This document shows, piece by piece, positions 1 to 64,000 of a stretch of 64,000 nucleotides of DNA. The notes under the pieces are model-generated. The model saw only the letters and a program-made list of their open reading frames with translations. It was not told where the DNA came from and searched no databases. Position numbers and translations under genes: made by a program. Source of the DNA: Cylindrospermum sp. NIES-4074 (lineage in GTDB: Bacteria; Cyanobacteriota; Cyanobacteriia; Cyanobacteriales; Nostocaceae); the NCBI GenBank assembly GCA_003994795.1, contig AP018269.1, positions 4,799,677 through 4,863,676 of the forward strand, in the 5' to 3' direction. The stretch's first letter is position 1; every line of letters begins with the position of its first letter.

Positions 1-903
1 TTGCAGCGAGGATTCCCTCATTTAATTGATCAAGTTCGCACGGGGAGAGCAGAATTTTTCACCTCAGAGCAAATCACCCCCTTTGACCAATTAGAAGCAG
101 CAAGGGGTTGGGATGTCGCCAAAGGTGCGATCGCTTCTGGATTATATTCAGTTGTGGTTTTAGATGAAATTAACCCCGTCCTGGACTTGGGTTTGCTCCC
201 TGTAGATGAGGTGGTGCGGACTTTAAAATCCAAACCCCAAGATTTGGAAATTATCGCCACCGGACGCGCAGCACCGCAAAAGTTGCTGGATATTGCGGAT
301 TTGCATTCAGAAATGAAACCCCAGCACCATCCCACAGCCAAGGAGCTGTTAATTGAGGGGATAGAAATTTATACTGGTGCGGGAAAAGGCAAGTCTACTA
401 GCGCTTTGGGTAAAGCCTTAAAAGCTATTGGTAGGGGAATCAATCACCCTGGTTCTACCCGTGTGTTGATTATGCAGTGGCTCAAAGGCGGCACCGGCTA
501 CACTGAAGATGCAGCGATCGCCGCTTTGCAGCAATCTTATCCAGAAGTGGTTGATCATCAACGTTGTGGACGAGATGCGATCGTGTGGCGCAATTCCCGC
601 CAAGAATTAGACTATGTAGAAGCTGAGAGGGGTTGGGAAATTGCCAAAACGGCGATCGCATCTGGAGTCTATAAAACCATCATTCTTGACGAACTTAATC
701 CCACCGTAGACTTAGAACTACTCCCTGTAGAACCAATTCTCCAAGCATTGCTCCGCAAACCCCGCGACACAGAAATTATCATCACTGGACGCTGCCAAAA
801 TCAACCCGCATATTTTGACTTAGCCAGCATTCACTCTGAAGTATATTGCCATAAACACTATGCTAATCAAGGTGTAGAACCTAAACGCGGGGTAGATTTT
901 TAA
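1..903 (+). CDS. Two-domain CobA/CobO-type P-loop adenosyltransferase (5' truncated)
   Basis: The frame is open at base 1, so the true start lies upstream. The protein reads as two copies of the CobA/CobO/BtuR cob(I)alamin adenosyltransferase fold. The first copy is seen only from its middle (LDEINP near residues 54-59). The second is complete, with the P-loop GAGKGKST at about 126-133 and LDELNP at about 229-234. The family moves the adenosyl group of ATP onto cob(I)yrinic acid a,c-diamide or cobalamin in the cytoplasm. Both copies keep the 'RGW..AK.AIASG.Y' helix before the Walker B-like strand, which supports an internal duplication. Canonical CobO is a single domain of about 200 residues, so the fused form is notable. 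The exact substrate cannot be read from sequence. Confidence 0.8.
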   Translation: MQRGFPHLIDQVRTGRAEFFTSEQITPFDQLEAARGWDVAKGAIASGLYSVVVLDEINPVLDLGLLPVDEVVRTLKSKPQDLEIIATGRAAPQKLLDIADLHSEMKPQHHPTAKELLIEGIEIYTGAGKGKSTSALGKALKAIGRGINHPGSTRVLIMQWLKGGTGYTEDAAIAALQQSYPEVVDHQRCGRDAIVWRNSRQELDYVEAERGWEIAKTAIASGVYKTIILDELNPTVDLELLPVEPILQALLRKPRDTEIIITGRCQNQPAYFDLASIHSEVYCHKHYANQGVEPKRGVDF

Positions 904-938
904 ATTTGTCAGTAGCAAATCAGAAATAAAGGACAACT

Positions 939-1067
939 ATGGACACTAGCACACTGGACTTGCTGACAGGGGTAATTGCGATCGCTATTCTCATAGGTGG
1001 GATGGTAATGATGTTCACTACCGTCTTCACCACCAAATTCAACACCAAAAAAGGCGCTAAGAAATAG
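939..1067 (+). CDS. Small single-span membrane protein, 42 aa
   Basis: A short frame starts with ATG after the purine-rich AAAGGA (spacing 5-6 nt) and codes for 42 residues. Residues about 9-30 form one hydrophobic span (LLTGVIAIAILIGG...), followed by a basic tail (TKKGAKK). The size and layout resemble the small single-helix subunits of cyanobacterial thylakoid complexes such as PSII, NDH-1 or cytochrome b6f, but I do not recognise a named family. It follows the adenosyltransferase by 35 nt in the same direction and may be co-transcribed with it. Confidence 0.55.
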   Translation: MDTSTLDLLTGVIAIAILIGGMVMMFTTVFTTKFNTKKGAKK

Positions 1068-1488
1068 AGATTTGGTTTTTTCAAGTCGGCTTCAGCCGGC
1101 TTCAGCTATGAGACTCAGAATTCATTCTGAGGCGGATTTGTGGGTAATGCAAATATTTCGCATTGACAACTGCGAAAATAAAAAGGCGATGGCTTTTATG
1201 TTGAGTTATTGAATGCCAATTTTTGTAGGGTGGGCAATGCTTTTATTGCCATGAAACCCCGATTCTTGCGTCACGGGCATTGCCCACCTTTGGGTTAATT
1301 AAAAATGGTGCAAGATATCAGTAATGCAAATATTTCGCATTGACAACTGCGAAAATAAAAAGGCGATGGCTTTTATGTTGAGCATAAAATCCTCAACCCG
1401 AATTTTACCAGTGCAGCCTAACCGCCTGGGAATGAATTCCCAGACTAATAGCGAAAGTCGGCTTAAGCCGACTACAAAATTCTTATCT
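1068..1488. repeat. Intergenic repeat cluster between two genes
   Basis: This 420-nt gap holds no convincing gene. It contains an exact 62-bp direct repeat (1144-1205 and 1321-1382). Between the copies is a hairpin with perfect 11-bp arms (1230-1240 and 1277-1287, GTGGGCAATGC and its complement). Two copies of a palindromic intergenic element flank them, one near 1084-1134 in plus orientation and one near 1424-1473 in minus orientation. Short frames here lie inside the repeats and are not genes. Confidence 0.8.
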
Positions 1489-2370
1489 CTATTTATTCCC
1501 AATTTTACCCCGATAAACAGGTGCAACCAGCGTTAACACCGTAATCTCCGGACGCGCACCTAATCGCAGATGTCTTGCAGTCATACCCAGCCCCCGATTA
1601 GTATATTCAATCATATTCCCCACCTGATAAAGCCCTGCATAATACTTTCGACCCAAAGGTGGTAAAATTAATGGTCTGAAAAAAGGTAAGCGCACCTGTC
1701 CACCGTGGGTGTGTCCTGATAGCTGTAAATCAAATCGCCCTGTAGCTGCACTGGTATCAGCAAAATCTGGTTCGTGTACTAATAAAATTGCTGCTCCCTG
1801 ATTGGGTAACTGCTGCATTACCAAATCTAAGCGGGGTGTACCCATCCAAATATCATCTAGCCCAGCAATATGCAACATTGCACCGCCCCGTTTCAAGGTG
1901 TAAACGCCATTATCCAGAAGCAATACACCGCTTTGTGTCAATGTTTGCATAATTGCCTTGACATTGTTCTGATGGTCATGATTCCCCAAAATTGCCACAG
2001 TTCGGTCTTTAGCAATAATTTGACTCAAGGGAACCTGAAGAGTAGAGATTAATTGTGGCGAATTGCGAGTGATTAAATCACCCGTAATTGCTACTAAATC
2101 GGGTTTTTGCTGGTTGACTAAACGGACAACGCGCCTTAAACGCCGTTTGTTCATCCATGTATCTCGATGAATATCGCTGATTTGGACAATGCGATAACCA
2201 TTAAATTCTGAAGCGAGATTGGGTAAAGTCAATTGTAAAGAATTAATTTCAATCCAACTTGGTTCAATCAACTTTGCGTATAGTAGAGTACAAAATCCTA
2301 GCAAAACACACCATTTCAAGCATCGAAAGGTGGATCTGCTGGCTTTTTTGAACCATTTACGACTTTTCAA
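1489..2370 (-). CDS. Calcineurin-like metallophosphoesterase, membrane-anchored
   Basis: A 293-residue protein with an N-terminal hydrophobic segment (about residues 18-33) and the full metallophosphoesterase signature in order: SDIH, GDLI, GNHDH, VHEPDF and SGHTHGG. These residues bind a dinuclear metal centre in the YaeI/YkuE-like branch, which hydrolyses phosphoester bonds, in some members of UDP-linked lipids. The anchor suggests action at the membrane surface. It is divergent from der, with a 157-nt shared upstream region. The substrate is not determined by the sequence. Confidence 0.85.
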   Translation of the reverse strand: MKSRKWFKKASRSTFRCLKWCVLLGFCTLLYAKLIEPSWIEINSLQLTLPNLASEFNGYRIVQISDIHRDTWMNKRRLRRVVRLVNQQKPDLVAITGDLITRNSPQLISTLQVPLSQIIAKDRTVAILGNHDHQNNVKAIMQTLTQSGVLLLDNGVYTLKRGGAMLHIAGLDDIWMGTPRLDLVMQQLPNQGAAILLVHEPDFADTSAATGRFDLQLSGHTHGGQVRLPFFRPLILPPLGRKYYAGLYQVGNMIEYTNRGLGMTARHLRLGARPEITVLTLVAPVYRGKIGNK

Positions 2371-2486
2371 GGCACAATCTCCTTCGATGTGACTGCCAAA
2401 TTTTTTGCTGCGCTATTGCTTTAAATTTGGCGGATAATCATCTTGTGAGTGAGAAAATTAAATAAAGAATTAAAGTCGCTAAAATG

Positions 2487-2510
2487 GAGAGGCATGATAT
2501 ACTACCTCTC
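2487..2510. promoter_or_regulatory. Dyad in the der leader
   Basis: A GAGAGG/CCTCTC inverted repeat (2487-2492 and 2505-2510) encloses a GATATACT sequence that could be a -10 element. It lies about 20-40 nt before the der start codon. It could be an operator or a leader hairpin. Confidence 0.3.
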
Positions 2511-2527
2511 TCACTTACCCTGGTTTT

Positions 2528-3892
2528 ATGGGACTGCCAATTGTTGCAATTATCGGACGCCCAAATGTGGGCAAATCCACCCTGGTTAATCGTCTCGCCG
2601 GGGAACAAACGGCGATTGTCCATGACGAACCGGGTGTGACACGCGATCGCACTTATATGCCATCATTCTGGAACGATCGCGATTTTTTGGTGGTAGATAC
2701 AGGTGGCTTAGTTTTTAACGATGACACCGAATTCCTCCCCCTGATTCGCCAACAGGCAATGACAGCCCTCTCAGAAGCTAGTGCGGCTATTTTTGTAGTC
2801 GATGGTCAAACAGGCACTACACCAGCTGATGAAGAAATAGCTGGATGGTTACGCCAACAACGAGTACCCGTTTTGCTAGCTGTTAATAAATGTGAATCTT
2901 CAGAACAAGGCTTAATGCAAGCTGCCGACTTTTGGCAATTGGGATTAGGTGAACCTTACGCCATATCGGCGATTCATGGCAGCGGTACCGGAGAATTACT
3001 TGATAAGTTAGTTCAGCACATCCCCGCAGTTGAGGATATACCAGAAACTAATGTGATCAAAGTGGCGATTATCGGCCGCCCAAATGTGGGCAAATCCAGC
3101 TTATTGAATGCTTTTGCTGGGGAAGAAAGAGCGATCGTCAGCCCAATTTCTGGTACTACCCGCGATGCTATTGATACCGAAATCGAACGGAATGGGCAAA
3201 TCTACCGTTTGATTGACACCGCCGGGATTCGCAAAAAGAAACAAATAGAATACGGCACAGAATTCTTTAGCATTAATCGCGCCTTCAAAGCCATTCGCCG
3301 CGCCGATGTGGTTTTATTGGTATTAGATGCCCAAGATGGAGCCACCGAGCAAGACCAAAAATTAGCTGGGCGGATTCTTGAAGAAGGACGAGCCTGCATT
3401 ATTGTCGTCAATAAGTGGGATGCAGTTGAAAAAGACTCTTACACCATCTACGACTACGAAAAAGCTCTGCAAGAACGGTTACATTTTACTGAATGGGCAG
3501 ACACTATCTTTGTCAGTGCCACCACAGGACAACGGGTAGAAAAGATTCTAGAATTAGTGAATCAGGCAGCGGAAGCGCACAAACGCCGCGTTAGCACATC
3601 CGTAATTAACGAAGTCCTCACAGATGCCGTGAGTTGGCATTCACCACCAGCTTCACGGGGTGGGCGTCAAGGCAAGATTTATTATGGTACACAAGTAAGT
3701 GCCCAACCACCAACGATCGCCCTTTTTGTCAACGAAGCCAAACGCTTTAACGAAAATTATCGCCGCTACATCGAAAGACAATTCCGGGAACAGTTAGGAT
3801 TTAAAGGCACTCCCATTCGTTTACTCTGGCGGAGCAAAAAAGTCCGAGATGCTGAAAGTGGTAATGTCAATAGAGCAGTGCGTGTGAAATAG
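2528..3892 (+). CDS. der: Ribosome biogenesis GTPase Der (EngA)
   Basis: 454 residues with two tandem Era-like GTPase domains. The G1 loop GRPNVGKS occurs at residues 10-17 and again at about 185. The G3 motifs are DTGG and DTAG, the G4 motifs are NKCE and NKWD, and a C-terminal KH-like domain begins around residue 350. Der is the only bacterial GTPase with two consecutive G domains and acts in maturation of the 50S ribosomal subunit. Length and motifs match the family. A gap of 60 nt separates it from the transporter gene downstream, with a small hairpin in that gap. Confidence 0.97.
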
Positions 3893-3903
3893 TAAACTTT
3901 TGT

Positions 3904-3931
3904 TAGTTGGTCATTGACAAATGGCCAACAA
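3904..3931 (+). repeat. Small hairpin and STRR-like leader between der and the EcfT gene
   Basis: GTTGGTCAT (3906-3914) can pair with ATGGCCAAC (3921-3929), with one G-U pair. It is followed by CTAATGACTAAAAA ending at the next ATG. There is no U-run, so this is not a clear terminator. The tail belongs to the TGACTAA heptamer family that also precedes other start codons in the window. Confidence 0.4.
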
Positions 3932-3952
3932 CTAATGGCTAATGACTAAAAA

Positions 3953-4879
3953 ATGGATTTACTGCGATCGCTACCTTTAGGACTTTATCTAGAACAACCG
4001 CAAACTTGGCTACATAAACTCGATCCGCGAGTTAAGTTTTTCTGGTTGATGAGCTTTCTCACCAGCTTTACTTTTGCCAACAACTATTGGCGGGTGCTGC
4101 TGGTGTTACTTTTGGTTATTACTACCTTAACTGCTAAAATTCCCTGGAGAGTATGGCAGCAGCAAATGGGTTGGCTATTAACCTTGTCATTTTTGGTTTT
4201 AGTGATCGGTGCTGTCAGCCCTGATGGATTAGGTATAAAATATCAACCACGTTTACCAGCTAGCCAACAGGTATTACAGCCCCCAGCGACATCTAATGGT
4301 TCCAAAGCTGTAACTGAGTTACCAGATGATACTAATGATTTTTACGTAGTATTTCACAAAGGCCCAGTCAGAGTAACTCGTCGGTCTTTAGATTTAGCAA
4401 TTAGCCTGAGTACAATTGTTTTTACATTGATTTACAGCACTAATTTGTATTTGCTGACAACCGCACCAGAAGAAATCACATCTGGGATGGAAAGCTTAAT
4501 GCAACCCCTGCGACGGTTCAAGCTACCCATTACAGAACTGACTTTGACTTTAACTTTATCTTTGCGGTTTATTCCCCTAGTTTTAGAAGAAGTGCAAAAT
4601 TTAGTTCGCTCTGTGATGACAAGAGCAATAAATTGGAAAAAGCTAGGATTAAAAGGAGCCGTCAAGGTTTGGATAACTGTAGCCGAGAGACTGTTAGAAA
4701 ATCTCCTGTTACGGGCAGATCAAATGGCTAATGCCATGATGGTGCGGGGTTTTACCAGTCCTAATGAACATCGCGTCCAGTGGCAAGATTTAAAACTCCG
4801 AGCAGGTGACTGGCTAGCGATCGCTGCTTTAATTCTATTTTGGGGAGTGCGAATTGCGATCGGGACAGAATTCAAATAG
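3953..4879 (+). CDS. Energy-coupling factor transmembrane protein (EcfT/CbiQ family)
   Basis: 308 residues with several hydrophobic segments: about 27-45 and 50-75 near the N-terminus, about 155-175, and a C-terminal span near 285-303. A hydrophilic loop lies at about 100-140. The cytoplasmic coupling part includes the MVRGF motif near residue 265, matching the Ala-Arg-Gly coupling motifs of EcfT. These proteins link a pair of EcfA ATPases to a vitamin- or metal-binding S component. No S component or ATPase is adjacent; an EcfA-like ATPase lies at 38170-38844. ATG follows a TGACTAAAAAA leader with no clear Shine-Dalgarno sequence. Confidence 0.82.
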   Translation: MDLLRSLPLGLYLEQPQTWLHKLDPRVKFFWLMSFLTSFTFANNYWRVLLVLLLVITTLTAKIPWRVWQQQMGWLLTLSFLVLVIGAVSPDGLGIKYQPRLPASQQVLQPPATSNGSKAVTELPDDTNDFYVVFHKGPVRVTRRSLDLAISLSTIVFTLIYSTNLYLLTTAPEEITSGMESLMQPLRRFKLPITELTLTLTLSLRFIPLVLEEVQNLVRSVMTRAINWKKLGLKGAVKVWITVAERLLENLLLRADQMANAMMVRGFTSPNEHRVQWQDLKLRAGDWLAIAALILFWGVRIAIGTEFK

Positions 4880-5400
4880 GATTTTGGATGAATCTCTGCA
4901 CAAAGTTGCGGCGATCGCCTACGGCAGGCGGGTACGCCATCGCATTTGTATTTTACCATTGCCCGTGAGTCCGCCTCAGAATGAATTCTGAGGAACCAAT
5001 AGCCAAAGTAAGCTAAAGCTGACTAAAGATAAATTTATTGCTTTTCGGGAAGTTGGGAAAAGGCGATGGTGTACCCCCGCCTGCGGTAGGCGATCGCTTT
5101 TGGGAATTTGCAGAAATGGCGATGTCTAACGGCGTGCTACACCAACGCACAACACCACCAAGGTAAATTCAGCATGTGTTTTTCTATATAGTCGGCTTGA
5201 GCCGACTTTCGTTATTAGCCTCAGAATTCATTCTGAGGCGGTTAGGTGGTTCTGGTAAAATTTAAATGCGATCGCATACCCACAAGCCAAAAGCGATCGC
5301 CTACGGGCGGGTACGCGATCGCCTTTTAGAAACTAAAAAAACGCCATATCCCACCCAAAAAATACATCCTACCCCCCTAACCCCAGTCAAATTACCTATT
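4880..5400. repeat. Intergenic repeat cluster (palindromic elements and HIP1-containing repeats)
   Basis: Two copies of the palindromic element CCTCAGAATTCATTCTGAGG (or its near copy) with an adjacent CGGCTT-AGCCG hairpin lie at about 4971-5026 and 5192-5243. Three copies of a GCGATCGCCTACGG...CGGGTACGC repeat lie near 4910-4943, 5065-5100 and 5295-5330, in both orientations. I see no gene here. Confidence 0.7.
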
Positions 5401-5420
5401 TTGTGCCATAAAGCGATAAA

Positions 5421-5562
5421 TATGGCAGGATAGAAAGAAGCCCGTGCAAGGCGAAGTCACCAGGGTTAGATCCACCATTGGCAACTTCTAAGGGCAATAT
5501 CCCCGTAGGGAACCGTCAACAAAAGAGTAGGGATGTATCTGTGCTTAGTCTTCTATGGCTTT
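5421..5562 (+). ncRNA. Candidate structured RNA upstream of pipX
   Basis: This gene-free stretch is more GC-balanced than the gaps around it and has nested complementarity. GATAGAA (about 5428) faces TTCTAT (about 5550). An inner TTAGA/TCTAA stem encloses CCA...TGG near 5467-5493, and there is a tight TCCC-CGTA-GGGA hairpin near 5500-5511. The elongated fold with a side hairpin is reminiscent of 6S RNA, but I cannot confirm homology. It could also be a long pipX leader. Confidence 0.3.
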
Positions 5563-5802
5563 TGAGTGTGTCTCATCCAGACCAAAACACAGCTGCCTCT
5601 GTTTCCCCTCGCTGCTACTAGCTTCATCTACCCCACCAATGAGAAACTAGATCAAGGTCTTCACAAGAGCCATTTAACGGACAACAGCCGTGAGTTTCGC
5701 ATTTCCAGCAAATATTCTGGCGAAAGGGATGTAATATCGTCTGAATGTTTGTCCTTGACTGCGAAAAGATATATATCTTCATACCCCCACCTTGATTATT
5801 AA

Positions 5803-6081
5803 ATGAATCCAGAAAGCTCAGAAACTTACATCAATCATCCAACATGGGGTTTGCTTTACAGAATCTGTATGGTTGATGAAAACCAGGATCTGTTCACTAC
5901 ACTTTATGCCCAACGCTTATTTTTTTTAGTAAACAATGACGTTAAAGGTCTTAAGTTTCAGTCTATAGGACGCACCGAGGCGAGAATGATGCTAGAAAAC
6001 CGCCTACGCAATTTGCGTCGCAGTGGACAATCTCAGGAGTACGATCAGCTTCAGAGTGTTTTCCAACGCACCTTCCAATGA
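5803..6081 (+). CDS. pipX: PipX, PII-interacting co-activator of NtcA
   Basis: 92 residues that match the cyanobacterial PipX family along their length: a Tudor-like N-terminal domain with NHPTWGLLYRIC and LYAQRLFFLV, then C-terminal helices with NRLRNLRR. PipX binds the global nitrogen regulator NtcA when 2-oxoglutarate is high and is held by PII (GlnB) when it is low. The ATG begins directly after an upstream TAA, and the end overlaps pipY by 4 nt (ATGA), the usual tight pipX-pipY arrangement. It therefore ties this cluster to nitrogen control. Confidence 0.96.
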   Translation: MNPESSETYINHPTWGLLYRICMVDENQDLFTTLYAQRLFFLVNNDVKGLKFQSIGRTEARMMLENRLRNLRRSGQSQEYDQLQSVFQRTFQ

Positions 6082-6749
6082 TTATTAGTTCGATTAGCGA
6101 ACGTATTGCCACAATTCGCGCCTCTCTGCCAACATCAGTGCGGTTAATTGCTGTCACCAAGACAGTGCCGACTGAACTCATGCGCTATGCCTATGCCGCA
6201 GGAATTCGTGATTTTGCAGAGAGTCGCATCCAAGAAACTGCCAGCAAACAAGCCGAGTTGCAAGACTTATCGGATGTTACCTGGCACTTGATTGGACATT
6301 TGCAAAGCAATAAAGCCAAAAAAGCCCTGGAACTCTTTCAGTGGATACACTCCGTGGATAATTTGCAACTGGCCCAACGCTTAAATCAACTGGCGTCGCA
6401 GCTAGGAGTAAATCCCCAGGTTTGCTTGCAAGTGAAAATTCTCCCCGACGCCAATAAGTCTGGTTGGAGTGTGCCAGAACTTTTGGCTGATTTGAGCGAC
6501 CTCAATCAATGCAAAAATTTACAAATTCAGGGTTTGATGACAATTCCCCCTGCTGGCTTGCATGATGCGGAAATAATAAATGTATTTAATCGTACCAACG
6601 AGCTAGCAAAAGAAATTCAATCACAAAACTGGTCGCATATAAAAATGCAGCACTTGTCAATGGGGATGTCAGGCGACTATGTACTGGCAGTGCAAGCTGG
6701 GGCAACGATGGTAAGATTAGGAACCATCTTGTTTGGCCAACGCTCTTAG
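6078..6749 (+). CDS. pipY: PipY, YggS/PLPBP-family pyridoxal phosphate-binding protein
   Basis: 223 residues of the YggS/PROSC family: the PLP lysine lies in LIAVTKTV near residue 28, followed by the ESRIQE and HLIGHLQSNK motifs, and the phosphate-binding SMGMSGDY...GATMVRLGT end. The family binds PLP without known catalysis and affects vitamin B6 and amino-acid balance. It overlaps pipX by 4 nt, indicating translational coupling. Established work in Synechococcus treats pipX and pipY as one operon. Confidence 0.95.
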   Translation: MIISSISERIATIRASLPTSVRLIAVTKTVPTELMRYAYAAGIRDFAESRIQETASKQAELQDLSDVTWHLIGHLQSNKAKKALELFQWIHSVDNLQLAQRLNQLASQLGVNPQVCLQVKILPDANKSGWSVPELLADLSDLNQCKNLQIQGLMTIPPAGLHDAEIINVFNRTNELAKEIQSQNWSHIKMQHLSMGMSGDYVLAVQAGATMVRLGTILFGQRS

Positions 6750-7115
6750 TAGTTTGTTCATCCAGCTAAATCTTAAGTATCAGAAAAACTAAAAATTAGT
6801 TACATAACAGTTGAACAGATGCTGGTTTAACAGGTATTTAAAGATATAGTATTGACAAAAGTAATTACTAAGACGAAATTGGGTTAACAGAAGCTTTCCT
6901 TCGGACAATCCTTAGGATATAATCTTGACTCATTGTTATGTCCAGGTAGTGTACAGTGCTTCCTAGAAGCGTCGGTTCATCACCAAGATTCGTAATATAG
7001 GCTACAAACAGCAATAGACTTGCTGAATGATCTAGCCACCACAGGGTTCATCACTGGCTAAATTAAAGTTTACAGCCAGAGCAATTAAGGACATTTGCAC
7101 TAGGAGCTAAACAAA
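6750..7115 (+). promoter_or_regulatory. sepF upstream region with probable promoter
   Basis: A 366-nt gap without a gene. A perfect TATAAT (6918-6923) gives a likely -10 element with no strong -35, so transcripts would have a leader of about 190 nt before sepF. A GTAGTGTACAG segment just downstream could be a regulator site, but its spacing does not fit the NtcA consensus. sepF itself has AGGAG at about 7100. Confidence 0.45.
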
Positions 7116-7709
7116 ATGAACAATATATTTTCCAAACTCAGAGACTTTGTGGGTTTGAATGAGCAAGTAGAATACGAGTACTACGAAGAAGAAGCAGAAA
7201 CAGAAAACTACCAAAATCTGTATCAGCAAGAAAATCCGCAACCAGCACCACAAGAACCCGCAGCACCGAATCGACGTTGGCGTGAACCTGTACCTACAAT
7301 GGGGGATGATCCAGCCCCAGGAGCAAAAGCACCTATGAATAATGTTATTGGTATGCCAGGAGCAATTAATGGTATTTCTGAAGTTTTAGTGCTGGAACCA
7401 CGCACTTTTGAAGAAATGCCCCAAGCAATTCAAGCGTTGCGTGAGCGCAAGTCTGTGGTATTGAACTTGACAATAATGGACCCAGACCAAGCGCAAAGGG
7501 CAGTAGATTTTGTTGCTGGTGGTACTTACGCCCTAGATGGACATCAAGAACGCATCGGTGAAAGCATCTTCTTGTTTACCCCCAGTTGCGTACAAGTTAG
7601 CACCCAAGGTGGATTTTTACATGAAGTACCACAACCACCTGCACGTCCATCTCGTCCCGCAGGCACGAATCAAACTTGGGGCAATGATGCAAATCGGATG
7701 GCACAATAA
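7116..7709 (+). CDS. sepF: Cell division protein SepF (Cdv2)
   Basis: 197 residues. The N-terminus ([14 protein letters not shown]) is the amphipathic membrane anchor of SepF. Next come an acidic Tyr-rich stretch ([10 protein letters not shown]) and a Pro-rich linker to about residue 85. The compact SepF domain (about 88-170) includes [26 protein letters not shown] and the [12 protein letters not shown] turn. SepF polymers tether FtsZ to the membrane. In cyanobacteria it is encoded next to pipY and proC, as here. A good Shine-Dalgarno sequence (AGGAG) precedes the start. Confidence 0.95.
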
Positions 7710-7790
7710 AGTTAAATTAGTCATTAGTCATTAGTCCTTAGTCCTTTGCCCTAATGACTAATGACCTGTTTGATCAATGACTATTAACTA
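7710..7790 (+). repeat. TAGTCAT/ATGACTA short tandem repeats in front of proC
   Basis: Heptamers of the TAGTCAT type run one way at about 7715-7745, and their complement (AATGACT) runs up to the proC start. The two halves can pair. They replace any visible Shine-Dalgarno sequence. Confidence 0.6.
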
Positions 7791-8606
7791 ATGACTATTA
7801 AATTTGGCTTAATTGGTGGTGGGGTAATGGGAGAAGCGCTGTTATCCCGCCTTATTGTCAGGGGAATTTATCAAGCATCAGAAGTCATAGTCAGCGAACC
7901 GCAACCCTCACGCCAGAGTTTTTTAAAGCAGCAATATGAGGTAGCTGTGACGGCGGATAATTACCTGGTGTTTACTCAAGCCCAGGAAGCTGTGATGTTG
8001 GCAGTGAAACCCCAAGCTTTTAGTGCGATCGCACAAGAATTAGCAGATATTATTACTACAGAACATTCACCCCTAGTGATTTCTATCTTAGCGGGTGTAT
8101 CTTTAAGTCAGCTAGAAGCAGCTTTTCCCCAACTGCCAGTAATTAGAGCTATGCCCAATACCCCCGCCACAGTGGGGGCAGGAATGACTGCTTTATGTTC
8201 AGGTGCATACACAAACGCCAAGCACCAGCAAACAGCACAGCAAATTTTTTCCGCAGTGGGGGAATTTGTTGAAGTTTCAGAAAACTTGATGGATGCGGTG
8301 ACAGGGCTATCGGGTAGCGGCCCGGCTTATGTAGCACTCATGGTAGAAGCAATGGCAGATGGGGGAGTAGCCGCAGGCTTACCCAGAGCAGTTGCTAATC
8401 AATTAGCCTTACAAACTGTATTGGGAACAGCAACTCTCCTACATGAGAGCAAAATGCACCCAGCAGAACTCAAAGATCGTGTTACCAGTCCCGGTGGGAC
8501 GACAATAGCGGCTATTGCCCAGCTTGAACGGGCAGGATTTCGTTCAGCTTTAATTGAAGCCGTCAAAGCTGCCGCACAACGTTCTCAGGAACTGGGGAAA
8601 GGGTGA
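7791..8606 (+). CDS. proC: Pyrroline-5-carboxylate reductase
   Basis: 271 residues, normal for ProC. The Rossmann dinucleotide loop GLIGGGVMGEALL is at residues 6-18. The C-terminal dimerisation signature includes GLSGSGPAYVALM near residue 175 and LKDRVTSPGGTTIAAI near 225-240. The enzyme reduces pyrroline-5-carboxylate to proline with NAD(P)H in the cytoplasm. It is the last gene of the pipX-pipY-sepF-proC group, separated from sepF by tandem heptamers. The start at the final ATG of the repeat tract fits the Rossmann N-terminus. Confidence 0.97.
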   Translation: MTIKFGLIGGGVMGEALLSRLIVRGIYQASEVIVSEPQPSRQSFLKQQYEVAVTADNYLVFTQAQEAVMLAVKPQAFSAIAQELADIITTEHSPLVISILAGVSLSQLEAAFPQLPVIRAMPNTPATVGAGMTALCSGAYTNAKHQQTAQQIFSAVGEFVEVSENLMDAVTGLSGSGPAYVALMVEAMADGGVAAGLPRAVANQLALQTVLGTATLLHESKMHPAELKDRVTSPGGTTIAAIAQLERAGFRSALIEAVKAAAQRSQELGKG

Positions 8607-8663
8607 TAGGTGAGGTTGTTTTCCTGATATTCTGGTTGCTACCCTAGAAGTATATGCGTCCGG

Positions 8664-9035
8664 CTAATAGCGTTTAATCGGTAAAATACGCACCCTAGAT
8701 TGGGCTTTGTCAACTGTTACCAAAGCGCCTGACAAGAGTGAAGATTCAAATTGGTTCAGGGCTGAAATGACTATATTTTCAATACTGCTGGGCAAAATAT
8801 CCTGAGTTCTAACCTGAATGACGCTGGGAGTATCGGCACCCGTTGCCGCTAACAGAGAACCGAAGTCCAAATCGTGGGTAAAGACGATATATCCATTAGT
8901 TTTTGCCCACTCCATAATTACCGAATCTTTTTCACGAGGATCGCCAACGGTAGACCAGTGGATAGAGGTAATGTTATACTTTTCAAAAACCGCAACCCAA
9001 TCAGGGGAAAGGTTCATATCAATCAAAATTTTCAT
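8664..9035 (-). CDS. DUF5615 PIN-like toxin
   Basis: 123 residues of the DUF5615/Mut7-C-like PIN family: ILIDMNLSP at the N-terminus, WAKTNGYIVFTHDLDFG in the middle, with acidic residues at the positions expected for a metal-dependent nuclease. It overlaps the upstream DUF433 gene by 4 nt (ATGA). DUF433-DUF5615 pairs are widespread in cyanobacteria and are regarded as toxin-antitoxin modules; RNase activity is inferred from the fold. The pair lies at the edge of an accessory island. Confidence 0.85.
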   Translation of the reverse strand: MKILIDMNLSPDWVAVFEKYNITSIHWSTVGDPREKDSVIMEWAKTNGYIVFTHDLDFGSLLAATGADTPSVIQVRTQDILPSSIENIVISALNQFESSLLSGALVTVDKAQSRVRILPIKRY

Positions 9036-9262
9036 GCACTTATAAGCGGGACTTCAATTTCTTCAGCCCGCCATGCAGCATAGGCAAGTGCCTCATAGAT
9101 ATCTGCTTCTTCAAGGTAGGGATAAGCCTTGAGTATGTCGTTTGAACTGTGTCCAGATGCCATTAAGCCAACGATAGTACCAACGGTGACACGCATTCCC
9201 CGAATGCAGGGTTTGCCGCCCATTACTTCTGGGTTGCGGGTAATTCTGGTAAGATTTTGCAT
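9032..9262 (-). CDS. DUF433 antitoxin
   Basis: I choose the ATG at 9262, giving 76 residues: a longer frame reaches 9358, but its first 32 residues do not look like the family. The core 'TRITRNPEVMGGKPCIRGMRV' is typical DUF433, a winged-helix-like domain that binds DNA and its toxin. The region SSNDILKAYPYLEEADIYEALAYA completes it. GAGG precedes the chosen start. It is translationally coupled to the DUF5615 gene by ATGA and probably autoregulates the pair. Confidence 0.85.
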   Translation of the reverse strand: MQNLTRITRNPEVMGGKPCIRGMRVTVGTIVGLMASGHSSNDILKAYPYLEEADIYEALAYAAWRAEEIEVPLISA

Positions 9263-9376
9263 GGCTGTTGCCTCGCTATAGCTGATTGATTGGATTGGGA
9301 AACCAGAAATGGCTAGGGAATACCAAGCCATCATTAGTGAAAGGTTTTGGTATTCCATAGTCTCAATTAGAGGCTC

Positions 9377-9739
9377 TTATATCTGGGGAATTAGCATTGG
9401 CCAACATTCTTCAATATATGTACAAAGCTGGTCGTAGCTCTTGCGCTTGAGGTAGGGCAAGTCGTAAGGGTTAATTCCCTGACTCTTAGCGTTTTCTAGA
9501 ATGATAGCAATGAGCCGGTTACAAGCTTTCGCCTCAAGTTCAGCCTTTGCTATACGGCGATCCTCGGCCTCTGCTTCGGCCTTCTCTTTTTGTCTCTGGC
9601 GACTAAGTTGGATTGCCTCCTGACACTTAGTAAGGAATGCGATTGGGTCTTCCATCTCGAGAAGATTGGACAACCATAGCAGGATATCTGGTTGCAACTG
9701 ATGCTCACTTGAGTTATCATTGTCCATACTAATAGTCAT
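9377..9739 (-). CDS. Conserved hypothetical, coiled-coil, 120 aa
   Basis: 120 residues without a named family that I recognise. Residues about 38-75 form a charged helix rich in Arg, Lys, Glu and Ala (SRQRQKEKAEAEAEDRR), likely a coiled coil. A C-terminal part ends with LPYLKRKSYDQLCTYIEEC. A second ATG five codons in (MDNDN) could be the true start. It lies upstream of the DUF433 gene in the same direction with a gap of about 110 nt, so it may share a transcript with the toxin-antitoxin pair. Confidence 0.55.
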   Translation of the reverse strand: MTISMDNDNSSEHQLQPDILLWLSNLLEMEDPIAFLTKCQEAIQLSRQRQKEKAEAEAEDRRIAKAELEAKACNRLIAIILENAKSQGINPYDLPYLKRKSYDQLCTYIEECWPMLIPQI

Positions 9740-9950
9740 AAAAAATTTTTCCTTGTTTTGATTGACGGTCTAAAATCACTCAGCCAGACCGTTAACAGCT
9801 AACCAGGTTACAAAATTTTGAAAATATTAAGAAGACGCTATCTGGACTGGTACTCCAGGTGGCGTATTTTCGTTTTTTTGCACCCTAGCTTCAGATATCG
9901 TAGCAACCCTTCTCAAATATGTCAATGCAGCATAGCTATATTTCTGTATT

Positions 9951-9970
9951 TACAGTATAGTTATACTGTA
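9951..9970. promoter_or_regulatory. Perfect 20-bp palindrome before hsdS
   Basis: TACAGTATA (9951-9959) and TATACTGTA (9962-9970) are perfect inverted arms with a GT centre, 16 nt before the hsdS start. The position overlaps where a promoter or operator would act. A partial related string (CATAGCTATATTTCTG) lies just upstream. Confidence 0.45.
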
Positions 9971-9985
9971 TAGCAGCTAAAATCT

Positions 9986-10567
9986 ATGTCTCATCCTGTT
10001 TTGCCTCTCAAAGAGTTGGTGCAAATATATCAAGGAGTTACGCTGAACCGTTACCAAGACGATCATGGTTCACAAGAGCGCATTATTAACTCGCGCAATC
10101 TTGAGCAAATATATATCGGCGGTGAATTAAGCACTGCTCAAATTAACGCATCCAAGCTCTCTCAGTACAGATTGCATGCTGATGACGTAGTTATTACAAT
10201 TCGAGGAACTCCCCTTAAGGCATCATTGGTAACAGATGAAGTGCAAGGGTGCTTGCCAAATCAAAACTTAGCAGTTTTGCGTCCAAAGGCACAAATTAAT
10301 CCAGTGTTTTTAGCTGTATTGATGCGTTCAAAATGGTTAGAACAGCATCTTGTTACCTTATATAGTCAATCTATTGGAACTCAGTTGCTGAAAATTTCCC
10401 AATTACGTGACATGCAGATACCATTACCTAATCTAAATACACAAAATAAATTAGCCCAACTCTTTTTAGCGGCTGAACGTTATACCCAAATTACTTTAGA
10501 GACACTAGAAATACGGAATAGTTTGACTCAATTAACTTTTTCTCAAATCTTAGAAGGAGAGCAATGA
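9986..10567 (+). CDS. hsdS: Type I restriction-modification specificity subunit, half-size
   Basis: 193 residues with one target-recognition domain: LKELVQIYQGVTL near the N-terminus, then GDELS-like GGELSTAQIN, DDVVITIRG and the conserved IGTQLLKISQLRDMQIPLP, followed by a C-terminal helix. Full HsdS proteins of about 400 residues have two such units, so this one would have to act as a dimer, as some half-HsdS proteins do. It overlaps hsdM by 4 nt (ATGA). Most systems place hsdM first, so the order S-M is less common. Confidence 0.8.
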   Translation: MSHPVLPLKELVQIYQGVTLNRYQDDHGSQERIINSRNLEQIYIGGELSTAQINASKLSQYRLHADDVVITIRGTPLKASLVTDEVQGCLPNQNLAVLRPKAQINPVFLAVLMRSKWLEQHLVTLYSQSIGTQLLKISQLRDMQIPLPNLNTQNKLAQLFLAAERYTQITLETLEIRNSLTQLTFSQILEGEQ

Positions 10568-12057
10568 TAACTTTACAGGAATTGGAGCGAGGACTTTGGA
10601 TTGCTGCCGATATTCTACGCGGTCATTTTAGTGTCAGTGATTATAACAAATATTTGTTGAGGCTCTTATTTCTCAAGCATTTATCTGACGTATTTAAGGA
10701 AAATTCTGAAGAAATTGAACAGGAAATAGATAATCAAGATTTGGTATGGAACAGACAAAAAGACTTCTATGTATTTGTGCCTGAGTGTTCTCGTTGGAGT
10801 TACTTGCAGCGTTTTGATAGAAATATTGGTAATGCACTTAATATAGCATCTAAAGATATTGAATATAAAAACCCACGTCTAGAGAGAATTTTTACTAGTA
10901 TTGACTTTGAAAATCAACATAATTATTTTGCTTCTGGACAGCATGACACGATACTGCGTCAATTAATTGAGCATTTCTCACATCTCAATCTTGGGTACAG
11001 CAACCTTGATGAACCAGATATATTGGGAAAGGCTTGCGAATATCTAATTGAGAAATTTGCGGGTGATTCTGGAAAATATCGTGGAGAGTTCTATACCCCA
11101 AATAAGATAGCAGAATTGTTAGTTAATCTACTGGGTGTAGAAAAGGGAATGAAAATTTGTGATCCTGTCTGCGGAGTTGGTGGGTTTCTGGTCACATCTG
11201 CAAATTACATAAAACAGGTGGGATTAAATATAGAAGATGTATCTTTCTATGGGCAGGAGAAAGACTTAGAAACTTGGGTCATTGCCAAAATAAATTTGCT
11301 ATTGCACGGCGTCTTTAATTGTGATATCCGATTGGGGGATACACTCCGCGACCCTCAACTATTCCAAGACAGAGAATTAATACTTTTTGATAGGGTAATT
11401 GCTGACCCACCGTTTAGTCCTAAGAATTGGGGTGACGAGAGAGATGGCTTTGACCCTTATTATCGGTTTCGATATGGAGTACCGCCAAAAAATAATGGCG
11501 ACTTTGCTTTTATTCAGCACATATTAGCCACGTTAGGAAAAACTGGCAAAGCGGCAATAATAGTAGCGAATGGCGTATTATTTCGCGGAGGTAAAGAAGG
11601 CTTGATTCGTGAAAGAATTCTTGAAGAAGACTTAATTGAAACGGTTATTAGTCTTGCGCCTAACTTGTTATACGGTACTGGCATACCTGCTAACATCTTA
11701 ATTTTTAATCGAAGTAAACCAGAGAAATGTAAAAATAAGATACTATTCATTGATGCTAGTAGCAAATACCAAAAGATTGGAAATCAAAATTCTTTACAAT
11801 TAGAAGATATTACTTATATCGTCACGAGCTATCAAGCTTTTACAGATGAAGAAGGGTATGCTAGGGTCGTTTCTCTTGAAGAGATAGCGCACAATGACTA
11901 TATCCTTAACATCAACCGCTATGTGCTACCTCCCACCGAAAAGGACAAAATTGATATTGAGGCAGAAATTATTAAGCTGCGTGAATTAGAGGCTGCACGT
12001 GCTAAAGCCGAAAATGATATGAATGGATACCTGCGCGAATTGGGAGTAAATTTATGA
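10564..12057 (+). CDS. hsdM: Type I restriction-modification DNA adenine methyltransferase
   Basis: 497 residues with an N-terminal HsdM helical domain and an N6-adenine methylase domain. The S-adenosylmethionine motif I is DPVCGVGGFL (near residue 200), preceded by GEFYTPNKIAELL. The catalytic motif IV is DPPF (near 282) instead of the more usual NPPF; both forms occur. Length is normal and the frame is intact, so methylation activity is likely. The start overlaps hsdS by 4 nt and AAGGAG precedes it. No hsdR follows: the next gene begins at 12053 but breaks after eight codons, where a tnpB element starts. Confidence 0.92.
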   Translation: MITLQELERGLWIAADILRGHFSVSDYNKYLLRLLFLKHLSDVFKENSEEIEQEIDNQDLVWNRQKDFYVFVPECSRWSYLQRFDRNIGNALNIASKDIEYKNPRLERIFTSIDFENQHNYFASGQHDTILRQLIEHFSHLNLGYSNLDEPDILGKACEYLIEKFAGDSGKYRGEFYTPNKIAELLVNLLGVEKGMKICDPVCGVGGFLVTSANYIKQVGLNIEDVSFYGQEKDLETWVIAKINLLLHGVFNCDIRLGDTLRDPQLFQDRELILFDRVIADPPFSPKNWGDERDGFDPYYRFRYGVPPKNNGDFAFIQHILATLGKTGKAAIIVANGVLFRGGKEGLIRERILEEDLIETVISLAPNLLYGTGIPANILIFNRSKPEKCKNKILFIDASSKYQKIGNQNSLQLEDITYIVTSYQAFTDEEGYARVVSLEEIAHNDYILNINRYVLPPTEKDKIDIEAEIIKLRELEAARAKAENDMNGYLRELGVNL

Positions 12058-12079
12058 GTCAATATAAACGCAACTACTA
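12053..12079 (+). pseudogene. Start of a third operon gene, cut off after 8 codons
   Basis: An ATG overlaps the hsdM stop (ATGA), exactly as hsdM overlaps hsdS. The frame reads MSQYKRNY and then stops at TAG. The next 120 nt look like the left flank of the tnpB element. I infer that an operon gene (perhaps hsdR) was interrupted and its remainder lost, because no helicase/nuclease remnant is found beyond tnpB. Confidence 0.4.
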
Positions 12080-12171
12080 GGACAGAAATGTACCATGCAA
12101 GGAGTAGCCGTTACTGAAACTATCACCACCATCTGACAACATCCGGAAACACAAAACGCGAGATTGTGGTC

Positions 12172-12177
12172 TATAAT
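12172..12177 (+). promoter_or_regulatory. Probable tnpB -10 element
   Basis: A perfect TATAAT lies 28 nt before the tnpB ATG, in a context of ATTGTGGTC upstream. No strong -35 is visible. Confidence 0.4.
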
Positions 12178-12205
12178 ATTAGTCAACTGTGAGAAAGTCG
12201 AACTC

Positions 12206-13369
12206 ATGGAACAAGTATTGACAGTAGTTTGTAAACTCAACCCCACACCAAAACAGTCTGAAGAAATTGAACTAGTTCTTAAGGCTTTTGCAGATGCGTG
12301 TAACCACGCCAACCAGCAAGTTAAGCCACAAATAACCAGTAAAACCACTATTCAAAATATGGTTTATAAAGACCTTCGGGCTTTGTTTGGGCTGAGTGCA
12401 AATCTGGCTGTTCGTGCTTGTGCTAGGGTGGGAGCCAATCGGAAAACTGCCAAGCAAAAAGATCAGCAAGTTTTGACATTTAAGCCAACATCAGCTGATT
12501 ATGATGCCAGAATCTTCTCTTTTAGAGAGAAAGATTGGACTGTGAGCTTGACTTTAATGAATGGTCGGGAACATATCAAAATTGATGCTGGTAATTACCA
12601 AAGAGGTAAACTCAAAGGAGGTAAGCCAACTTCTGCTCAACTGTGTAAACATCGTGATGGTAACTACTACATCCACATCCAAATTAAGGAAGTCGCGACA
12701 GCACTAATTAAGTCAAACAATGTGATTGGTGTTGACTTTGGGCGCAGAGATATTGCTGTAACTAGCAATGGTGATAAGTGGGATGGTCAGCAAATCAACG
12801 ATGTTAGAGATAAGTTTTTTAGAGTCAGATCATCTCTTCAGAAAAAAGCTACGAAAGGCACAAGATCAACTCGTCGTCGTGCGAGAAAGATTTTGCAACG
12901 GCTGTCGGGTTCAGAGAGACGATTCCAACAATGGCTTAACCACAAAATCAGCAAATCCATTATTCAGGACGCATTGAAAATCGATGCAGTTGTAGCAATT
13001 GAGAACTTGACTGGTATTCGAGAAAGAACAAACCAACAACCAAGAAACAAAACAGAACGTAGACGCTCTAATTCTTGGTCGTTTTATCAGTTGCGGTCTT
13101 TTTTAGAATACAAAGGGATTCAATTCGGAGTAGAAGTAATTGCTGTACCTCCGGCATATACCAGTCAAACCTGCCACTGCTGCCTGCATATTGGGTTGCG
13201 TTCTGATAAGCGTTTCAAGTGCGGAAATTGTGGATGGAGTGGTGACGCTGATTTGAACGGAGCAAAAAATATTGCTGCTCTTGGGGCTGCTTTTGTAAAC
13301 CAGCCTGGAGGCACGAACCGTTTGTACTGTAATCTCAGCACAGACAGTTCAGGGCTACTAAAAGCCTAG
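12206..13369 (+). CDS. tnpB: RNA-guided endonuclease TnpB (IS200/IS605 family)
   Basis: 387 residues from the ATG at 12206; an in-frame ATG 42 nt upstream gives a longer form that overlaps the TATAAT box and is less likely. N-terminal helix-turn-helix region, then the split RuvC nuclease: IGVDFGRRDIAV (first Asp), VVAIENLTGI (Glu), and DADLNGAKNIAA (last Asp). A four-Cys zinc ribbon (CHCC...CGNC) lies before the last motif. All catalytic residues are present. TnpB is an RNA-guided DNA nuclease, the ancestor of Cas12, and helps retain the transposon. It has no TnpA partner here and would depend on one elsewhere. Confidence 0.93.
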   Translation: MEQVLTVVCKLNPTPKQSEEIELVLKAFADACNHANQQVKPQITSKTTIQNMVYKDLRALFGLSANLAVRACARVGANRKTAKQKDQQVLTFKPTSADYDARIFSFREKDWTVSLTLMNGREHIKIDAGNYQRGKLKGGKPTSAQLCKHRDGNYYIHIQIKEVATALIKSNNVIGVDFGRRDIAVTSNGDKWDGQQINDVRDKFFRVRSSLQKKATKGTRSTRRRARKILQRLSGSERRFQQWLNHKISKSIIQDALKIDAVVAIENLTGIRERTNQQPRNKTERRRSNSWSFYQLRSFLEYKGIQFGVEVIAVPPAYTSQTCHCCLHIGLRSDKRFKCGNCGWSGDADLNGAKNIAALGAAFVNQPGGTNRLYCNLSTDSSGLLKA

Positions 13370-13439
13370 ACTGTACCGCAAGGTCGGTGTAGGTAGTTTA
13401 CGTTATGATAGAAAACAGTCCGGTTGCAAATGTGTTTGA

Positions 13440-16118
13440 GTGAATTATCCTGCGCCGTCTCCAGAACTTGACCTTGGGTCGATTTTTCCCTTTGAGTTAG
13501 ATCAATTCCAGCAGGATGCGATCGCCTCCTTGAATGCTGGACGCTCAGTAGTTGTATGTGCGCCCACAGGCTCAGGCAAAACATTGGTAGGGGAATACGC
13601 CATTTATCGCGCCCTGTCGCGAGGCAAGCGTGTATTTTACACAACACCTCTGAAGGCGTTGTCAAATCAAAAACTACGTGATTTTCGAGAAAAATTTGGA
13701 TCAGATCAAGTCGGTTTGTTAACTGGAGATGCCTCCATTAACAGAGAAGCCCCGATTTTGGTCATGACTACAGAAATCTTTAGAAATATGCTCTATGGCA
13801 CACCCATAGGGCAAATCGGCATTTCATTAGTAGATGTGGAAGCAGTGGTATTAGATGAATGCCACTACATGAACGATCGCCAACGGGGTACAGTTTGGGA
13901 AGAATCAATTATCTATTGCCCCCGTGAAGTCCAACTTGTAGCCCTTTCCGCCACAGTTGCCAACAGCGATCAACTCACCGACTGGCTAAATCGAGTTCAC
14001 GGCCCCACAGACCTGATTTACTCCGATTTTCGTCCAGTCCCCTTAGAATTTCACTTTTGCAATCCCAAGGGATTATTTCCCCTGCTAAACGAAAGCAAAA
14101 CCAAAATTAACCCCCGTTTATCAAAGCGAGGGGGGAAAAAGGGCAAATTTGAAAAGGGGAGAACTGGTAGACCAGAGGCTCCCAGCATCGTTTACACCCT
14201 CAGCCAACTAGAGCAACGGGATATGTTGCCAGCAATTTACTTTATCTTCAGTCGCCGGGGATGTGATAAAGCCGTGGCGGAAGTGGGTGATTTATGGCTG
14301 GTAAATAATGAAGAATCCCAAATACTACGGCGACAAATTGATGATTTTTTAAACCGCAATCCTGAAGCTGGACGTTCGGGACAAATTGCGCCTCTATACC
14401 GAGGAATTGCCGCTCACCATGCCGGGATTTTGCCTGCCTGGAAAGTCTTAGTAGAAGAACTATTTCAGCAGGGTTTAATTAAAGTAGTTTTTGCCACCGA
14501 AACCCTAGCAGCGGGAATTAATATGCCCGCCCGGACAACAGTTATTTCCACCCTTTCCAAGCGTACCGATAACGGACACCGCTTATTGAAAGCTTCCGAA
14601 TTCCTGCAAATGTCAGGCCGAGCCGGTCGCCGGGGAATGGATTTACAAGGCCACGTAGTCGCAGTCCAAACTCCCTTTGAAGGAGCCAAAGAAGCTGCGT
14701 ATTTAGCTACATCTGAGGCAGATCCTTTAGTCAGCCAGTTTACACCTAGCTACGGTATGGTGCTGAACTTACTGCAAACCCATACTCTAGAGCAAACCAG
14801 AGAACTGATAGAACGCAGTTTTGGGCAGTATATGGCAACCTTGCATTTAAGGCCAGATTATGAGGAAATTGCCGAAATCCAAGCCCAATTAACTGAACTC
14901 CAGGCACAAATTGCCGCAGTTGATGAAAATGAACTGGCTGTGTATGAGAAATTACGGCAACGTCTTAAAGTAGAACGCCAGATATTGAGAACTCTGCAAG
15001 AACAAGCGCAGGAAGATAGACAAGAACAACTGGCGATGATGCTAGATTTTGCCGTATCCGGGACGTTGCTGAGTCTAAAAGACAAAAATATTACGGTAAC
15101 TGCGCCCATAACAGCCGTGTTAGTTGGCAAAAGCCAGTCTGCTGCTGGGCAAAATCCTTATTTGGTATGCTTGGGGCGAGATAACCGTTGGTATGTGGCA
15201 ACTTCTACCGATGTAGTCGATTTATATGCCGAACTGCCACGGGTGGAAGTACCGCCTGATATGTTACCACCACCAGAACTAATCTTCAAACGGGGACAGT
15301 GCATCCGGGGTAATGAAGAAACCGCCGCAGTTGCCCAACGTATACCTGATCCTGAAGCGATTATGTACTTGCCTCCAGAAGTAGCAGAACAACTCAGTCG
15401 CGTTACTGCTGTTCAAGAGCAATTAGAAAATCACCCCTTACATGAATCAGGCAACGTTACCACCATATTTAAACGCCAAGCACGCTGCATCGAATTAGAA
15501 GCCGAAATCGAAGAGTTGCAATCACGAGTAGGACAACAGTCCCAACGTCATTGGGAAGAGTTTCTCAGTTTAATTGAAATTTTGCAGCACTTTGGGGGTT
15601 TGGATAACTTAGTTCCCACAACATTGGGACAAATCGCGGCAGCAATTCGGGGCGAAAATGAATTGTGGATAGGTTTAGTATTCGCTAGTGGTGAATTGAA
15701 TAACTTAGATCCGCACCATTTAGCGGCGGCTGCGGCGGCTTTAGTGACAGAAACACCCCGTCCTGATAGTAAGGTACGCTTTGACCTGAGTAATGAGGTG
15801 ACAGCAGCCTTAGAGAAGTTGAAGGGAATTCGTCGCCAAATGTTCCAAATGCAACGGCGCTATAATGTGGCCTTGCCTATTTGGTTGGAATTTGAGTTGA
15901 TTGCGATCGTGGAACAGTGGGCGCTGGGAATGGAGTGGATAGAACTGTGCGAAAACACCACCTTAGATGAAGGTGATGTGGTGCGACTTTTGCGCCGGAC
16001 ATTGGATTTATTATCCCAGATCCCCCATGTTCCTAATTTGCCAGATTCCTTACAGCGTAATGCTTACCGGGCGATGCAGCTGATTGACCGATTCCCAGTG
16101 AATGAAGTGATGGAGTGA
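13440..16118 (+). CDS. Ski2/MTR4-like DExH RNA helicase (ISE2-type)
   Basis: 892 residues from a GTG start. Walker A PTGSGKT is near residue 40, motif II is DECH near 140, motif III is SAT, and motif VI is QMSGRAGRRG near 390. The C-terminal half carries an arch-like coiled region and a DSHCT-type helical end. This is the cyanobacterial relative of the chloroplast helicase ISE2, linked to RNA processing. Residues about 215-245 (basic, Lys/Gly/Arg-rich) are coded by a repeat-like insertion at about 14095-14165 with a CCCCCG...CGAGGGGG hairpin. It lies just downstream of the tnpB element but reads as intact. Confidence 0.9.
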   Translation: MNYPAPSPELDLGSIFPFELDQFQQDAIASLNAGRSVVVCAPTGSGKTLVGEYAIYRALSRGKRVFYTTPLKALSNQKLRDFREKFGSDQVGLLTGDASINREAPILVMTTEIFRNMLYGTPIGQIGISLVDVEAVVLDECHYMNDRQRGTVWEESIIYCPREVQLVALSATVANSDQLTDWLNRVHGPTDLIYSDFRPVPLEFHFCNPKGLFPLLNESKTKINPRLSKRGGKKGKFEKGRTGRPEAPSIVYTLSQLEQRDMLPAIYFIFSRRGCDKAVAEVGDLWLVNNEESQILRRQIDDFLNRNPEAGRSGQIAPLYRGIAAHHAGILPAWKVLVEELFQQGLIKVVFATETLAAGINMPARTTVISTLSKRTDNGHRLLKASEFLQMSGRAGRRGMDLQGHVVAVQTPFEGAKEAAYLATSEADPLVSQFTPSYGMVLNLLQTHTLEQTRELIERSFGQYMATLHLRPDYEEIAEIQAQLTELQAQIAAVDENELAVYEKLRQRLKVERQILRTLQEQAQEDRQEQLAMMLDFAVSGTLLSLKDKNITVTAPITAVLVGKSQSAAGQNPYLVCLGRDNRWYVATSTDVVDLYAELPRVEVPPDMLPPPELIFKRGQCIRGNEETAAVAQRIPDPEAIMYLPPEVAEQLSRVTAVQEQLENHPLHESGNVTTIFKRQARCIELEAEIEELQSRVGQQSQRHWEEFLSLIEILQHFGGLDNLVPTTLGQIAAAIRGENELWIGLVFASGELNNLDPHHLAAAAAALVTETPRPDSKVRFDLSNEVTAALEKLKGIRRQMFQMQRRYNVALPIWLEFELIAIVEQWALGMEWIELCENTTLDEGDVVRLLRRTLDLLSQIPHVPNLPDSLQRNAYRAMQLIDRFPVNEVME

Positions 16119-16191
16119 GGAATTGGGAGTCCTCAACTTTGAGGATAATAGTGTCGCTGTCAATTATGATAGCGACAAAAGATTTAAAAGC

Positions 16192-16563
16192 CTAATAAAC
16201 TAAGGGTTGACCACCTTGGAGAGTACGTAAAGCATTTACACAATATGGGCAGTCACAGCCAAATGTGGCGATCGCTTTATTGCTTTCCTCTTCAGTAAAG
16301 TCTAACATAGCAATGTTTTTGTCAGATGGCTGGGCTGAGACTTGAGATGCAGGCGTAGAACGAGATACCTGATTTGTTTGTGCAACCCGAATACAGACAA
16401 ACTTATCGTAGCTAATATGTGGATGACGTATACAAGCTTCACCATTTTTTAGACGCAGAACTGGTTGGGCTGCATGGACAGGATTCACCAACGCTAGCGT
16501 AGACATCAGAGAAGTAAAAATTGTGGAGCTAGATAGTAAACTCAGTATTAATTTTCTATTCAT
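16192..16563 (-). CDS. Secreted Cys-containing hypothetical protein
   Basis: I choose the ATG at 16563 (MNRKLILS), which gives 123 residues; seven more codons are open upstream. Residues 2-32 form a signal peptide ending at VHAAQP. The mature part has Cys in ACIRHPH and FVCIR and a closer cluster GCDCPYCVNAL near the C-terminus. The spacing could support two disulfides or metal binding. No family is recognised. It is convergent with the helicase gene, 73 nt away. Confidence 0.6.
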   Translation of the reverse strand: MNRKLILSLLSSSTIFTSLMSTLALVNPVHAAQPVLRLKNGEACIRHPHISYDKFVCIRVAQTNQVSRSTPASQVSAQPSDKNIAMLDFTEEESNKAIATFGCDCPYCVNALRTLQGGQPLVY

Positions 16564-16770
16564 AGGTTTTCTTGCAAAACGCATCTGAACGCTAAGGCTA
16601 TCCGATTAACTGTTACAGGTCAAGAGACTGTTGATCAGGATTCGCCAAAATTTATAACTTGGTTTAATTAATTCGATCTATGTCATAAATATACAGCGTG
16701 GCAAGGTATTTAAATGCTGTAGCCACAGGTAAAGGATTTCAATGAAATTAAAATTTAGTGCCTACATTAG

Positions 16771-17448
16771 CTACTGCTGCACCTGCTGGATCAGGGTTTG
16801 TGTTTGTTGATAACTTTGAGTATTCCCTTGCTGAAGAAAAAGTCTTGCAGCTTGCTTAAGATCCGCAATAGCTTTAGTCTTATCGCCTAAAGTATATTGG
16901 GCAAGTCCCCGGTTTCCGTAGGCATCAGCTAGGTTGGGATTAATACTTATTGCTTGGTTAAAGTCTTTGATGGCTGCTTGGGGATTTCTTTGTTTAAAAT
17001 AGGCGAGTCCGCGATTATAGTAGGCATCTACAGACTGCGGATCTATTCTCAATGTTTGGTTAAAATCAGCGATCGCACTCTGGAGATTTCCCAGTTCTGC
17101 ATAAACAGTGCCCCGACTGTTATATGCATCTGTATGCTGGGGATTGAGTTGTAGCGCTTGGTTAAAGTCTGCAATAGCTGCTTGAAAGTCTCTGATTTGC
17201 GATTTAGCCAGACCCCGGAGGCAAAAACCCTCGTAAAATCGAGGATTAAGCTGCACTACGGTGTTAAAATCGGCGATCGCTCCGCTGAAGTTACCCTGCT
17301 CAAGTTTTTGCGCCCCTTGGTTATAGTATTCCTGAAAATTCATCTGTTTCATGGGCCTTTGTGGCGCTTGGCCATGAACAACTGTAGATATTCCACTCAA
17401 CACACTCGTTATTCCCAAAATGGCGATCGCTCGCTTGATCTGGTTCAT
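16771..17448 (-). CDS. Secreted TPR-repeat protein
   Basis: 225 residues. Residues 1-27 are a signal peptide (AIAILGITSVLSG...VHGQ). The rest is five tetratricopeptide repeats of 34 residues with the pattern 'A.ADFNQAL.LNP...AY..RG', which is the common cyanobacterial TPR type. Such proteins act as protein-protein scaffolds in the periplasm or at thylakoids. It is downstream of mntH in the same direction with a gap of 59 nt. Confidence 0.82.
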   Translation of the reverse strand: MNQIKRAIAILGITSVLSGISTVVHGQAPQRPMKQMNFQEYYNQGAQKLEQGNFSGAIADFNTVVQLNPRFYEGFCLRGLAKSQIRDFQAAIADFNQALQLNPQHTDAYNSRGTVYAELGNLQSAIADFNQTLRIDPQSVDAYYNRGLAYFKQRNPQAAIKDFNQAISINPNLADAYGNRGLAQYTLGDKTKAIADLKQAARLFLQQGNTQSYQQTQTLIQQVQQ

Positions 17449-17507
17449 CTCTTGACCCCTTCAGACTTGCATTATGAGGTTAGATTTGCCCCATATCATC
17501 ATTCTAA

Positions 17508-18842
17508 CTAGGAACTGGGAAACATCCAGCCGGAAATAGTTTGCAATAGCAGCCAAATATTTAAACTACCAATCACAATCGCTACTAACCATGATAATAT
17601 CTTCAGCCACAAAGGATTGACAAACTCACCCATCAATCGGTGATTACTAGTAAACATCACCAACGGTACTACCGCAAACGATAGTTGTAAACTCAAGACA
17701 ACTTGACTAAAAATCAGTAAACTGCTTGTACTTTTTTCTCCGAAGAACATAATTGAAATCAATGCGGGAATAATTGCAATTAGCCTAGTCACTAACCTCC
17801 GTAACCAAGGTTTCAGGCGCAAATTCAGAAATCCTTCCATGACAATTTGCCCTGCTAAGGTTGCGGTGAGGGTGGAACTTTGTCCTGAAGCGAGTAATGC
17901 CAACCCGAAAATTGCGCTGGCAGCATTCACCCCCAATAATGGAGAGAGCAATTTATAAGCATCTTGAATTTCTGCAACATCTTGATTACCGGAAAAATGA
18001 AAAGTGGCAGCAGCAACAATCAAAATTGCTGAGTTGATAAACAACGCAAAAAATAAAGCTACTGTGGAATCGATTGTGCCAAACTTAATGGCTTCCCGTC
18101 TCTTTTCAGATGTTGGTTCCCAATCCCGCGTTTGCACAATTGATGAGTGCAAATATAAGTTGTGTGGCATCACTGTTGCTCCCAAAATACCAATGGCAAT
18201 GTAGAGCATTTCTGGATTCTGGATAATTTCTATTTTGGGAGCAAAACCTAATATAATTCCGCCCAAATCAGGATGCGAAAAAATGATTTCTGCTGCAAAG
18301 CAGATGCCGACAGTTGCTACTAGCATAATTACTAAAGCTTCTGTATAGCGAAAGCCTTTATGTTGCAGTAGCAGCAATACAATTACATCTAGCGCTGTGA
18401 TGCACACACCCCAACCGAGGGGAATACCAAAAAGCAGTTGTAGCGCGATCGCACTTCCCAGCACTTCCGCTAAGTCACAAGCCGCGATCGCAATCTCACA
18501 AAGTACCCATAACCAAAAGTTTACACGTGGACTAAAGTAATCTCGACAAGCTTGTGCTAAATCTCGCCCCGTTGCTACTCCCAACCGCACACACAGCGAT
18601 TGGATTAAAATCGCCATCAAGTTGGAAAGCATAATTACCGTTAGCAAAGCATAACCGAATTTAGAACCTCCGGCCAAGTCAGTCGCCCAGTTACCAGGGT
18701 CCATGTATCCCACCGACACCAGATATCCTGGCCCTGCATAAGCCAACATCTTGCGCCAGATATTTTTGGTGTTAGGAATCGCTATACTACGGTGGACTTC
18801 AGGTAGGCTAGGCTTCCTAGCGGGATCTTCTGGATAGGGCAT
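17508..18842 (-). CDS. mntH: Nramp-family Mn2+/divalent metal transporter
   Basis: 444 residues with 11 or so hydrophobic segments. The Nramp metal-site motifs are DPGN (YMDPGNWATDLAGG, near residue 47) in TM1 and MPHNLYLHSSIV (near residue 224) in TM6. These Asp, Asn and Met residues bind Mn2+ or Fe2+, taken up with protons. The gene diverges from a Zn/Cd-type P-ATPase with 286 nt between them, in which three Zur/Fur-like boxes lie. That context suggests metal-dependent control of one or both. Confidence 0.92.
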   Translation of the reverse strand: MPYPEDPARKPSLPEVHRSIAIPNTKNIWRKMLAYAGPGYLVSVGYMDPGNWATDLAGGSKFGYALLTVIMLSNLMAILIQSLCVRLGVATGRDLAQACRDYFSPRVNFWLWVLCEIAIAACDLAEVLGSAIALQLLFGIPLGWGVCITALDVIVLLLLQHKGFRYTEALVIMLVATVGICFAAEIIFSHPDLGGIILGFAPKIEIIQNPEMLYIAIGILGATVMPHNLYLHSSIVQTRDWEPTSEKRREAIKFGTIDSTVALFFALFINSAILIVAAATFHFSGNQDVAEIQDAYKLLSPLLGVNAASAIFGLALLASGQSSTLTATLAGQIVMEGFLNLRLKPWLRRLVTRLIAIIPALISIMFFGEKSTSSLLIFSQVVLSLQLSFAVVPLVMFTSNHRLMGEFVNPLWLKILSWLVAIVIGSLNIWLLLQTISGWMFPSS

Positions 18843-18891
18843 TTGTTTACACTCTCAAGTTTTCATAATTTTCTCATAATTCTCTGGATAA

Positions 18892-18906
18892 TGATAAAGA
18901 TTGCTA
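18892..18906. promoter_or_regulatory. Zur/Fur-like box 1
   Basis: TGATAAAGATTGCTA matches 10 of 14 defined positions of the 7-1-7 Zur consensus TGATAAT-N-ATTATCA. It is 50 nt upstream of mntH. This is the weakest of the three boxes. Confidence 0.3.
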
Positions 18907-18982
18907 CATTAACAGGTTAGTCAATTTTAATTTTGACTCAAAATTAATAGTAAATTTCAACAATAAACCTAACCTTGAGGAT

Positions 18983-18997
18983 TGATAAAGATTCTCG
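18983..18997. promoter_or_regulatory. Zur/Fur-like box 2
   Basis: TGATAAAGATTCTCG matches 11 of 14 defined positions of TGATAAT-N-ATTATCA. It begins a direct repeat of about 35 nt whose second copy starts exactly 40 nt further on. Confidence 0.4.
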
Positions 18998-19022
18998 TTT
19001 TTAAATTTGAAACTTTTCTCAT

Positions 19023-19037
19023 TGATAAAGATTCTTA
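19023..19037. promoter_or_regulatory. Zur/Fur-like box 3
   Basis: TGATAAAGATTCTTA, again 11 of 14 matches, about 90 nt before the P-ATPase start. The 40-nt spacing to box 2 puts the two sites on nearly the same face of the helix. Confidence 0.4.
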
Positions 19038-19128
19038 TTCTTAAATTTAAAACTTGCGAAAACTTCTTTTTTTATTACCCTTTAACAAAGGCTAGAATAT
19101 CAAACAGGACTTACTCCCATCAACAAAA

Positions 19129-21123
19129 ATGAAGCATAAAGAAAATTCAGAATCTTCCGGCTGTTGCAGCTGCGGTCATGATGATGGACATGAAATTCAT
19201 GAGAATCATAACCATGCTCATAATCACAGTCATGATGAGAATCATAACCATGATCATGGCGGAGAATTTAACCTCAAAAATGAGATATTTGCTTTAGTTG
19301 TCGTTTTAAGTTTATACGCACTCGGTTTGGTTTTTGAGGGACAATTACACCGGACTTTTTATAGTATTGGTGAATATCTGATTTTTATACCTGCATATCT
19401 TATCAGTGGATGGAGCGTTTTAAAATCTGCTGGGAGAAATATACTTAAAGGTAGAGTGTTTGATGAAAACTTTTTAATGACAGTGGCCACACTGGGGGCG
19501 CTAGCCATTCATAAATTGCCCGAAGCTGTCGGTGTGATGTTATTTTATAAAATCGGGGAATTCTTTCAGGATATTGCTGTCAGTCGTTCCCGTAATTCCA
19601 TCAAAGCTTTATTGGAAGTACGCCCAGACTATGCAAACTTGAAAATAAATGGAGAGTTGAAAAAAGTCTCTCCAGAAAAAGTAAATATTAATGACATTAT
19701 CATCGTCAAACCAGGAGAAAAAATTCCCTTAGATGGTGAAATTATAGAAGGTAATTCACAAGTTGACACATCTGCATTAACTGGAGAATCTGTACCACGA
19801 ACTGTGAGAGTTGGAGAAAAGGTTTTGGCTGGGATGCTCAATAAAATGGGAGTCCTCAGCATTAAAGTAACAAAACTATTTAATGAGTCTTCCATCGCCA
19901 AGATTTTAGACTTGGTACAGAATGCGAGAAGCAAAAAAGCAGAAACTGAAAAATTTATTACTAAATTTGCCAGATATTATACGCCAGTAGTAGTTTTCGC
20001 TTCTCTGGCAGTTGCGCTATTACCTCCTTTATTCATTCCTGGAGCAAAATCTTCAGAATGGGTTTATCGCGCTCTGATATTATTAGTTATTTCCTGTCCA
20101 TGTGGACTTATTATAAGTATCCCACTAGGTTATTTTGGTGGTATAGGTGGTGCTGCAAAACGCGGTATTTTGGTTAAAGGATCTATCTTTTTAGATACTT
20201 TAACTTCTGTAAATACAGTCGTTTTTGACAAAACCGGAACATTGACTAAAGGAGTGTTTAAAGTAGAGAAAATTGTTCCAAAGAACGGATATAACGAGCC
20301 GGATTTGTTACAGTTAGCTGCCAAAATTGAATCAAACTCCAATCATCCCATCGCTCACTCTATTATTGAGGTATATGGTAAAAAAATAGATGTATCTGAA
20401 GTGAAAGATTATGAAGAGATTGCTGGTTATGGAATTAGAGCTAAAGTAGGAAATCAGGTGGTGATAGCGGGAAGCGATCGCCTATTGCATAGAGAAAAGA
20501 TTGCTCATGATGTCTGTGAGATAGAGGGAACAGTTGTTCATTTGGCGGTAGACAATGTTTATGCTGGATATATTGTCATCGCTGATGAGTTGAAAGAAGA
20601 TGCCAGAGAGGCAATTCAAGCATTAAAGCGTCTGGGTGTGGAGACAACAGTCATGTTGACAGGGGATAATCAGGCGATCGCATCCCGTGTCGCTCAACAG
20701 CTTGGCATAGATGATTATGAAGCAGAGTTATTACCCGAAGAGAAAGCCAGTGCCATTGAGAAGCTACTTAGCACCACCGGCAAGCATGGTAAAGTCGCCT
20801 TTGTTGGGGATGGGATTAATGATGCACCTGTGATTGCTAGAGCCGATGTTGGGATAGCAATGGGTGGGTTAGGCTCAGATGCGGCAATAGAAACTGCGGA
20901 TATTGTCATCATGACCGACGCGCCATCAAAAGTAGCCCAAGCAATACAAGTCGCCAGAAAAACTCACAAAATTGTTTGGCAAAATATTGGTTTTGCTTTA
21001 GCAATTAAAGGTGTATTTATTGGGTTAGGTATTTTAGGTATGGCATCGATGTGGGAAGCTGTTTTTGCTGATGTTGGCGTAGCTCTGCTGGCAATTGTTA
21101 ACGCAACCAGGGTGATGAAATAA
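19129..21123 (+). CDS. Zn/Cd/Co-type P1B ATPase with His-rich N-terminus
   Basis: 664 residues. The N-terminus has a CCSCGHDDGH cluster and then about 14 His residues in repeats (HNHAHNHSH) by residue 45, in place of a CxxC HMA domain. Next are TM helices, the TGES actuator loop, the SCPCG metal site in TM6 (near residue 325), DKTGT phosphorylation loop (near 368), SNHP, and [11 protein letters not shown] with this C-terminal sequence points to Zn2+, Cd2+ or Co2+ efflux. It sits opposite mntH behind Zur/Fur-like boxes. Confidence 0.93.
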   Translation: MKHKENSESSGCCSCGHDDGHEIHENHNHAHNHSHDENHNHDHGGEFNLKNEIFALVVVLSLYALGLVFEGQLHRTFYSIGEYLIFIPAYLISGWSVLKSAGRNILKGRVFDENFLMTVATLGALAIHKLPEAVGVMLFYKIGEFFQDIAVSRSRNSIKALLEVRPDYANLKINGELKKVSPEKVNINDIIIVKPGEKIPLDGEIIEGNSQVDTSALTGESVPRTVRVGEKVLAGMLNKMGVLSIKVTKLFNESSIAKILDLVQNARSKKAETEKFITKFARYYTPVVVFASLAVALLPPLFIPGAKSSEWVYRALILLVISCPCGLIISIPLGYFGGIGGAAKRGILVKGSIFLDTLTSVNTVVFDKTGTLTKGVFKVEKIVPKNGYNEPDLLQLAAKIESNSNHPIAHSIIEVYGKKIDVSEVKDYEEIAGYGIRAKVGNQVVIAGSDRLLHREKIAHDVCEIEGTVVHLAVDNVYAGYIVIADELKEDAREAIQALKRLGVETTVMLTGDNQAIASRVAQQLGIDDYEAELLPEEKASAIEKLLSTTGKHGKVAFVGDGINDAPVIARADVGIAMGGLGSDAAIETADIVIMTDAPSKVAQAIQVARKTHKIVWQNIGFALAIKGVFIGLGILGMASMWEAVFADVGVALLAIVNATRVMK

Positions 21124-21150
21124 GGTTCTTTGTTTAGTCGAGATACACTT

Positions 21151-21423
21151 ATGAACCCACCCATCAAAGCGATCGCAACGGCTACGTTAACTTTGCTATT
21201 GAATTACTCCGTCACCCCAGCAATTGCACTACCCCAAAACAACAATCACCACCTGAATATTGCTCAATCGCCAAAATTGGCGGATACTTTGATTGTTCCC
21301 GGTGAACGAGTTGGCCCGGTGACACGCAAAACAAGCAAACAAGACTTAATTAAGCTTTTTGGTGCTTCTCGTCTTGTTGATAAAACTATTTCGGGTTATC
21401 AAGCTTTAAGAGAAATGGTATAA
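21151..21423 (+). CDS. Secreted protein, probably C-terminally truncated
   Basis: From the ATG at 21151 the protein has 90 residues; another in-frame start at 21130 exists. A signal peptide ends near ALPQ, and the mature part holds TLIVPGERVGPVTRKTSKQ and LIKLFGASRLVDKTIS. From memory this resembles the first third of a longer cyanobacterial secreted family that continues beyond this point; here the frame ends with GYQALREMV. I therefore suspect a truncated gene. It follows the P-ATPase by 27 nt. Confidence 0.5.
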   Translation: MNPPIKAIATATLTLLLNYSVTPAIALPQNNNHHLNIAQSPKLADTLIVPGERVGPVTRKTSKQDLIKLFGASRLVDKTISGYQALREMV

Positions 21424-21842
21424 ACCAACTCCCATCAGTTCTGCTGGTGGGAGTTTGGTTTTGCGCCGTGAAGAGTGTTTGATTAGCTAGAACACGCTGC
21501 CTTTCCTGGGGAACGCTACGCGAATGGCGATCGCCGCCTTCACTTGATGCACTTCAGGCAGAATGAGGCATCCGCAGCCAAAAAGTATTGAGACAACATT
21601 GCAAACATAAAATTTTGTCAATATACAGCCATCTGCGGTATGGGAATCAAAAGATTGCCTAACCCAGAAGACAAAGAGAATGAATATCCTATTATTCAGT
21701 GTTAATTTATACTTTTTTTAATTTTTAGAGTCATTATACTCATCTCTAGGTTCTACCTGGGAATTGATGAAGTGGCCTCGCCACTTCATTTTTATTGCTC
21801 AGGCAGTGAGAAACCGTCAAAGGTAATGTATTTTAACTTTTA
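21424..21842. other. Intergenic region with one terminator and a mobile repeat
   Basis: A 419-nt gap. A HIP1-containing repeat (GAACGCTACGCGAATGGCGATCGCC) lies near 21510-21535 and a terminator at 21767-21793. No gene is supported. Confidence 0.6.
21767..21793 (+). terminator. Intrinsic terminator
   Basis: ATGAAGTGGC (21767-21776) pairs with GCCACTTCAT (21780-21789) around a CTC loop, followed by a T-run. It reads on the plus strand, 340 nt after the last plus-strand gene, so either that transcript is long or an unseen RNA ends here. Confidence 0.7.
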
Positions 21843-22931
21843 TTAATCATTCACCAAATCATCGCGCCATTTCTCACGGTTTTCTCTCGGCTCTTCATCA
21901 CGCGATCGCGCTAAATTCCATGTCCCCCACATCAAGGGTTTCTGTCTTTCTAGATGGTTGATAAATTGCATAATTGATTGATCTTCCTTGATGGGAGTTT
22001 TCAAATTAAACTGAATCGTCTTGACAATCTTGGTGTCTCCCTTGAGAAAGTACTTACCCACAAATCTAGCCAGCCGTAGCAGAATTCGATTGCATAACCA
22101 ACCGAAAAAACCCTTACGCTTCTTAATAATCAACAGGATCTGCCCTTCAGATTTTCCCCCTGCAATCAGGCGCATGGCAAACATAATATGTAAATGGAAG
22201 AAATCGGGGCCAAGTGTCACTATGCTAGTGGCACCGTACCAATAACAAATACTGTATGTTACAGCATTTTTGTAAAAACGACGGATAAATTTGATGATAA
22301 ATGAATCATCAATGAGGCGTGTAATGTTACTGAAAATAATAGCATTATGATGCAGTTCGTGTTTTTCAAAGATAATTTCTAATGGCAGTTTGTGAACTGT
22401 ATTGAAGTGTTGAGCATCAATGGCATTAATTGCCACTATATTAGGGTGACAGTTCATCACAAAAGGGGTAGCAAATGCAATATGACATTCCTTTTCTTCT
22501 AACTCTGGAACAAAGGGTAAAGGTTGTTGAGGAATTTCTCCAGTCCAAATCCAAATCAGCCCATATTTCTCAGCAGTGGGCCAAGTTTTTAACTTCATGG
22601 GAAGAGGCTCTTCCATACAAGGAATATCAACACAGATTCCTTCAGCATCAAACTTCCAATGATGAAAAAAACAGCGCAGTTCGTTACCCTCAACTTTACC
22701 TTCAGCAAGGTGAGCGCCCATGTGCGGACAGTAGGCATCAACAGTAACGGCTCTTTTATCTTTACCACGGTAAATTGCTAATTTTCTACCCAAAACTGTA
22801 ACAGGTTTTACCTCACCTACCCGCAATTTTCGAGAAGGTAATACCCAATACCATCCCTCAATAAAACGCTCTGGGTTATTGAAAGTTTTAGGTTTACGAT
22901 TTGTGTTAGTAGGCTGCGAGTTAAAGTTCAT
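21843..22931 (-). CDS. Rieske [2Fe-2S] non-heme iron oxygenase
   Basis: 362 residues. The Rieske ligands are C68-x-H70 (AYCPHMGAHLA) and C87-x2-H90 (CFFHHW). The catalytic iron motif is DAQHFNTVHKL near residue 165, with Asp and two His. This is the architecture of aromatic-ring and pheophorbide/PaO-like oxygenases, which take electrons from ferredoxin or a reductase. No reductase gene is adjacent. The substrate is unknown. Its upstream region is an AT-rich gap of about 750 nt shared with the merR gene. Confidence 0.88.
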   Translation of the reverse strand: MNFNSQPTNTNRKPKTFNNPERFIEGWYWVLPSRKLRVGEVKPVTVLGRKLAIYRGKDKRAVTVDAYCPHMGAHLAEGKVEGNELRCFFHHWKFDAEGICVDIPCMEEPLPMKLKTWPTAEKYGLIWIWTGEIPQQPLPFVPELEEKECHIAFATPFVMNCHPNIVAINAIDAQHFNTVHKLPLEIIFEKHELHHNAIIFSNITRLIDDSFIIKFIRRFYKNAVTYSICYWYGATSIVTLGPDFFHLHIMFAMRLIAGGKSEGQILLIIKKRKGFFGWLCNRILLRLARFVGKYFLKGDTKIVKTIQFNLKTPIKEDQSIMQFINHLERQKPLMWGTWNLARSRDEEPRENREKWRDDLVND

Positions 22932-23679
22932 TTTTAGGGTTTCACTTGAAGTGAAGCAGTTAATCTAGAAGTAGCATGACGACCTAATGAAAACAGTTAT
23001 TTTCAGTACGGCAACAGACAGGTACACAATTATTTAATAAAAATGAAAATATTTAATTTCAAATAAAAATAAAATATGGACTTTTACCATAACTATAGTT
23101 GACATGATTAATACTATAAATACAAAAAACAAACCTAAGTAAAAACTTTAATTAGAGATAAATTAAAAATGATATTCCAGAGTTTTACTTTGTTTACAGT
23201 GGTGCATCATAGGGCATAAACCATTTTATTTATAAGGACTAAACCATAAAGTACACATGAAACATTCTCAAGTAAATTAATATTTACTTTATATAGCAGT
23301 CCTATTTGATTTGTGAACGGTATTTTTTTAACGTTCGCGTAGCGTGCCGGAGGCATACCGCCAAGACGCCAATAACGCCAAGGAAAAGAGAATAATGAGA
23401 GAGGTTGCAAGTTTTACAAATGATTTAGGATAGCTATATAATTAAGTGAGTGTAGGAAGAATCAATTAACCACAAATGTAGACGTAAAAAGGCGAAGGCT
23501 ACACAGATAAATTTGCACCTCAGCGGATTAGGAAGCAGGAAGCACTGTACAACTGAAATAAGATAAAATTATTATTTCAGTTGTACAGTTAAGGCTATTT
23601 TCAGACCAGTTTCTGATCAAGCCTCATTGGCTACTTTAAAAATGTGTAATAATAACTATAAGAGTTAGGAAAATCTGCC
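22932..23679. other. AT-rich intergenic region
   Basis: About 750 nt between divergent genes. It holds a GTTCGCGTAGCGTGCCGGAGG-type mobile repeat near 23333-23360 and a perfect inverted repeat at 23545-23588. Small open frames here overlap the mobile repeat and lack coding signs. Confidence 0.6.
23545..23588. repeat. Perfect 17-bp inverted repeat upstream of merR
   Basis: CTGTACAACTGAAATAA (23545-23561) and its exact complement (23572-23588) surround a 10-nt AT loop, 91 nt before the merR start. It could be a regulator site, an RNA hairpin or a miniature mobile element. Confidence 0.6.
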
Positions 23680-24141
23680 GTGTTAACTCAGGACAGAAAA
23701 CTGCTTTTAATTGGTCAGGTAACAGATCAAAGTGGAATTTCTATCAGGACAATTCGCTATTACGAAGGTTTAGGTCTACTTCAGTCATCAGGACGTACAG
23801 AGGGAGGCTTCCGCCAATTTTCATCGGATGTGTTGACTCGGTTAGCCTTCATTAAAAGAGCGCAACACCTTGGACTTAGCCTGGAAGAAATTGGAAATAT
23901 TCTTCAGGTGTATGATCAAGGACAACCCCCTTGTGGTGAAATTAAAGAAAAGTTAGCAGAAAAGCTCTCACAGATCGATCGCCAAATTGACCAACTGCTG
24001 ACCTTGCGCTCAGAAATAGGGGGATTACTTTCAGGTTGGAAGAATACAGGTGATCAGCAAGAGTCTATTATTTGTCCCATTATCCAAAACAGCAATGATA
24101 TATCAGTGACAAAACCGGAAATTACAGAGCGCTTAAAATAG
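23680..24141 (+). CDS. MerR-family heavy-metal regulator
   Basis: 153 residues from a GTG start. The N-terminal winged helix has the MerR pattern (IGQVTDQSGISIRTIRYYEGLGLL, with GGFRQFSSD), followed by a dimerisation coiled coil. Cys residues in QPPCGEIKEKL (near 86) and SIICPI (near 130) occupy places where metal-sensing MerR proteins bind their ion. The gene lies about 570 nt from the convergent copA gene region, so copper or a related metal is a likely signal, though this is inferred from position. Confidence 0.85.
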   Translation: MLTQDRKLLLIGQVTDQSGISIRTIRYYEGLGLLQSSGRTEGGFRQFSSDVLTRLAFIKRAQHLGLSLEEIGNILQVYDQGQPPCGEIKEKLAEKLSQIDRQIDQLLTLRSEIGGLLSGWKNTGDQQESIICPIIQNSNDISVTKPEITERLK

Positions 24142-24429
24142 AAGAATTACTGATGCTAAACAACACATCCGATTTCTTGGGTTTTTGTATTTATCTCAGG
24201 CTCTAGTTTTTAAGCATTAGCACATCTATATGATGTTGCGGGTTATAACTTTATGACATCATATTTCTATATCACCGATGTAGATGCGGATTCTGTCCCC
24301 CACGTAATGATCAAAAACTCTCGTGATCATCAGCCTCTAAATATGTTGTTGTCTTCTAATTTACAAGCTAATGATGCTGTATATAATTACGCGGAGACTG
24401 AGACGGGGATTGCTATTTTGTTTAAAGGC

Positions 24430-24690
24430 TCAGTCTTTTTGAGTTAATTCTGGAGTTTCTATATCTGCCTGTCGTGCTTGTGATTTACTGAAGATAAACC
24501 ACCATAACTCTAGTCCTATTAAAGCTAAACCGCCGATGGTGACACCGACTTTCAACACCAAAGGTTGCTCAAGAGATTGAATGGTTTGCTTTGATGGGGA
24601 AGCTGGCATTTCTGCTAATGCTACGGCTGATGTACTAGTGAGTAATACTAAACTAGCAAGACTTCCCCAAAGTATTTTTTTGCTCAACAT
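24430..24690 (-). CDS. Small membrane protein downstream of copA
   Basis: I choose the ATG at 24690 (MLSKKILWG), giving 86 residues; a longer frame into copA is an artefact. It has a signal-like segment (WGSLASLVLLTSTSAVALAE), a second span (GVTIGGLALIGLELWWFIF) and a charged tail. From memory, related cyanobacterial proteins next to copA carry a cupredoxin domain after this second span; here the protein stops before such a domain, so it may be a truncated or minimal version. It follows copA by 19 nt in the same direction. Confidence 0.6.
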   Translation of the reverse strand: MLSKKILWGSLASLVLLTSTSAVALAEMPASPSKQTIQSLEQPLVLKVGVTIGGLALIGLELWWFIFSKSQARQADIETPELTQKD

Positions 24691-24709
24691 TGGCTTAATT
24701 CCTCGGCAA

Positions 24710-26965
24710 TTATGGGGAAATTTTTGGTTGAAAGTTACGCAATCTGAGGGCATTGGTAACAACAGAAAGGGAGGAAAGAGCCATTGCTGCACCGGCAATA
24801 ATTGGATTGAGCAACCAGCCCAAAATTGGATAGAGAATTCCCGCTGCAATGGGAATGCCGATGATGTTGTAGATAAAGGCAAAGAAGAGATTTTGGCGGA
24901 TATTGGTGATAGTAGCGCGGCTGAGTTGAATTGCTGTAACTATTCCTTGCAAGTCTCCAGAAATGAGGGTGATATCGCTAGCGGCGATCGCAATATCTGT
25001 ACCTGTACCAATGGCAATTCCCACATCTGCCTGTGCTAGCGCTGGTGCATCATTAATCCCATCACCCACCATTGCCACAATTTGGGATTGCAAAGATTGG
25101 ATGATGGCGGCTTTTTGATCGGGACGCACTTCGGCAAAGATGCGGCTGATCCCGACTTGCTGGGCGATCGCATTTGCAGTTCGCTGATTATCTCCAGTCA
25201 GCATGACTACTTCTAAACCTAATTTTTGTAATGCCTTCACTGCCGCTGCTGATGAGGGTTTTAGAGGATCAGCAATACCCATAATTCCTTGTAACTCTCC
25301 ATCTACAGCTAGCCAAATCACGGTTTTACCTGCGGCTTCCCAATCTTCTTGATACTGCTGGAGTGCATCGGTGTTAATTCCCAATTCTGCTAACCAGCGT
25401 TGTGTACCAATTTGGACGAGATGTTCAGCAACCATACCTTGAACACCACTACCCGCATTAGCAACAAAGTTTGTCACCGCAGACTTTGATAAACTCACCT
25501 CTTGAGACTGGGCATATTTCACCACCGCTGCGGCTAAAGGATGCTCAGAATTTCTTTCTATTGTTGCTGCTAACTGCAACAAATGGAGTTCATTACCATT
25601 ATCTGTGCCATTGACAGTCACAAAATCCGTAACCGTGGGTTTACCCTGAGTCAAAGTTCCCGTTTTATCGAGAACAATAGTTTGGATTTTATGCGCCATT
25701 TCTAAGCTTTGGGCAGACTTAATTAAGATGCCATTTTCTGCACCTTTACCTGTTCCTACCATGACAGATGTGGGAGTAGCTAAACCCAACGCACAGGGAC
25801 AAGCGATAATTAAAACGCCTACCGTTGTGATTGTAGCCAGGGTGAAGTTTCCTGTGAAATTAAACCAAATCACGAAAGTAGCGATCGCGATCGCCATCAC
25901 AGCTGGCACAAACCACCCCGTTACCTGATCTGCTAACCGCTGAATCGGTGCTTTTGAACCTTGGGCCTCTTGCACTAATTTGACAATTTGCGCCAAAAAT
26001 GTATCTTTACCAACTCGTGTTACCCGAAACTCAAACGCACCCGCACCGTTAATTGTTGCCCCAATCACCTCATCCCCTGGTTGCTTTTTGACTGGCAAAC
26101 TTTCACCCGTCACCATTGCCTCATCTACCTGGGAACTCCCCGTAATCACTTCCCCATCTACGGGAATCTTTTCCCCAGGACGCACCAAAATCACATCATT
26201 AACTCTCACTTGGGCAATGGGAATATCCATTTCCACCCCATCCCGGATAACTCTGGCGTTTTTGGGTTGCAGTCCCATGAGTTTGTGGATAGCTTCCGAA
26301 GTTTGTCCCCTAGCGCGACTTTCCAAAAATCGCCCCAAGAGAATTAAGGTAATAACGATCGCCGCTACTTCATAATAAACATGAGGTTCTAAGCCTTGAG
26401 CCATCAAAAATCCAGGGAAAAGGGTGACAAATACAGAGTATAGATAAGCTGCACCCGTCCCCAAAGCAATCAGCGTGTCCATTGTCGCTGTATGGCGTTT
26501 GAGTGACTTCCACGCATTGCGGTAAAAAGACCCACCACACCAGAACTCAACGGGAGTCGTTAGCACTAACTGCACCCAAGGATCATGCAGAAAACCGGGA
26601 ATTAAGGGCAAATGCAGCCCAGTCATCATCGGTAATGACCCCAAAAACAAGATAGTGCTAATGACACCGCCCACCATCACCTTGAGGGTAAGTTCCCGTG
26701 TTTCTGCTAACCTACTCGCTTTCTCGGCATCATCTGCACCCATGTCTTGATCTGCAAGTGAGTAAGATGAGTATCCCGCAGCTTCAATAGCGGCTTGGAT
26801 CTGATCTAAATTAACTCGTTGGCGATCGTACTTAATGGTGGCTTGTTCTGCTCCAAAGTTAACATTGCAATCAATCACCCCAGAAACAGAGAAAATCGCC
26901 TGTTCGACATTGTTGGCACAGGCAGCGCAACTCATGCCGCGAAGTTTGAGTGAGACAATATCCAT
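24710..26965 (-). CDS. copA: Copper-exporting P1B-type ATPase
   Basis: 751 residues from the ATG at 26965 ([13 protein letters not shown]); 17 extra codons upstream do not fit the family. One N-terminal HMA domain with GMSCAAC (residues 10-16), eight TM helices, the TGES loop, [10 protein letters not shown] in TM6 (Cu+ site), [15 protein letters not shown] and [16 protein letters not shown]. This is the Cu+-transporting subgroup, moving copper out of the cytoplasm or into thylakoids (CtaA/PacS-like). It is followed by a small membrane protein and preceded by a CopZ-like chaperone and a DUF305 gene, all on the minus strand. Confidence 0.95.
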
Positions 26966-27038
26966 AGAAACCCTGTAACTGATGTGGTAGCGATCAAGTT
27001 TGATCCCCCACCGCAAAAGGGGTGAGGGGTCTGCAAAA

Positions 27039-27233
27039 TTAATCAGCAGGATAGCCAGCAGCAGCCAAGGCTTCCTTAATAGCTGTTTCTGAAGCTTGAG
27101 TTTCTACACTGACAAGCTTGGTTTGAGGATCAGCTTCAACGCTGGCGTTAGCATCAACTGCTTGAAGTGCTTTGGTAATGTTGTTTGCACAAGCAGAACA
27201 AGCCATGCCGGGAACTGTGAGTTGGAGTGTCAT
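27039..27233 (-). CDS. Copper chaperone, CopZ/Atx1-like
   Basis: 64 residues forming one heavy-metal-associated domain. The metal loop is [10 protein letters not shown] (residues 9-18) and the C-terminal helix ends in [10 protein letters not shown]. Such proteins carry Cu+ to P1B ATPases. It lies 73 nt upstream of copA in the same direction, so the two probably form one transcript with the DUF305 gene. Confidence 0.93.
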
Positions 27234-27269
27234 AAGTTTAAAGGGTTAAATGAAAAAAGGAAAAAATGA

Positions 27270-27911
27270 TTAAGACCAAGCTTGATCCCATTGCTGCATT
27301 TGCTGAATTTCAGCAGTTTGCGATTTGATGATAGCTTGAGCTAGGTTGCGAATTTGTGGGTGAGTAGCACTTTTGAGAACCGTCCGCGCCATCATCACTG
27401 CTGACTGATGGTGAGGAACCATCTGACGAATAAATTCCTTGTCAAAATCAGCAGCATTTTTTAGAGAATCCATATTGATATTCATGCCCATCATGTCTGA
27501 GTGCATCGGCATTCCTGACATCCCCTGACCTCTACCGTGATGCATTTCCATACCAGTCATGAAAGTAGCCGGAACTTCAGTGCCATACCACTGTTTATAC
27601 CAAGCTTTCAACTGTTCAATTTCTTTGGTCTGGTCTGTTTTAATCGCAGCGGCTAATTTTTTGAGTTCTGGATGTTTAGCTTTTTGCAAAGCTAAATCCG
27701 CCATCTCAACTGCTGACTGATGATGGGGAATCATCATTTCGATAAAGTGTTTTTCTCCCATGTGACGCGGCATGGTGTTTGTCATATCAGGTGAGGAAGC
27801 TGGTAACGGCGGCTGTGGTTGTGCCCTGCTACTGTTGGTGACTGCTAAAGCGCTAATGGTGCTGCTTGCGAGTAAACCTAAGAACACATAAATTGCAGAT
27901 TTATTCAACAT
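27270..27911 (-). CDS. Secreted DUF305 protein, copper-linked
   Basis: 213 residues. Signal peptide to about residue 30 (ending SSRAQ). Two repeats of the DUF305 ferritin-like unit follow, each with the hallmark PHHQSAV...MA: FIEMMIPHHQSAVEMA and FIRQMVPHHQSAVMMA. A Met/His-rich linker between them (MEMHHGRGQGMSGMPMHSDMMGMNIN, given here in part) suggests metal binding. It sits at the head of the copZ-copA group. DUF305 proteins are often induced by copper; periplasmic metal binding is inferred. Confidence 0.88.
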   Translation of the reverse strand: MLNKSAIYVFLGLLASSTISALAVTNSSRAQPQPPLPASSPDMTNTMPRHMGEKHFIEMMIPHHQSAVEMADLALQKAKHPELKKLAAAIKTDQTKEIEQLKAWYKQWYGTEVPATFMTGMEMHHGRGQGMSGMPMHSDMMGMNINMDSLKNAADFDKEFIRQMVPHHQSAVMMARTVLKSATHPQIRNLAQAIIKSQTAEIQQMQQWDQAWS

Positions 27912-28373
27912 ATTTTTGCTCCTTTTTTTCTCAAGGAACGATTAGCGTCCGGGGTGTATCCCGTCAAAAATCAGCTTTTTTGAGTTCTGCTGTTACTGAT
28001 TTTTGGCTGAGATTGCCTTAAATTCATCCTAAACTCTCCAGTTGGCTAGAGAGTACGGGAAACTTTACAAATCTATAAAATTAAACTGTAGCTACTTGGA
28101 GTGTTCCAACTTCAAAAGTATCCCAAATATTTTGTAGAACAGGCGTCTCGCCTGTTTGGGGGCAGGTGAGACGCCCCACGGGATAATTTATGAAAGTGGA
28201 TGACTTTTGAAAGAATCAGCGAGACGCTTGTCATCCAACAACACATTTAGTTAGAATTAACCTGTTGTTTTCCCCACAATTCTGGGAAAATAAACCCCCT
28301 ACCACTTGAGACGCGGCTGCTGAACCCATGTCTCGTTTATCTCTTCACAACAAAGGGTCTTTTTTAAGACTCT
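27912..28373. other. Intergenic region between the copper genes and rtcB
   Basis: 460 nt without a gene. It contains a GAACAGGCGTCTCGCCTG...CAGGTGAGACGCC mobile hairpin near 28136-28180, and a dyad at 28033-28054 that may be the operator of the copper genes. Confidence 0.5.
28033..28054 (-). promoter_or_regulatory. Possible MerR-type operator for the copper operon
   Basis: ACTCTC (28033-28038) and GAGAGT (28049-28054) form a dyad of 22 nt. On the minus strand a TAGGAT sequence follows directly, which could be a -10 element; this is the arrangement of MerR-regulated metal promoters. No good -35 is seen, and the start of the DUF305 gene lies about 120 nt downstream. Confidence 0.25.
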
Positions 28374-29915
28374 ATGAAAGTATTCATGCAGCCAAAAAAT
28401 CTTCAACGTCTCCTGCGTGCTTTAGGGCGGCAGGGTTTGGATGTCAATTATCAAAACAGCACCTATTCTGTCCGTTTAAGTAATTATTCTGACGCTCCCG
28501 TAGCAGAAGTTTTACTGCCAGAAGGCTTTCCCGTAGAAGCAAAGGCACTCAAACAGTTAGCGAATTTGGCAAACATTCGCCATCCTGCCGGCGGTTGCGT
28601 TTGTCGTGCTTGTGCTACCCCTGACTTTCACCCAGGTGATGCAGGTGTAGCGATTGGTTCCGTAGTGGAAACTGTAGGACAGGTGATTCCGGCTGCTGTC
28701 GGTTCTGATATTAATTGCGGGATGCGGTTACACGTTGCTGATTTGACTATTGATCAATTTTTAGCAAAACGCGATCGCTTTCTAGAACTGATGAAGGGGG
28801 ATTATTTCTTCGGTACGCGAGATGTCACCATGACTGCGAACACCATGCAATCTCTGTTTCAGCATGGGGTTCCCGGTTGGTTGGATGCGATGCTTGATGC
28901 ACCTACAGGAAGTTTTGTCAAGTCTGATTTGCTGCAACTTTCCCAAGAATGCGATGGCTACGCCGATGCCTTCGGCAAACGCATTTTCTTAGGTGGTTCA
29001 ATGGCTGGAAACTGGCAACTAGCACCAGAAGAACTAGTTCCCGATGCGGGAATGGTGCGCGATGGTGGACTAGCAACCATTGGTGGGGGTAATCATTTTG
29101 TAGAAATGCAGCGAGTCGATAAAATTGAAAACCGCGCTTTAGCCTACGCTTGGGGAGTGCGCGAGGGACAGCTGGCTTTTATGATTCATTCTGGTTCTCG
29201 GAATGTCGGTAAATATATTGGGGGAATGTGGCGGGATAAAGCGAAAGCTGCTTGGCAAAAGGGTTTAAAGTATCCTGAATCTCAGATTTTTCCCCTTTCT
29301 ATTTATTCTCACCCCGAACTAGTTGCTGGTTATCTGGAAGCTGAAGCAACTGCTGCTAACTACGCTTTTGTTAATCGTCTGCTGTTAGCGGAACTGCTGC
29401 GTTTACGCTTGCGGGAAGTATACGGGGATGTGGAAGCACCTCTAGTTTATGACTTGCCGCACAATATCACCTTACCTCAAACCGAAAATGTAGAGACGTT
29501 ACATGTAACGTCTCTACATTCCAAAATCCAAAATCCCAAATCCAAAATTGACAGGTGGGTAACGCGCAAAGGTGCTTGTCCCGCTTATCCGGAACAACCT
29601 GTAATTATTCCTGGTTCGATGGGTGATTATTCTTACTTAATGGTAGGCAGAGGGAATCCAGCATATTGTCATTCTGCATCACATGGGGCAGGAAGAGTGC
29701 GATCGCGTTTTGACCTCAACCGCAGAGGTGCATCGGAAACAGAAGCAGAACTAGGTTTAACCGGAGTTGACTGTATCACCTTACGAGAAGAACGCCGCAT
29801 TGAAGAAGCACCCGCAGCTTACAAGCCAATTCAATCTGTGATTGATATCCAAGTTGCAGCAGGAATGGTGGAGGTAGTCGCGCGGTTAAGTCCGGTTTTA
29901 ACGTTTAAGGCATAG
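28374..29915 (+). CDS. rtcB: RtcB-family RNA ligase
   Basis: 513 residues. RtcB metal/GMP-site motifs are present in order: GSDINCGMRL (near 110), GGGNHFVEMQ (near 238), MIHSGSRNVG (near 270), and CHSASHGAGR (near 434). RtcB joins 2',3'-cyclic-phosphate or 3'-phosphate RNA ends to 5'-OH ends using GTP and Mn2+, in RNA repair. Between LPHNI and WVTRKGA about 25 residues are coded by a mobile palindrome plus heptamers (29487-29548), which appear to have landed in a surface loop without breaking the frame. No archease gene is adjacent. Confidence 0.92.
   Translation: MKVFMQPKNLQRLLRALGRQGLDVNYQNSTYSVRLSNYSDAPVAEVLLPEGFPVEAKALKQLANLANIRHPAGGCVCRACATPDFHPGDAGVAIGSVVETVGQVIPAAVGSDINCGMRLHVADLTIDQFLAKRDRFLELMKGDYFFGTRDVTMTANTMQSLFQHGVPGWLDAMLDAPTGSFVKSDLLQLSQECDGYADAFGKRIFLGGSMAGNWQLAPEELVPDAGMVRDGGLATIGGGNHFVEMQRVDKIENRALAYAWGVREGQLAFMIHSGSRNVGKYIGGMWRDKAKAAWQKGLKYPESQIFPLSIYSHPELVAGYLEAEATAANYAFVNRLLLAELLRLRLREVYGDVEAPLVYDLPHNITLPQTENVETLHVTSLHSKIQNPKSKIDRWVTRKGACPAYPEQPVIIPGSMGDYSYLMVGRGNPAYCHSASHGAGRVRSRFDLNRRGASETEAELGLTGVDCITLREERRIEEAPAAYKPIQSVIDIQVAAGMVEVVARLSPVLTFKA
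29487..29548. repeat. Palindrome plus STRR heptamers inside rtcB
   Basis: A 16-bp inverted repeat (arms 29487-29502 and 29505-29520) is followed by four CCAAAAT-type heptamers (29521-29548). Both are intergenic repeat types in Nostocales, but here they are translated. Confidence 0.75.
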
Positions 29916-30101
29916 GTAGGAATTATGTTGGCGCTGTTGAATAGGTTTTCATCCCTGAAATCAACAGCGTCAAAAATTCAAACATTGGAATGAGATTTGC
30001 AACTTTAGGTTTCCAGCAGTGGTAAAAGTTTATTATTTACAACGAAATACCAATGTAATTACAACGATTTTTGGTTAAGATATGTACAAGGAGGTGTAAA
30101 C

Positions 30102-30533
30102 ATGGAGTTCACAACAGAAAAACCTATTAATTTACAAAACGGCCCCAATTGGCAGTCGTTTGAAAAATTACGTACAGAAGGCGTCAAAGCGCTTGAGCCA
30201 GTGAAAGATGGCAAAGTTGCCATCTTAACCACAAAAACTGGACAATACCGTATTTTAGAAGAGCACGACTTCCAAAAACTCTTAGGTTTAGCTCGTGATG
30301 TTGAGCGTTTGCGTGGAGGATTGCGCGTCTTATTGCGTACTGTCCGCGTTGCACAGAAACATCCAGATGCTGAAAGTATGAATTTGTTAATAGAAACAAT
30401 CACTATGTTGGGTACTTTACCTGAACTTCCAACTCGTGATAGCTTTGAGCCTTTAACACCAGAAGGTCTAGAGGTTGATTTAGATGATGAAGTAAATCTC
30501 AACCCTGACCAAATCGAAAGACCTCTTGGTTAG
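30102..30533 (+). CDS. Conserved hypothetical protein, 143 aa
   Basis: 143 residues without a family that I can name. The N-terminal part (SFEKLRTEGVKALEPVKDGKVAILTTKTGQYRILEE) looks like a small beta-rich domain. A helix with RDVERLRGGLRVLLRTVRVAQKH follows, and the C-terminus is acidic. A near-perfect Shine-Dalgarno sequence, AAGGAGGTG (30088-30096), sits 5 nt before the start, which is stronger than at any other gene in the window and suggests high translation. Confidence 0.7.
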   Translation: MEFTTEKPINLQNGPNWQSFEKLRTEGVKALEPVKDGKVAILTTKTGQYRILEEHDFQKLLGLARDVERLRGGLRVLLRTVRVAQKHPDAESMNLLIETITMLGTLPELPTRDSFEPLTPEGLEVDLDDEVNLNPDQIERPLG

Positions 30534-31041
30534 TTAATCGCTGATTTTAGGAATAGTATTAATTGATAGATTTAGGGTCGATATTGCCAACCCTAAAATT
30601 ACTAAAAATTTACTTAGGGCTATCTCTTATTCACTCTTCATTAGATTATACCGTGGCAGAATAAATTAAGCAATGTTTTTAAAAACATCAGGAGGATCAC
30701 GTTTGAAACTCATTTAATAGGTCTATTGCAACTCAGGGGCGGATTTTTATTTTTAAACCCAGTTAAAATGGCAACCTTGATCGAAGCTGATCCAACTGGT
30801 TTAAGTCATCATCCTCACCAGAAAAGACTTTCCCCCACCGATTAATGTGCGTAACGTACCAAATCAGATATGCGATCGCCACTCACCCCTCACTATATCA
30901 GCCTTGACTAGCGCTGGAGGTGAGGCTAAGAGGCGCATTGAGCAGTTTTCTATCTACCAAGTCAAGACACTCCTGTAGTGGCGTTGATAAGTCAGTGAGG
31001 CATCGATCCGCTGTTCAGAGGCTAGAAGTAGTTGTGGAGAG
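30534..31041. other. Gene-free region before the small-RNA array
   Basis: About 500 nt with no supported gene. A TTAGGGT...ACCCTAA hairpin (about 30571-30598) follows the upstream gene and may help end its transcript, although its T-run is poor. Confidence 0.5.
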
Positions 31042-31160
31042 AAAAAAGGCTTAACATTCAGCCAAGCCTTCATTATTTCTAGTGCTGAAGCAGACATTTG
31101 TGAATAATGTAGACTGACTTTGCTGATAAATCATCTTTCTATAGACTGTGTTCAGATATT
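31042..31160 (-). ncRNA. Putative small RNA, array copy 1
   Basis: On the minus strand the copy starts near the block ATATCTGAACACAGTCTATAG and ends in a terminator: AAGGCTT (arms 31046-31052 and 31064-31070) with a U-run from the A-tract at 31042-31047. It is the most diverged of the six clear copies in its middle. No reading frame is shared with other copies. Confidence 0.6.
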
Positions 31161-31189
31161 TTTAAGTCAGATATTTTCAAGGGCTGATA

Positions 31190-31304
31190 AAAAAGGCTTG
31201 ACTCCGCCAAGCCTTTATATATACCAAGCATTTACTACACCAAGACTAATTTAGACCGACTACCTCTTTAGTTCATCTTCCTATAGGCTGTGTCCAAATA
31301 TTTT
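31190..31304 (-). ncRNA. Putative small RNA, array copy 2
   Basis: The 5' block on the minus strand is ATATTTGGACACAGCCTATA (to 31302), followed by GGAAGATGA. The terminator stem is AAGGCTTG/CAAGCCTT (31193-31200 and 31208-31215) with a six-base U-run. The segment beyond the 5' end (CTATCAG on the minus strand) matches that of copy 3. Confidence 0.7.
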
Positions 31305-31336
31305 AAAACCTGATAGTGCTTTATCTAGTTACCTAT

Positions 31337-31455
31337 AAAAAAAGGTTTGGCAGTAAACCAAACCTTTCTAATTGCTGTGCTTAACAACGTACTAAATCAA
31401 TTTAGTATTACTCTTGCTCTTAGGTCATCTCCCTAGAGGATGTGTCCAAATATCC
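31337..31455 (-). ncRNA. Putative small RNA, array copy 3
   Basis: 5' block on the minus strand: ATATTTGGACACATCCTCTA, then GGGAGATGA. The terminator stem is a perfect 10-bp AAAGGTTTGG/CCAAACCTTT (31341-31350 and 31358-31367). Against copy 2, the C-G pair of the stem is replaced by T-A on both sides, a compensatory change. Confidence 0.72.
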
Positions 31456-31541
31456 TAAAAACTGATAGGGCATTACCCAGGCAAAATATTGTTTTTATAT
31501 TTAATAAAAGTATAAGAATATTTAAGTATTCTATCTATAGA

Positions 31542-31658
31542 AAGAAATAGGCCTGGCTAGAGCCAAGCCTATATATATACCAGGTGTTTACCATATGAAG
31601 TTAATTTATACCTACTTCCATTTAAGTTCATCTCCCTATGAGGTGTAGACAAATCTGC
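31542..31658 (-). ncRNA. Putative small RNA, array copy 4
   Basis: 5' block on the minus strand: AGATTTGTCTACACCTCATA, then GGGAGATGA. The stem is AGGCTTGGCT with AGCCAGGCCT (31549-31558 and 31561-31570), kept by one G-U pair in RNA. The U-run is broken (AUUUCUUUCU), so termination may be weaker. The middle (ATATATACCAGGTGTTTACC on the plus strand) closely matches copies 2 and 6. Confidence 0.65.
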
Positions 31659-31904
31659 TAAAAGCTGGTATCTAGTCACCAATTTCAGAAAAAAATTTTT
31701 TGAGTTGCTACCAATCGTCTAGATAATCTAGTGGCTATCAAAATCAATTATTATCTTCCTCCCTCATTAGTATGATTTTTTTAATATAAAACTCATATCT
31801 CACTTGTGAAAATAACTTTTTAGCAAACTCCAGAAGTCACCAAGATAGTTTTTGCAAATAATTTACAATTATGACGATATCTGTTTATATAATTTGGGTT
31901 TTGC

Positions 31905-32022
31905 TAAAAAAATGCCCTGGATGTGCTTCCAGGGTAAGTACACGTTTTTCAGGCATTAACAGACTGAATAATAACCCCATAATATAAAAAGCTTTACTAT
32001 CTAGAGAATGATCTGAATCTCT
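31905..32022 (-). ncRNA. Possible degenerate small RNA, array copy 5
   Basis: A 7-bp stem CCCTGGA/TCCAGGG (31914-31920 and 31928-31934) next to a seven-base A-tract on the plus strand forms a minus-strand terminator. About 117 nt away, CTAGAGAATGATCTGAAT recalls the conserved CTAGAGGATGTGTCCAAAT block. Length fits the unit, but the sequence between is not conserved, so it may be a decayed copy or an unrelated RNA. Confidence 0.35.
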
Positions 32023-32202
32023 AGACTTTTATGATGCCAGTAAAAAATCACTCCATTCAGCATAACAAATTCAGGCAAGCATTCAGCTATCTCTGTGTCA
32101 AAATATATGATTATACAAACTTGTATTTAGAAACAAAATAACAGGTATTTTGTTACATTCTCTAGGTTTCAAGATTAAATAAAGTTTGGGCAGACTCACA
32201 CA

Positions 32203-32320
32203 CAAAAAAGGCTTGGTTTGGAACCAAGCCTAGATATATACCAAGTGTTTACCATATCTAGTCAATTTAGACTTATTATAGATAGAGTGCATCTGTCTTT
32301 AGGATGTGTACAAATTGCCT
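32203..32320 (-). ncRNA. Putative small RNA, array copy 6
   Basis: 5' block on the minus strand: CAATTTGTACACATCCTAAAG, then ACAGATG. The stem is a perfect 10-bp AGGCTTGGTT/AACCAAGCCT (32209-32218 and 32222-32231) with a U-run of six. The middle reads ATATATACCAAGTGTTTACC on the plus strand, as in copies 2 and 4. Confidence 0.68.
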
Positions 32321-32602
32321 CTAAGCTGCTGGTGAATGCTAAAAGAGAAAGTGGCGTCATATCAGAATCTAATTTGATACTAGGAGTTGTATTTACTCTA
32401 GGTTAAATTATACTTAATATTATCATCAAAAAAATCAACTGAAAAGCATAACCCACCAATAAATATGGGTTAATAAGAAAAGATAACTTGTAAAACAGGC
32501 TACATTTTTAGTAACAATTGTATTTTATGATGGTGGCAATATAGATAATTTGTAACTTAGTTTTTCTCGTTGCTGATATTTCAACATTATCTTGTCAGGC
32601 AT

Positions 32603-32719
32603 AAAAAAAGGTTTAGCACTCAGCTAAACCTCCATAGAAAGCAGTTATTCGACACACCAGGATTAATTTAAATCTACTCTAATATTTGGTCATCTTCCTA
32701 GAGGATGTGTCCAAATATG
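32603..32719 (-). ncRNA. Putative small RNA, array copy 7
   Basis: 5' block on the minus strand: ATATTTGGACACATCCTCTA, then GGAAGATGA, identical to copy 3 over the first 20 nt. The stem is AGGTTTAGC/GCTAAACCT (32609-32617 and 32623-32631), changed on both arms relative to the other copies, with a seven-base U-run. This is the copy furthest upstream in the direction of transcription. Confidence 0.7.
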
Positions 32720-32720
32720 A

Positions 32721-33238
32721 CAAAATATGAGGGTTACTATCCAGTTAAAATCATGGCTAGTTCAACTATCTTTAGAGGGATTAAAAAGCAAAAATTGTAA
32801 CGAATAAAACAGAAGTGTTGAAGGTTAAAAAAAAGCCAATAAAAGTAGCCCAAAATATCTCAGATTTTGGGCTAAGGATTAAAATATATTAGTTTAACAG
32901 TGATTATAAATTCCTGCACCCAAAATTATCAAAGGTATCCTGAGAGAACTGCGAAAAAACGATTATCCAGTATGGAAAAGTCGTTTGTTCTTTGAGTGCT
33001 GGTAAGCATTCAGCCTGTAGCCTCAAGCTATCAGCTTTCCTTCAAGAATTTATGAGCATTCTGACAGATGGATTACTATGCTTTTGGTGTCAGTTTCCCC
33101 AACTCAAAACCCTTAAACTTCAGTCTCAAACCCGGTTTTAGACTTTCCTGCGGAACGCTACGCGTTGGCGGTTCGCGGAGCGTGTCGCAGACAAGCCTGC
33201 GCTTTGCGCTTACGGCGTGAGCGAGCGTCGAACGCTGA
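32721..33238. other. Gene-free region after the array, with a hairpin and mobile repeats
   Basis: AGCCCAAAAT...ATTTTGGGCT (near 32847-32873) is a strong hairpin next to an A-tract at 32826-32834 and could be another minus-strand terminator. From about 33147 a block of GGAACGCTACGCG and GTGAGCGAGCGTC repeats runs into GTGCTGA-type heptamers. No gene is supported. Confidence 0.5.
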
Positions 33239-33512
33239 GTGCTGACCGCTGAAGTGCTGAATGCTTACGAGTGCTGGCTATCTTATGCTCTGGATAACAG
33301 CTTAATAAGTATGCAAGATTTATTTCAAAGATTAAATAACACAGAATCCGATGTAGATATTTATACATTTTCTGAGTCAAGTTCTCACCGTAGTCAAAAA
33401 CCATTTCCAGACATTTATTTTTCAGCAAGTTATAGTTTAAGGGTATGGCTAGAAGTTACCTACTTAGCCAGGATATTTTTTGGTTGTCAATTGTTTATAG
33501 CTAGAGATGGAT

Positions 33513-33798
33513 TTGTGAATTAGGCGATCGCAGTCTTGACCTTCAGCGAAAAAGTGATAACATTCCATATCGCAAAAAAGCTGGGCTAACTCAAGAAGAA
33601 CTTGCTGAACATCTTGGTGTATGACAAAGCTGGGTTTCAAAATTGGAAAGTGCTAATTACAATCATACTTTTGAGTCAGTAATCGCTTACTTAGATGCTC
33701 TAGGAGCAAAGCTGGAATTATCATTAGTCTTACGAGGAGAAATGGTTGCTTTGAACCTGCAAGACATACTTGCTGCTGATTTTGCCAAAAAAAGTTAA
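33513..33798 (+). pseudogene. XRE-family HTH antitoxin-like pseudogene
   Basis: One frame reads ELGDR...RKKAGLTQEELAEHLGV, then TGA, then QSWVSKLESANYNHTFESV, AYLDALGAKLELSLVLRGE and a stop at 33796-33798. Read through the TGA, this is a typical XRE/HigA-like helix-turn-helix. The stop falls in the recognition helix, where Ser is usual, so one base change explains it. The N-terminal part is also degenerate and has no good start. It lies before two toxin-antitoxin-like genes. Confidence 0.75.
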
Positions 33799-33906
33799 GT
33801 AGTGGTTTACTTTTATGGAAAGCCTATACTTGGAACACTTCAATTATCTTTAGCTCTACGTTAAAGTTGAAGTAAGCTTGATTTTTCAGCTTAGGAGACT
33901 GTGGAA

Positions 33907-34293
33907 ATGGATATACTCATTGAATCTACAAAAACTTTTGAACAAGATATAGAAAGATTTAGCAATCAAGAAAAGTTCAACATTATCAAAAGAATGAATC
34001 GCTATTTTGAACTTCTGTCAATAGACAAAAATCTATTTTACAAAAGTAGCGAACAATTAATAAATATCAAGCTCAATCATAACTATGAGTCTTCAATATA
34101 TTCTCTAAAAATATGTCCTAGATTAAGGGTAATTCTCACTATCGATGATGACCCGATTTTTGGAACTACACTTATCACTTTATTTAGAGTTGTCAATGCT
34201 AATGATGCTTCTAAAGCATATAATGCAGTTGCTGAATCTCTTTACCAAGATTTCACTATAGAAAACCGAGAGGTTGAGGTTTCTTCTCGGTAA
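33907..34293 (+). CDS. Hypothetical protein, possible toxin-antitoxin component
   Basis: 128 residues from the ATG at 33907, or 130 from a GTG at 33901; AGGAG at about 33892 suits either, with better spacing for the ATG. Features such as FEQDIERFSNQEKFNIIKRMNRYFELL and LKICPRLRVILTIDDDPIFG resemble the helix-then-sheet order of RelE/ParE-like toxins, but the match is weak. The stop overlaps the next start (TAATG), so the two genes are translationally coupled. Low GC marks it as accessory. Confidence 0.6.
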   Translation: MDILIESTKTFEQDIERFSNQEKFNIIKRMNRYFELLSIDKNLFYKSSEQLINIKLNHNYESSIYSLKICPRLRVILTIDDDPIFGTTLITLFRVVNANDASKAYNAVAESLYQDFTIENREVEVSSR

Positions 34294-34625
34294 TGTCACA
34301 GATTAAACCTCTTCTAGACGAGTACGGCGTAATTCATGAAGCAATGAAGATTCTCCCAGACAACTTGAAAATAAATTTTCTTGAGGCTTTAGCAGAACTA
34401 GAAGATAATGAGTGTCATCGAACCAGAACTTTTCCTAAAACAAGACTCCATAAAGTAGCAGGTATTAAACAAGCAATATACCGCGCTGACATTGATAAAA
34501 TCTCTGGATGGCGAATTCATCTTCAGTATATTGAAGGCAAAATTCATCTAAAAGATATTATAGAAGGACAACAGCATGATGCTGTGATTAAAGTGATTAA
34601 ATCCAAAAAGGATAGATATGATTAA
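34293..34625 (+). CDS. Hypothetical RelE/HigB-like protein
   Basis: 110 residues. The C-terminal half (KTRLHKVAGIKQAIYRADI, then SGWRIHLQYIEGKIHLKDI) has the strand order and basic residues of RelE-like toxins. The final lysines and tyrosine (SKKDRY) are typical of that group too. I call this by pattern only. It is coupled to the upstream gene by TAATG, and both follow the broken XRE gene. Confidence 0.6.
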   Translation: MSQIKPLLDEYGVIHEAMKILPDNLKINFLEALAELEDNECHRTRTFPKTRLHKVAGIKQAIYRADIDKISGWRIHLQYIEGKIHLKDIIEGQQHDAVIKVIKSKKDRYD

Positions 34626-34969
34626 TCAACTCAATAAATAAGCTAATTTTTATAAGCTATAGCTATAATATATCGCATAAATCACACTTTATCTTATATA
34701 AACTTAGTGTGGCACTCTATTCTTTAACTAGCGACTGGCGATATTTAGTCGTTACAAACGTTTTTTGAAATGGCTTCGGGTTATGTTGGCTAAGTTTATG
34801 TACTGTTTAAAGGATAGAAAATTTGTAGCAAGTATTACATTAATATGATAGACTGCATTTAAAATTATCCAACTAGAATTAGTCAGCATTTCAGATAGTG
34901 TTGCTTGTCTTAGGATATTAAAGACAAAGAAACCAAGAGTTTTTGTAATTTTTAGGAGCCATTAAATCG
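34626..34969. other. AT-rich intergenic region
   Basis: 344 nt with no supported gene or clear repeat. AGGAG at about 34953 is the ribosome-binding site of the next gene. Confidence 0.5.
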
Positions 34970-35491
34970 ATGAAATATCTAATAACAAAAATTACCTCTC
35001 TAGTGATGACAACAGTTATGCTGAGTGTTCCTCATTCAGTGGCTACATCATTTAACGTTAGAGAATTCACAAGGGTAAATCAAAATCAACTCAGCATCAG
35101 CAACGGTATTAAAAGTTATTCCAAACAACGATATGCTTACTTTCGCTTCCGAAAGGCAAGTCTTGCAGTTAATTTAGATACAGGTTATTTTTGTGAAAAT
35201 ATTAATTTTGTTGTGCATCCAGAAGATCCTATTGATGGAAGTAATGTTAGTATTCTTAACAAGGGAATTTTAACTACTAAGACTAAAGGAGTTATTCAAC
35301 AAACTGCTGGTTATAATATTAAAACAGCTAATCATTATTGGGTTAAGACCAATACTAAAAAACCAATAGATGTTAGTTTTTATTATAAATATCCCGACCA
35401 AGAATCAAATGATACTGCCTTGATTGAGTGTACAAATCCAGGTGGGTTTTATAGAACATATAAAACTATTGTTACCCCTCCATCCAACTAG
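34970..35491 (+). CDS. Secreted hypothetical protein
   Basis: 173 residues with a signal peptide (KITSLVMTTVMLSVPHSVATS, about 7-27). The mature part is rich in Asn, Thr, Tyr and Lys, with two Cys (GYFCENIN and LIECTNPGG) that could form one disulfide. The pattern of short strands suggests a beta-rich extracellular or periplasmic protein. No family recognised. AGGAG precedes the start. Confidence 0.65.
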   Translation: MKYLITKITSLVMTTVMLSVPHSVATSFNVREFTRVNQNQLSISNGIKSYSKQRYAYFRFRKASLAVNLDTGYFCENINFVVHPEDPIDGSNVSILNKGILTTKTKGVIQQTAGYNIKTANHYWVKTNTKKPIDVSFYYKYPDQESNDTALIECTNPGGFYRTYKTIVTPPSN

Positions 35492-35566
35492 TGCAAGTTT
35501 CTTCAGACTTACGGTATTAAAGATAGTAATATCACCCCTTATGACTTCAACTTCCTCTGTGAATTC

Positions 35567-35674
35567 TTATAGCGGTTCTCGGTTGAGTGAGATACAAGAA
35601 CCCCACCCCCAACCCCCTCCCCGCAAGCGATGAGGGGACTATGATGTATCTCATCCAAGTGCATACCGCTATAA
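35567..35674. mobile_element. MITE-like element, 108 bp
   Basis: The ends TTATAGCGGT and ACCGCTATAA are perfect inverted repeats. They extend with mismatches to GAGATACA and TGTATCTC on the inner side, about 30 bp in all. The centre is C-rich (CCCCACCCCCAACCCCC) followed by GATGAGGGGA. It has no coding capacity and must move in trans. Confidence 0.7.
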
Positions 35675-35849
35675 CTCTTTTCCACTCAGAAACTCATCAT
35701 TTATCCTAGTTTTAAACTATAGCCATTAATTAGGTAAGCGCTCAAGAAACTGGGGTAAATCGTTCAGCGATAAGCTTCAAATGGCGCCGAATATTTTCTG
35801 TTAGGATAGTCCGCCCCGACTTATTGAGCGGATATGCCGTTAGTTTAAT

Positions 35850-36281
35850 TTACAAATAATCGAAAAATACCTCTGGAACTAACCGTAATTCACCAGATTT
35901 AAACCGAGAAATTTCTATCCATAGCGCCCGATGTTTACGAGTTCCTGATTCAGAAAAGGTTAAACTTTCCAATTGGTAAAACTTGGAGTCAGCAAAGTCA
36001 CATTGATAAAGTTGAATAATTTCATGTCCCTGTCTACCATCGAAGATAAACAGGTTTTCTATACAACCCAGGTAGCGAATATTGGTTAGATCAGCCTGAA
36101 TTTCTTCTTGAAATTCCCTTTCTAAAGCTATGCGGCTGGTTTCACCAAAATCTACACCACCACCCAAAGCGCGATAAAATATTTCTTTTTTTACGGGGTC
36201 ATATCCTTCAGAAACAAAGAGGCGATCGCCATCTTTAATTAGTCCCAAGGCTATAACCCTGATCTCACCTGGATTGTTCAT
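35850..36281 (-). CDS. Nudix hydrolase
   Basis: 143 residues. The Nudix box GGGVDFGETSRIALEREFQEE (given to position) fits G-x5-E-x7-RE-x2-EE, beginning near residue 40. The enzymes hydrolyse nucleoside diphosphates linked to another moiety, with Mg2+. The N-terminal IRVIALGLIKDGDRLFVSEG is the usual first strand pair. It is 8 nt downstream of a DUF3531 gene on the same strand, so the two are probably co-transcribed. The substrate is unknown. Confidence 0.9.
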   Translation of the reverse strand: MNNPGEIRVIALGLIKDGDRLFVSEGYDPVKKEIFYRALGGGVDFGETSRIALEREFQEEIQADLTNIRYLGCIENLFIFDGRQGHEIIQLYQCDFADSKFYQLESLTFSESGTRKHRALWIEISRFKSGELRLVPEVFFDYL

Positions 36282-36289
36282 GATCTTTA

Positions 36290-36742
36290 CTAGTTATCGT
36301 ACATGGAGTAAGAACGACTATCACTATCTTCGACTGGCCAATCTGCGTTTTCGCCGCCGATGTATAATTCTTCGATAGTGACATACTCTTGACTTAGCTG
36401 TGTGAGGGCGTTGATGAGAACATCTAGGGCGATCGCATCACTGGTTCCCAAATCAAACCAGCACCGTCCCCATTCTCCCTCATACTCAAACTCACCCATG
36501 TTATGCATCAGCGCTAACAAGCTTTTATCATAACCTTGTGGGTCGTAGTTCATGTAGCTAATTTCATTTCCTGTGTCCTGTACTTGGAGATTTTCGGCGT
36601 TAAATCCACCCAATTTGCCCAGATAAAACCAGGAATTGAATACCTCTTCTACATATTGCTTTTCGCGTTCAGAGGGATTTGTGCTGAATCTCAGCCATAT
36701 CCACACATCAAAAGGATTAATCTCGCGGAACTGAATGTGCAT
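36290..36742 (-). CDS. DUF3531-family protein
   Basis: 150 residues matching the DUF3531 family shared by cyanobacteria and plastids: MHIQFREINPFDVWIWLRF at the start, NSWFYLGKLGGFNAENLQV in the middle and GRCWFDLGTSDAIALDVLINAL near residue 100. Acidic C-terminus. Function is unknown, but the plastid distribution hints at a role in photosynthetic cells. It lies directly upstream of the Nudix gene. Confidence 0.82.
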   Translation of the reverse strand: MHIQFREINPFDVWIWLRFSTNPSEREKQYVEEVFNSWFYLGKLGGFNAENLQVQDTGNEISYMNYDPQGYDKSLLALMHNMGEFEYEGEWGRCWFDLGTSDAIALDVLINALTQLSQEYVTIEELYIGGENADWPVEDSDSRSYSMYDN

Positions 36743-36908
36743 TTGTGTTAAATATCAAAAATACAACTAGGTAATCGGTAATCGGTAATTGGGATCAGGA
36801 TTAGAGGATGAGAGGATTAACAGGATTTATTTGAAAATGATTAGTATTCATCCTCATCATCCTTTCATCCTTAAATCCTGATTGGTAATTGGAAAAAGCT
36901 ATTACCCA

Positions 36909-37841
36909 TTACCCAAGATTATTTAAGCGGTTAGTAGCTTGGTTGCGTTCGCGTTCAATTTGTTTGACCAAACTGCTGGGAAGTTGGGATTTTTTGGTTA
37001 AAGCTTTGTCAAAATTGGCGATCGCATCCTGAATCAGTGGCTTGCTATTTTCTTTTTTCCCCTTTTCCTGGAGGATTTGGGCTTTGAGATAATAGATTTC
37101 TGGGTTCTCGGACGTTGTTTTTAGTGCGCGATCGGCATAATCTAGTGCCTGGGAGTATTGTTTTAAATCCCGGTAGGCTAAGGCTATACCTCGATCTACC
37201 AGATATTGAGGTGCAGCATTTTTCTCTAGCCTTTCAATTGCCTGATCTGGGTTAGCAAAGGGCAAATTAACAGCTAGCAGCAAATCCATATACCCTTTGA
37301 TTAAATTCAGTTCTGGATCATTGGGTGAAATTGCTTCTGCTTTGTCTAAATATTCATAGACCTGCCGTAACCGACCAAAGGCTTTTGGCACCCCATTTGT
37401 ACCTTCACGGGTAATTATTGCCCCTCCCTCTAAAAAATGACCAACAGCAGTGTACAAATTACCACGTAATGGATCACTGGAAACCAGTTTTTGTCCTGTT
37501 TCTAGGGTTTTTTTGCTGTAGGCATCTAGTCTAGCCCAGTCCTTATTCCCATATGCTAATGATGCACTCATAGCATAAGCTAGAGGTTCATTGGGTTCAC
37601 TGGAGAGAGCTTGTTTTAGGTAACGAGCCGCCGCTGAATAGTCCCCTTGTTGGAAAACTGCTTTAAAAGCTGCTTCCGTTTGGTCGCCAATTGAATGCTG
37701 TGTACTATTCCGAAAGGGATCGCCAGCGAGGGAAGGACTGACCCAGAGATTTAAGGCGATCGCAGCGGAAAATGTTACTTTGGCAATGTCAGTCAGTTTA
37801 GCAAACGAAATTGATTCAGGAACAAAAAACTGTTTAATCAT
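36909..37841 (-). CDS. TPR-repeat protein with N-terminal signal
   Basis: 310 residues. A hydrophobic segment at about 15-38 (FSAAIALNLWVSPSLAG) looks like a signal peptide. TPR-like helices follow: AVFQQGDYSAAARYLKQAL, YLDKAEAISPNDPELNLIKG, and YADRALKTTSENPEIYYLKA. This is a conserved cyanobacterial group described as Sll0314/Sll0319-like TPR proteins; the exact role is unknown. An intergenic tract of REP-like sequence separates it from the DUF3531 gene. Confidence 0.75.
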   Translation of the reverse strand: MIKQFFVPESISFAKLTDIAKVTFSAAIALNLWVSPSLAGDPFRNSTQHSIGDQTEAAFKAVFQQGDYSAAARYLKQALSSEPNEPLAYAMSASLAYGNKDWARLDAYSKKTLETGQKLVSSDPLRGNLYTAVGHFLEGGAIITREGTNGVPKAFGRLRQVYEYLDKAEAISPNDPELNLIKGYMDLLLAVNLPFANPDQAIERLEKNAAPQYLVDRGIALAYRDLKQYSQALDYADRALKTTSENPEIYYLKAQILQEKGKKENSKPLIQDAIANFDKALTKKSQLPSSLVKQIERERNQATNRLNNLG

Positions 37842-37979
37842 GGAAATGCTCAGAATAAATGCGGTTGAAATAGTTTTATCTGTTACTTAGAATGCAAAAA
37901 ATAGTAAAGCCTTACTTGAGTCTGTTGCCGTCAAAACTTTCTACACAGGTTGACTGTGGTAGTTTATCCAGGTTCCCAA

Positions 37980-38110
37980 AATTGTTGTAGGGGTGTGGGG
38001 TGTAGGGTGTAGGGTGTGGCAATATGTTTTTTATTAATTAGTTAAGTTACTCTATACATCTCGGTAATTGTTATGCGGCTTTGAACCTGCAACCCTACAC
38101 CCTTTTTTTT
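37980..38110 (+). repeat. GGTGTAG repeats forming a long-range hairpin with a T-run
   Basis: GTGTAGG heptamers run at 37985-38017. AGGGTGTAGGGT (38004-38015) is exactly complementary to 38092-38103, which is followed by eight T residues. It may act as a bulky terminator or be a MITE remnant. The rest of the 328-nt gap shows nothing. Confidence 0.5.
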
Positions 38111-38169
38111 CTTAGTCGCTCTCAATGTAGCTAAACAGTAATTCGCTGACTTTTTGGTAATTTTAACAA

Positions 38170-38844
38170 ATGCTCTATCTCCGAAATCTAATTTATCATC
38201 CCACGGCCTGCCCTACAGCAATTCTCAAATCCCTTAACCTGGAATTAGCACCCCAGCAACTGGGCCTGATAATTGGCCCTAGTGGTTCTGGTAAAAGTAC
38301 CCTACTAGAAATTTTATCTGGATTAGCCGAACCCACATCAGGCGCAGTCTGCTGGCGAGAACAAGAACTTATCGCCGAACAGCTACAACAATTGGCTGGT
38401 TTGGTGTTCCAGTTTCCAGAACGGCACTTTTGCGGTGGTTCTATTTTAGAGGAATTGCGTTTAGGACATCCTGAGTTAGGCTCAGAACGTGTGAGACAAG
38501 CATTAAAAGAAGTGGGATTAGAGCATTTATCCCTCTCCGCTGCACCTCATGCTTTAAGCGGTGGTCAGCAACGGCGTTTAGCTTTGGCGGTGCAATTGAT
38601 TCGTCAACCAAATTTACTCTTATTGGATGAACCCACAGCAGGCTTAGATTGGTCGATGCGTCGTCAACTGGTAAGTTTATTGGCGAAACTAAAACAAAAT
38701 TGGACTTTGTTAATTGTCACCCACGATGCAGGAGATTTGTTAGCGATCGCCGATCGCTGCTGGACTCTCAACCACGGTGAACTAAAATCAGTTGACCCAG
38801 CAACACTGGAAAAAAAAGCTCAAGAAGTATTACCTTCCGTGTGA
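38170..38844 (+). CDS. ECF-type ABC transporter ATPase (EcfA/CbiO-like)
   Basis: 224 residues: Walker A GPSGSGKST (near 37-45), Q-loop VFQFPE (near 80-85), signature LSGGQQRR (near 128), Walker B LLLLDEPTAG and the His switch VTHDAGD. FQFPE with Glu after the Q-loop and overall size fit EcfA/CbiO ATPases of energy-coupling factor transporters. No membrane partner is adjacent, but an EcfT-type protein lies at 3953-4879; the two may belong to one transporter. GC and codon use match the neighbourhood. Confidence 0.85.
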   Translation: MLYLRNLIYHPTACPTAILKSLNLELAPQQLGLIIGPSGSGKSTLLEILSGLAEPTSGAVCWREQELIAEQLQQLAGLVFQFPERHFCGGSILEELRLGHPELGSERVRQALKEVGLEHLSLSAAPHALSGGQQRRLALAVQLIRQPNLLLLDEPTAGLDWSMRRQLVSLLAKLKQNWTLLIVTHDAGDLLAIADRCWTLNHGELKSVDPATLEKKAQEVLPSV

Positions 38845-38930
38845 AATAGGACAGGGGAGTGTGGGGAGTGTGGGGAGTGCTGAGTGCTGAGTGCTGAGTG
38901 TGGGGAGTGTGGGGAGGAGGGGGGATAAAT

Positions 38931-39082
38931 GACCAATTACCAATTACCAATTACCAATTACCAATTACCAATTACCAATTACCAATTACCAATTACCAAT
39001 TACCAATTACCAATTACCAATTACCAATTACCAATTACCAATTACCAATTACCAATTACCAATTACCAATTACCAATTACCC
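38931..39082 (+). repeat. Heptanucleotide STRR, about 21 copies of CAATTAC
   Basis: A near-perfect run of the heptamer CAATTAC covers about 147 nt and stops 8 nt before the rsmG ATG. Because 7 is not a multiple of 3, each reading frame through it gives a seven-residue repeat (QLPITNY in the rsmG frame). GTGCTGA and GTGGGGA heptamers precede it at 38860-38920. Confidence 0.92.
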
Positions 39083-39089
39083 ATTCCCA

Positions 39090-39839
39090 ATGACTAATTT
39101 AACAAATCCTTTGCTGCCGGAAATGGCAGAAGTTTGGCAGCAAACGCTTAATTGGCAACCAACTGACCAGCAAAAAGCGCAATTTCAGCAGCTTTATGAA
39201 TTAATTTTAGAAGGCAACCGCCAGCTAAATCTAACTCGCATTACTGAACCCCAGGAGTTTTGGGAAAAGCATCTTTGGGATTCTTTGCGGGGAATTGCGC
39301 CAAATCAGCAGTTACTCCCGATTCTCCAAGAGGGTGCGTCTGTGATTGATATTGGTACTGGTGCAGGTTTTCCGGGAATAGCGATCGCCATTTTTGCCCC
39401 TAATTCCCAAATTACTCTTTTAGATTCCACCCGCAAAAAGATTACTTTTATCAATCAAGTTTTAACCACACTAGCTCTAACCAATGTTAAAACTCTGATT
39501 GGTAGAGCCGAAGAAATCGGTCATGAACCCCAGCACCGTAGAACCTACGATCTAGCTTTAATTCGTGCTGTTGGCACGCCTTCAGTCTGTGCTGAATATG
39601 CTTTACCGTTAGTCAAACAGGGCGGTTTAGCGGTAATTTATCGCGGTAATTGGACAGCGGAAGAAGCAAAATCTGTGCAAAATGCAGCTAGCCAATTGGG
39701 TGGGGTAATTGAATCAATTGAACAATTTACTACTCCCCTAACTAATAGCATCCGTCACTGTTTGTATTTGCGGAAGATCGTAAATACACCATTTCAGTTT
39801 CCCCGTCCTGTTGGTGTACCTACACAAAATCCGCTGTGA
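39090..39839 (+). CDS. rsmG: 16S rRNA (guanine-527-N7)-methyltransferase
   Basis: 249 residues from the ATG at 39090. The same frame stays open through the STRR to an ATG at 38898, but that would add 64 repeat-coded residues, so I prefer the downstream start. Motifs: LNLTRIT..EFWEKHLWDSL, the S-adenosylmethionine loop VIDIGTGAGFPGIAIAI, and RAVGTPSVCAEYALPLVKQGG. The enzyme methylates G527 of 16S rRNA. No Shine-Dalgarno sequence is visible, since the heptamers occupy that place. Confidence 0.93.
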   Translation: MTNLTNPLLPEMAEVWQQTLNWQPTDQQKAQFQQLYELILEGNRQLNLTRITEPQEFWEKHLWDSLRGIAPNQQLLPILQEGASVIDIGTGAGFPGIAIAIFAPNSQITLLDSTRKKITFINQVLTTLALTNVKTLIGRAEEIGHEPQHRRTYDLALIRAVGTPSVCAEYALPLVKQGGLAVIYRGNWTAEEAKSVQNAASQLGGVIESIEQFTTPLTNSIRHCLYLRKIVNTPFQFPRPVGVPTQNPL

Positions 39840-39877
39840 GGGGAGATGGGGAAAACTGCTAACTTCCCAATCAGGAA

Positions 39878-40621
39878 TCACGATTTTTGAGTAGCTGCTG
39901 CAAATCGGTTATTAATCTCATCCCAGTTAACCACATTCCACCAAGCTTCTAAATAATCGGGGCGGCGGTTTTGGTATTTGAGATAATATGCGTGTTCCCA
40001 AACATCGTTGCCAAAAATGGGATATTTGCCTTCACTGAGGGGATTATCTTGGTTAGCTGTTGTTGTAATTTCTAACTTGCCATTATTATTGCGAACTAGC
40101 CAAACCCAGCCACTACCAAAACGATCAGCACCAGCTTTGTTAAACTGTTTTTTGAAAGCTGTGAAACTGCCAAAATTTTGATTGATTGCAGCGGCGATTG
40201 CACCTGTTGGTTCTCCACCACCGTTGGGTTTCATAATTTTCCAGAACATTGAGTGATTCACATGACCACCGCCATTATTACGGACTGTGGTGCGAATATC
40301 TGCCGGAACTTTGTCAAGACTTAGCAACAGTTCTTCAACAGTTTTGCTTTTGAGTTCTGGGTGTTTATCTAAAGCTGCATTTAGGTTATTCACATAAGCT
40401 GCATGGTGTTTATCATGATGAAACTCCATTGTTCTGGCATCAATATGAGGTTCTAGGGCGTCGAAGGCGTAGGGTAAAGGTGGTACTTGAATAGCCCCGG
40501 TTGCATTGGAAATTGTGGACTTACTGCTAGGAGATTTATCTGCTAAAGCGTAGGTTTCTAAGGCGAAAGTACCTGCACCAACTCCCAGTAAAAATAAGAA
40601 ATGACGACGATTAAGAACCAT
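39878..40621 (-). CDS. sodA: Mn-type superoxide dismutase with twin-Arg-like signal
   Basis: 247 residues. The N-terminus has [17 protein letters not shown], a twin-arginine-like signal or membrane anchor. The mature enzyme has metal ligands His ([10 protein letters not shown]), His ([10 protein letters not shown]), and Asp/His ([12 protein letters not shown]). The [10 protein letters not shown] form and GSGWVWLV favour the manganese type. Membrane-bound Mn-SOD of this sort is known in filamentous cyanobacteria, where it protects the lumen or periplasm. It is convergent with rsmG. Confidence 0.93.
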
Positions 40622-40751
40622 AAAAAAATTTTGCAGCTAAATCTCAGTAAAATTGCGATTAGGTTAGACTATAACTGCAAAATTATGTAAACAAATCTAT
40701 CAGTAGATAGGCGTTAAACAAATAAAAGGGCAGGTTTCCCCGCCCCTACCA

Positions 40752-42173
40752 TTAACCAAAATGCTGAATTATGGCTTCGGCAAATTCAGAACATTTCAAG
40801 GGTTCTACTGGTGGTTCTAGTAACCTGGCTAAATCGTAGGTGACTTGACCATTGGCGATCGCATCCCCTAAACCTTTCTTCACCAAGTCGGCTGCTTCTT
40901 GCCAACCCAGAAACTCCAGCATCATTACACCGGAAAGAATCACGGAACCGGGGTTGATGCGGTCTAAACCAGCGTGTTTGGGTGCTGTGCCGTGGGTAGC
41001 TTCAAAGATGGCGCTGGAATCGCCAATATTCGCCCCTGGCCCCATTCCCAAACCGCCGACAATTGCCGCAGCAGCATCTGACAAATAATCGCCGTTCAAG
41101 TTCATCGTCGCCAAAATCGAATATTCATCCGGTCTGGTTTGGATTTGTTGAAAAATGCTGTCAGCAATGCGGTCGTTAACCAAAACTTTATTTTTCCACT
41201 TCCCGTTACCGTGGGTTTCCCAAATTGAGTTCAGAACTTCTTCAACTTCCTTAACAATTTGTGCTTTTTTCTCTGGAGTCAGAGAGTTGAACCCAGGATC
41301 AATCTGTTGGGCGTTTTCTTCCAAGGAGAGATGAGGATTTTTTTCCTTGTTACTCAAAATCCAAGATTCCCGTTCGGTAACGACATCTTGACGAAATTCG
41401 CTGGTTGCGAGTTCGTAACCCCAATCGCGGAAAGCGCCTTCGGTGTACTTCATAATATTGCCCTTATGCACCAAAGTCACTTGCTGCTTGTCTTTGGGCA
41501 ATAGTAAGGCGTGTTGGATAGCGCGTCTAACTAAACGCTGGGAACCGGTTTTGCTGATGGGTTTGATGCCAATGCCAGCATCTAGAGGAATTTGCTTTTT
41601 CCCATGTTCTGGAGTAGCGGGGATTAGTTCTTCGTTGAGAATTTTAATTAAGCGATCGCCAATTTCACTCCCCTGTTTCCACTCAATCCCTAAATAAATG
41701 TCTTCGGTATTCTCCCGATAAACAATTACATCCAGTTTTTCAGGATTTTTGTGTGGTGAAGGCGTACCAGCGTAGTAGCGACAAGGACGCACACAGGCAT
41801 AAAGGTCAAAAATTTGCCGCAAAGCCACGTTTAAAGACCGAATCCCACCACCAACGGGGGTAGTTAGCGGGCCTTTGATAGCAACGCCATATTCTTTAAT
41901 TGCTGTCAGAGTATCCTGGGGCAAATACTGGTAAGTCCCGTATAAATCACAAGCTTCATCGCCAGCATAAACCTTAAACCAGCTAATTTGCCGTGTGCCT
42001 TTGTATGCCTTGGCTACCGCAGCATCAAGTACCTTTTGGGCAGCAGGCCAGATATCTATACCTGTGCCGTCACCGCGAATAAAGGGGATAATGGGATTGT
42101 CTGGCACAATCGGTTCACCTTTTTTGAAGGTGATTTTTGCTCCGGTTGCAGGGGGAGTAATCTTATCGTACAT
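40752..42173 (-). CDS. icd: NADP-dependent isocitrate dehydrogenase
   Basis: 473 residues, typical of cyanobacterial Icd. Features: [21 protein letters not shown] substrate loop near residue 100, [12 protein letters not shown] near 155, [12 protein letters not shown] near 235, [11 protein letters not shown] near 355, and [11 protein letters not shown] near 385. It converts isocitrate to 2-oxoglutarate, which is the carbon skeleton for nitrogen assimilation and the signal sensed by PII, NtcA and PipX. In cyanobacteria icd is often under NtcA control; no clear GTA-N8-TAC box is evident to me here. Confidence 0.97.
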
Positions 42174-42468
42174 ACATCACACACTCCAGATAGATACGCT
42201 GCCCCCCAAAGGGAATAATTTTTCTTTGGTAGGGCCAGCTGATTTTGCCGTGTCTTGTTTTCACCAAATCATGAGGCGCAGATTATCCCCTACTTCCCCT
42301 TGTACAATATTTGGTGGCTGAGGTGGGGAATATCAGTGAGACCGTCGCTAGTCTGCACGAAAGCGAACAGGTGCGATCGGCAATCAAAAATAGTAACCTA
42401 CTTTCCGCTACTTTCTAGAATCCCCAAAGCCAATAGCTTATTCACTGACCGCTAACACGAGTAATGGC

Positions 42469-43182
42469 ATGACAGACCCAATGATTGTATCAGGCACTGC
42501 TAAAGACATCGACTCCCTCCGACAATCGCTAATTGCTGGGTCTGAAAAAGTCCAACAACAAATCATCCCCCAGTTAGCTGATTTGGGCAATGAAGGGTTA
42601 AATGTATTGCAGGAATTTTTACTGAAACGTCGTGATACCCCAGCGACTTGGATTGATGGCAAAGCTTACCAATACCTCTACAACTCTGATGCACCTACAG
42701 CCAAGGAATATCTACAAACTTATTTTCCTGAAGGAATTGTAACTCTAAAATCAGAGTGCGGGATTAATTACAATTCTTTGCAACAGCTTCTTGCCTTGCA
42801 AGACTTTGAAGCAGCCGATCGCATTACCATCCAAAAAATGTGTGAAGTAGCGGGGCCATCGGCAGTCCAAAGAAAATGGTTATATTTTACTGAGGCTAGT
42901 AATTTCCCCACTCAAGACTTACAAACCATTAACAAGCTGTGGTTAGTCCACTCAGAAGGCAAGTTTGGCTTTAGTGTGCAGCGAGAAATTTGGTTGAGTT
43001 TGGGGAAAAATTGGGACAATTTCTGGCCCAAAATCGGCTGGAAAAGCGGCAATATTTGGACAAGGTATCCCCGTGAGTTCACCTGGAATTTAAGCGCCCC
43101 CAAAGGTCATCTACCCCTCTCAAATCAACTGCGCGGGGTGCGGGTGATGGCTGCTTTGTTATCTCATCCTGCATGGAATTAA
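42469..43182 (+). CDS. gun4: Tetrapyrrole-binding regulator GUN4
   Basis: 237 residues, close to the length of the cyanobacterial GUN4 ortholog. An N-terminal helical domain (about 1-80) is followed by the GUN4 core: DFEAADRITIQKMCEVAG, LYFTEASNFPTQDLQTINKLW, KFGFSVQREIWL, WPKIGWKSGN and NQLRGVRVMAALLSHPAW. GUN4 binds protoporphyrin IX and Mg-protoporphyrin and stimulates Mg-chelatase in chlorophyll synthesis. It is the real ortholog rather than a multidomain kinase-type GUN4 protein. Confidence 0.92.
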   Translation: MTDPMIVSGTAKDIDSLRQSLIAGSEKVQQQIIPQLADLGNEGLNVLQEFLLKRRDTPATWIDGKAYQYLYNSDAPTAKEYLQTYFPEGIVTLKSECGINYNSLQQLLALQDFEAADRITIQKMCEVAGPSAVQRKWLYFTEASNFPTQDLQTINKLWLVHSEGKFGFSVQREIWLSLGKNWDNFWPKIGWKSGNIWTRYPREFTWNLSAPKGHLPLSNQLRGVRVMAALLSHPAWN

Positions 43183-43255
43183 TTATTAGTCAGTGGTCAT
43201 CTTGAACAACTGACCACTGATTGTTGACTGCTGACTGCTAACCACTAACTAAAAA
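43183..43255 (+). repeat. TGACTGC/TGACCAC-type short repeats before an ABC gene
   Basis: Imperfect heptamers (CAGTGGTCA, CTGACCACTGA, TGACTGCTGACTGC) can fold on themselves. They run to ACTAACTAAAAA just before the ATG at 43256. Confidence 0.55.
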
Positions 43256-44362
43256 ATGGCAAAAGTTCTTTTAGAAAACATTAAACGTAGATTTAACAAC
43301 GTTACTGCTATCGAGGATATTACCTTTGAAATTCCCGATGGTGAGTTTTGGGTATTGGTTGGGCCTTCTGGTTGTGGAAAGTCTACGATTTTGCGAACCA
43401 TTGCCGGTTTGGAAAGTGCTACATCTGGTAAGCTCTTTATTGGCGATCGCTTAATGAATGATATCCCAGCCAGGCAACGGGATGTGGCAATGGTATTCCA
43501 AAACTATGCTTTATATCCCCATATGACGGTGGCCCAAAACATCGCCTTTGGGTTACAGATGCGAAAAATTGACCAAAAGACGATTCAAGAACGGGTGGTG
43601 ACTGTTGCGCGATCGCTTTCTCTGGAACACCTTTTAGACCGCAAACCAAAGCAGTTGTCTGGGGGACAGCAACAACGGGTAGCATTAGGAAGAGCGATCG
43701 CCCGTCAACCACAACTATTTTTACTTGATGAACCTTTGTCTAATCTAGATGCCCAATTGCGCGATGATACCAGGGCAGAATTGAAACAGTTACACCAAGA
43801 GTTGGGCATTACCACTATTTATGTTACCCATGACCAAGTTGAGGCGATGACTCTGGCTGATAAGATTGTGGTGCTAAATCGGGGCAGGATTCAACAAATT
43901 GGTGAACCTCAAAGTATTTATGCCCGTCCCGCTAATCTGATGGTAGCAACTTTTTTGGGCAATCCCCCGATGAATGTTTTGTCTGCTATCTATCAGGGTA
44001 ATGGTTTTGATGTTAGTGGGCAGTTATTAACAATTCCCCCAGATGTACAGGGGAATTTAAATTTGGCCCCTGGACAAAGTTTTAATTTGGGGATTCGTCC
44101 AGAACATATTTATATTAACGAACCGCCCAGACGCAGACAGGAAGAGGGGGGAGAGTTGACGGTTGAGGTGAAGGTGGTGGAACCTTTGGGAAGGGAAACT
44201 TTGATTCGTGCGAGTTTACCGGGTTCATCGGTGCTGCTAAATGTACAGGTGGGTGGGGGTGTGCGTTTGCATCCAGGCGATCGCATGAAGCTACAATTAG
44301 ATTTGAATCAGTTATTTATATTTGACTCTAGTACAGGCGAAACTTTGTATCCATTAATGTGA
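43256..44362 (+). CDS. Sugar-type ABC transporter ATPase (UgpC/MsmK/MalK family)
   Basis: 368 residues: Walker A GPSGCGKST (near 38-46), Q-loop VFQNYALYPHMTV, signature LSGGQQQR (near 137), Walker B LFLLDEPLSNLDAQLR, VTHDQVEAM. A C-terminal TOBE regulatory domain begins around residue 235 (NPPMNVLSA, LGIRPEHIYI). This group powers several sugar and glycerol-3-phosphate importers and can be shared among them. No permease is adjacent, which fits a shared ATPase. Confidence 0.9.
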   Translation: MAKVLLENIKRRFNNVTAIEDITFEIPDGEFWVLVGPSGCGKSTILRTIAGLESATSGKLFIGDRLMNDIPARQRDVAMVFQNYALYPHMTVAQNIAFGLQMRKIDQKTIQERVVTVARSLSLEHLLDRKPKQLSGGQQQRVALGRAIARQPQLFLLDEPLSNLDAQLRDDTRAELKQLHQELGITTIYVTHDQVEAMTLADKIVVLNRGRIQQIGEPQSIYARPANLMVATFLGNPPMNVLSAIYQGNGFDVSGQLLTIPPDVQGNLNLAPGQSFNLGIRPEHIYINEPPRRRQEEGGELTVEVKVVEPLGRETLIRASLPGSSVLLNVQVGGGVRLHPGDRMKLQLDLNQLFIFDSSTGETLYPLM

Positions 44363-44744
44363 GTTTATTAGCGATTAGATTCTTTTGTGTTGCATTGTTA
44401 TCTGTGTAAAGCTGTAATTTCTCTAATCTAACTTATCAGCAATCACACCTTCAGAAATCTGCTACTAAAAATATGTAGTTATAACGGCTCATCTGCAAAA
44501 CTACAGATTTCTGGAAAGTCAAGTCGCTTCTCTACGAGACGCTACGCTGTCTTCGATACGCTCCAATTCAAAATTATAAATTAAAAATTCTGGCATTAAA
44601 GACAATTAGTGGTAGCTCTGAACCCACCACTTTCTTGTTGACCACTGATTCTTAGAATTAGTGAGAGCCTGTACTCAGAATTATTTAATTCAAAATTAAT
44701 TCTTTTCTAATTTTGAATTTTGAATTTAAAAAAGGTCAAGATTT
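44363..44744. other. Intergenic region with mobile repeat fragments
   Basis: 382 nt. CTCTACGAGACGCTACGCTGTC near 44532-44555 belongs to the same repeat family seen elsewhere. AAATTCAAAATT-type AT repeats lie at 44568-44730. No gene is supported. Confidence 0.5.
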
Positions 44745-46172
44745 ATGCAAATTAATCAGCTTCAAAAGCAACCATCTGCGCCCCTATTCATACTGCTATC
44801 AGGACTTGCTATTATCCCTACTATTAGCTGTACAAATTTTAATTCCATCGCCCAAACTACACCCAAACCAGCCCCCCAAGAAATTATCCAACCTGGAGAA
44901 GTCCGTCCTTTACCTGGGAAGCTAGATAACATACCTGTATTTAACAGCAATAGCCCCGAATGGATTAAAACTGAGGGGATTTTACTTTCTACCTTTCCCG
45001 CAAACGGTAAAAAAAACCCAGCCGCGCACCTGAATTTTCCCTTCCAGGGACGCTTTGATTTATTTGCACATCACTATACCCACACTCCCAAGGATTTACA
45101 AACCCTTTATTTGGGAGTAATTCTGCATAACCCAGGTAAAAAACCTGTGACGGTGGATGTGTTGCAGGGGGCGAGTTATTTGCTGCAAGATGCGCCTTTT
45201 GTGACGTTAGCACCTTATATTGAGAATAATGATGGTAAGGCTTTTTCTGGGCCAGGCGATCGCGCAGTGAGTGACGTACTTCGAGGAATTCGCCAAGCTG
45301 ATTTTCCCTCCAAGCTGGTGATTCCCCCTGGACAAAGCCGAATGTTACTTAATCATCCCATCCCTGTGCGGAATTTGGAAAAGCCGATAAATGGACGGTC
45401 TAGCTTGATACGTCTGCGTAGTAGCGATAAAGTTCATACAGCTAGCTTGGCGATGTTTGCTAAAAAAAATCCTGATGGTAGCGATCGCGCCCCCACTCTA
45501 GCTGAATGGCAAGATTTACTCAATACGGGCAACTTTGCAGGGCCAAGAGATAAAACCCCAACTCCGCCAAATGCAACCAGTGGACAACTGATTTATGGGC
45601 GTGTGGCGGGTGTATCTCAAGGTTCCCAGTGGTCTGCAAATTTGGTGGATAATCCCAAAACCACAACTCTCTCTATTCCTCAACGTGGTAAAGCTATTTC
45701 TTATACTTTAGTTACTTTGCGGGGTGGTCGATTGGGGACTGACCAAATTCAAACGCCGAAGATGCTGGTACGCTATCCAGACACAGCTTATGAAGCGCAT
45801 GGTAATTATGGGGTGGCATATAACCTCAGTTTACCTTTAAGTAATAGTACCAAACAAAATCAAGCTGTCACTGTCACCTTAGAAACACCTTTAAAGGAAG
45901 ATAAATTATCTCAAGGTAATGTCCGCTTCCGTAAACCATCCTTAGATTTTCCTTTCTTTCGGGGGACGGTGCGGTTAAACTATATTGATGACCAGGGACA
46001 GCAAAAGACGCGCTATGTGCATTTATGGCATCGCACTGGCCAGGTTTTAGAACCATTGGTCAAGGTTGTATTACCACCCTCAACTAAGCGCACGGTGAAA
46101 GTAGATTTAATTTATCCACCAGATTCCACACCACCCCAAGTGCTAACGGTGAGAACTTTGGATCAGTTGTAA
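44745..46172 (+). CDS. DUF3370-family secreted protein
   Basis: 475 residues with an N-terminal lipoprotein- or signal-like segment (LFILLSGLAIIPTISCTNF, Cys near 29). The remainder matches the cyanobacterial DUF3370 family: GEVRPLPGKLDNIPVFNSN, GRFDLFAHHYTH, LGVILHNP, NHPIPVRNL, NGRSSLIRLRSSDKV, and a beta-rich end with YVHLWHRTGQ. Function unknown; it probably acts at the cell surface. A Cys in this context suggests lipid attachment, but there is no classic lipobox. Confidence 0.82.
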   Translation: MQINQLQKQPSAPLFILLSGLAIIPTISCTNFNSIAQTTPKPAPQEIIQPGEVRPLPGKLDNIPVFNSNSPEWIKTEGILLSTFPANGKKNPAAHLNFPFQGRFDLFAHHYTHTPKDLQTLYLGVILHNPGKKPVTVDVLQGASYLLQDAPFVTLAPYIENNDGKAFSGPGDRAVSDVLRGIRQADFPSKLVIPPGQSRMLLNHPIPVRNLEKPINGRSSLIRLRSSDKVHTASLAMFAKKNPDGSDRAPTLAEWQDLLNTGNFAGPRDKTPTPPNATSGQLIYGRVAGVSQGSQWSANLVDNPKTTTLSIPQRGKAISYTLVTLRGGRLGTDQIQTPKMLVRYPDTAYEAHGNYGVAYNLSLPLSNSTKQNQAVTVTLETPLKEDKLSQGNVRFRKPSLDFPFFRGTVRLNYIDDQGQQKTRYVHLWHRTGQVLEPLVKVVLPPSTKRTVKVDLIYPPDSTPPQVLTVRTLDQL

Positions 46173-46194
46173 GGTTAGGAGTGCTTCGGCTAAA

Positions 46195-46257
46195 GTGCTG
46201 AGTGCTGAGTGCTGAGTGCTGAGTGCTGAGTTTTGAGTTTTGAGTTTTGAGTTTTGA
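46195..46257 (+). repeat. STRR: 5 x GTGCTGA then 4 x GTTTTGA
   Basis: Five perfect GTGCTGA heptamers (46195-46229) pass directly into four GTTTTGA heptamers (46230-46257). The same GTGCTGA unit recurs at 38877-38900 and 47907-47927, and inverted at 46515-46540. Confidence 0.92.
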
Positions 46258-46286
46258 GTGCGGGTTTCAAATAAGGATGCTTTGTT

Positions 46287-46402
46287 AGGACTTACGCAAA
46301 ATATCTCTCAAACTCTTGTTTCTCTGTGTCCTCTGCGCCTCTGCGGTAGCCTACGGCAAGCCGCTCCGCGTCTACGTTTTTTCATGATTTTGCGTAAGTC
46401 CT
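46287..46402. mobile_element. MITE-like element A, 116 bp, ACTTACGCAA ends
   Basis: Perfect 16-bp terminal inverted repeats AGGACTTACGCAAAAT (46287-46302) and complement (46387-46402). The inside carries the TCTGTGTCCTCTGCGCCTCTGCGG motif in part, common in Nostocales. There is no coding capacity. Confidence 0.75.
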
Positions 46403-46583
46403 GTTTGTGTCTCGTTGTCAGCAATCTCGACACAAATCTTAATATTTTTTATGCCTAAAGGCACTTGCTTTCTTGACAATTTGATGGGTAGTGCCATTAC
46501 TGCTTTTTTACTCAGCACTCAGCACTCAGCACTCAGCACTGTTTTGGTAAATGGGGTAAGTTGGCCCCCATCTCCCAATTTTG

Positions 46584-46889
46584 CTATTTACCGCCGTAGA
46601 AAAAGGCAATTTCCTTTTCTTTCAGGGGCGCAAAGCCAGCATCTACAAGCTTTTGGTCAAGTTCTGCTTGAGGGATGTGTTTTGCACCAATTCGCACAAT
46701 GCGCGATCGCATGGTGTTGGAGACACCACTGCGCTGTCTATTCGCCTCTAGCCCCATGACTGTGGTATACAGTTCTAACTTGGCAGGGGGAATGGGAGAG
46801 CCATCAAAATCAATTCCTTGCGCGATCGCTTCATCAATAGCATCAGCACCGGTAGTGGTTTGATTCCCTGGAGTTGTTTCAGTAGGCAT
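46584..46889 (-). CDS. Conserved cyanobacterial protein, likely DUF4090 family
   Basis: 101 residues. The core GIDFDGSPIPPAKLELY, VMGLEANRQRSGVSNTMRSR and RIGAKHIPQAEL, followed by LVDAGFAPLKEKEIAFFYG, is strongly conserved across cyanobacteria; I believe it is the DUF4090 family, from memory. The first 20 residues are a Thr-rich variable tail. The role is unknown. It is flanked on both sides by MITE-like elements of the same ACTTACGCAA family. Confidence 0.78.
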   Translation of the reverse strand: MPTETTPGNQTTTGADAIDEAIAQGIDFDGSPIPPAKLELYTTVMGLEANRQRSGVSNTMRSRIVRIGAKHIPQAELDQKLVDAGFAPLKEKEIAFFYGGK

Positions 46890-46919
46890 GGCGTTTGTTC
46901 TTCGTCGCTTTAGGTACAG

Positions 46920-47106
46920 GACTTACGCAACTGACATGGCTTTGTAGGGTGCGTCTTTGGCAATTAAAAATTAAAAATTAAGAATTAAAAATTAAAGATG
47001 AAAGCACTAACTTTTTTGGGTTTCATTTTTAATTTGTAATTTTTAATTGGAGTAGAGCGACTGGCGCACCCTACACGAAACCTTGAGTGTGACACTTGCG
47101 TAAGTC
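46920..47106. mobile_element. MITE-like element B, 187 bp, ACTTACGCAA ends
   Basis: Inverted ends GACTTACGCAA (46920-46930) and TTGCGTAAGTC (47096-47106). Inner arms GTAGGGTGCG and CGCACCCTAC and an AT-rich centre (AATTAAAAATTAAAAATT) make the whole element one long imperfect hairpin. It shares its end sequence with element A. Confidence 0.72.
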
Positions 47107-47228
47107 ATAAGGTAAATCTTACCAGTCTAGCCGCCACCTGCTAAAGTAATTAGGGCTGTGTATAGACTTGTAACTTTTCGAGTTTTTGGTTTAATCTCTA
47201 ACCAATGGTGTAGCAATTAGGTGATGCT

Positions 47229-47612
47229 ATGTCTGATGCTCAAACTCCTCTCAACAAAGACCGTAGCCTCGAACAAGCTCTGACCAACAAAATCATCGAT
47301 GATTATTTCGAGAATTCTGAAAGTTGGCTCAGAGCGATTTTGCGAATGTGCATTTTCTCCTTAGCGCACATCGATGGACAGCCTGTTTTCGTTGTCGAAT
47401 GTCCAAATCAAGCAGTAGCCAAGCGCCTCAGCCGCAAAATCCATCCTTTTCGAGGATTAGTGTATTTTTTAACTGATAATTTTACAGGCAGCGATCGCAC
47501 TTTATTTTGTTACCACGAAAGCACAAAGGGGATATGGCGCTGTTTTGACACCGACACCAACTCTTGGAAAGCCCTCCGCAATTTGCAATCACCTACTACC
47601 ACCAATGAATAG
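47229..47612 (+). CDS. Conserved hypothetical protein, 127 aa
   Basis: 127 residues, no named family recognised. Central part: SLAHIDGQPVFVVECPNQAVAKRLSRKIHPF and TLFCYHESTKGIWRCFDTD, a mix of strands and helices. It appears intact, with an ATG and no obvious signal or membrane span. It is convergent with a small membrane protein gene only 4 nt away. Confidence 0.65.
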   Translation: MSDAQTPLNKDRSLEQALTNKIIDDYFENSESWLRAILRMCIFSLAHIDGQPVFVVECPNQAVAKRLSRKIHPFRGLVYFLTDNFTGSDRTLFCYHESTKGIWRCFDTDTNSWKALRNLQSPTTTNE

Positions 47613-47616
47613 TTAA

Positions 47617-47871
47617 CTATTCCCGCTCTTGGTGGGTTGCTAAACCGCCGACAAACGCTCCTAAGATGGTGCCTGTCCAGATTCCTGCTGTGCTACCTTG
47701 CCACATTGCTCCTGGTGTTTCCCAAGCGTTGCACATCTGTTTAAAGCCCCAAGGCTGATTTTGACACTTCTGGCTATGGAGCATTAAGGAAATTTGTCCG
47801 CTGATGTAACCACCAAAAAAGCCACAAGATAACGCTAACAAGGTGCAGATTAGAATTCGTTTGTTTTTCAT
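47617..47871 (-). CDS. Small membrane protein, 84 aa
   Basis: I choose the ATG at 47871 (MKNKRILICTLL); a longer frame reaches 47970 but runs through repeat DNA. Two hydrophobic parts (ICTLLALSCGFFGGYISG and GIWTGTILGAFVGGLA) flank a loop with Cys in QKCQNQPWGFKQMCN. No family is recognised. The convergent neighbour ends 4 nt away. Confidence 0.6.
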   Translation of the reverse strand: MKNKRILICTLLALSCGFFGGYISGQISLMLHSQKCQNQPWGFKQMCNAWETPGAMWQGSTAGIWTGTILGAFVGGLATHQERE

Positions 47872-47880
47872 GGGAATAGG

Positions 47881-48122
47881 CGATCGGTAATTGGTAGTTA
47901 TAGCAAAGTGCTGAGTGCTGAGTGCTGAGGAGCCAGCCGCGTGGGCGGGTTTCCCGACTTGAGGAGCCACTGCGTTGCGGGGGTTCCCCCCGTTGAAGCA
48001 AGTGGCGTCGGACTGGCGTTGCTGAGTATAAACCCAGTTGCTTCAAGGCTTTGAGGAATCAACACCGTTCTAACCACCGAGAAGGTTGCTATATCTTACC
48101 GATTACCAATTACCAATTACCA
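47881..48122. repeat. Repeat tract between a small gene and ppc
   Basis: Contains three GTGCTGA heptamers (about 47907-47927), a GGAGCCAGCCGCGTGGGCGG type mobile block, and a final TACCAATTACCAATTACCA heptamer run to 48121. Confidence 0.6.
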
Positions 48123-51100
48123 TCAACCTGTATTTCTCATTCCCGCAGCAATACCATTAATGGTTAACAATGCCCCTCGCAGTAACTCGCCCTTACTATA
48201 ACGTGAGTGAATCACCCCAGAGGTGCTTGTATTCTGGGATTGTCGGAGACGTTTGAGCAGGGAAACCTGTATAAACCCTAAAGGCACAATTGTCCCGTTG
48301 CGTAACTGCACAGAACGCTGCAAAATCGGATCACCATCTAAAAGTTGATTGTGTCCAGTAATTTGTAACACCAAATCTCTGGTGAGATAGAATTCGCTAG
48401 CAATTTGTTCAAAAACTTGAGCAAACCTGGCTTTATCTTCAGGTTTTGACAATTCTTGGACGTAATGACGAGCCATTTCAATATCTACTTTAGCCAAGGT
48501 CATTTCTGCTTTGGAAATCACCATTTTGAAGAAAGGCCATTTGACATAAAAGTAGCGGAGCAATTTCAGATGTTCTTCTGGTTCAGAATTTAAGAATTCT
48601 TGCAAAGCTGTGCCGATACCATACCAGGAAGGTAGCAAAATCCGGGTTTGTGTCCAGCTAAACACCCAAGGAATCGCTCGCAGACTGCTTAAATCTTTTT
48701 TACCAGAGGGACGACGTGCTGGCCGGGAACTAATTTGTAGCTGGCTAATTTCTTCAATGGGAGTTACTTGGTGGAAAAAGTCAGTAAAATCAGGCTGTTC
48801 GTAAATTAGAGCGCGATAATGTTGACGCGATCGCACTGCTAACTCTTCCATAATCTCATTCCAGGGTTCAATATCATCAAACCCAGTCCGCAGCAAACTC
48901 GCTTGAATGACGGCGGTGGTGATAGTTTCCATGTGGTACAAAGCCAAGTCCACCAAGGAGTATTTAGAAGCTAAAACTTCCCCTTGTTCGGTAATCTTGA
49001 TTCTGCCGTTAATACTGTGACCTGGTTGAGCTAAAATTGCCTCATAAGCTGGGCCACCACCCCGTCCCACAGAACCGCCGCGTCCGTGGAAAATCCGCAA
49101 ATTGACGCCATATTCTTCGGCTATTGTCTGGAGGGATTTTTGGGCTTTATGAATTTCCCAGTTGCTGCTTAAAAAACCAGAGTCTTTGTTGCTGTCAGAA
49201 TACCCCAGCATAACTTCTTGTAAATCTATTCTGGGGGAAGGAGTGACATTTTCCGCGTCTTGGTGTTGCTCTGTCCCCTTCTCTGCTTCATAGCCGCCAG
49301 CTAACAAAGCACGATATAAGGGTAGGGTAAACAGTCGGCGCATAACGCTGCGAGAGCGTTGTAAATCCTCCACTGTCTCAAATAGAGGCACAACTTGAAT
49401 TGTACCAACTGCGATCGCCGGATCAAAAAGTCTGGCTTCTTTCGCTAACAGCAAAACTTCCAGCACATCGCTGACATCGCGGCACATACTAATAATGTAA
49501 GTTTGGCAGATTTTCACACCAAACTCTTGTTGTAGCGATCGCACAATGCGGAATGTTTCGATGATATCGTTGGTTTTTTCAGAAAAAGGCAATTCCGCCG
49601 GAATTAACGGCCGACGGGTTTGCAGTTCTCCTGTCAACCAAGCGACTTTCTGTTCTTCTGTGAGTTCGTTGTAAGGCTGGGGTAAAACTTGCAGGTATTC
49701 GAGAATTTCATTCAGCGCGTCAGCGTGACGGGATGATTCTTGGCGGATATCTAACTGTGTGAGGTTAAAGCCAAAAATTTCGACTTGACAGATCAGATTT
49801 TCCAGTTCCCGACAACTTAAACCAGTTTCCGTTAAGTTCCGTTGAATCAAGCGCAGTTCTGCTAAAAAATCTAACCCCGAACGGTACATGGGGCTATCTT
49901 GATTTTTCGGCGTTTCTCGATTATACAAAGCCAGATTGCGATCGCGAGTATTTTCTAGCCGCTTGAGCACGTAAGCCAGCTTCAACCGATAAGGTTCTTG
50001 GCGATAACGCAACGCCAGAGAGTCATATACTTCGCTCAATGTAGACTGATCTAACTCTAAGGATTCCAGCAAGTCTGGTAAGACATCACTCCAGTGCATG
50101 GACACACTTAATAACTCAATCAGCTGCTTCACTGAGTGGATATATCTCTCCAATACCATTTTCCGCTGATAGCAAGCTGTCTGCCAAGTAATTTCTGGTG
50201 TCACCGATGGGTTTCCATCTCGATCAGAACCTACCCAAGAGCCAAAAGAACAGAAGTTTTTACTTGGTAGCGCCAACCAAGGAAAAGTTTCACCTAAAGC
50301 GTATTTGAAGCGTTTATACAGTTGAGGAATGCCATCAAATAACACTTCTTGAAAGTAGTGTAGGGCATAATCTACTTCATCCAGCACCGTGGGTTTGAAC
50401 TGGTGGAGTTCGTCTGTGCGCCACCACAGGCGAATTTCCTCTAGCAATCGTTCCCGCACATCTATTGCTTCCCAAGCATAGCTGTCGCCAACATTACCAG
50501 AGCGGTGTTCTACTGCATCCAGCTGTTGTAAAAGATGTACAACTTGGCGCTGCTTATCCCGAATGGTGTGACGGACAATTTCCGTCGGGTGTGCGGTGAA
50601 TACCAAACGCACATCTAATTGTGCAATTAGGCGTTGAATTTGTTGGGGTGGTACATTCAGCTGGAATAAATGAGGAAACAACGCTGCAAAAGTACCTTTG
50701 TGTTTGACTTGTGCTTTATCCATCCAACTTTTTGTGAGTAAGTCTGCTCCTCTTCCCTTGCTCACCGGCGCATCGTCTTCTCTTTGGTTGCTGGAATAGA
50801 TAATATTTGGTAAAGTTTGTTGCTCTGTTGGTTCTGCTTCTGTGTCAGAATAACGAGTCAATTGCTGCCTTTGTTCGTACTCCTGCTCTATGATGTTAAT
50901 CAGCTGAAAGTACAGCGCAAAAGCACGAGCGGCGCGGATGGCTTCGTTGATATTCAGTTGTTCAATCAATTTGACAGCTGATTCGGCTTGGTCATTTGTG
51001 GCTTGTCCTTCTGGCGAACACAAATCGCGCAACTGTCGCAATAACTCCACCATTTTTTGACCGCATTCTTGTCGGAGAACTGACTCCCACAGTTCCTCTA

Positions 51101-51185
51101 CTACCTGTAGACGATGACGCAAAAATAATTCCGACACGGGGTAGATATTCGCAGCTTGCGATAAAGAGTATAAAAGGGAACCCAT
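48123..51185 (-). CDS. ppc: Phosphoenolpyruvate carboxylase
   Basis: 1020 residues, typical of cyanobacterial PEPC. Catalytic signatures: [13 protein letters not shown] (His, near 205), [16 protein letters not shown] (near 320), [34 protein letters not shown] (near 700), and [11 protein letters not shown] variable acidic insert lies near 115-150. It carboxylates phosphoenolpyruvate to oxaloacetate, feeding amino acids and, with icd, 2-oxoglutarate. The C-terminus [11 protein letters not shown] is canonical. Confidence 0.97.
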
Positions 51186-51389
51186 ATTCTCTGCTCTTGT
51201 AAAGCCGATTACTGTTGACAGTTCTAGGTTTTGTGATTGATGCTTATCCCAATTTTGGATTTGAGATTTGAGGTCTTGGCTGACAATTCTTTACCAAAAG
51301 GCTGTGCCAGGAATCTCAAACCATACTACTGATCCAATTTGGCATCAAAAGAATATTCCGGAGCAAATAATCGCTTACAGTATATTTTT

Positions 51390-51626
51390 TTAACTTTGAT
51401 TTTGTTGTTGATCCTCTGGAAAGTTGAGAATGGGGAGGCGATCGCCCCGAAACAATTCTTCACTTTGCTCACCTAAAGCTTCTAGTGCTTTACCAGTTGC
51501 TTTCTGGGCGATGAGCAGCAGTAGGATAGACGCTGTACCTACTTGTAAAAGAAAAGATTGGGGAATGCTAAACAAAGTCAGATTTAATCCGGGGTTAGAT
51601 GATTGCTTTTGGCTCACAGTTGGCAT
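51390..51626 (-). CDS. Small conserved membrane protein, 78 aa
   Basis: 78 residues. One hydrophobic span (FLLQVGTASILLLLIAQKA, about 25-43), then an amphipathic helix (GKALEALGEQSEELFRGDRLPILNFPEDQ). The polarity and helix are typical of short conserved cyanobacterial proteins of unknown function. An overlapping plus-strand frame is the less likely choice because it lacks a comparable span. Confidence 0.55.
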   Translation of the reverse strand: MPTVSQKQSSNPGLNLTLFSIPQSFLLQVGTASILLLLIAQKATGKALEALGEQSEELFRGDRLPILNFPEDQQQNQS

Positions 51627-51846
51627 TGCTGATTTTTGGTGAAACAGTTAGATGAGTAGAACATAGGCAAAACTCAATCTTAGTCGGACTTGCAACCTTA
51701 TAAAACTGTCTTGGTCGATTTTGCCAGCCAATAAGGTAACAAAAGTGTTAAAAAAAAACTGCAAAATGTGATAAACCTGTATGGTTCTAGTTTACAGATG
51801 TAGGCACTACCCCCCAATACTCGTTTCCTGTTACACTTAACTTCCC

Positions 51847-54800
51847 ATGAAAACAGTATTACTTGATCGCCAGCAATCCTTAGTGCAATGGGTAAGCCAA
51901 GCAACAGGGATCAACACTTTCGGGGTGAAAGTCCGGTTGCGGGGAAACGATCTACACATTCTTTGTGAAGGTACAGAATGTCCCCTGCGTTGGCGCACTT
52001 TGTCTGACTTGCTGCAAGCACTACAGCAAACAGACTTGGATAGCTTAACAAGTAGTGGACAACCCTCAATATACCAAGTATTTGTCTACGGTCGAAAGAA
52101 AGGGGAACACCGGCCCCAATGGTGTCATCGGGTGTACTTGAATCAATTAGATCGGCATATAGAGCAGGTAAAACAAGCCCTGCTGGCAGATGCGGAAAAA
52201 TCCAGACAACCTGGTGGGGCGCTAATTGTCTCTAATGAAAGTCTAGCACGCCAAGGAAAGGCAGATGCGATCGCTCGTTATCTGAGCGAAACTCTGAGTA
52301 CCTTGGGTGTGGCTGTGCAAGTAAAAATTAAGCAGCCAGGAACTAATGCTGAATCTACAGAAAATCGTCTGTGGATATTTTGCCAGTCGAGTTATAGCCC
52401 TGATGCGTCATTATTAGCAGAACCAGTAGCCCAAAAGTTACGCTATCTCAAGCTGGTGGGTTATCAGGATGCGGTGATTGTTTCCCAAGTGAATGGCGAA
52501 ACTGCACCTGATTGGATGCTGCGGGTAGATTTGACGCCACCAGAAGCGATGCTCAAAGAATGGGCGCGTTGGGGGGATATTCAGGCGATCGCGCGGCTGT
52601 TAACTGAAATTTTATCAGAGTCGAAAATTGCTGTCCAAGCTGCTCTCAAAGAATCCACTCTCCATATCTTTTGCACCCCAGGTTTCGACCCCTTAGAAAC
52701 CGCCCCAGCACCAGATAAAACGCTGTGTTTGCAAAAGATCATCCCCCAGCTAGAAGCGATCGCTCCCCAAGGCATTCTCGCCGCCACTATCTACGGGCAA
52801 AAAACAGCCGACAAGGAACCCGCTTGGATTGATTGGTTATCTTTACCAGCGACAGAACATCCCGCCCTCGCCACAGCACCGTTAGATTTGGGGATTGCTG
52901 GCGATGAACCTGCTATCATATTTTTACTAGAACGCTTACTCAATCCTGACCTAGATTGGCGACTGAAAACAGGAGGAATGCGCGTACTCCTGCTGCGTAA
53001 AGGTGATTTATTGCACATAATGTGCGATGCGCCCGTTTGTCCCACTCGTCAACAAGTTTCTCACAAAGTCGCTCAGTTCATCCGCCAATTAAAAATTCCT
53101 GGTGTGATTGGTGTGCGTATCTACGGACGCCGTGCTGGAAATAAAGAACCTGCTTGGAACTACGGACTAGATTTTGCGACTCGCCAACGGTTAGTGCCAG
53201 AAGCTACACCAGAATTTGCAGCTACTTCAGAATATATTAACGATCTGGTCATCTCGGAAACTAATGAACCGATTTTACGTCCTGACTTAACAACCCAGGA
53301 AGTTCAAAGTTTCGTCACAGAAGTAGCACGGGATTTGGTTACAACTAGCAACAACACAGCGAGAAATTGGCTGTTAGCGAGTCAGTTGGTTACTGAAAAA
53401 GACCAGTTGATGGAACAAAACCTTGATAGTCAAGGGATTTGGGCTGCTGTAGTCTGGGCTGGATTAGGGTTATTGCTGACAATCCAAACTGATTGGATGT
53501 TGGGTTATGTCATCGCTCACACCAAGGTGAATACGCCCAAAGTCGCTAATGTCTCGCCCCTGTCTTCACAGCCAAAAACATCTTTGACATCAGAGCCAAA
53601 TCAAAGTCAGAAAACAGTATTTTTTACAAACGCAGGGAAAACAAAATCCCCTCAAGATGGGAGTTCTGCCTTCAATGCTTCTGGCTTCACCCAAGATGAT
53701 AGTTTACCAGCCGCACCATTAAAAGAAAAGGCAACCGCCACTGCCATTCTTTTAGCAGCGCGATCGCAAATGCCTAGTTTCAATGCTAGACAGTTAGATG
53801 AGCAATTAGCACTGTATAAACAGCGTTTGGCGAGAACTGGTAGTCCACCAGATGTGTTAATTATTGGTTCCTCCCGCGCCCTCAGGGGAGTTGATCCTGT
53901 GGCACTTTCTAAAGCCTTAGCAACTCAAGGCTACACTGGTGTTGATGTATTCAACTTTGGCATTAACGGTGCTACAGCACAAGTTGTAGACTTTATCATC
54001 CGCCAACTTCTAGAACCATCAGAACTACCAAAACTAATTATCTGGGCTGATGGTTCCCGCGCCTTCAATAGTGGCCGCGAGGATATCACCTTTAACGCCA
54101 TTTCCGCCTCAAGTGGCTATAAACAGGCGTTATTGAAAGCACTAACAGCCGAAAATAGCGATCGCCTTCCCCAAAAACCCACAAACCCTGCACCAAAGAC
54201 AGAAATTAAAGCCGAAAAACCAGAACTTAACAGCTATGAAGCTGTCAATCAGTGGTTAAATCAATCTATTGCAGGTATATCTGCTAGCTACCAACACCGC
54301 GACCAAATTAAAACTTTATTACAAAAACAACTCAATTATTTACCATTTAGCGATCGCCATCAGCAAGTCGCATCAAAACATAAAAGCCTCGCAACCGATA
54401 ATCCAGAAGAGGACAACTCTCAGCAAGCAGTTGACTTTGATGGCTTTTTACCTTTATCCATTCGCTTCAATCCTGCTAGATACTATCAAAAACACCCCAG
54501 AGTTCCCGGCAATTACGATAACGACTATCGCTCTTTTCAAGTAGGAGGGCAGCAAGATATAGCCTTGCAATCATTGCTGCAATTTACTCAAACTCGGAAA
54601 ATTTCTCTAGTATTTATCAATATGCCCCTAACCGGAGACTATTTAGACCCAGTAAGAAAAAAATATGAGGAAGAATTCCAGCAATATATGCTAAATTTAC
54701 CTGGTAATTCCAACTTTCTCTACCGAGATTTTAGCCAACTGTGGCTAACAACAAATGAATACTTTTCTGACCCCAGTCACCTCAACCGCTACGGAGCATA

Positions 54801-54855
54801 TGAAGTCTCGAAAAAGCTAGCTAATGACCCATTAATTCCGTGGCCAGCAAAGTAA
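51847..54855 (+). CDS. Four-repeat DUF1574-type membrane protein with SGNH-like domain
   Basis: 1002 residues in three parts. The N-terminal cytoplasmic part holds four related units of 70-100 residues: about 26-110, 150-240, 255-345 and 375-450. Each has an LHI-x-C or LWIFC strand and most end in YG..-P.W. A single span lies at about 531-553, then a Ser/Lys-rich linker. The outer part is SGNH-hydrolase-like: GSSRALRG (about 674-681), FNFGINGAT, and DPSHLNRYGA with D975 and H978. SGNH partners of MBOAT proteins (DltD, AlgJ, PatB) transfer acyl groups to surface polymers; the MBOAT gene follows 187 nt downstream. Confidence 0.8.
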   Translation: MKTVLLDRQQSLVQWVSQATGINTFGVKVRLRGNDLHILCEGTECPLRWRTLSDLLQALQQTDLDSLTSSGQPSIYQVFVYGRKKGEHRPQWCHRVYLNQLDRHIEQVKQALLADAEKSRQPGGALIVSNESLARQGKADAIARYLSETLSTLGVAVQVKIKQPGTNAESTENRLWIFCQSSYSPDASLLAEPVAQKLRYLKLVGYQDAVIVSQVNGETAPDWMLRVDLTPPEAMLKEWARWGDIQAIARLLTEILSESKIAVQAALKESTLHIFCTPGFDPLETAPAPDKTLCLQKIIPQLEAIAPQGILAATIYGQKTADKEPAWIDWLSLPATEHPALATAPLDLGIAGDEPAIIFLLERLLNPDLDWRLKTGGMRVLLLRKGDLLHIMCDAPVCPTRQQVSHKVAQFIRQLKIPGVIGVRIYGRRAGNKEPAWNYGLDFATRQRLVPEATPEFAATSEYINDLVISETNEPILRPDLTTQEVQSFVTEVARDLVTTSNNTARNWLLASQLVTEKDQLMEQNLDSQGIWAAVVWAGLGLLLTIQTDWMLGYVIAHTKVNTPKVANVSPLSSQPKTSLTSEPNQSQKTVFFTNAGKTKSPQDGSSAFNASGFTQDDSLPAAPLKEKATATAILLAARSQMPSFNARQLDEQLALYKQRLARTGSPPDVLIIGSSRALRGVDPVALSKALATQGYTGVDVFNFGINGATAQVVDFIIRQLLEPSELPKLIIWADGSRAFNSGREDITFNAISASSGYKQALLKALTAENSDRLPQKPTNPAPKTEIKAEKPELNSYEAVNQWLNQSIAGISASYQHRDQIKTLLQKQLNYLPFSDRHQQVASKHKSLATDNPEEDNSQQAVDFDGFLPLSIRFNPARYYQKHPRVPGNYDNDYRSFQVGGQQDIALQSLLQFTQTRKISLVFINMPLTGDYLDPVRKKYEEEFQQYMLNLPGNSNFLYRDFSQLWLTTNEYFSDPSHLNRYGAYEVSKKLANDPLIPWPAK

Positions 54856-54883
54856 GACCAGGGGAGCAGAGGAGCAGGGGAGC

Positions 54884-54903
54884 ATGGGGAAAATTTTCCC
54901 CAT
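54884..54903. terminator. Palindrome after the SGNH-like gene
   Basis: A 20-bp perfect palindrome (ATGGGGAAAA and its complement). A second hairpin (GGGTGGGC/GCCCGCCC, with a wobble) lies near 54957-54977. Neither has a strong T-run, so they may slow rather than end transcription. Confidence 0.35.
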
Positions 54904-55004
54904 TAAGCTAAAAATCATCTAATTTGCATAATCAAATTAACTAAAAGTCTTGTGGGGTGGGCATCTTGCCCGCCCGATTAATGCAAATTAAATGGCGAAC
55001 AGCT

Positions 55005-55041
55005 TACCAATGACTAATGACTAATGACTAATGACTAAAAA
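55005..55041 (+). repeat. TGACTAA heptamers directly before the MBOAT start
   Basis: Four perfect copies of AATGACT run up to TAAAAAATG, with no Shine-Dalgarno sequence between them and the start codon. Confidence 0.85.
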
Positions 55042-56541
55042 ATGAAATTTATATCAATTTTTTACTGTTTTTTTTTACTGAGCGTCTTGGGAATTTATTG
55101 GTCTTTAGCAGCACAAAAATTACGGCTGTGGACGCTGCTGATAGCTAGCTTGGTATTTTATGCATCATTGAACATTCAATATTTACCATTACTATTAGTA
55201 CTTACTTTTATTAACTTTCGTCTGGGGCTAGAAATTGGGAAAAATACCTCATTAGGGCCACATTCTCAGGACTGGCGAATTTCTAACGAAGAGTGGCAAT
55301 TTGCTCAAGCAGACTGGAATCTTCGCCGCCTCAAGATTTTGTGGTTAGGTATAAGCTTAAATGTTTTACTCCTACTAAGTTTTAAGTATCTCCCATATAT
55401 ACTTAAATCTATTTTTAATTTGTCAATAAACTCACCAGATGCCTCTTTTAAATTTATTGCTCCATTAGGAATTTCATTTTTCACTTTTGAGTGCATTGCC
55501 TATTTAATTGATGTTTATCGAGGTGCTCCTGCTACTGAGCAATTTCTCAAATTCGCTACATACAAATTATTCTTTGCCAAACTAATTTCTGGCCCCATTA
55601 CTCGTTACCATAACCTGGCAACGCAATTCAATACACTACACTTTCCCACTATTGATAGAGTGTCAGAAGCACTGTGGTTAATTGCTAAAGGTGCAGTTAA
55701 AAAAGGTATCTTTGCAGATCACTTGGGAATTTTCGTTGACTTATGTTTTGGAAACCTACAACGAGCAGGTAGTACCGATCTTTGGTTGGCTACATTTGCC
55801 TATGGCTTACAGTTATATTTAGATTTCACGGGTTACGTAGACATCGCTCGTGGTAGTGCTTTGCTGTTTGGTTTTGTTTTGCCTGAAAATTTTAATTTTC
55901 CCTACTTCAGTACCAGTATTGCCGAATTTTGGCGGCGCTGGCACATGACTCTGGGGGACTGGCTACGCAATTACCTCTATTTTCCTTTGGGTGGTTCCCG
56001 CCGGGGTTTGGTTCGCACCTGTTGGAATTTATTAATCATTATGTTAATTGCTGGAATCTGGCACGGTTCGTCCTTTGGTTATGTGGTTTGGGGTGCATTC
56101 CACGGTTTAGCCTTAGGAGTTCATCGCCTTACAGATGCAATTAGCGATCGCTATGAGAGTATGGAAAAATTCTGGCAAAACCCTCTAGGCATCATTCTGG
56201 CATGGTTGTTAACTCAACTCATGGTGTACACTTCTTGGATCTGCTTCCGTCTACCTAATCTCCAAGACTCTTCTTTCGTCATTAGCCATCTTTGGGGTCG
56301 TTCTGCTGATGAACAGTTTGCTCAAAAGGTATATGTGGAAGCTCTGAATATGAGCCAATACCAACTCACTTGGTTACTACTAGCCATAGCTGCCCTCATG
56401 GGTATAGTCTATGCCTTTAACCAAAAACTGAAGTTAGAGTTCAACTGGCCTATCAAGCTTGTCTTCGTCCCCCTATGCCTCTACGCCGTTTGGTTACTAG
56501 CTCCTGAAGGTAGCTTGCCCTATATTTACTTTGATTTTTAA
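55042..56541 (+). CDS. MBOAT-family O-acyltransferase (AlgI-like)
   Basis: 499 residues with about ten hydrophobic segments. The catalytic His is H341 in AGIWHGSSFGYVVWG; FWRRWHMTLGDWLRNYLYFPLGG (near 300-320) and the P-L-G-I-S-F-F-T-F segment are MBOAT/AlgI signatures. Such proteins pass acetyl groups across the membrane to a periplasmic partner that modifies alginate, cellulose or peptidoglycan. Its partner is very likely the SGNH-like protein encoded just upstream. The polymer acetylated is unknown. Confidence 0.92.
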   Translation: MKFISIFYCFFLLSVLGIYWSLAAQKLRLWTLLIASLVFYASLNIQYLPLLLVLTFINFRLGLEIGKNTSLGPHSQDWRISNEEWQFAQADWNLRRLKILWLGISLNVLLLLSFKYLPYILKSIFNLSINSPDASFKFIAPLGISFFTFECIAYLIDVYRGAPATEQFLKFATYKLFFAKLISGPITRYHNLATQFNTLHFPTIDRVSEALWLIAKGAVKKGIFADHLGIFVDLCFGNLQRAGSTDLWLATFAYGLQLYLDFTGYVDIARGSALLFGFVLPENFNFPYFSTSIAEFWRRWHMTLGDWLRNYLYFPLGGSRRGLVRTCWNLLIIMLIAGIWHGSSFGYVVWGAFHGLALGVHRLTDAISDRYESMEKFWQNPLGIILAWLLTQLMVYTSWICFRLPNLQDSSFVISHLWGRSADEQFAQKVYVEALNMSQYQLTWLLLAIAALMGIVYAFNQKLKLEFNWPIKLVFVPLCLYAVWLLAPEGSLPYIYFDF

Positions 56542-56700
56542 CCCTCGCGCCTCGCTAATATAAGTAAAGTTAATCACTCTAGGGTAAAAGCTTAAGAAAT
56601 AAATAATAGACTAAACGTAAATTCATGTTAAGTTTATTAGCACAGGCAGCAAAACAACCTACCTGTTTCATTTTTAACAAATTACCGCACTCATAAAAAA

Positions 56701-57783
56701 ATGACCACAACCTTACAGCAGCGCCAAAGCGCTAACGTATGGGAACGGTTCTGCGAGTGGATCACCAGCACCGACAACCGTATTTATATCGGTTGGTTCG
56801 GCGTCCTCATGATCCCCACCTTGCTAGCCGCAACCACCTGCTTCATCATCGCTTTCATCGCTGCGCCTCCCGTTGACATCGACGGTATCCGTGAGCCAGT
56901 TGCAGGTTCTTTGATCTACGGAAACAACATCATCTCCGGTGCAGTTGTTCCTTCTTCTAACGCCATCGGTTTACACTTCTACCCCATTTGGGAAGCTGCT
57001 TCCTTAGATGAGTGGTTGTATAACGGCGGTCCTTACCAATTGGTAATTTTCCACTTCTTGATCGGTTGCGCTTGCTACTTAGGTCGTCAGTGGGAACTAT
57101 CTTACCGCTTGGGAATGCGTCCTTGGATTTGCGTAGCTTACTCTGCACCTTTGGCATCAGCTACCGCAGTCTTCTTGATCTACCCAATCGGTCAAGGTTC
57201 ATTCTCCGATGGTATGCCCTTGGGTATCTCCGGAACCTTCAACTTCATGATCGTGTTCCAAGCAGAACACAACATCTTGATGCACCCCTTCCACATGTTA
57301 GGTGTGGCTGGTGTATTCGGCGGAAGCTTATTCTCTGCAATGCACGGTTCCTTGGTAACTTCCTCTTTGGTTCGTGAAACAACCGAAACCGAATCACAAA
57401 ACTACGGTTACAAGTTCGGTCAAGAAGAAGAAACCTATAACATCGTTGCAGCCCACGGCTACTTCGGTCGCTTGATCTTCCAATACGCTTCATTCAACAA
57501 CAGCCGTTCACTGCACTTCTTGCTAGCTGCATGGCCTGTAGTCGGTATCTGGTTTACCGCACTGGGTGTAAGCACAATGGCGTTCAACTTGAACGGTTTC
57601 AACTTCAACCAATCAATCATTGATTCTCAAGGTCGCGTCATCGGTACTTGGGCTGACGTAATCAACCGCGCTAACTTGGGTATGGAAGTAATGCACGAGC
57701 GTAACGCTCACAACTTCCCCCTAGACTTGGCTGCTGGTGAAGTTGCTCCTGTTGCCTTGACTGCTCCTGCTATCAACGGTTAA
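56701..57783 (+). CDS. psbA: Photosystem II D1 protein, Q130 form
   Basis: 360 residues, a canonical D1. Residue 130 is Gln ([11 protein letters not shown]), which marks the standard low-light form (D1:1); high-light forms have Glu. Y161, H190 and H198, D170, E189 and the C-terminal processing site after A344 ([10 protein letters not shown]) are all present, so the protein is functional. D1 binds the P680 chlorophylls, pheophytin, QB and the Mn4CaO5 cluster. It is a single copy here, and other psbA genes are expected elsewhere. The ATG follows CATAAAAAA with no strong ribosome-binding site. Confidence 0.99.
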
Positions 57784-57800
57784 TACTGAAGCTTAGTTAA

Positions 57801-57842
57801 AACAAAAACGCTCTCCGAAAACGGGGGGCGTTTTTGTTTTTG
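57801..57842 (+). terminator. psbA terminator
   Basis: AACAAAAACGC (57801-57811) pairs with GCGTTTTTGTT (57828-57838), with extra CCG/CGG pairing inside, and a T-run follows. This is a strong intrinsic terminator 18 nt after the psbA stop. Confidence 0.85.
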
Positions 57843-57930
57843 TACATTTCCTTACACCATAGCGGTGTAGTTTCAAAGCTTACCCAGCGTCTGCAATTCA
57901 AGGTTAATCGTGGGTTATGATGATTTAACA

Positions 57931-57958
57931 GCGCTCCCTGAGTGGAGGGCGCTTTTTT
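57931..57958 (+). terminator. Second terminator after psbA
   Basis: AGCGCTCC and GGAGGGCGCT can pair with one wobble and a bulge around CTGAGT, with a run of six T. It is 130 nt after the first and may back it up or end a separate short RNA. Confidence 0.6.
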
Positions 57959-58067
57959 AATACATTTATTTATGTTCACTGTCAGCAAATATGCAAATTT
58001 CAGCTGTCGCCCAGATTTTTACTAAGCAATTCAATATAAAATCTAAAACTTAAAATCTAAAATCACA

Positions 58068-59459
58068 ATGACAAACCTAACTCCTAATTCTAGTTTTAGT
58101 TTGACCCTGCGCTTGCTGATTCCCAATCGTGTGGGGATGTTGGCGTCAGTTACCCAGGCGATCGCATCCTGTGGCGGTAATCTTGGTCAAATTGATTTAA
58201 TTGAGCAAACTCGCAAAGAATCCACTCGCGATATTACCGTTGATGCTGCTAGCACCGAACACGCTGAAACCATTGTGCAAGCAGTGAAAATTTTGCCAGA
58301 TATTAAGCTGTTGAGTGTCTACGATCGCACATTTAATTTGCATCGTGGTGGCAAAATCAGCATTACCAGCAGAATTCCCCTCAAAAGTGTTTCCGACCTA
58401 GCAATGGCTTACACACCCGGAGTTGGTCGGATTTGTACAGCGATCGCCCAAGACCCAGAAGAAGTTTACAATTTAACGATCAAACAAAATACCGTGGCGA
58501 TCGTTACTGATGGCAGCGCTGTTTTAGGATTGGGTAATCTCGGCCCAGCGGCGGCTTTACCGGTGATGGAAGGTAAAGCGATGCTATTTAAGGAATTTGC
58601 AGGGCTGGATGCTTTTCCCATCTGTCTAGCTACCCAAGATACAGAGCAAATTATCCAAACAGTCAAGAATCTCGCCCCGGTTTTTGGGGGTGTGAATTTA
58701 GAGGATATCGCTGCACCTCGCTGCTTTGAAATTGAACAAAGACTGCGAGAAGAATTAGATATCCCTGTTTTTCATGATGACCAGCATGGTACAGCGATTG
58801 TCACTTTAGCAGCGTTGTTTAATTCCCTCAAGCTGGTTCATAAGACGATGGCAGATATCCGCATCGTGATTAACGGTGCTGGGGCTGCTGGGGTGGCGAT
58901 CGCGCGTTTACTCCGCAAAGCTGGGGCAGAAAAAATCTGGATGTGTGACTCTAAAGGAATTATCTCTACCAGTCGCACCGACTTGACAGCGGAAAAGCTG
59001 GAATTTGCAGTTAAAGCCCAAGGTACCTTGGCTGGTGCAATGCAAGGGGCAGATGTATTCATTGGTGTCAGCGCACCAGGAGTTTTAACACCAGAAATGG
59101 TGCAATCAATGGCGAAAGACTCAATTATATTTGCTATGGCTAATCCCATACCGGAAATTCAGCCGGAATTGGTGAGCAAAAGCGTGGCTGTTATTGCTAC
59201 AGGTCGCAGTGACTACCCAAACCAAATCAATAACGTCCTGGCTTTTCCTGGGGTGTTTCGTGGTGCTTTAGATTGTCGCGCTCAGACAATTACCACCACA
59301 ATGTATCTAGAAGCTGCAAATGCGATCGCCTCTTTAGTTAAGCCTTCTGACTTGGATCGGGAACATATTATTCCTTCGGTCTTTGATCAGCGTGTTGTTA
59401 ATGCTGTTGCTGGTGCTGTGCAACAAGCAGCACGTCAGGAAGGTATTGCTCGGAGTTAA
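58068..59459 (+). CDS. ACT-domain malic enzyme
   Basis: 463 residues. An N-terminal ACT domain (about 10-85: LRLLIPNRVGMLASVTQAIASCGGNLGQI) precedes the malic enzyme core: YTPGVGRICTAIAQ, VTDGSAVLGLGNLGPAAALPVMEGK, FHDDQHGTAI and the NAD(P) loop INGAGAAGVAIARLL (near 265). It decarboxylates malate to pyruvate. The ACT domain suggests allosteric control by an amino acid, inferred from its role in other enzymes. The core is of the small bacterial (MaeB-like) type without the phosphotransacetylase tail. Confidence 0.93.
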   Translation: MTNLTPNSSFSLTLRLLIPNRVGMLASVTQAIASCGGNLGQIDLIEQTRKESTRDITVDAASTEHAETIVQAVKILPDIKLLSVYDRTFNLHRGGKISITSRIPLKSVSDLAMAYTPGVGRICTAIAQDPEEVYNLTIKQNTVAIVTDGSAVLGLGNLGPAAALPVMEGKAMLFKEFAGLDAFPICLATQDTEQIIQTVKNLAPVFGGVNLEDIAAPRCFEIEQRLREELDIPVFHDDQHGTAIVTLAALFNSLKLVHKTMADIRIVINGAGAAGVAIARLLRKAGAEKIWMCDSKGIISTSRTDLTAEKLEFAVKAQGTLAGAMQGADVFIGVSAPGVLTPEMVQSMAKDSIIFAMANPIPEIQPELVSKSVAVIATGRSDYPNQINNVLAFPGVFRGALDCRAQTITTTMYLEAANAIASLVKPSDLDREHIIPSVFDQRVVNAVAGAVQQAARQEGIARS

Positions 59460-59469
59460 TGAGTGTGTG

Positions 59470-59500
59470 GGAGCGTACATTTGTGCGCTCCTAGTTTGTT
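59470..59500 (+). terminator. Malic enzyme terminator
   Basis: GGAGCG (59470-59475) pairs with CGCTCC (59486-59491) and a T-rich tract (TTTGTTTTT) follows. It is followed by an ACGCAGAG...ACGCGGAGG tandem repeat that runs to the next gene. Confidence 0.7.
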
Positions 59501-59547
59501 TTTAACGCAGAGTGACGCGGAGGGAAGCGCAGAGGTACGCGGAGGTT

Positions 59548-60294
59548 TTATTCTGCATTTAGAAATTCTAAGTAGCCGTTGCTGAGTTCTTTTACTGCTA
59601 AATCATAAAACTGTTTACCGTGTTCTGGGGTTGCTAGGGCAGGGTTTGAACCCATACGTCCATCTGGATAATGCGATCGAAAGTTGGCTGCACCATAAAT
59701 TCTATGTCCACTAGCGACTTCTGGTGAGAGGGGTGCTTGCTTAATGGCCTCTGGATAAATATATTGGGTGAGCGCTATTTCGCTAGGGGTGGCATGAGAG
59801 CCTTCTTGGTCGCCGTATAATTCTTTAGCTAGCTTGTATACTGAACCACACATAAACCAGTTAGCAATATGACATTGCACCTGTTGAGCATTAGCTATTT
59901 GTAAATCTTCCAAATGGGCGTAAGTCTCTGAGAAAGCAGCTTTGAGGGTGGCAATGTTGCCACCATGTCCGTTAATGAAGTAAAATTTAGTAAAACCAGC
60001 TTTAGTTAAACAGGTTACATAATCTCGCACTACAGAAATTAGGGTGCTGGGACGCAGAGATATTGTACCGGGAAAGCTGGTATGGTGTAGCGCCATCCCC
60101 ACATTGATTGTTGGTGCAACCATTGCTTGGGTTGCTTCACCGACACCACGAGATATAGCTTCTGCACAAATGGCATCGGTGCCAATTAATCCTGTGGGGC
60201 CATGTTGTTCTGTGGAACCAATGGGGAAAATAATCCCCTGAGATTGCTGTAAATAAGCTTCGACTTCTGGCCAGGTACTTAAATGTAATAACAT
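59548..60294 (-). CDS. Creatininase-family amidohydrolase
   Basis: 248 residues. Metal and catalytic motifs: FPIGSTEQHGPTGLIGTDAI (Glu, His and Asp, near 22-41), FYFINGHGGNIAT (near 105) and DQEGSHATPSEIALT (near 160). The family cleaves amide bonds in small molecules, including creatinine and some pyrimidine and peptide intermediates (e.g. MftE). The specific substrate is unknown. It is a standalone gene, convergent with the malic enzyme. Confidence 0.88.
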   Translation of the reverse strand: MLLHLSTWPEVEAYLQQSQGIIFPIGSTEQHGPTGLIGTDAICAEAISRGVGEATQAMVAPTINVGMALHHTSFPGTISLRPSTLISVVRDYVTCLTKAGFTKFYFINGHGGNIATLKAAFSETYAHLEDLQIANAQQVQCHIANWFMCGSVYKLAKELYGDQEGSHATPSEIALTQYIYPEAIKQAPLSPEVASGHRIYGAANFRSHYPDGRMGSNPALATPEHGKQFYDLAVKELSNGYLEFLNAE

Positions 60295-60421
60295 TTTGTG
60301 TCAAAATCCGCTGCAAAATTGCTATGGGAGGAAACTTATTTCTGCTTGGCTGCATCTTATATAGTTGACCCCCACTAACACGATTATGAACGCCCTAGCT
60401 TTCAAGTGGAGGTAAATCACT

Positions 60422-60976
60422 ATGAAATTCTGTCATGTCTGCCAAGTGTTTAGTGGTTTAACTGTAGGATTTTTGCTCTTTAATAGTATTTTCACCCCTC
60501 CCGCTTTAGCCGGAAGGTATGTTTTAAATCAAACGCCACAAACAATAGAACTATATTTTGGACGTTATCTTGCTAAAAAAGGTGATGGCGGCAAACTTAC
60601 CTATACCTATGCGCCAAAAAGCTTCCGGCGGCTGTTTCCGCAATTTCCTAAAAGCAATTTTTCGATTACCTTTATTAATAATCAGGCGCAATTTATTAAT
60701 TTAAATTTCAGTAGTGATTTCTCTGAATATCCGGGGAATTTTAATTATGACAAAGTGGAAGCAGTAAAATTCTATAAATATATCTTTGGATATCAACCAC
60801 CAATTTGGCAAGAACTCAGCGCCAAATTTGGGGGGAATGAAACGGTTTATTTTTATGAATATTGTTTAGGGGATGGAGTCGCAACGAGTTTTGGCAGATA
60901 TGGATATAAGCAATTTACTGATGCTGCCACTTTATTCTATGACACTCGTTGCGAACCTCCATATAATAGAAATTAA
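60422..60976 (+). CDS. Secreted hypothetical protein, 184 aa
   Basis: 184 residues. Signal peptide of about 30 residues ending at PALAG. The mature part reads RYVLNQTPQTIELYFGRYLAK, then FRRLFPQFPKSNFSITFINNQAQFINLNF, with aromatic-rich strands (YEYCLGDGV, YDTRCEPPY) and two Cys. Function unknown; probably exported. The start at 60422 gives the signal peptide its positive end only weakly. Confidence 0.65.
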   Translation: MKFCHVCQVFSGLTVGFLLFNSIFTPPALAGRYVLNQTPQTIELYFGRYLAKKGDGGKLTYTYAPKSFRRLFPQFPKSNFSITFINNQAQFINLNFSSDFSEYPGNFNYDKVEAVKFYKYIFGYQPPIWQELSAKFGGNETVYFYEYCLGDGVATSFGRYGYKQFTDAATLFYDTRCEPPYNRN

Positions 60977-61052
60977 AATTGAGTTAAGAGACGTTTGTTT
61001 TCTGGATTATGAAGAAGCAGAGAAGACCAAGGGAATAACTCTGCACCCTTGG

Positions 61053-61325
61053 TTAAGCAAAGTAATAGTGTTTTTTTACGTCACTGGTAATTTCCCATGT
61101 ACAGGACATACCAGCAGGAAAGGTTACTAAATCTCCTTTACCCATTTGCACTGGTTGTCCACTATCTGGAGTAACAGTTACATCACCTTCTAAAAAGTAG
61201 CAAGTTTCTTGAGAATCATAAGTCCAAGGGAATTTGGAAGCTTCTTTTTGCCAAATTGCCCACTTGAACACACCCAATTGGTTGAGAAGTTGTTGACTCG
61301 GTTGATGCTCAATCTTAATTTCCAT
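61053..61325 (-). CDS. Cupin-domain protein
   Basis: 90 residues, a single small cupin of the EutQ/DUF861 type: WTYDSQETCYFLEGDVTV, GDLVTFPAGMSCTWEI and the end VKKHYYFA. The cluster of Glu/Tyr is at the place where many cupins bind metal, though the usual His are lacking. Its role is unknown. It lies 22 nt downstream of the Mo-nitrogenase-family gene on the same strand. Confidence 0.88.
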   Translation of the reverse strand: MEIKIEHQPSQQLLNQLGVFKWAIWQKEASKFPWTYDSQETCYFLEGDVTVTPDSGQPVQMGKGDLVTFPAGMSCTWEITSDVKKHYYFA

Positions 61326-61347
61326 CTGGTGTTTTCTCTAGTTGTGT

Positions 61348-61707
61348 TTAGCAGTAGGATTGGATATCTTCTCCACACTGATCTACTAAATAACACAAAG
61401 CGCGAAAACGCAAGCCTACAAATTGATCATAAAGTGGATTTAGCTTACACATTGGGGGAATGTGGGCTATTTTATGACCGAATAGCATGATATCACGCTC
61501 AAATGGACACTGGGCGGGAATCAATTTGGCAATAAATTGAGCTAATTTGCGGTTCTGAATCTCCATGTCATCTAGCCATTGACGTAATGGTTGCAGTAAA
61601 TCAAGTTTAGGTTGACCAACTTGATTTCTCTTACTTACTTGATTATCTTCTCCCAAAGGGTTAATGAAAGTAGGAAGAATCATCGGCTGGCTATTTGTTT
61701 TCAGCAT
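61348..61707 (-). CDS. Mo-dependent nitrogenase C-terminal family protein
   Basis: 119 residues. The conserved block IPAQCPFERDIMLFGHKIAHIPPMCKLNPLY, and then VGLRFRALCYLVDQCGED, matches the Mo-nitro_C family, found mainly in cyanobacteria and named for its similarity to the end of some nitrogenase-linked proteins. Two Cys of the block (QCPFE and MCKLN) are conserved. Its true function is unknown and it does not by itself show nitrogen fixation. It is followed by the cupin gene at 22 nt, so the two likely form an operon. Confidence 0.82.
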   Translation of the reverse strand: MLKTNSQPMILPTFINPLGEDNQVSKRNQVGQPKLDLLQPLRQWLDDMEIQNRKLAQFIAKLIPAQCPFERDIMLFGHKIAHIPPMCKLNPLYDQFVGLRFRALCYLVDQCGEDIQSYC

Positions 61708-62326
61708 ATTTGTAAATCAGGTTGTCCTGTGATTGATGAACTATTTGCCAATTTGGCTTATTACCATTCCATCTATCTCAGCAATTTGGACTCCGCTTGT
61801 AAAAAGAAGTAAAACAAGCACAAAGCGAGAAATCTACATGGAATTTGCTGGATAAATGGTCTAACTAATTGTTATTTAAACTCACTAAACGGTGAAGAAC
61901 TGTCCCGTTAAATACAAAATAACAAAGAAAATATAAAAATGGTATTCTTTAAACTTATTGATTGCTGATACAAAATATAGCGATCCCATATATTTCATGT
62001 AAAAACTAGGTTGGAAAACTATACAGTACCTTAATGTACGCCTTGGGGGATGAAGGTGCAGCTTCGCTATGACTTTAACCGGGTTTTTGCGTTGGTTTGA
62101 AAATGAATAATCTCTAGCAGAAAGATATATATGTTACATAAGTTAACCTTAATATTATGTAATAAGTAACCGAAAATCCTTTGATAAGTTTAAGCTAATA
62201 TATTTGTTCTAGTCTCTGATAGAAAGGGGAAATATTTAAGTATAAATTGTAGTATTTGTATTCAGTAAAGAGAGCGACTGCCGGGGGCGTTCGCGCAGCG
62301 TGCCGGAGGCAATCGCATTTCCAAAC
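61708..62326. other. Intergenic region, no supported gene
   Basis: About 620 nt, AT-rich. A GGGGGCGTTCGCGCAGCGTGCCGGAGG mobile repeat (in part) near 62283-62310 is shared with the region at 23333. I see no gene, RNA or terminator otherwise. Confidence 0.5.
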
Positions 62327-63118
62327 CTAACTACTTAGTTTTGACAAGCCTTGTAAAATATAACTAGATAACTCACAAAATCCTTGCCCTTCAGCGGCGG
62401 TAGTCACATAGGTAGGTTGGTGCTGTAACTGATTTGCGTATTCCAGCACATTCGCCACACCGACAGAAACCGGAAAATAATGCTGATTAAATAAACTTTC
62501 ATCATTGGGACTATCGCCAACGGTGACAACTTGTGCAGGTGAATATCCAGGGAAGTATTCGCGCAACACTTGCAATAATCCTACAGCTTTATCTTGTCCT
62601 TGAGGTTTAATATGGCACTGGACGTTGCTATAGGTAAATCCCCAACCCATTTGTTGACAGAGACGACTGAGGGTGTTTAACTCATGGGAATTGAGAGAGT
62701 TGACATCAAAAGTCCAGTCAGTAATGCGAAAGCGATTGTCCGCAGATTCCCGGATTTGGGGAAATTTGCTTTGTAATTCTTCAAAAACCACAGCTAAATG
62801 CTGGCGGTGGGAAGCTAAGTCGGGAATAGGTGTTAAGGCTAAGGGTTTCAGGTTTGCAGACGGGTAGAATAAACCTCCATTTTCGGCGATCGCACCCACA
62901 ACCGGCATCAAGCTACTGATCCCACTTACCCACCCAGCTGAACGTCCAGTGACAATTATTACTTGGATACCAGATGCAGCTAAATCTTCCAAAGCTTGTA
63001 ACAGTAAGGAAGTAAATTTTCCCCGCCTAGTTAATGTGCCATCCATATCTGTGGCTAAGAGGCGAATATTACTTAAGTAAGTAGATGCCATTTCCGATAA
63101 TTGCTGGTGTTTCTGCAT
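62327..63118 (-). CDS. HAD-family phosphatase (type IIB, Cof-like)
   Basis: 263 residues with the HAD motifs: DMDGTL (first Asp near 20), TGRSAGW, KPQGQDKAVG (Lys) and VTVGDSPNDESLF (the acidic pair). The long cap insertion of about 120 residues between motif II and III fits type IIB. Members dephosphorylate sugar phosphates such as mannosyl-3-phosphoglycerate or sucrose-6-phosphate. The substrate cannot be told here. The start is preceded by a weak purine stretch. Confidence 0.88.
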   Translation of the reverse strand: MQKHQQLSEMASTYLSNIRLLATDMDGTLTRRGKFTSLLLQALEDLAASGIQVIIVTGRSAGWVSGISSLMPVVGAIAENGGLFYPSANLKPLALTPIPDLASHRQHLAVVFEELQSKFPQIRESADNRFRITDWTFDVNSLNSHELNTLSRLCQQMGWGFTYSNVQCHIKPQGQDKAVGLLQVLREYFPGYSPAQVVTVGDSPNDESLFNQHYFPVSVGVANVLEYANQLQHQPTYVTTAAEGQGFCELSSYILQGLSKLSS

Positions 63119-63225
63119 ATTATGAAGTTTGGGAAAAACCCTAAAAAATAGTAATAATACAGCAAGATGATAGCCATAATTTGGGCATGCTAAAAAGTAG
63201 GAGTTAAGTTTTTAGTATCCCAACT

Positions 63226-64000
63226 ATGCTCAATTCAATATATATTGCTCAATCAGGGTCTAAGCCTAAAAAGGCTTCCCAGGAAGTACTAGCTAGCAAT
63301 CCACAAACTCCACCATTTTTAGTAATCACTGCTGGAGGAGTGGTTTTAGGGCTGATTGCTGTGATTGTGTATAGCACAATCTTGAGGAAACAACTAGAGA
63401 AAAAACTCAAATTTGAACAATTCCGCACGCGAGAATTGGAAAAAAAGTTTAAGCTAGCGCTGGAAACTATTCGCAAAATGGAAACTAATCCAGATTTGGT
63501 GAACTCACGGGACTTCAACCTGGATTATCTGCGGATGCGGATGTCAGAGGAGGTATTTCATTTTGCGATCGTTAATCAAGTTAAAATTAGGGTCAAAGAT
63601 AAAATCACTCAAGCGTTGCGTCCCAATCAAGCGCAACAAGGAACCGTGGGTATTGCCAGTAACACTGGTAGGCAAGTAGATGAAATGTTTGATGTAGAAT
63701 ATGAAGCTGGTACTACGCCCAACATTGTTAGACGAGTGCTGTTTCGGATACAAATTCGGTTAATGAAGTTACCAACGCAAGCGACTTCTGCCACAATTAG
63801 CCAAATTATTGACTGTATAGAAACTTACCTCAGTCCAATGGAAGATGAGGATAACTGGCAACCAACAATTCAAGGTCGAGTTGCCTATATGCATTGGGAT
63901 CAAAAGGCTAAACCAACACCTCTACTAGTGTTGGAACAATCTAATGAAGGTGTGAATGTCACTTTTCGCACCAGTCGCCAGGCAAATACCCCAGCACAAC
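63226..64000 (+). CDS. Conserved cyanobacterial membrane protein (3' truncated)
   Basis: The frame opens with ATG at 63226 and stays open through 64000, giving 258 codons so far. The translation begins MLNSIYIAQSGSKPKK. One hydrophobic span (FLVITAGGVVLGLIAVIVYS, about 31-50) is followed by a basic coiled coil (RKQLEKKLKFEQFRTRELEKKF). A mixed domain with VKIRVKDKITQALRPNQ, DEMFDVEYEAGT and RIQIRLMKLPTQ comes next. It looks like a known but uncharacterised cyanobacterial family, with function unknown. The end lies beyond the window. Confidence 0.75.
   Translation, partial: MLNSIYIAQSGSKPKKASQEVLASNPQTPPFLVITAGGVVLGLIAVIVYSTILRKQLEKKLKFEQFRTRELEKKFKLALETIRKMETNPDLVNSRDFNLDYLRMRMSEEVFHFAIVNQVKIRVKDKITQALRPNQAQQGTVGIASNTGRQVDEMFDVEYEAGTTPNIVRRVLFRIQIRLMKLPTQATSATISQIIDCIETYLSPMEDEDNWQPTIQGRVAYMHWDQKAKPTPLLVLEQSNEGVNVTFRTSRQANTPAQ

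Follow-up and report, generated by a model that had tools for sequence, protein, structure and literature searches.

What are the repeated units on the minus strand of this part of the Cylindrospermum sp. NIES-4074 genome, and are they a form of the known small RNA NsiR1? The original prediction, made from a stretch of 64,000 bases (all of which we call the window), was a tandem array of about seven small-RNA (sRNA) genes, perhaps of a separate family.

Six sRNA-type units on the minus strand

Using the sequence and a covariance model (R1), we identified six sRNA-type units on the minus strand, between 31042 and 32738 (Table 1). R1 matches 31044-31179, 31191-31321, 31340-31473, 31546-31676, 32206-32337, and 32606-32738, with 107-130 bits. 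R1 was trained on the six units and one further copy (L001), so these scores are not independent; independent support for the units comes from R1 matches in other genomes (see below).

A search of 30600-33400 with R1, with the filters off, did not find a seventh unit, so the predicted number should be six. The next-best R1 matches in this region are on the plus strand, at 27.4 bits and less, and the best minus-strand match outside the units has 6.4 bits. Similarly, a pattern for the conserved 26-nt block, with up to 8 mismatches, finds exactly the six units in 30600-33400 and nothing on the plus strand; when 6 mismatches at most are allowed, only the six units are found on either strand of the window. 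Both R1 and the block pattern indicate that the series of units is real. Together with the terminators, they support the idea that these are tandem genes for putative sRNAs.

Table 1. Coordinates of the predicted sRNAs and putative promoter elements in the window.
Feature	Coordinates	Strand	Details and support
Unit 6 promoter element	32665..32738	-	block 32691-32716, TAAATT 32670-32665; R1, R2, block pattern
Unit 6, type D sRNA, predicted ~54 nt	32605..32658	-	terminator hairpin in simple scan
Unit 5 promoter element	32264..32337	-	block 32290-32315, TAAATT 32269-32264; R1, R2, block pattern
Unit 5, type C sRNA, predicted ~52 nt	32206..32257	-	terminator in simple scan
Unit 4 promoter element	31603..31676	-	block 31629-31654, TAAATT 31608-31603; R1, R2, block pattern
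Unit 4, type C sRNA, predicted ~55 nt	31542..31596	-	terminator in simple scan
Unit 3 promoter element	31399..31473	-	block 31426-31451, TAAATT 31404-31399; R1, R2, block pattern
Unit 3, type B sRNA, predicted 56 nt	31337..31392	-	RF02596 36.0 bits; terminator seen in sequence/alignment
Unit 2 promoter element	31248..31321	-	block 31274-31299, TAAATT 31253-31248; R1, R2, block pattern
Unit 2, type A sRNA, predicted ~52 nt	31190..31241	-	terminator seen in sequence/alignment
Unit 1 promoter element	31106..31179	-	block 31132-31157, TACATT 31111-31106; R1, R2, block pattern
Unit 1, type E sRNA, predicted ~58 nt	31042..31099	-	terminator in simple scan

The units were said to have no shared reading frame, and by eye we agree: the lengths of the loop and the spacer vary among orthologous copies. 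Some type C copies could encode a short peptide (MVNTWYI, then a stop). By eye, we rejected this candidate because the frame lacks a start codon in type A and several orthologues have lost the stop.

Elsewhere in the window, at 38898-39839, an open reading frame (ORF) begins with seven copies of PITNY. By eye, these copies are a short DNA repeat in front of a putative methyltransferase frame, and the true start is probably further inside.

Terminators and RNA structure

In each unit, the stem at the end is followed by a T-rich run, as in a Rho-independent terminator. A simple terminator scan found 7 sites, all on the minus strand, compared to a mean of 1.4 for shuffled sequence. Four of these sites are the ends of units 1, 4, 5, and 6, and three are not in units; units 2 and 3 are not among the scan's sites.

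The three other terminator-like hairpins (31915-31934, 32449-32472, and 32846-32874, all on the minus strand) do not have the block in front of them. They are possibly the ends of other short RNAs.

The stems were predicted to differ in sequence while keeping their pairing. We examined this with 105 distinct rows from the 150 best of 189 R1 matches. In the terminator helix, 94.4% of cells are paired, and 6 of the 11 pairs show two-sided changes, which bears out the prediction, in an alignment that had been fitted to the terminator structure and so leans towards it. In the helix that the block could form, 84.2% of cells are paired and two-sided changes are seen in 2 of the 7 pairs. Considering both helices jointly, the covariation score was reached by none of 500 shuffles (and was lower with slid partners), while the number of pairs with two-sided changes was reached by 139 of 500 shuffles. 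For a possible conserved 5' stem-loop in types A and C, we found no support beyond an AU repeat, and this repeat pairs equally well when slid by 2.

The conserved block is most likely a promoter

Where would the transcripts begin? The distance from the end of the block to a TAnATT box is 20, 20, 21, 20, 20, and 20 nt in units 1-6. In the alignment of copies, the stretch between block and box is variable and the box itself is nearly invariant. The match to the Rfam model RF02596 (cyano_het_sRNA) starts just past the box; the model spans 56 positions and has its end at the same terminator. Also, a stand-alone RF02596 copy elsewhere in this genome has the same block upstream of the first position of its Rfam match. 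Given the fixed spacing and the position of the block relative to the RF02596 match, the conserved 5' block is most likely a promoter, and the RNAs would be 52-58 nt long. Thus, of the predicted units of 113-119 nt, the conserved 5' block is real, and the fixed spacing argues that the RNA is not the entire unit.

Our predicted start rests on the -10 box and on the first position of the Rfam model. If the start is placed 7 nt past the box, then the CCTATAGG-like repeat is centered at -42.5 (-43.5 in unit 3). Class II activators sit near -42. (For another cyanobacterium, Nodularia spumigena CCY9414, the available part of PMC3610870 describes a published mapping of start sites.)

To describe the element, we built a sequence-only model (R2), searched 8 genomes, and scored the 150 best candidates per genome. 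Among these best candidates, every match with E < 1e-4 (45 in total) is at a unit of the array's sRNA family. There were 86 matches with E up to 1; the next two after the 45 are also family units, and the remaining 39 have E from 0.009 to 1. The full-length element looks dedicated to these putative sRNA genes, and shorter or diverged versions may exist elsewhere.

Relationship to RF02596 and NsiR1

The only Rfam match in the window at the gathering cut-off is RF02596 on unit 3 (36.0 bits, cut-off 35.7; Rfam 15). One of the six units passes this cut-off, by 0.3 bits. With E up to 1, four more units match below the cut-off (units 5, 6, 2, and 4, at 30.4, 29, 25.1, and 20.6 bits), and no match to unit 1 was reported. 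The genome's one full RF02596 copy, which we call type F, is at C1:6699061-6699116 (85.8 bits). It adjoins a gene for an OprB-type porin (by Pfam) on one side, and the ORF on its other side is, by eye, presumably nifH-like.

This copy aligns with units 1-6 across block, box, and terminator. (It was included in the training of R1, so its R1 score is not independent.) Its upstream block and terminator design are those of the array, and its TAAATT box lies about as far from the block. Unlike the clustered units of the array, whose 5' parts are of other types, it stands alone. By sequence comparison, the array units are paralogues of RF02596, with common descent of the whole gene including its putative promoter. 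So although the units had been suggested to be a separate family, they are kin to RF02596 and not wholly new.

From the name and the size, we guess that RF02596 corresponds to the sRNA 4547237r of PCC 7120. According to the available part of PMC4734099, 4547237r is 51 nt long, has homologues in 12 of 27 heterocystous genomes and nowhere else, and is transcribed under prolonged nitrogen deficiency and at advanced growth.

The proposed separation from NsiR1 could be tested directly. NsiR1 (RF02399), whose transcription is HetR-dependent and heterocyst-specific, has an array of its own in this genome, with 11 RF02399 matches (58-74 bits) upstream of hetF (L142, C1 ~4770064-4772065). A genome-wide search for pairs of TCCGGA that are 95-125 nt apart gave one place only, C1:4771300. 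The HetF protein at this locus matches NF045509 (NCBIfam) with 1428.9 bits, above the cut-off of 1200 (L143:4429-6984). The NsiR1 array is about 28 kb to the left of the window and about 59-60 kb from the sRNA array. Conversely, RF02399 (cut-off 39 bits) has no match in the window at the gathering threshold and none in 30600-33200 at E up to 1, and R1 reaches 12.5 bits at the NsiR1 locus. Because RF02399 finds the hetF locus and R1 scores only 12.5 bits there, we conclude that the array is a different family from NsiR1. The original prediction was also right that the array lacks TCCGGA, the DIF motif near -35 in NsiR1 (the 5 occurrences in the window are all outside it) and that it is not at hetF, which is about 60 kb away, beside the genome's own NsiR1 array.

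The two systems do resemble each other: in both, heterocyst-forming cyanobacteria have sRNA genes of ~60 nt in tandem, and every copy has a promoter and a terminator of its own. NsiR1 differs in sequence, promoter element, and locus, and its copies are much alike, while the array's copies are of divergent types. The Qrr sRNAs of Vibrio and the csRNAs of streptococci are also paralogous sRNAs under one regulator with overlapping targets. By analogy, the array may be a similar sibling set, but it differs in that most of its copies are clustered.

Types and distribution

We surveyed other genomes with R1, using Infernal's stricter filters throughout. At E up to 0.01, the family is found in 124 of 193 genomes of the host's family and no match is seen in the other 69. 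In a sample of the phylum, at E up to 1e-5, 37 of 386 genomes have matches, and all 37 are in the host's family.

By eye, we sorted the copies by their 5' parts: type A is unit 2, type B is unit 3, type C is units 4 and 5, type D is unit 6, type E is unit 1, and type F is RF02596. The types are mostly conserved between genera, again by eye; type E is rarer and more variable. The exact core of type F is in 63 named stretches, with Nostoc, Anabaena, Nodularia, Calothrix, Cylindrospermum, and Sphaerospermopsis among the genera. A 23-mer from type B, with up to 3 mismatches, has matches in 57 of 119 genomes, from 28 of the 56 genera. Most of these matches (57/59) have 0-1 mismatch, and the reversed control gave 7 matches. 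The first 21 bases of type B are kept in the best match of 56 of the 57 genomes (G116 differs). In G100, the type B match is on the minus strand at C1:104508-104530. There is no type B match in 6 of the 119 genomes that do have a clear R1 match (G003, G008, G018, G080, G088, and G107).

A weaker further type, at about 51 bits and with the 5' part CTCACTAACATCTACTTTTA, is present in two congeners (L058:9862-9988 and L059:8386-8512). It is not among the window's six units.

We also considered the neighbors of 15 array loci, within limited flanks. Each gene family adjoins the array at 3 loci at most, so we dropped synteny as a guide to function. In the window, L059, and L060, the neighbors of the array are rtcB and the genes next to it. 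In L062, L066, and L068, a different ORF (~350 amino acids) is just downstream of the array, and two further ORF families are near it in L065, L066, and L068. Such differing neighborhoods fit with action in trans.

A candidate target for types B and F

Types B and F have GTTGTTAnGCAC in common, and we searched for its complement in 6 genomes. (This was the one seed pattern searched, and it was chosen for B and F.) There were 26 matches: 12 are the B and F genes themselves and 14 are others, as compared to 10 for the reversed control, so there is no general excess. In 4 of the 6 genomes, one match is at the GTG start codon of the same orthologous gene.

In NIES-4074, this candidate target is at C1:5060138-5060878 on the minus strand (L181:769-1512). 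The protein has no match in Pfam or NCBIfam. A gene for a sigma-70 factor is upstream on the same strand, and a gene for a corrinoid adenosyltransferase is on the other side.

Orthologues of the target are present in 109 of 119 genomes, and we read 108 start regions. Of the 53 genomes that have type B, 42 carry the 11-mer GTGCTTAACAA at the GTG start, compared to 4 of the 55 without type B. By genus (any genome counts), the numbers are 22/25 versus 1/26; if genomes are instead divided by R1 status, with a narrower window around the start, they are 44/58 versus 1/50. Allowing G-U pairs, and with anchored starts, the site is in 45 of 51 type-B genomes and 4 of 43 others; the anchoring used likeness to the site, alike in both groups. 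Thus, the exact 11-mer is missing from 11 of 53 type-B genomes, and the site with G-U allowed is missing from 6 of 51 anchored ones. The 4 genomes with a site and no type B match are all from one genus (g7), in which other genomes retain the array (with type B in G131).

All 51 anchored target starts in type-B genomes are GTG, after an AGGAG-like site.

We then compared predicted pairing at this start to pairing at 510 decoys, which are the first-start starts of ORFs from the window and 87 related-genome loci, and not a curated gene set. In NIES-4074, F is predicted to pair at the GTG from -7 to +13 and to form one more short helix further on (-25.5 kcal/mol), and none of the decoys are as good. 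B pairs from +1 to +12 (-19.1 kcal/mol), with 1 of 510 decoys as good. The corresponding decoy counts (of 510) are 429 for A, 31 for C, and 456 for D. Across genomes, the mean F pairing is -24.1 in 55 R1-positive genomes versus -16.4 in 39 R1-negative ones. A, C, D, and E were tried on a small set of start regions only, and their best partners there are unrelated genes.

A caveat is that a tree of the target protein groups nearly all of the type-B genomes (with 3 changes in type B and 8 in the site), so the site statistics do not count independent events. The association between type B and the site is close to one evolutionary event, mostly in one clade. Also, the 11-mer is within codons 1-4, and the start-region profile shows that the N-terminus of the target is itself conserved, so coding constraint may account for part of the conservation of the site.

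Proposed explanation and alternatives

The family, its types, the promoter element, the terminators, and the complementarity were all found by computation. From these we propose, with fair confidence, that the array is six separately transcribed sibling sRNA genes with a shared promoter element, whose RNAs act by pairing in trans, with the start of the candidate target as a site for B and F. Each unit would have a separate promoter, consisting of a ~50-bp upstream element and, 20-21 nt past its end, the TAnATT -10 box. The inverted repeat in the middle of the element would be centered at about -42 relative to the predicted start. The element is probably bound by an activator, which would replace a -35 box. 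Each RNA would be 52-58 nt, with a type-specific 5' part and a Rho-independent terminator hairpin. Because they have a common promoter element, types A-E in the array and F elsewhere in the genome would be co-regulated. The sRNAs would act in trans, each using its 5' part to pair with mRNAs at their start regions. The gene of the conserved protein described above is the leading candidate for B and F, which may pair with the complement of GTGCTTAACAAC in the 5' region of its mRNA. They would cover the mRNA from just after the Shine-Dalgarno site to codons 4-5, and so translation would be blocked. We infer the transcription, the start sites, the activator, and the pairing in the cell (and its sign) from sequence.

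Several other explanations of the array should be weighed. That the units are ordinary NsiR1 copies in a displaced array has almost no chance of being right. The shared design of tandem ~60-nt sRNA genes with their own promoters in a heterocyst-type cyanobacterium (as the available part of PMC9045159 describes for NsiR1) would suit it, but the RF02399, R1, TCCGGA, and hetF tests refute this identity. It is very improbable that the array has no function and is just a family of repeats or a duplication in decay: the copy number does differ among genomes, some R1 matches are weak (40-59 bits), and genus g7 includes genomes with 0-2 matches, yet the types are kept across genera despite the differing neighborhoods, and the terminators show compensatory changes. 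It also seems unlikely that the RNA spans all 113-119 nt of a unit and that the 5' block is conserved for a function within that RNA. Few stretches are as well conserved across copies as the block, and its imperfect inverted repeat could pair (84.2% of cells). However, the distance from block to box is fixed while the sequence in between varies, two-sided changes are scarcer in the block helix than in the terminator, and the RF02596 model, with the same terminator end, starts after the box.

A stronger challenge is to the target. The sRNA family could be real and the site a coincidence due to the conserved N-terminus, in which case the RNAs would have other true targets or would bind a protein. 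We take this as a serious possibility, somewhat below an even chance. It is in keeping with an 11-mer that lies inside the first codons of a protein with a conserved start, with most of the sites being in one clade, and with the near-equality of non-self and control matches to the seed. On the other hand, compared with the 510 decoys, this start is a top-ranking partner for both of the paralogues B and F and not for A and D, with C intermediate, and at the genus level the sites follow type B.

Returning to the proposal of sibling sRNA genes that act in trans, it could be extended: the heterocyst-type cyanobacteria may have a regulon made of sRNAs only, in which a dedicated activator, through an element present in full length only in front of these genes, would switch on at least 6 siblings together. 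Each sibling would block the translation of its own set of mRNAs, and two of the siblings would converge on the start of this target. We consider this broader idea rather doubtful.

Significance

RF02596 is already known, and so are arrays of sibling sRNAs as a kind (NsiR1). Our literature search, which covered little subscription text or supplements, found no paper on a multi-type sRNA array with a shared promoter element. If our explanation is correct, then this would be a second multi-copy sRNA system of heterocyst-forming cyanobacteria beside NsiR1. The set of sRNAs would be widespread, and the single Rfam model that matches it would mostly detect the member that stands alone. The shared promoter element would give a handle on the regulator, and there would be one concrete target that is open to a simple reporter assay. 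More broadly, tandem paralogous sRNAs would be able to diverge in their pairing parts while one promoter is retained, and two siblings from two loci would meet at the start codon of a conserved protein that is encoded near a sigma-factor gene.
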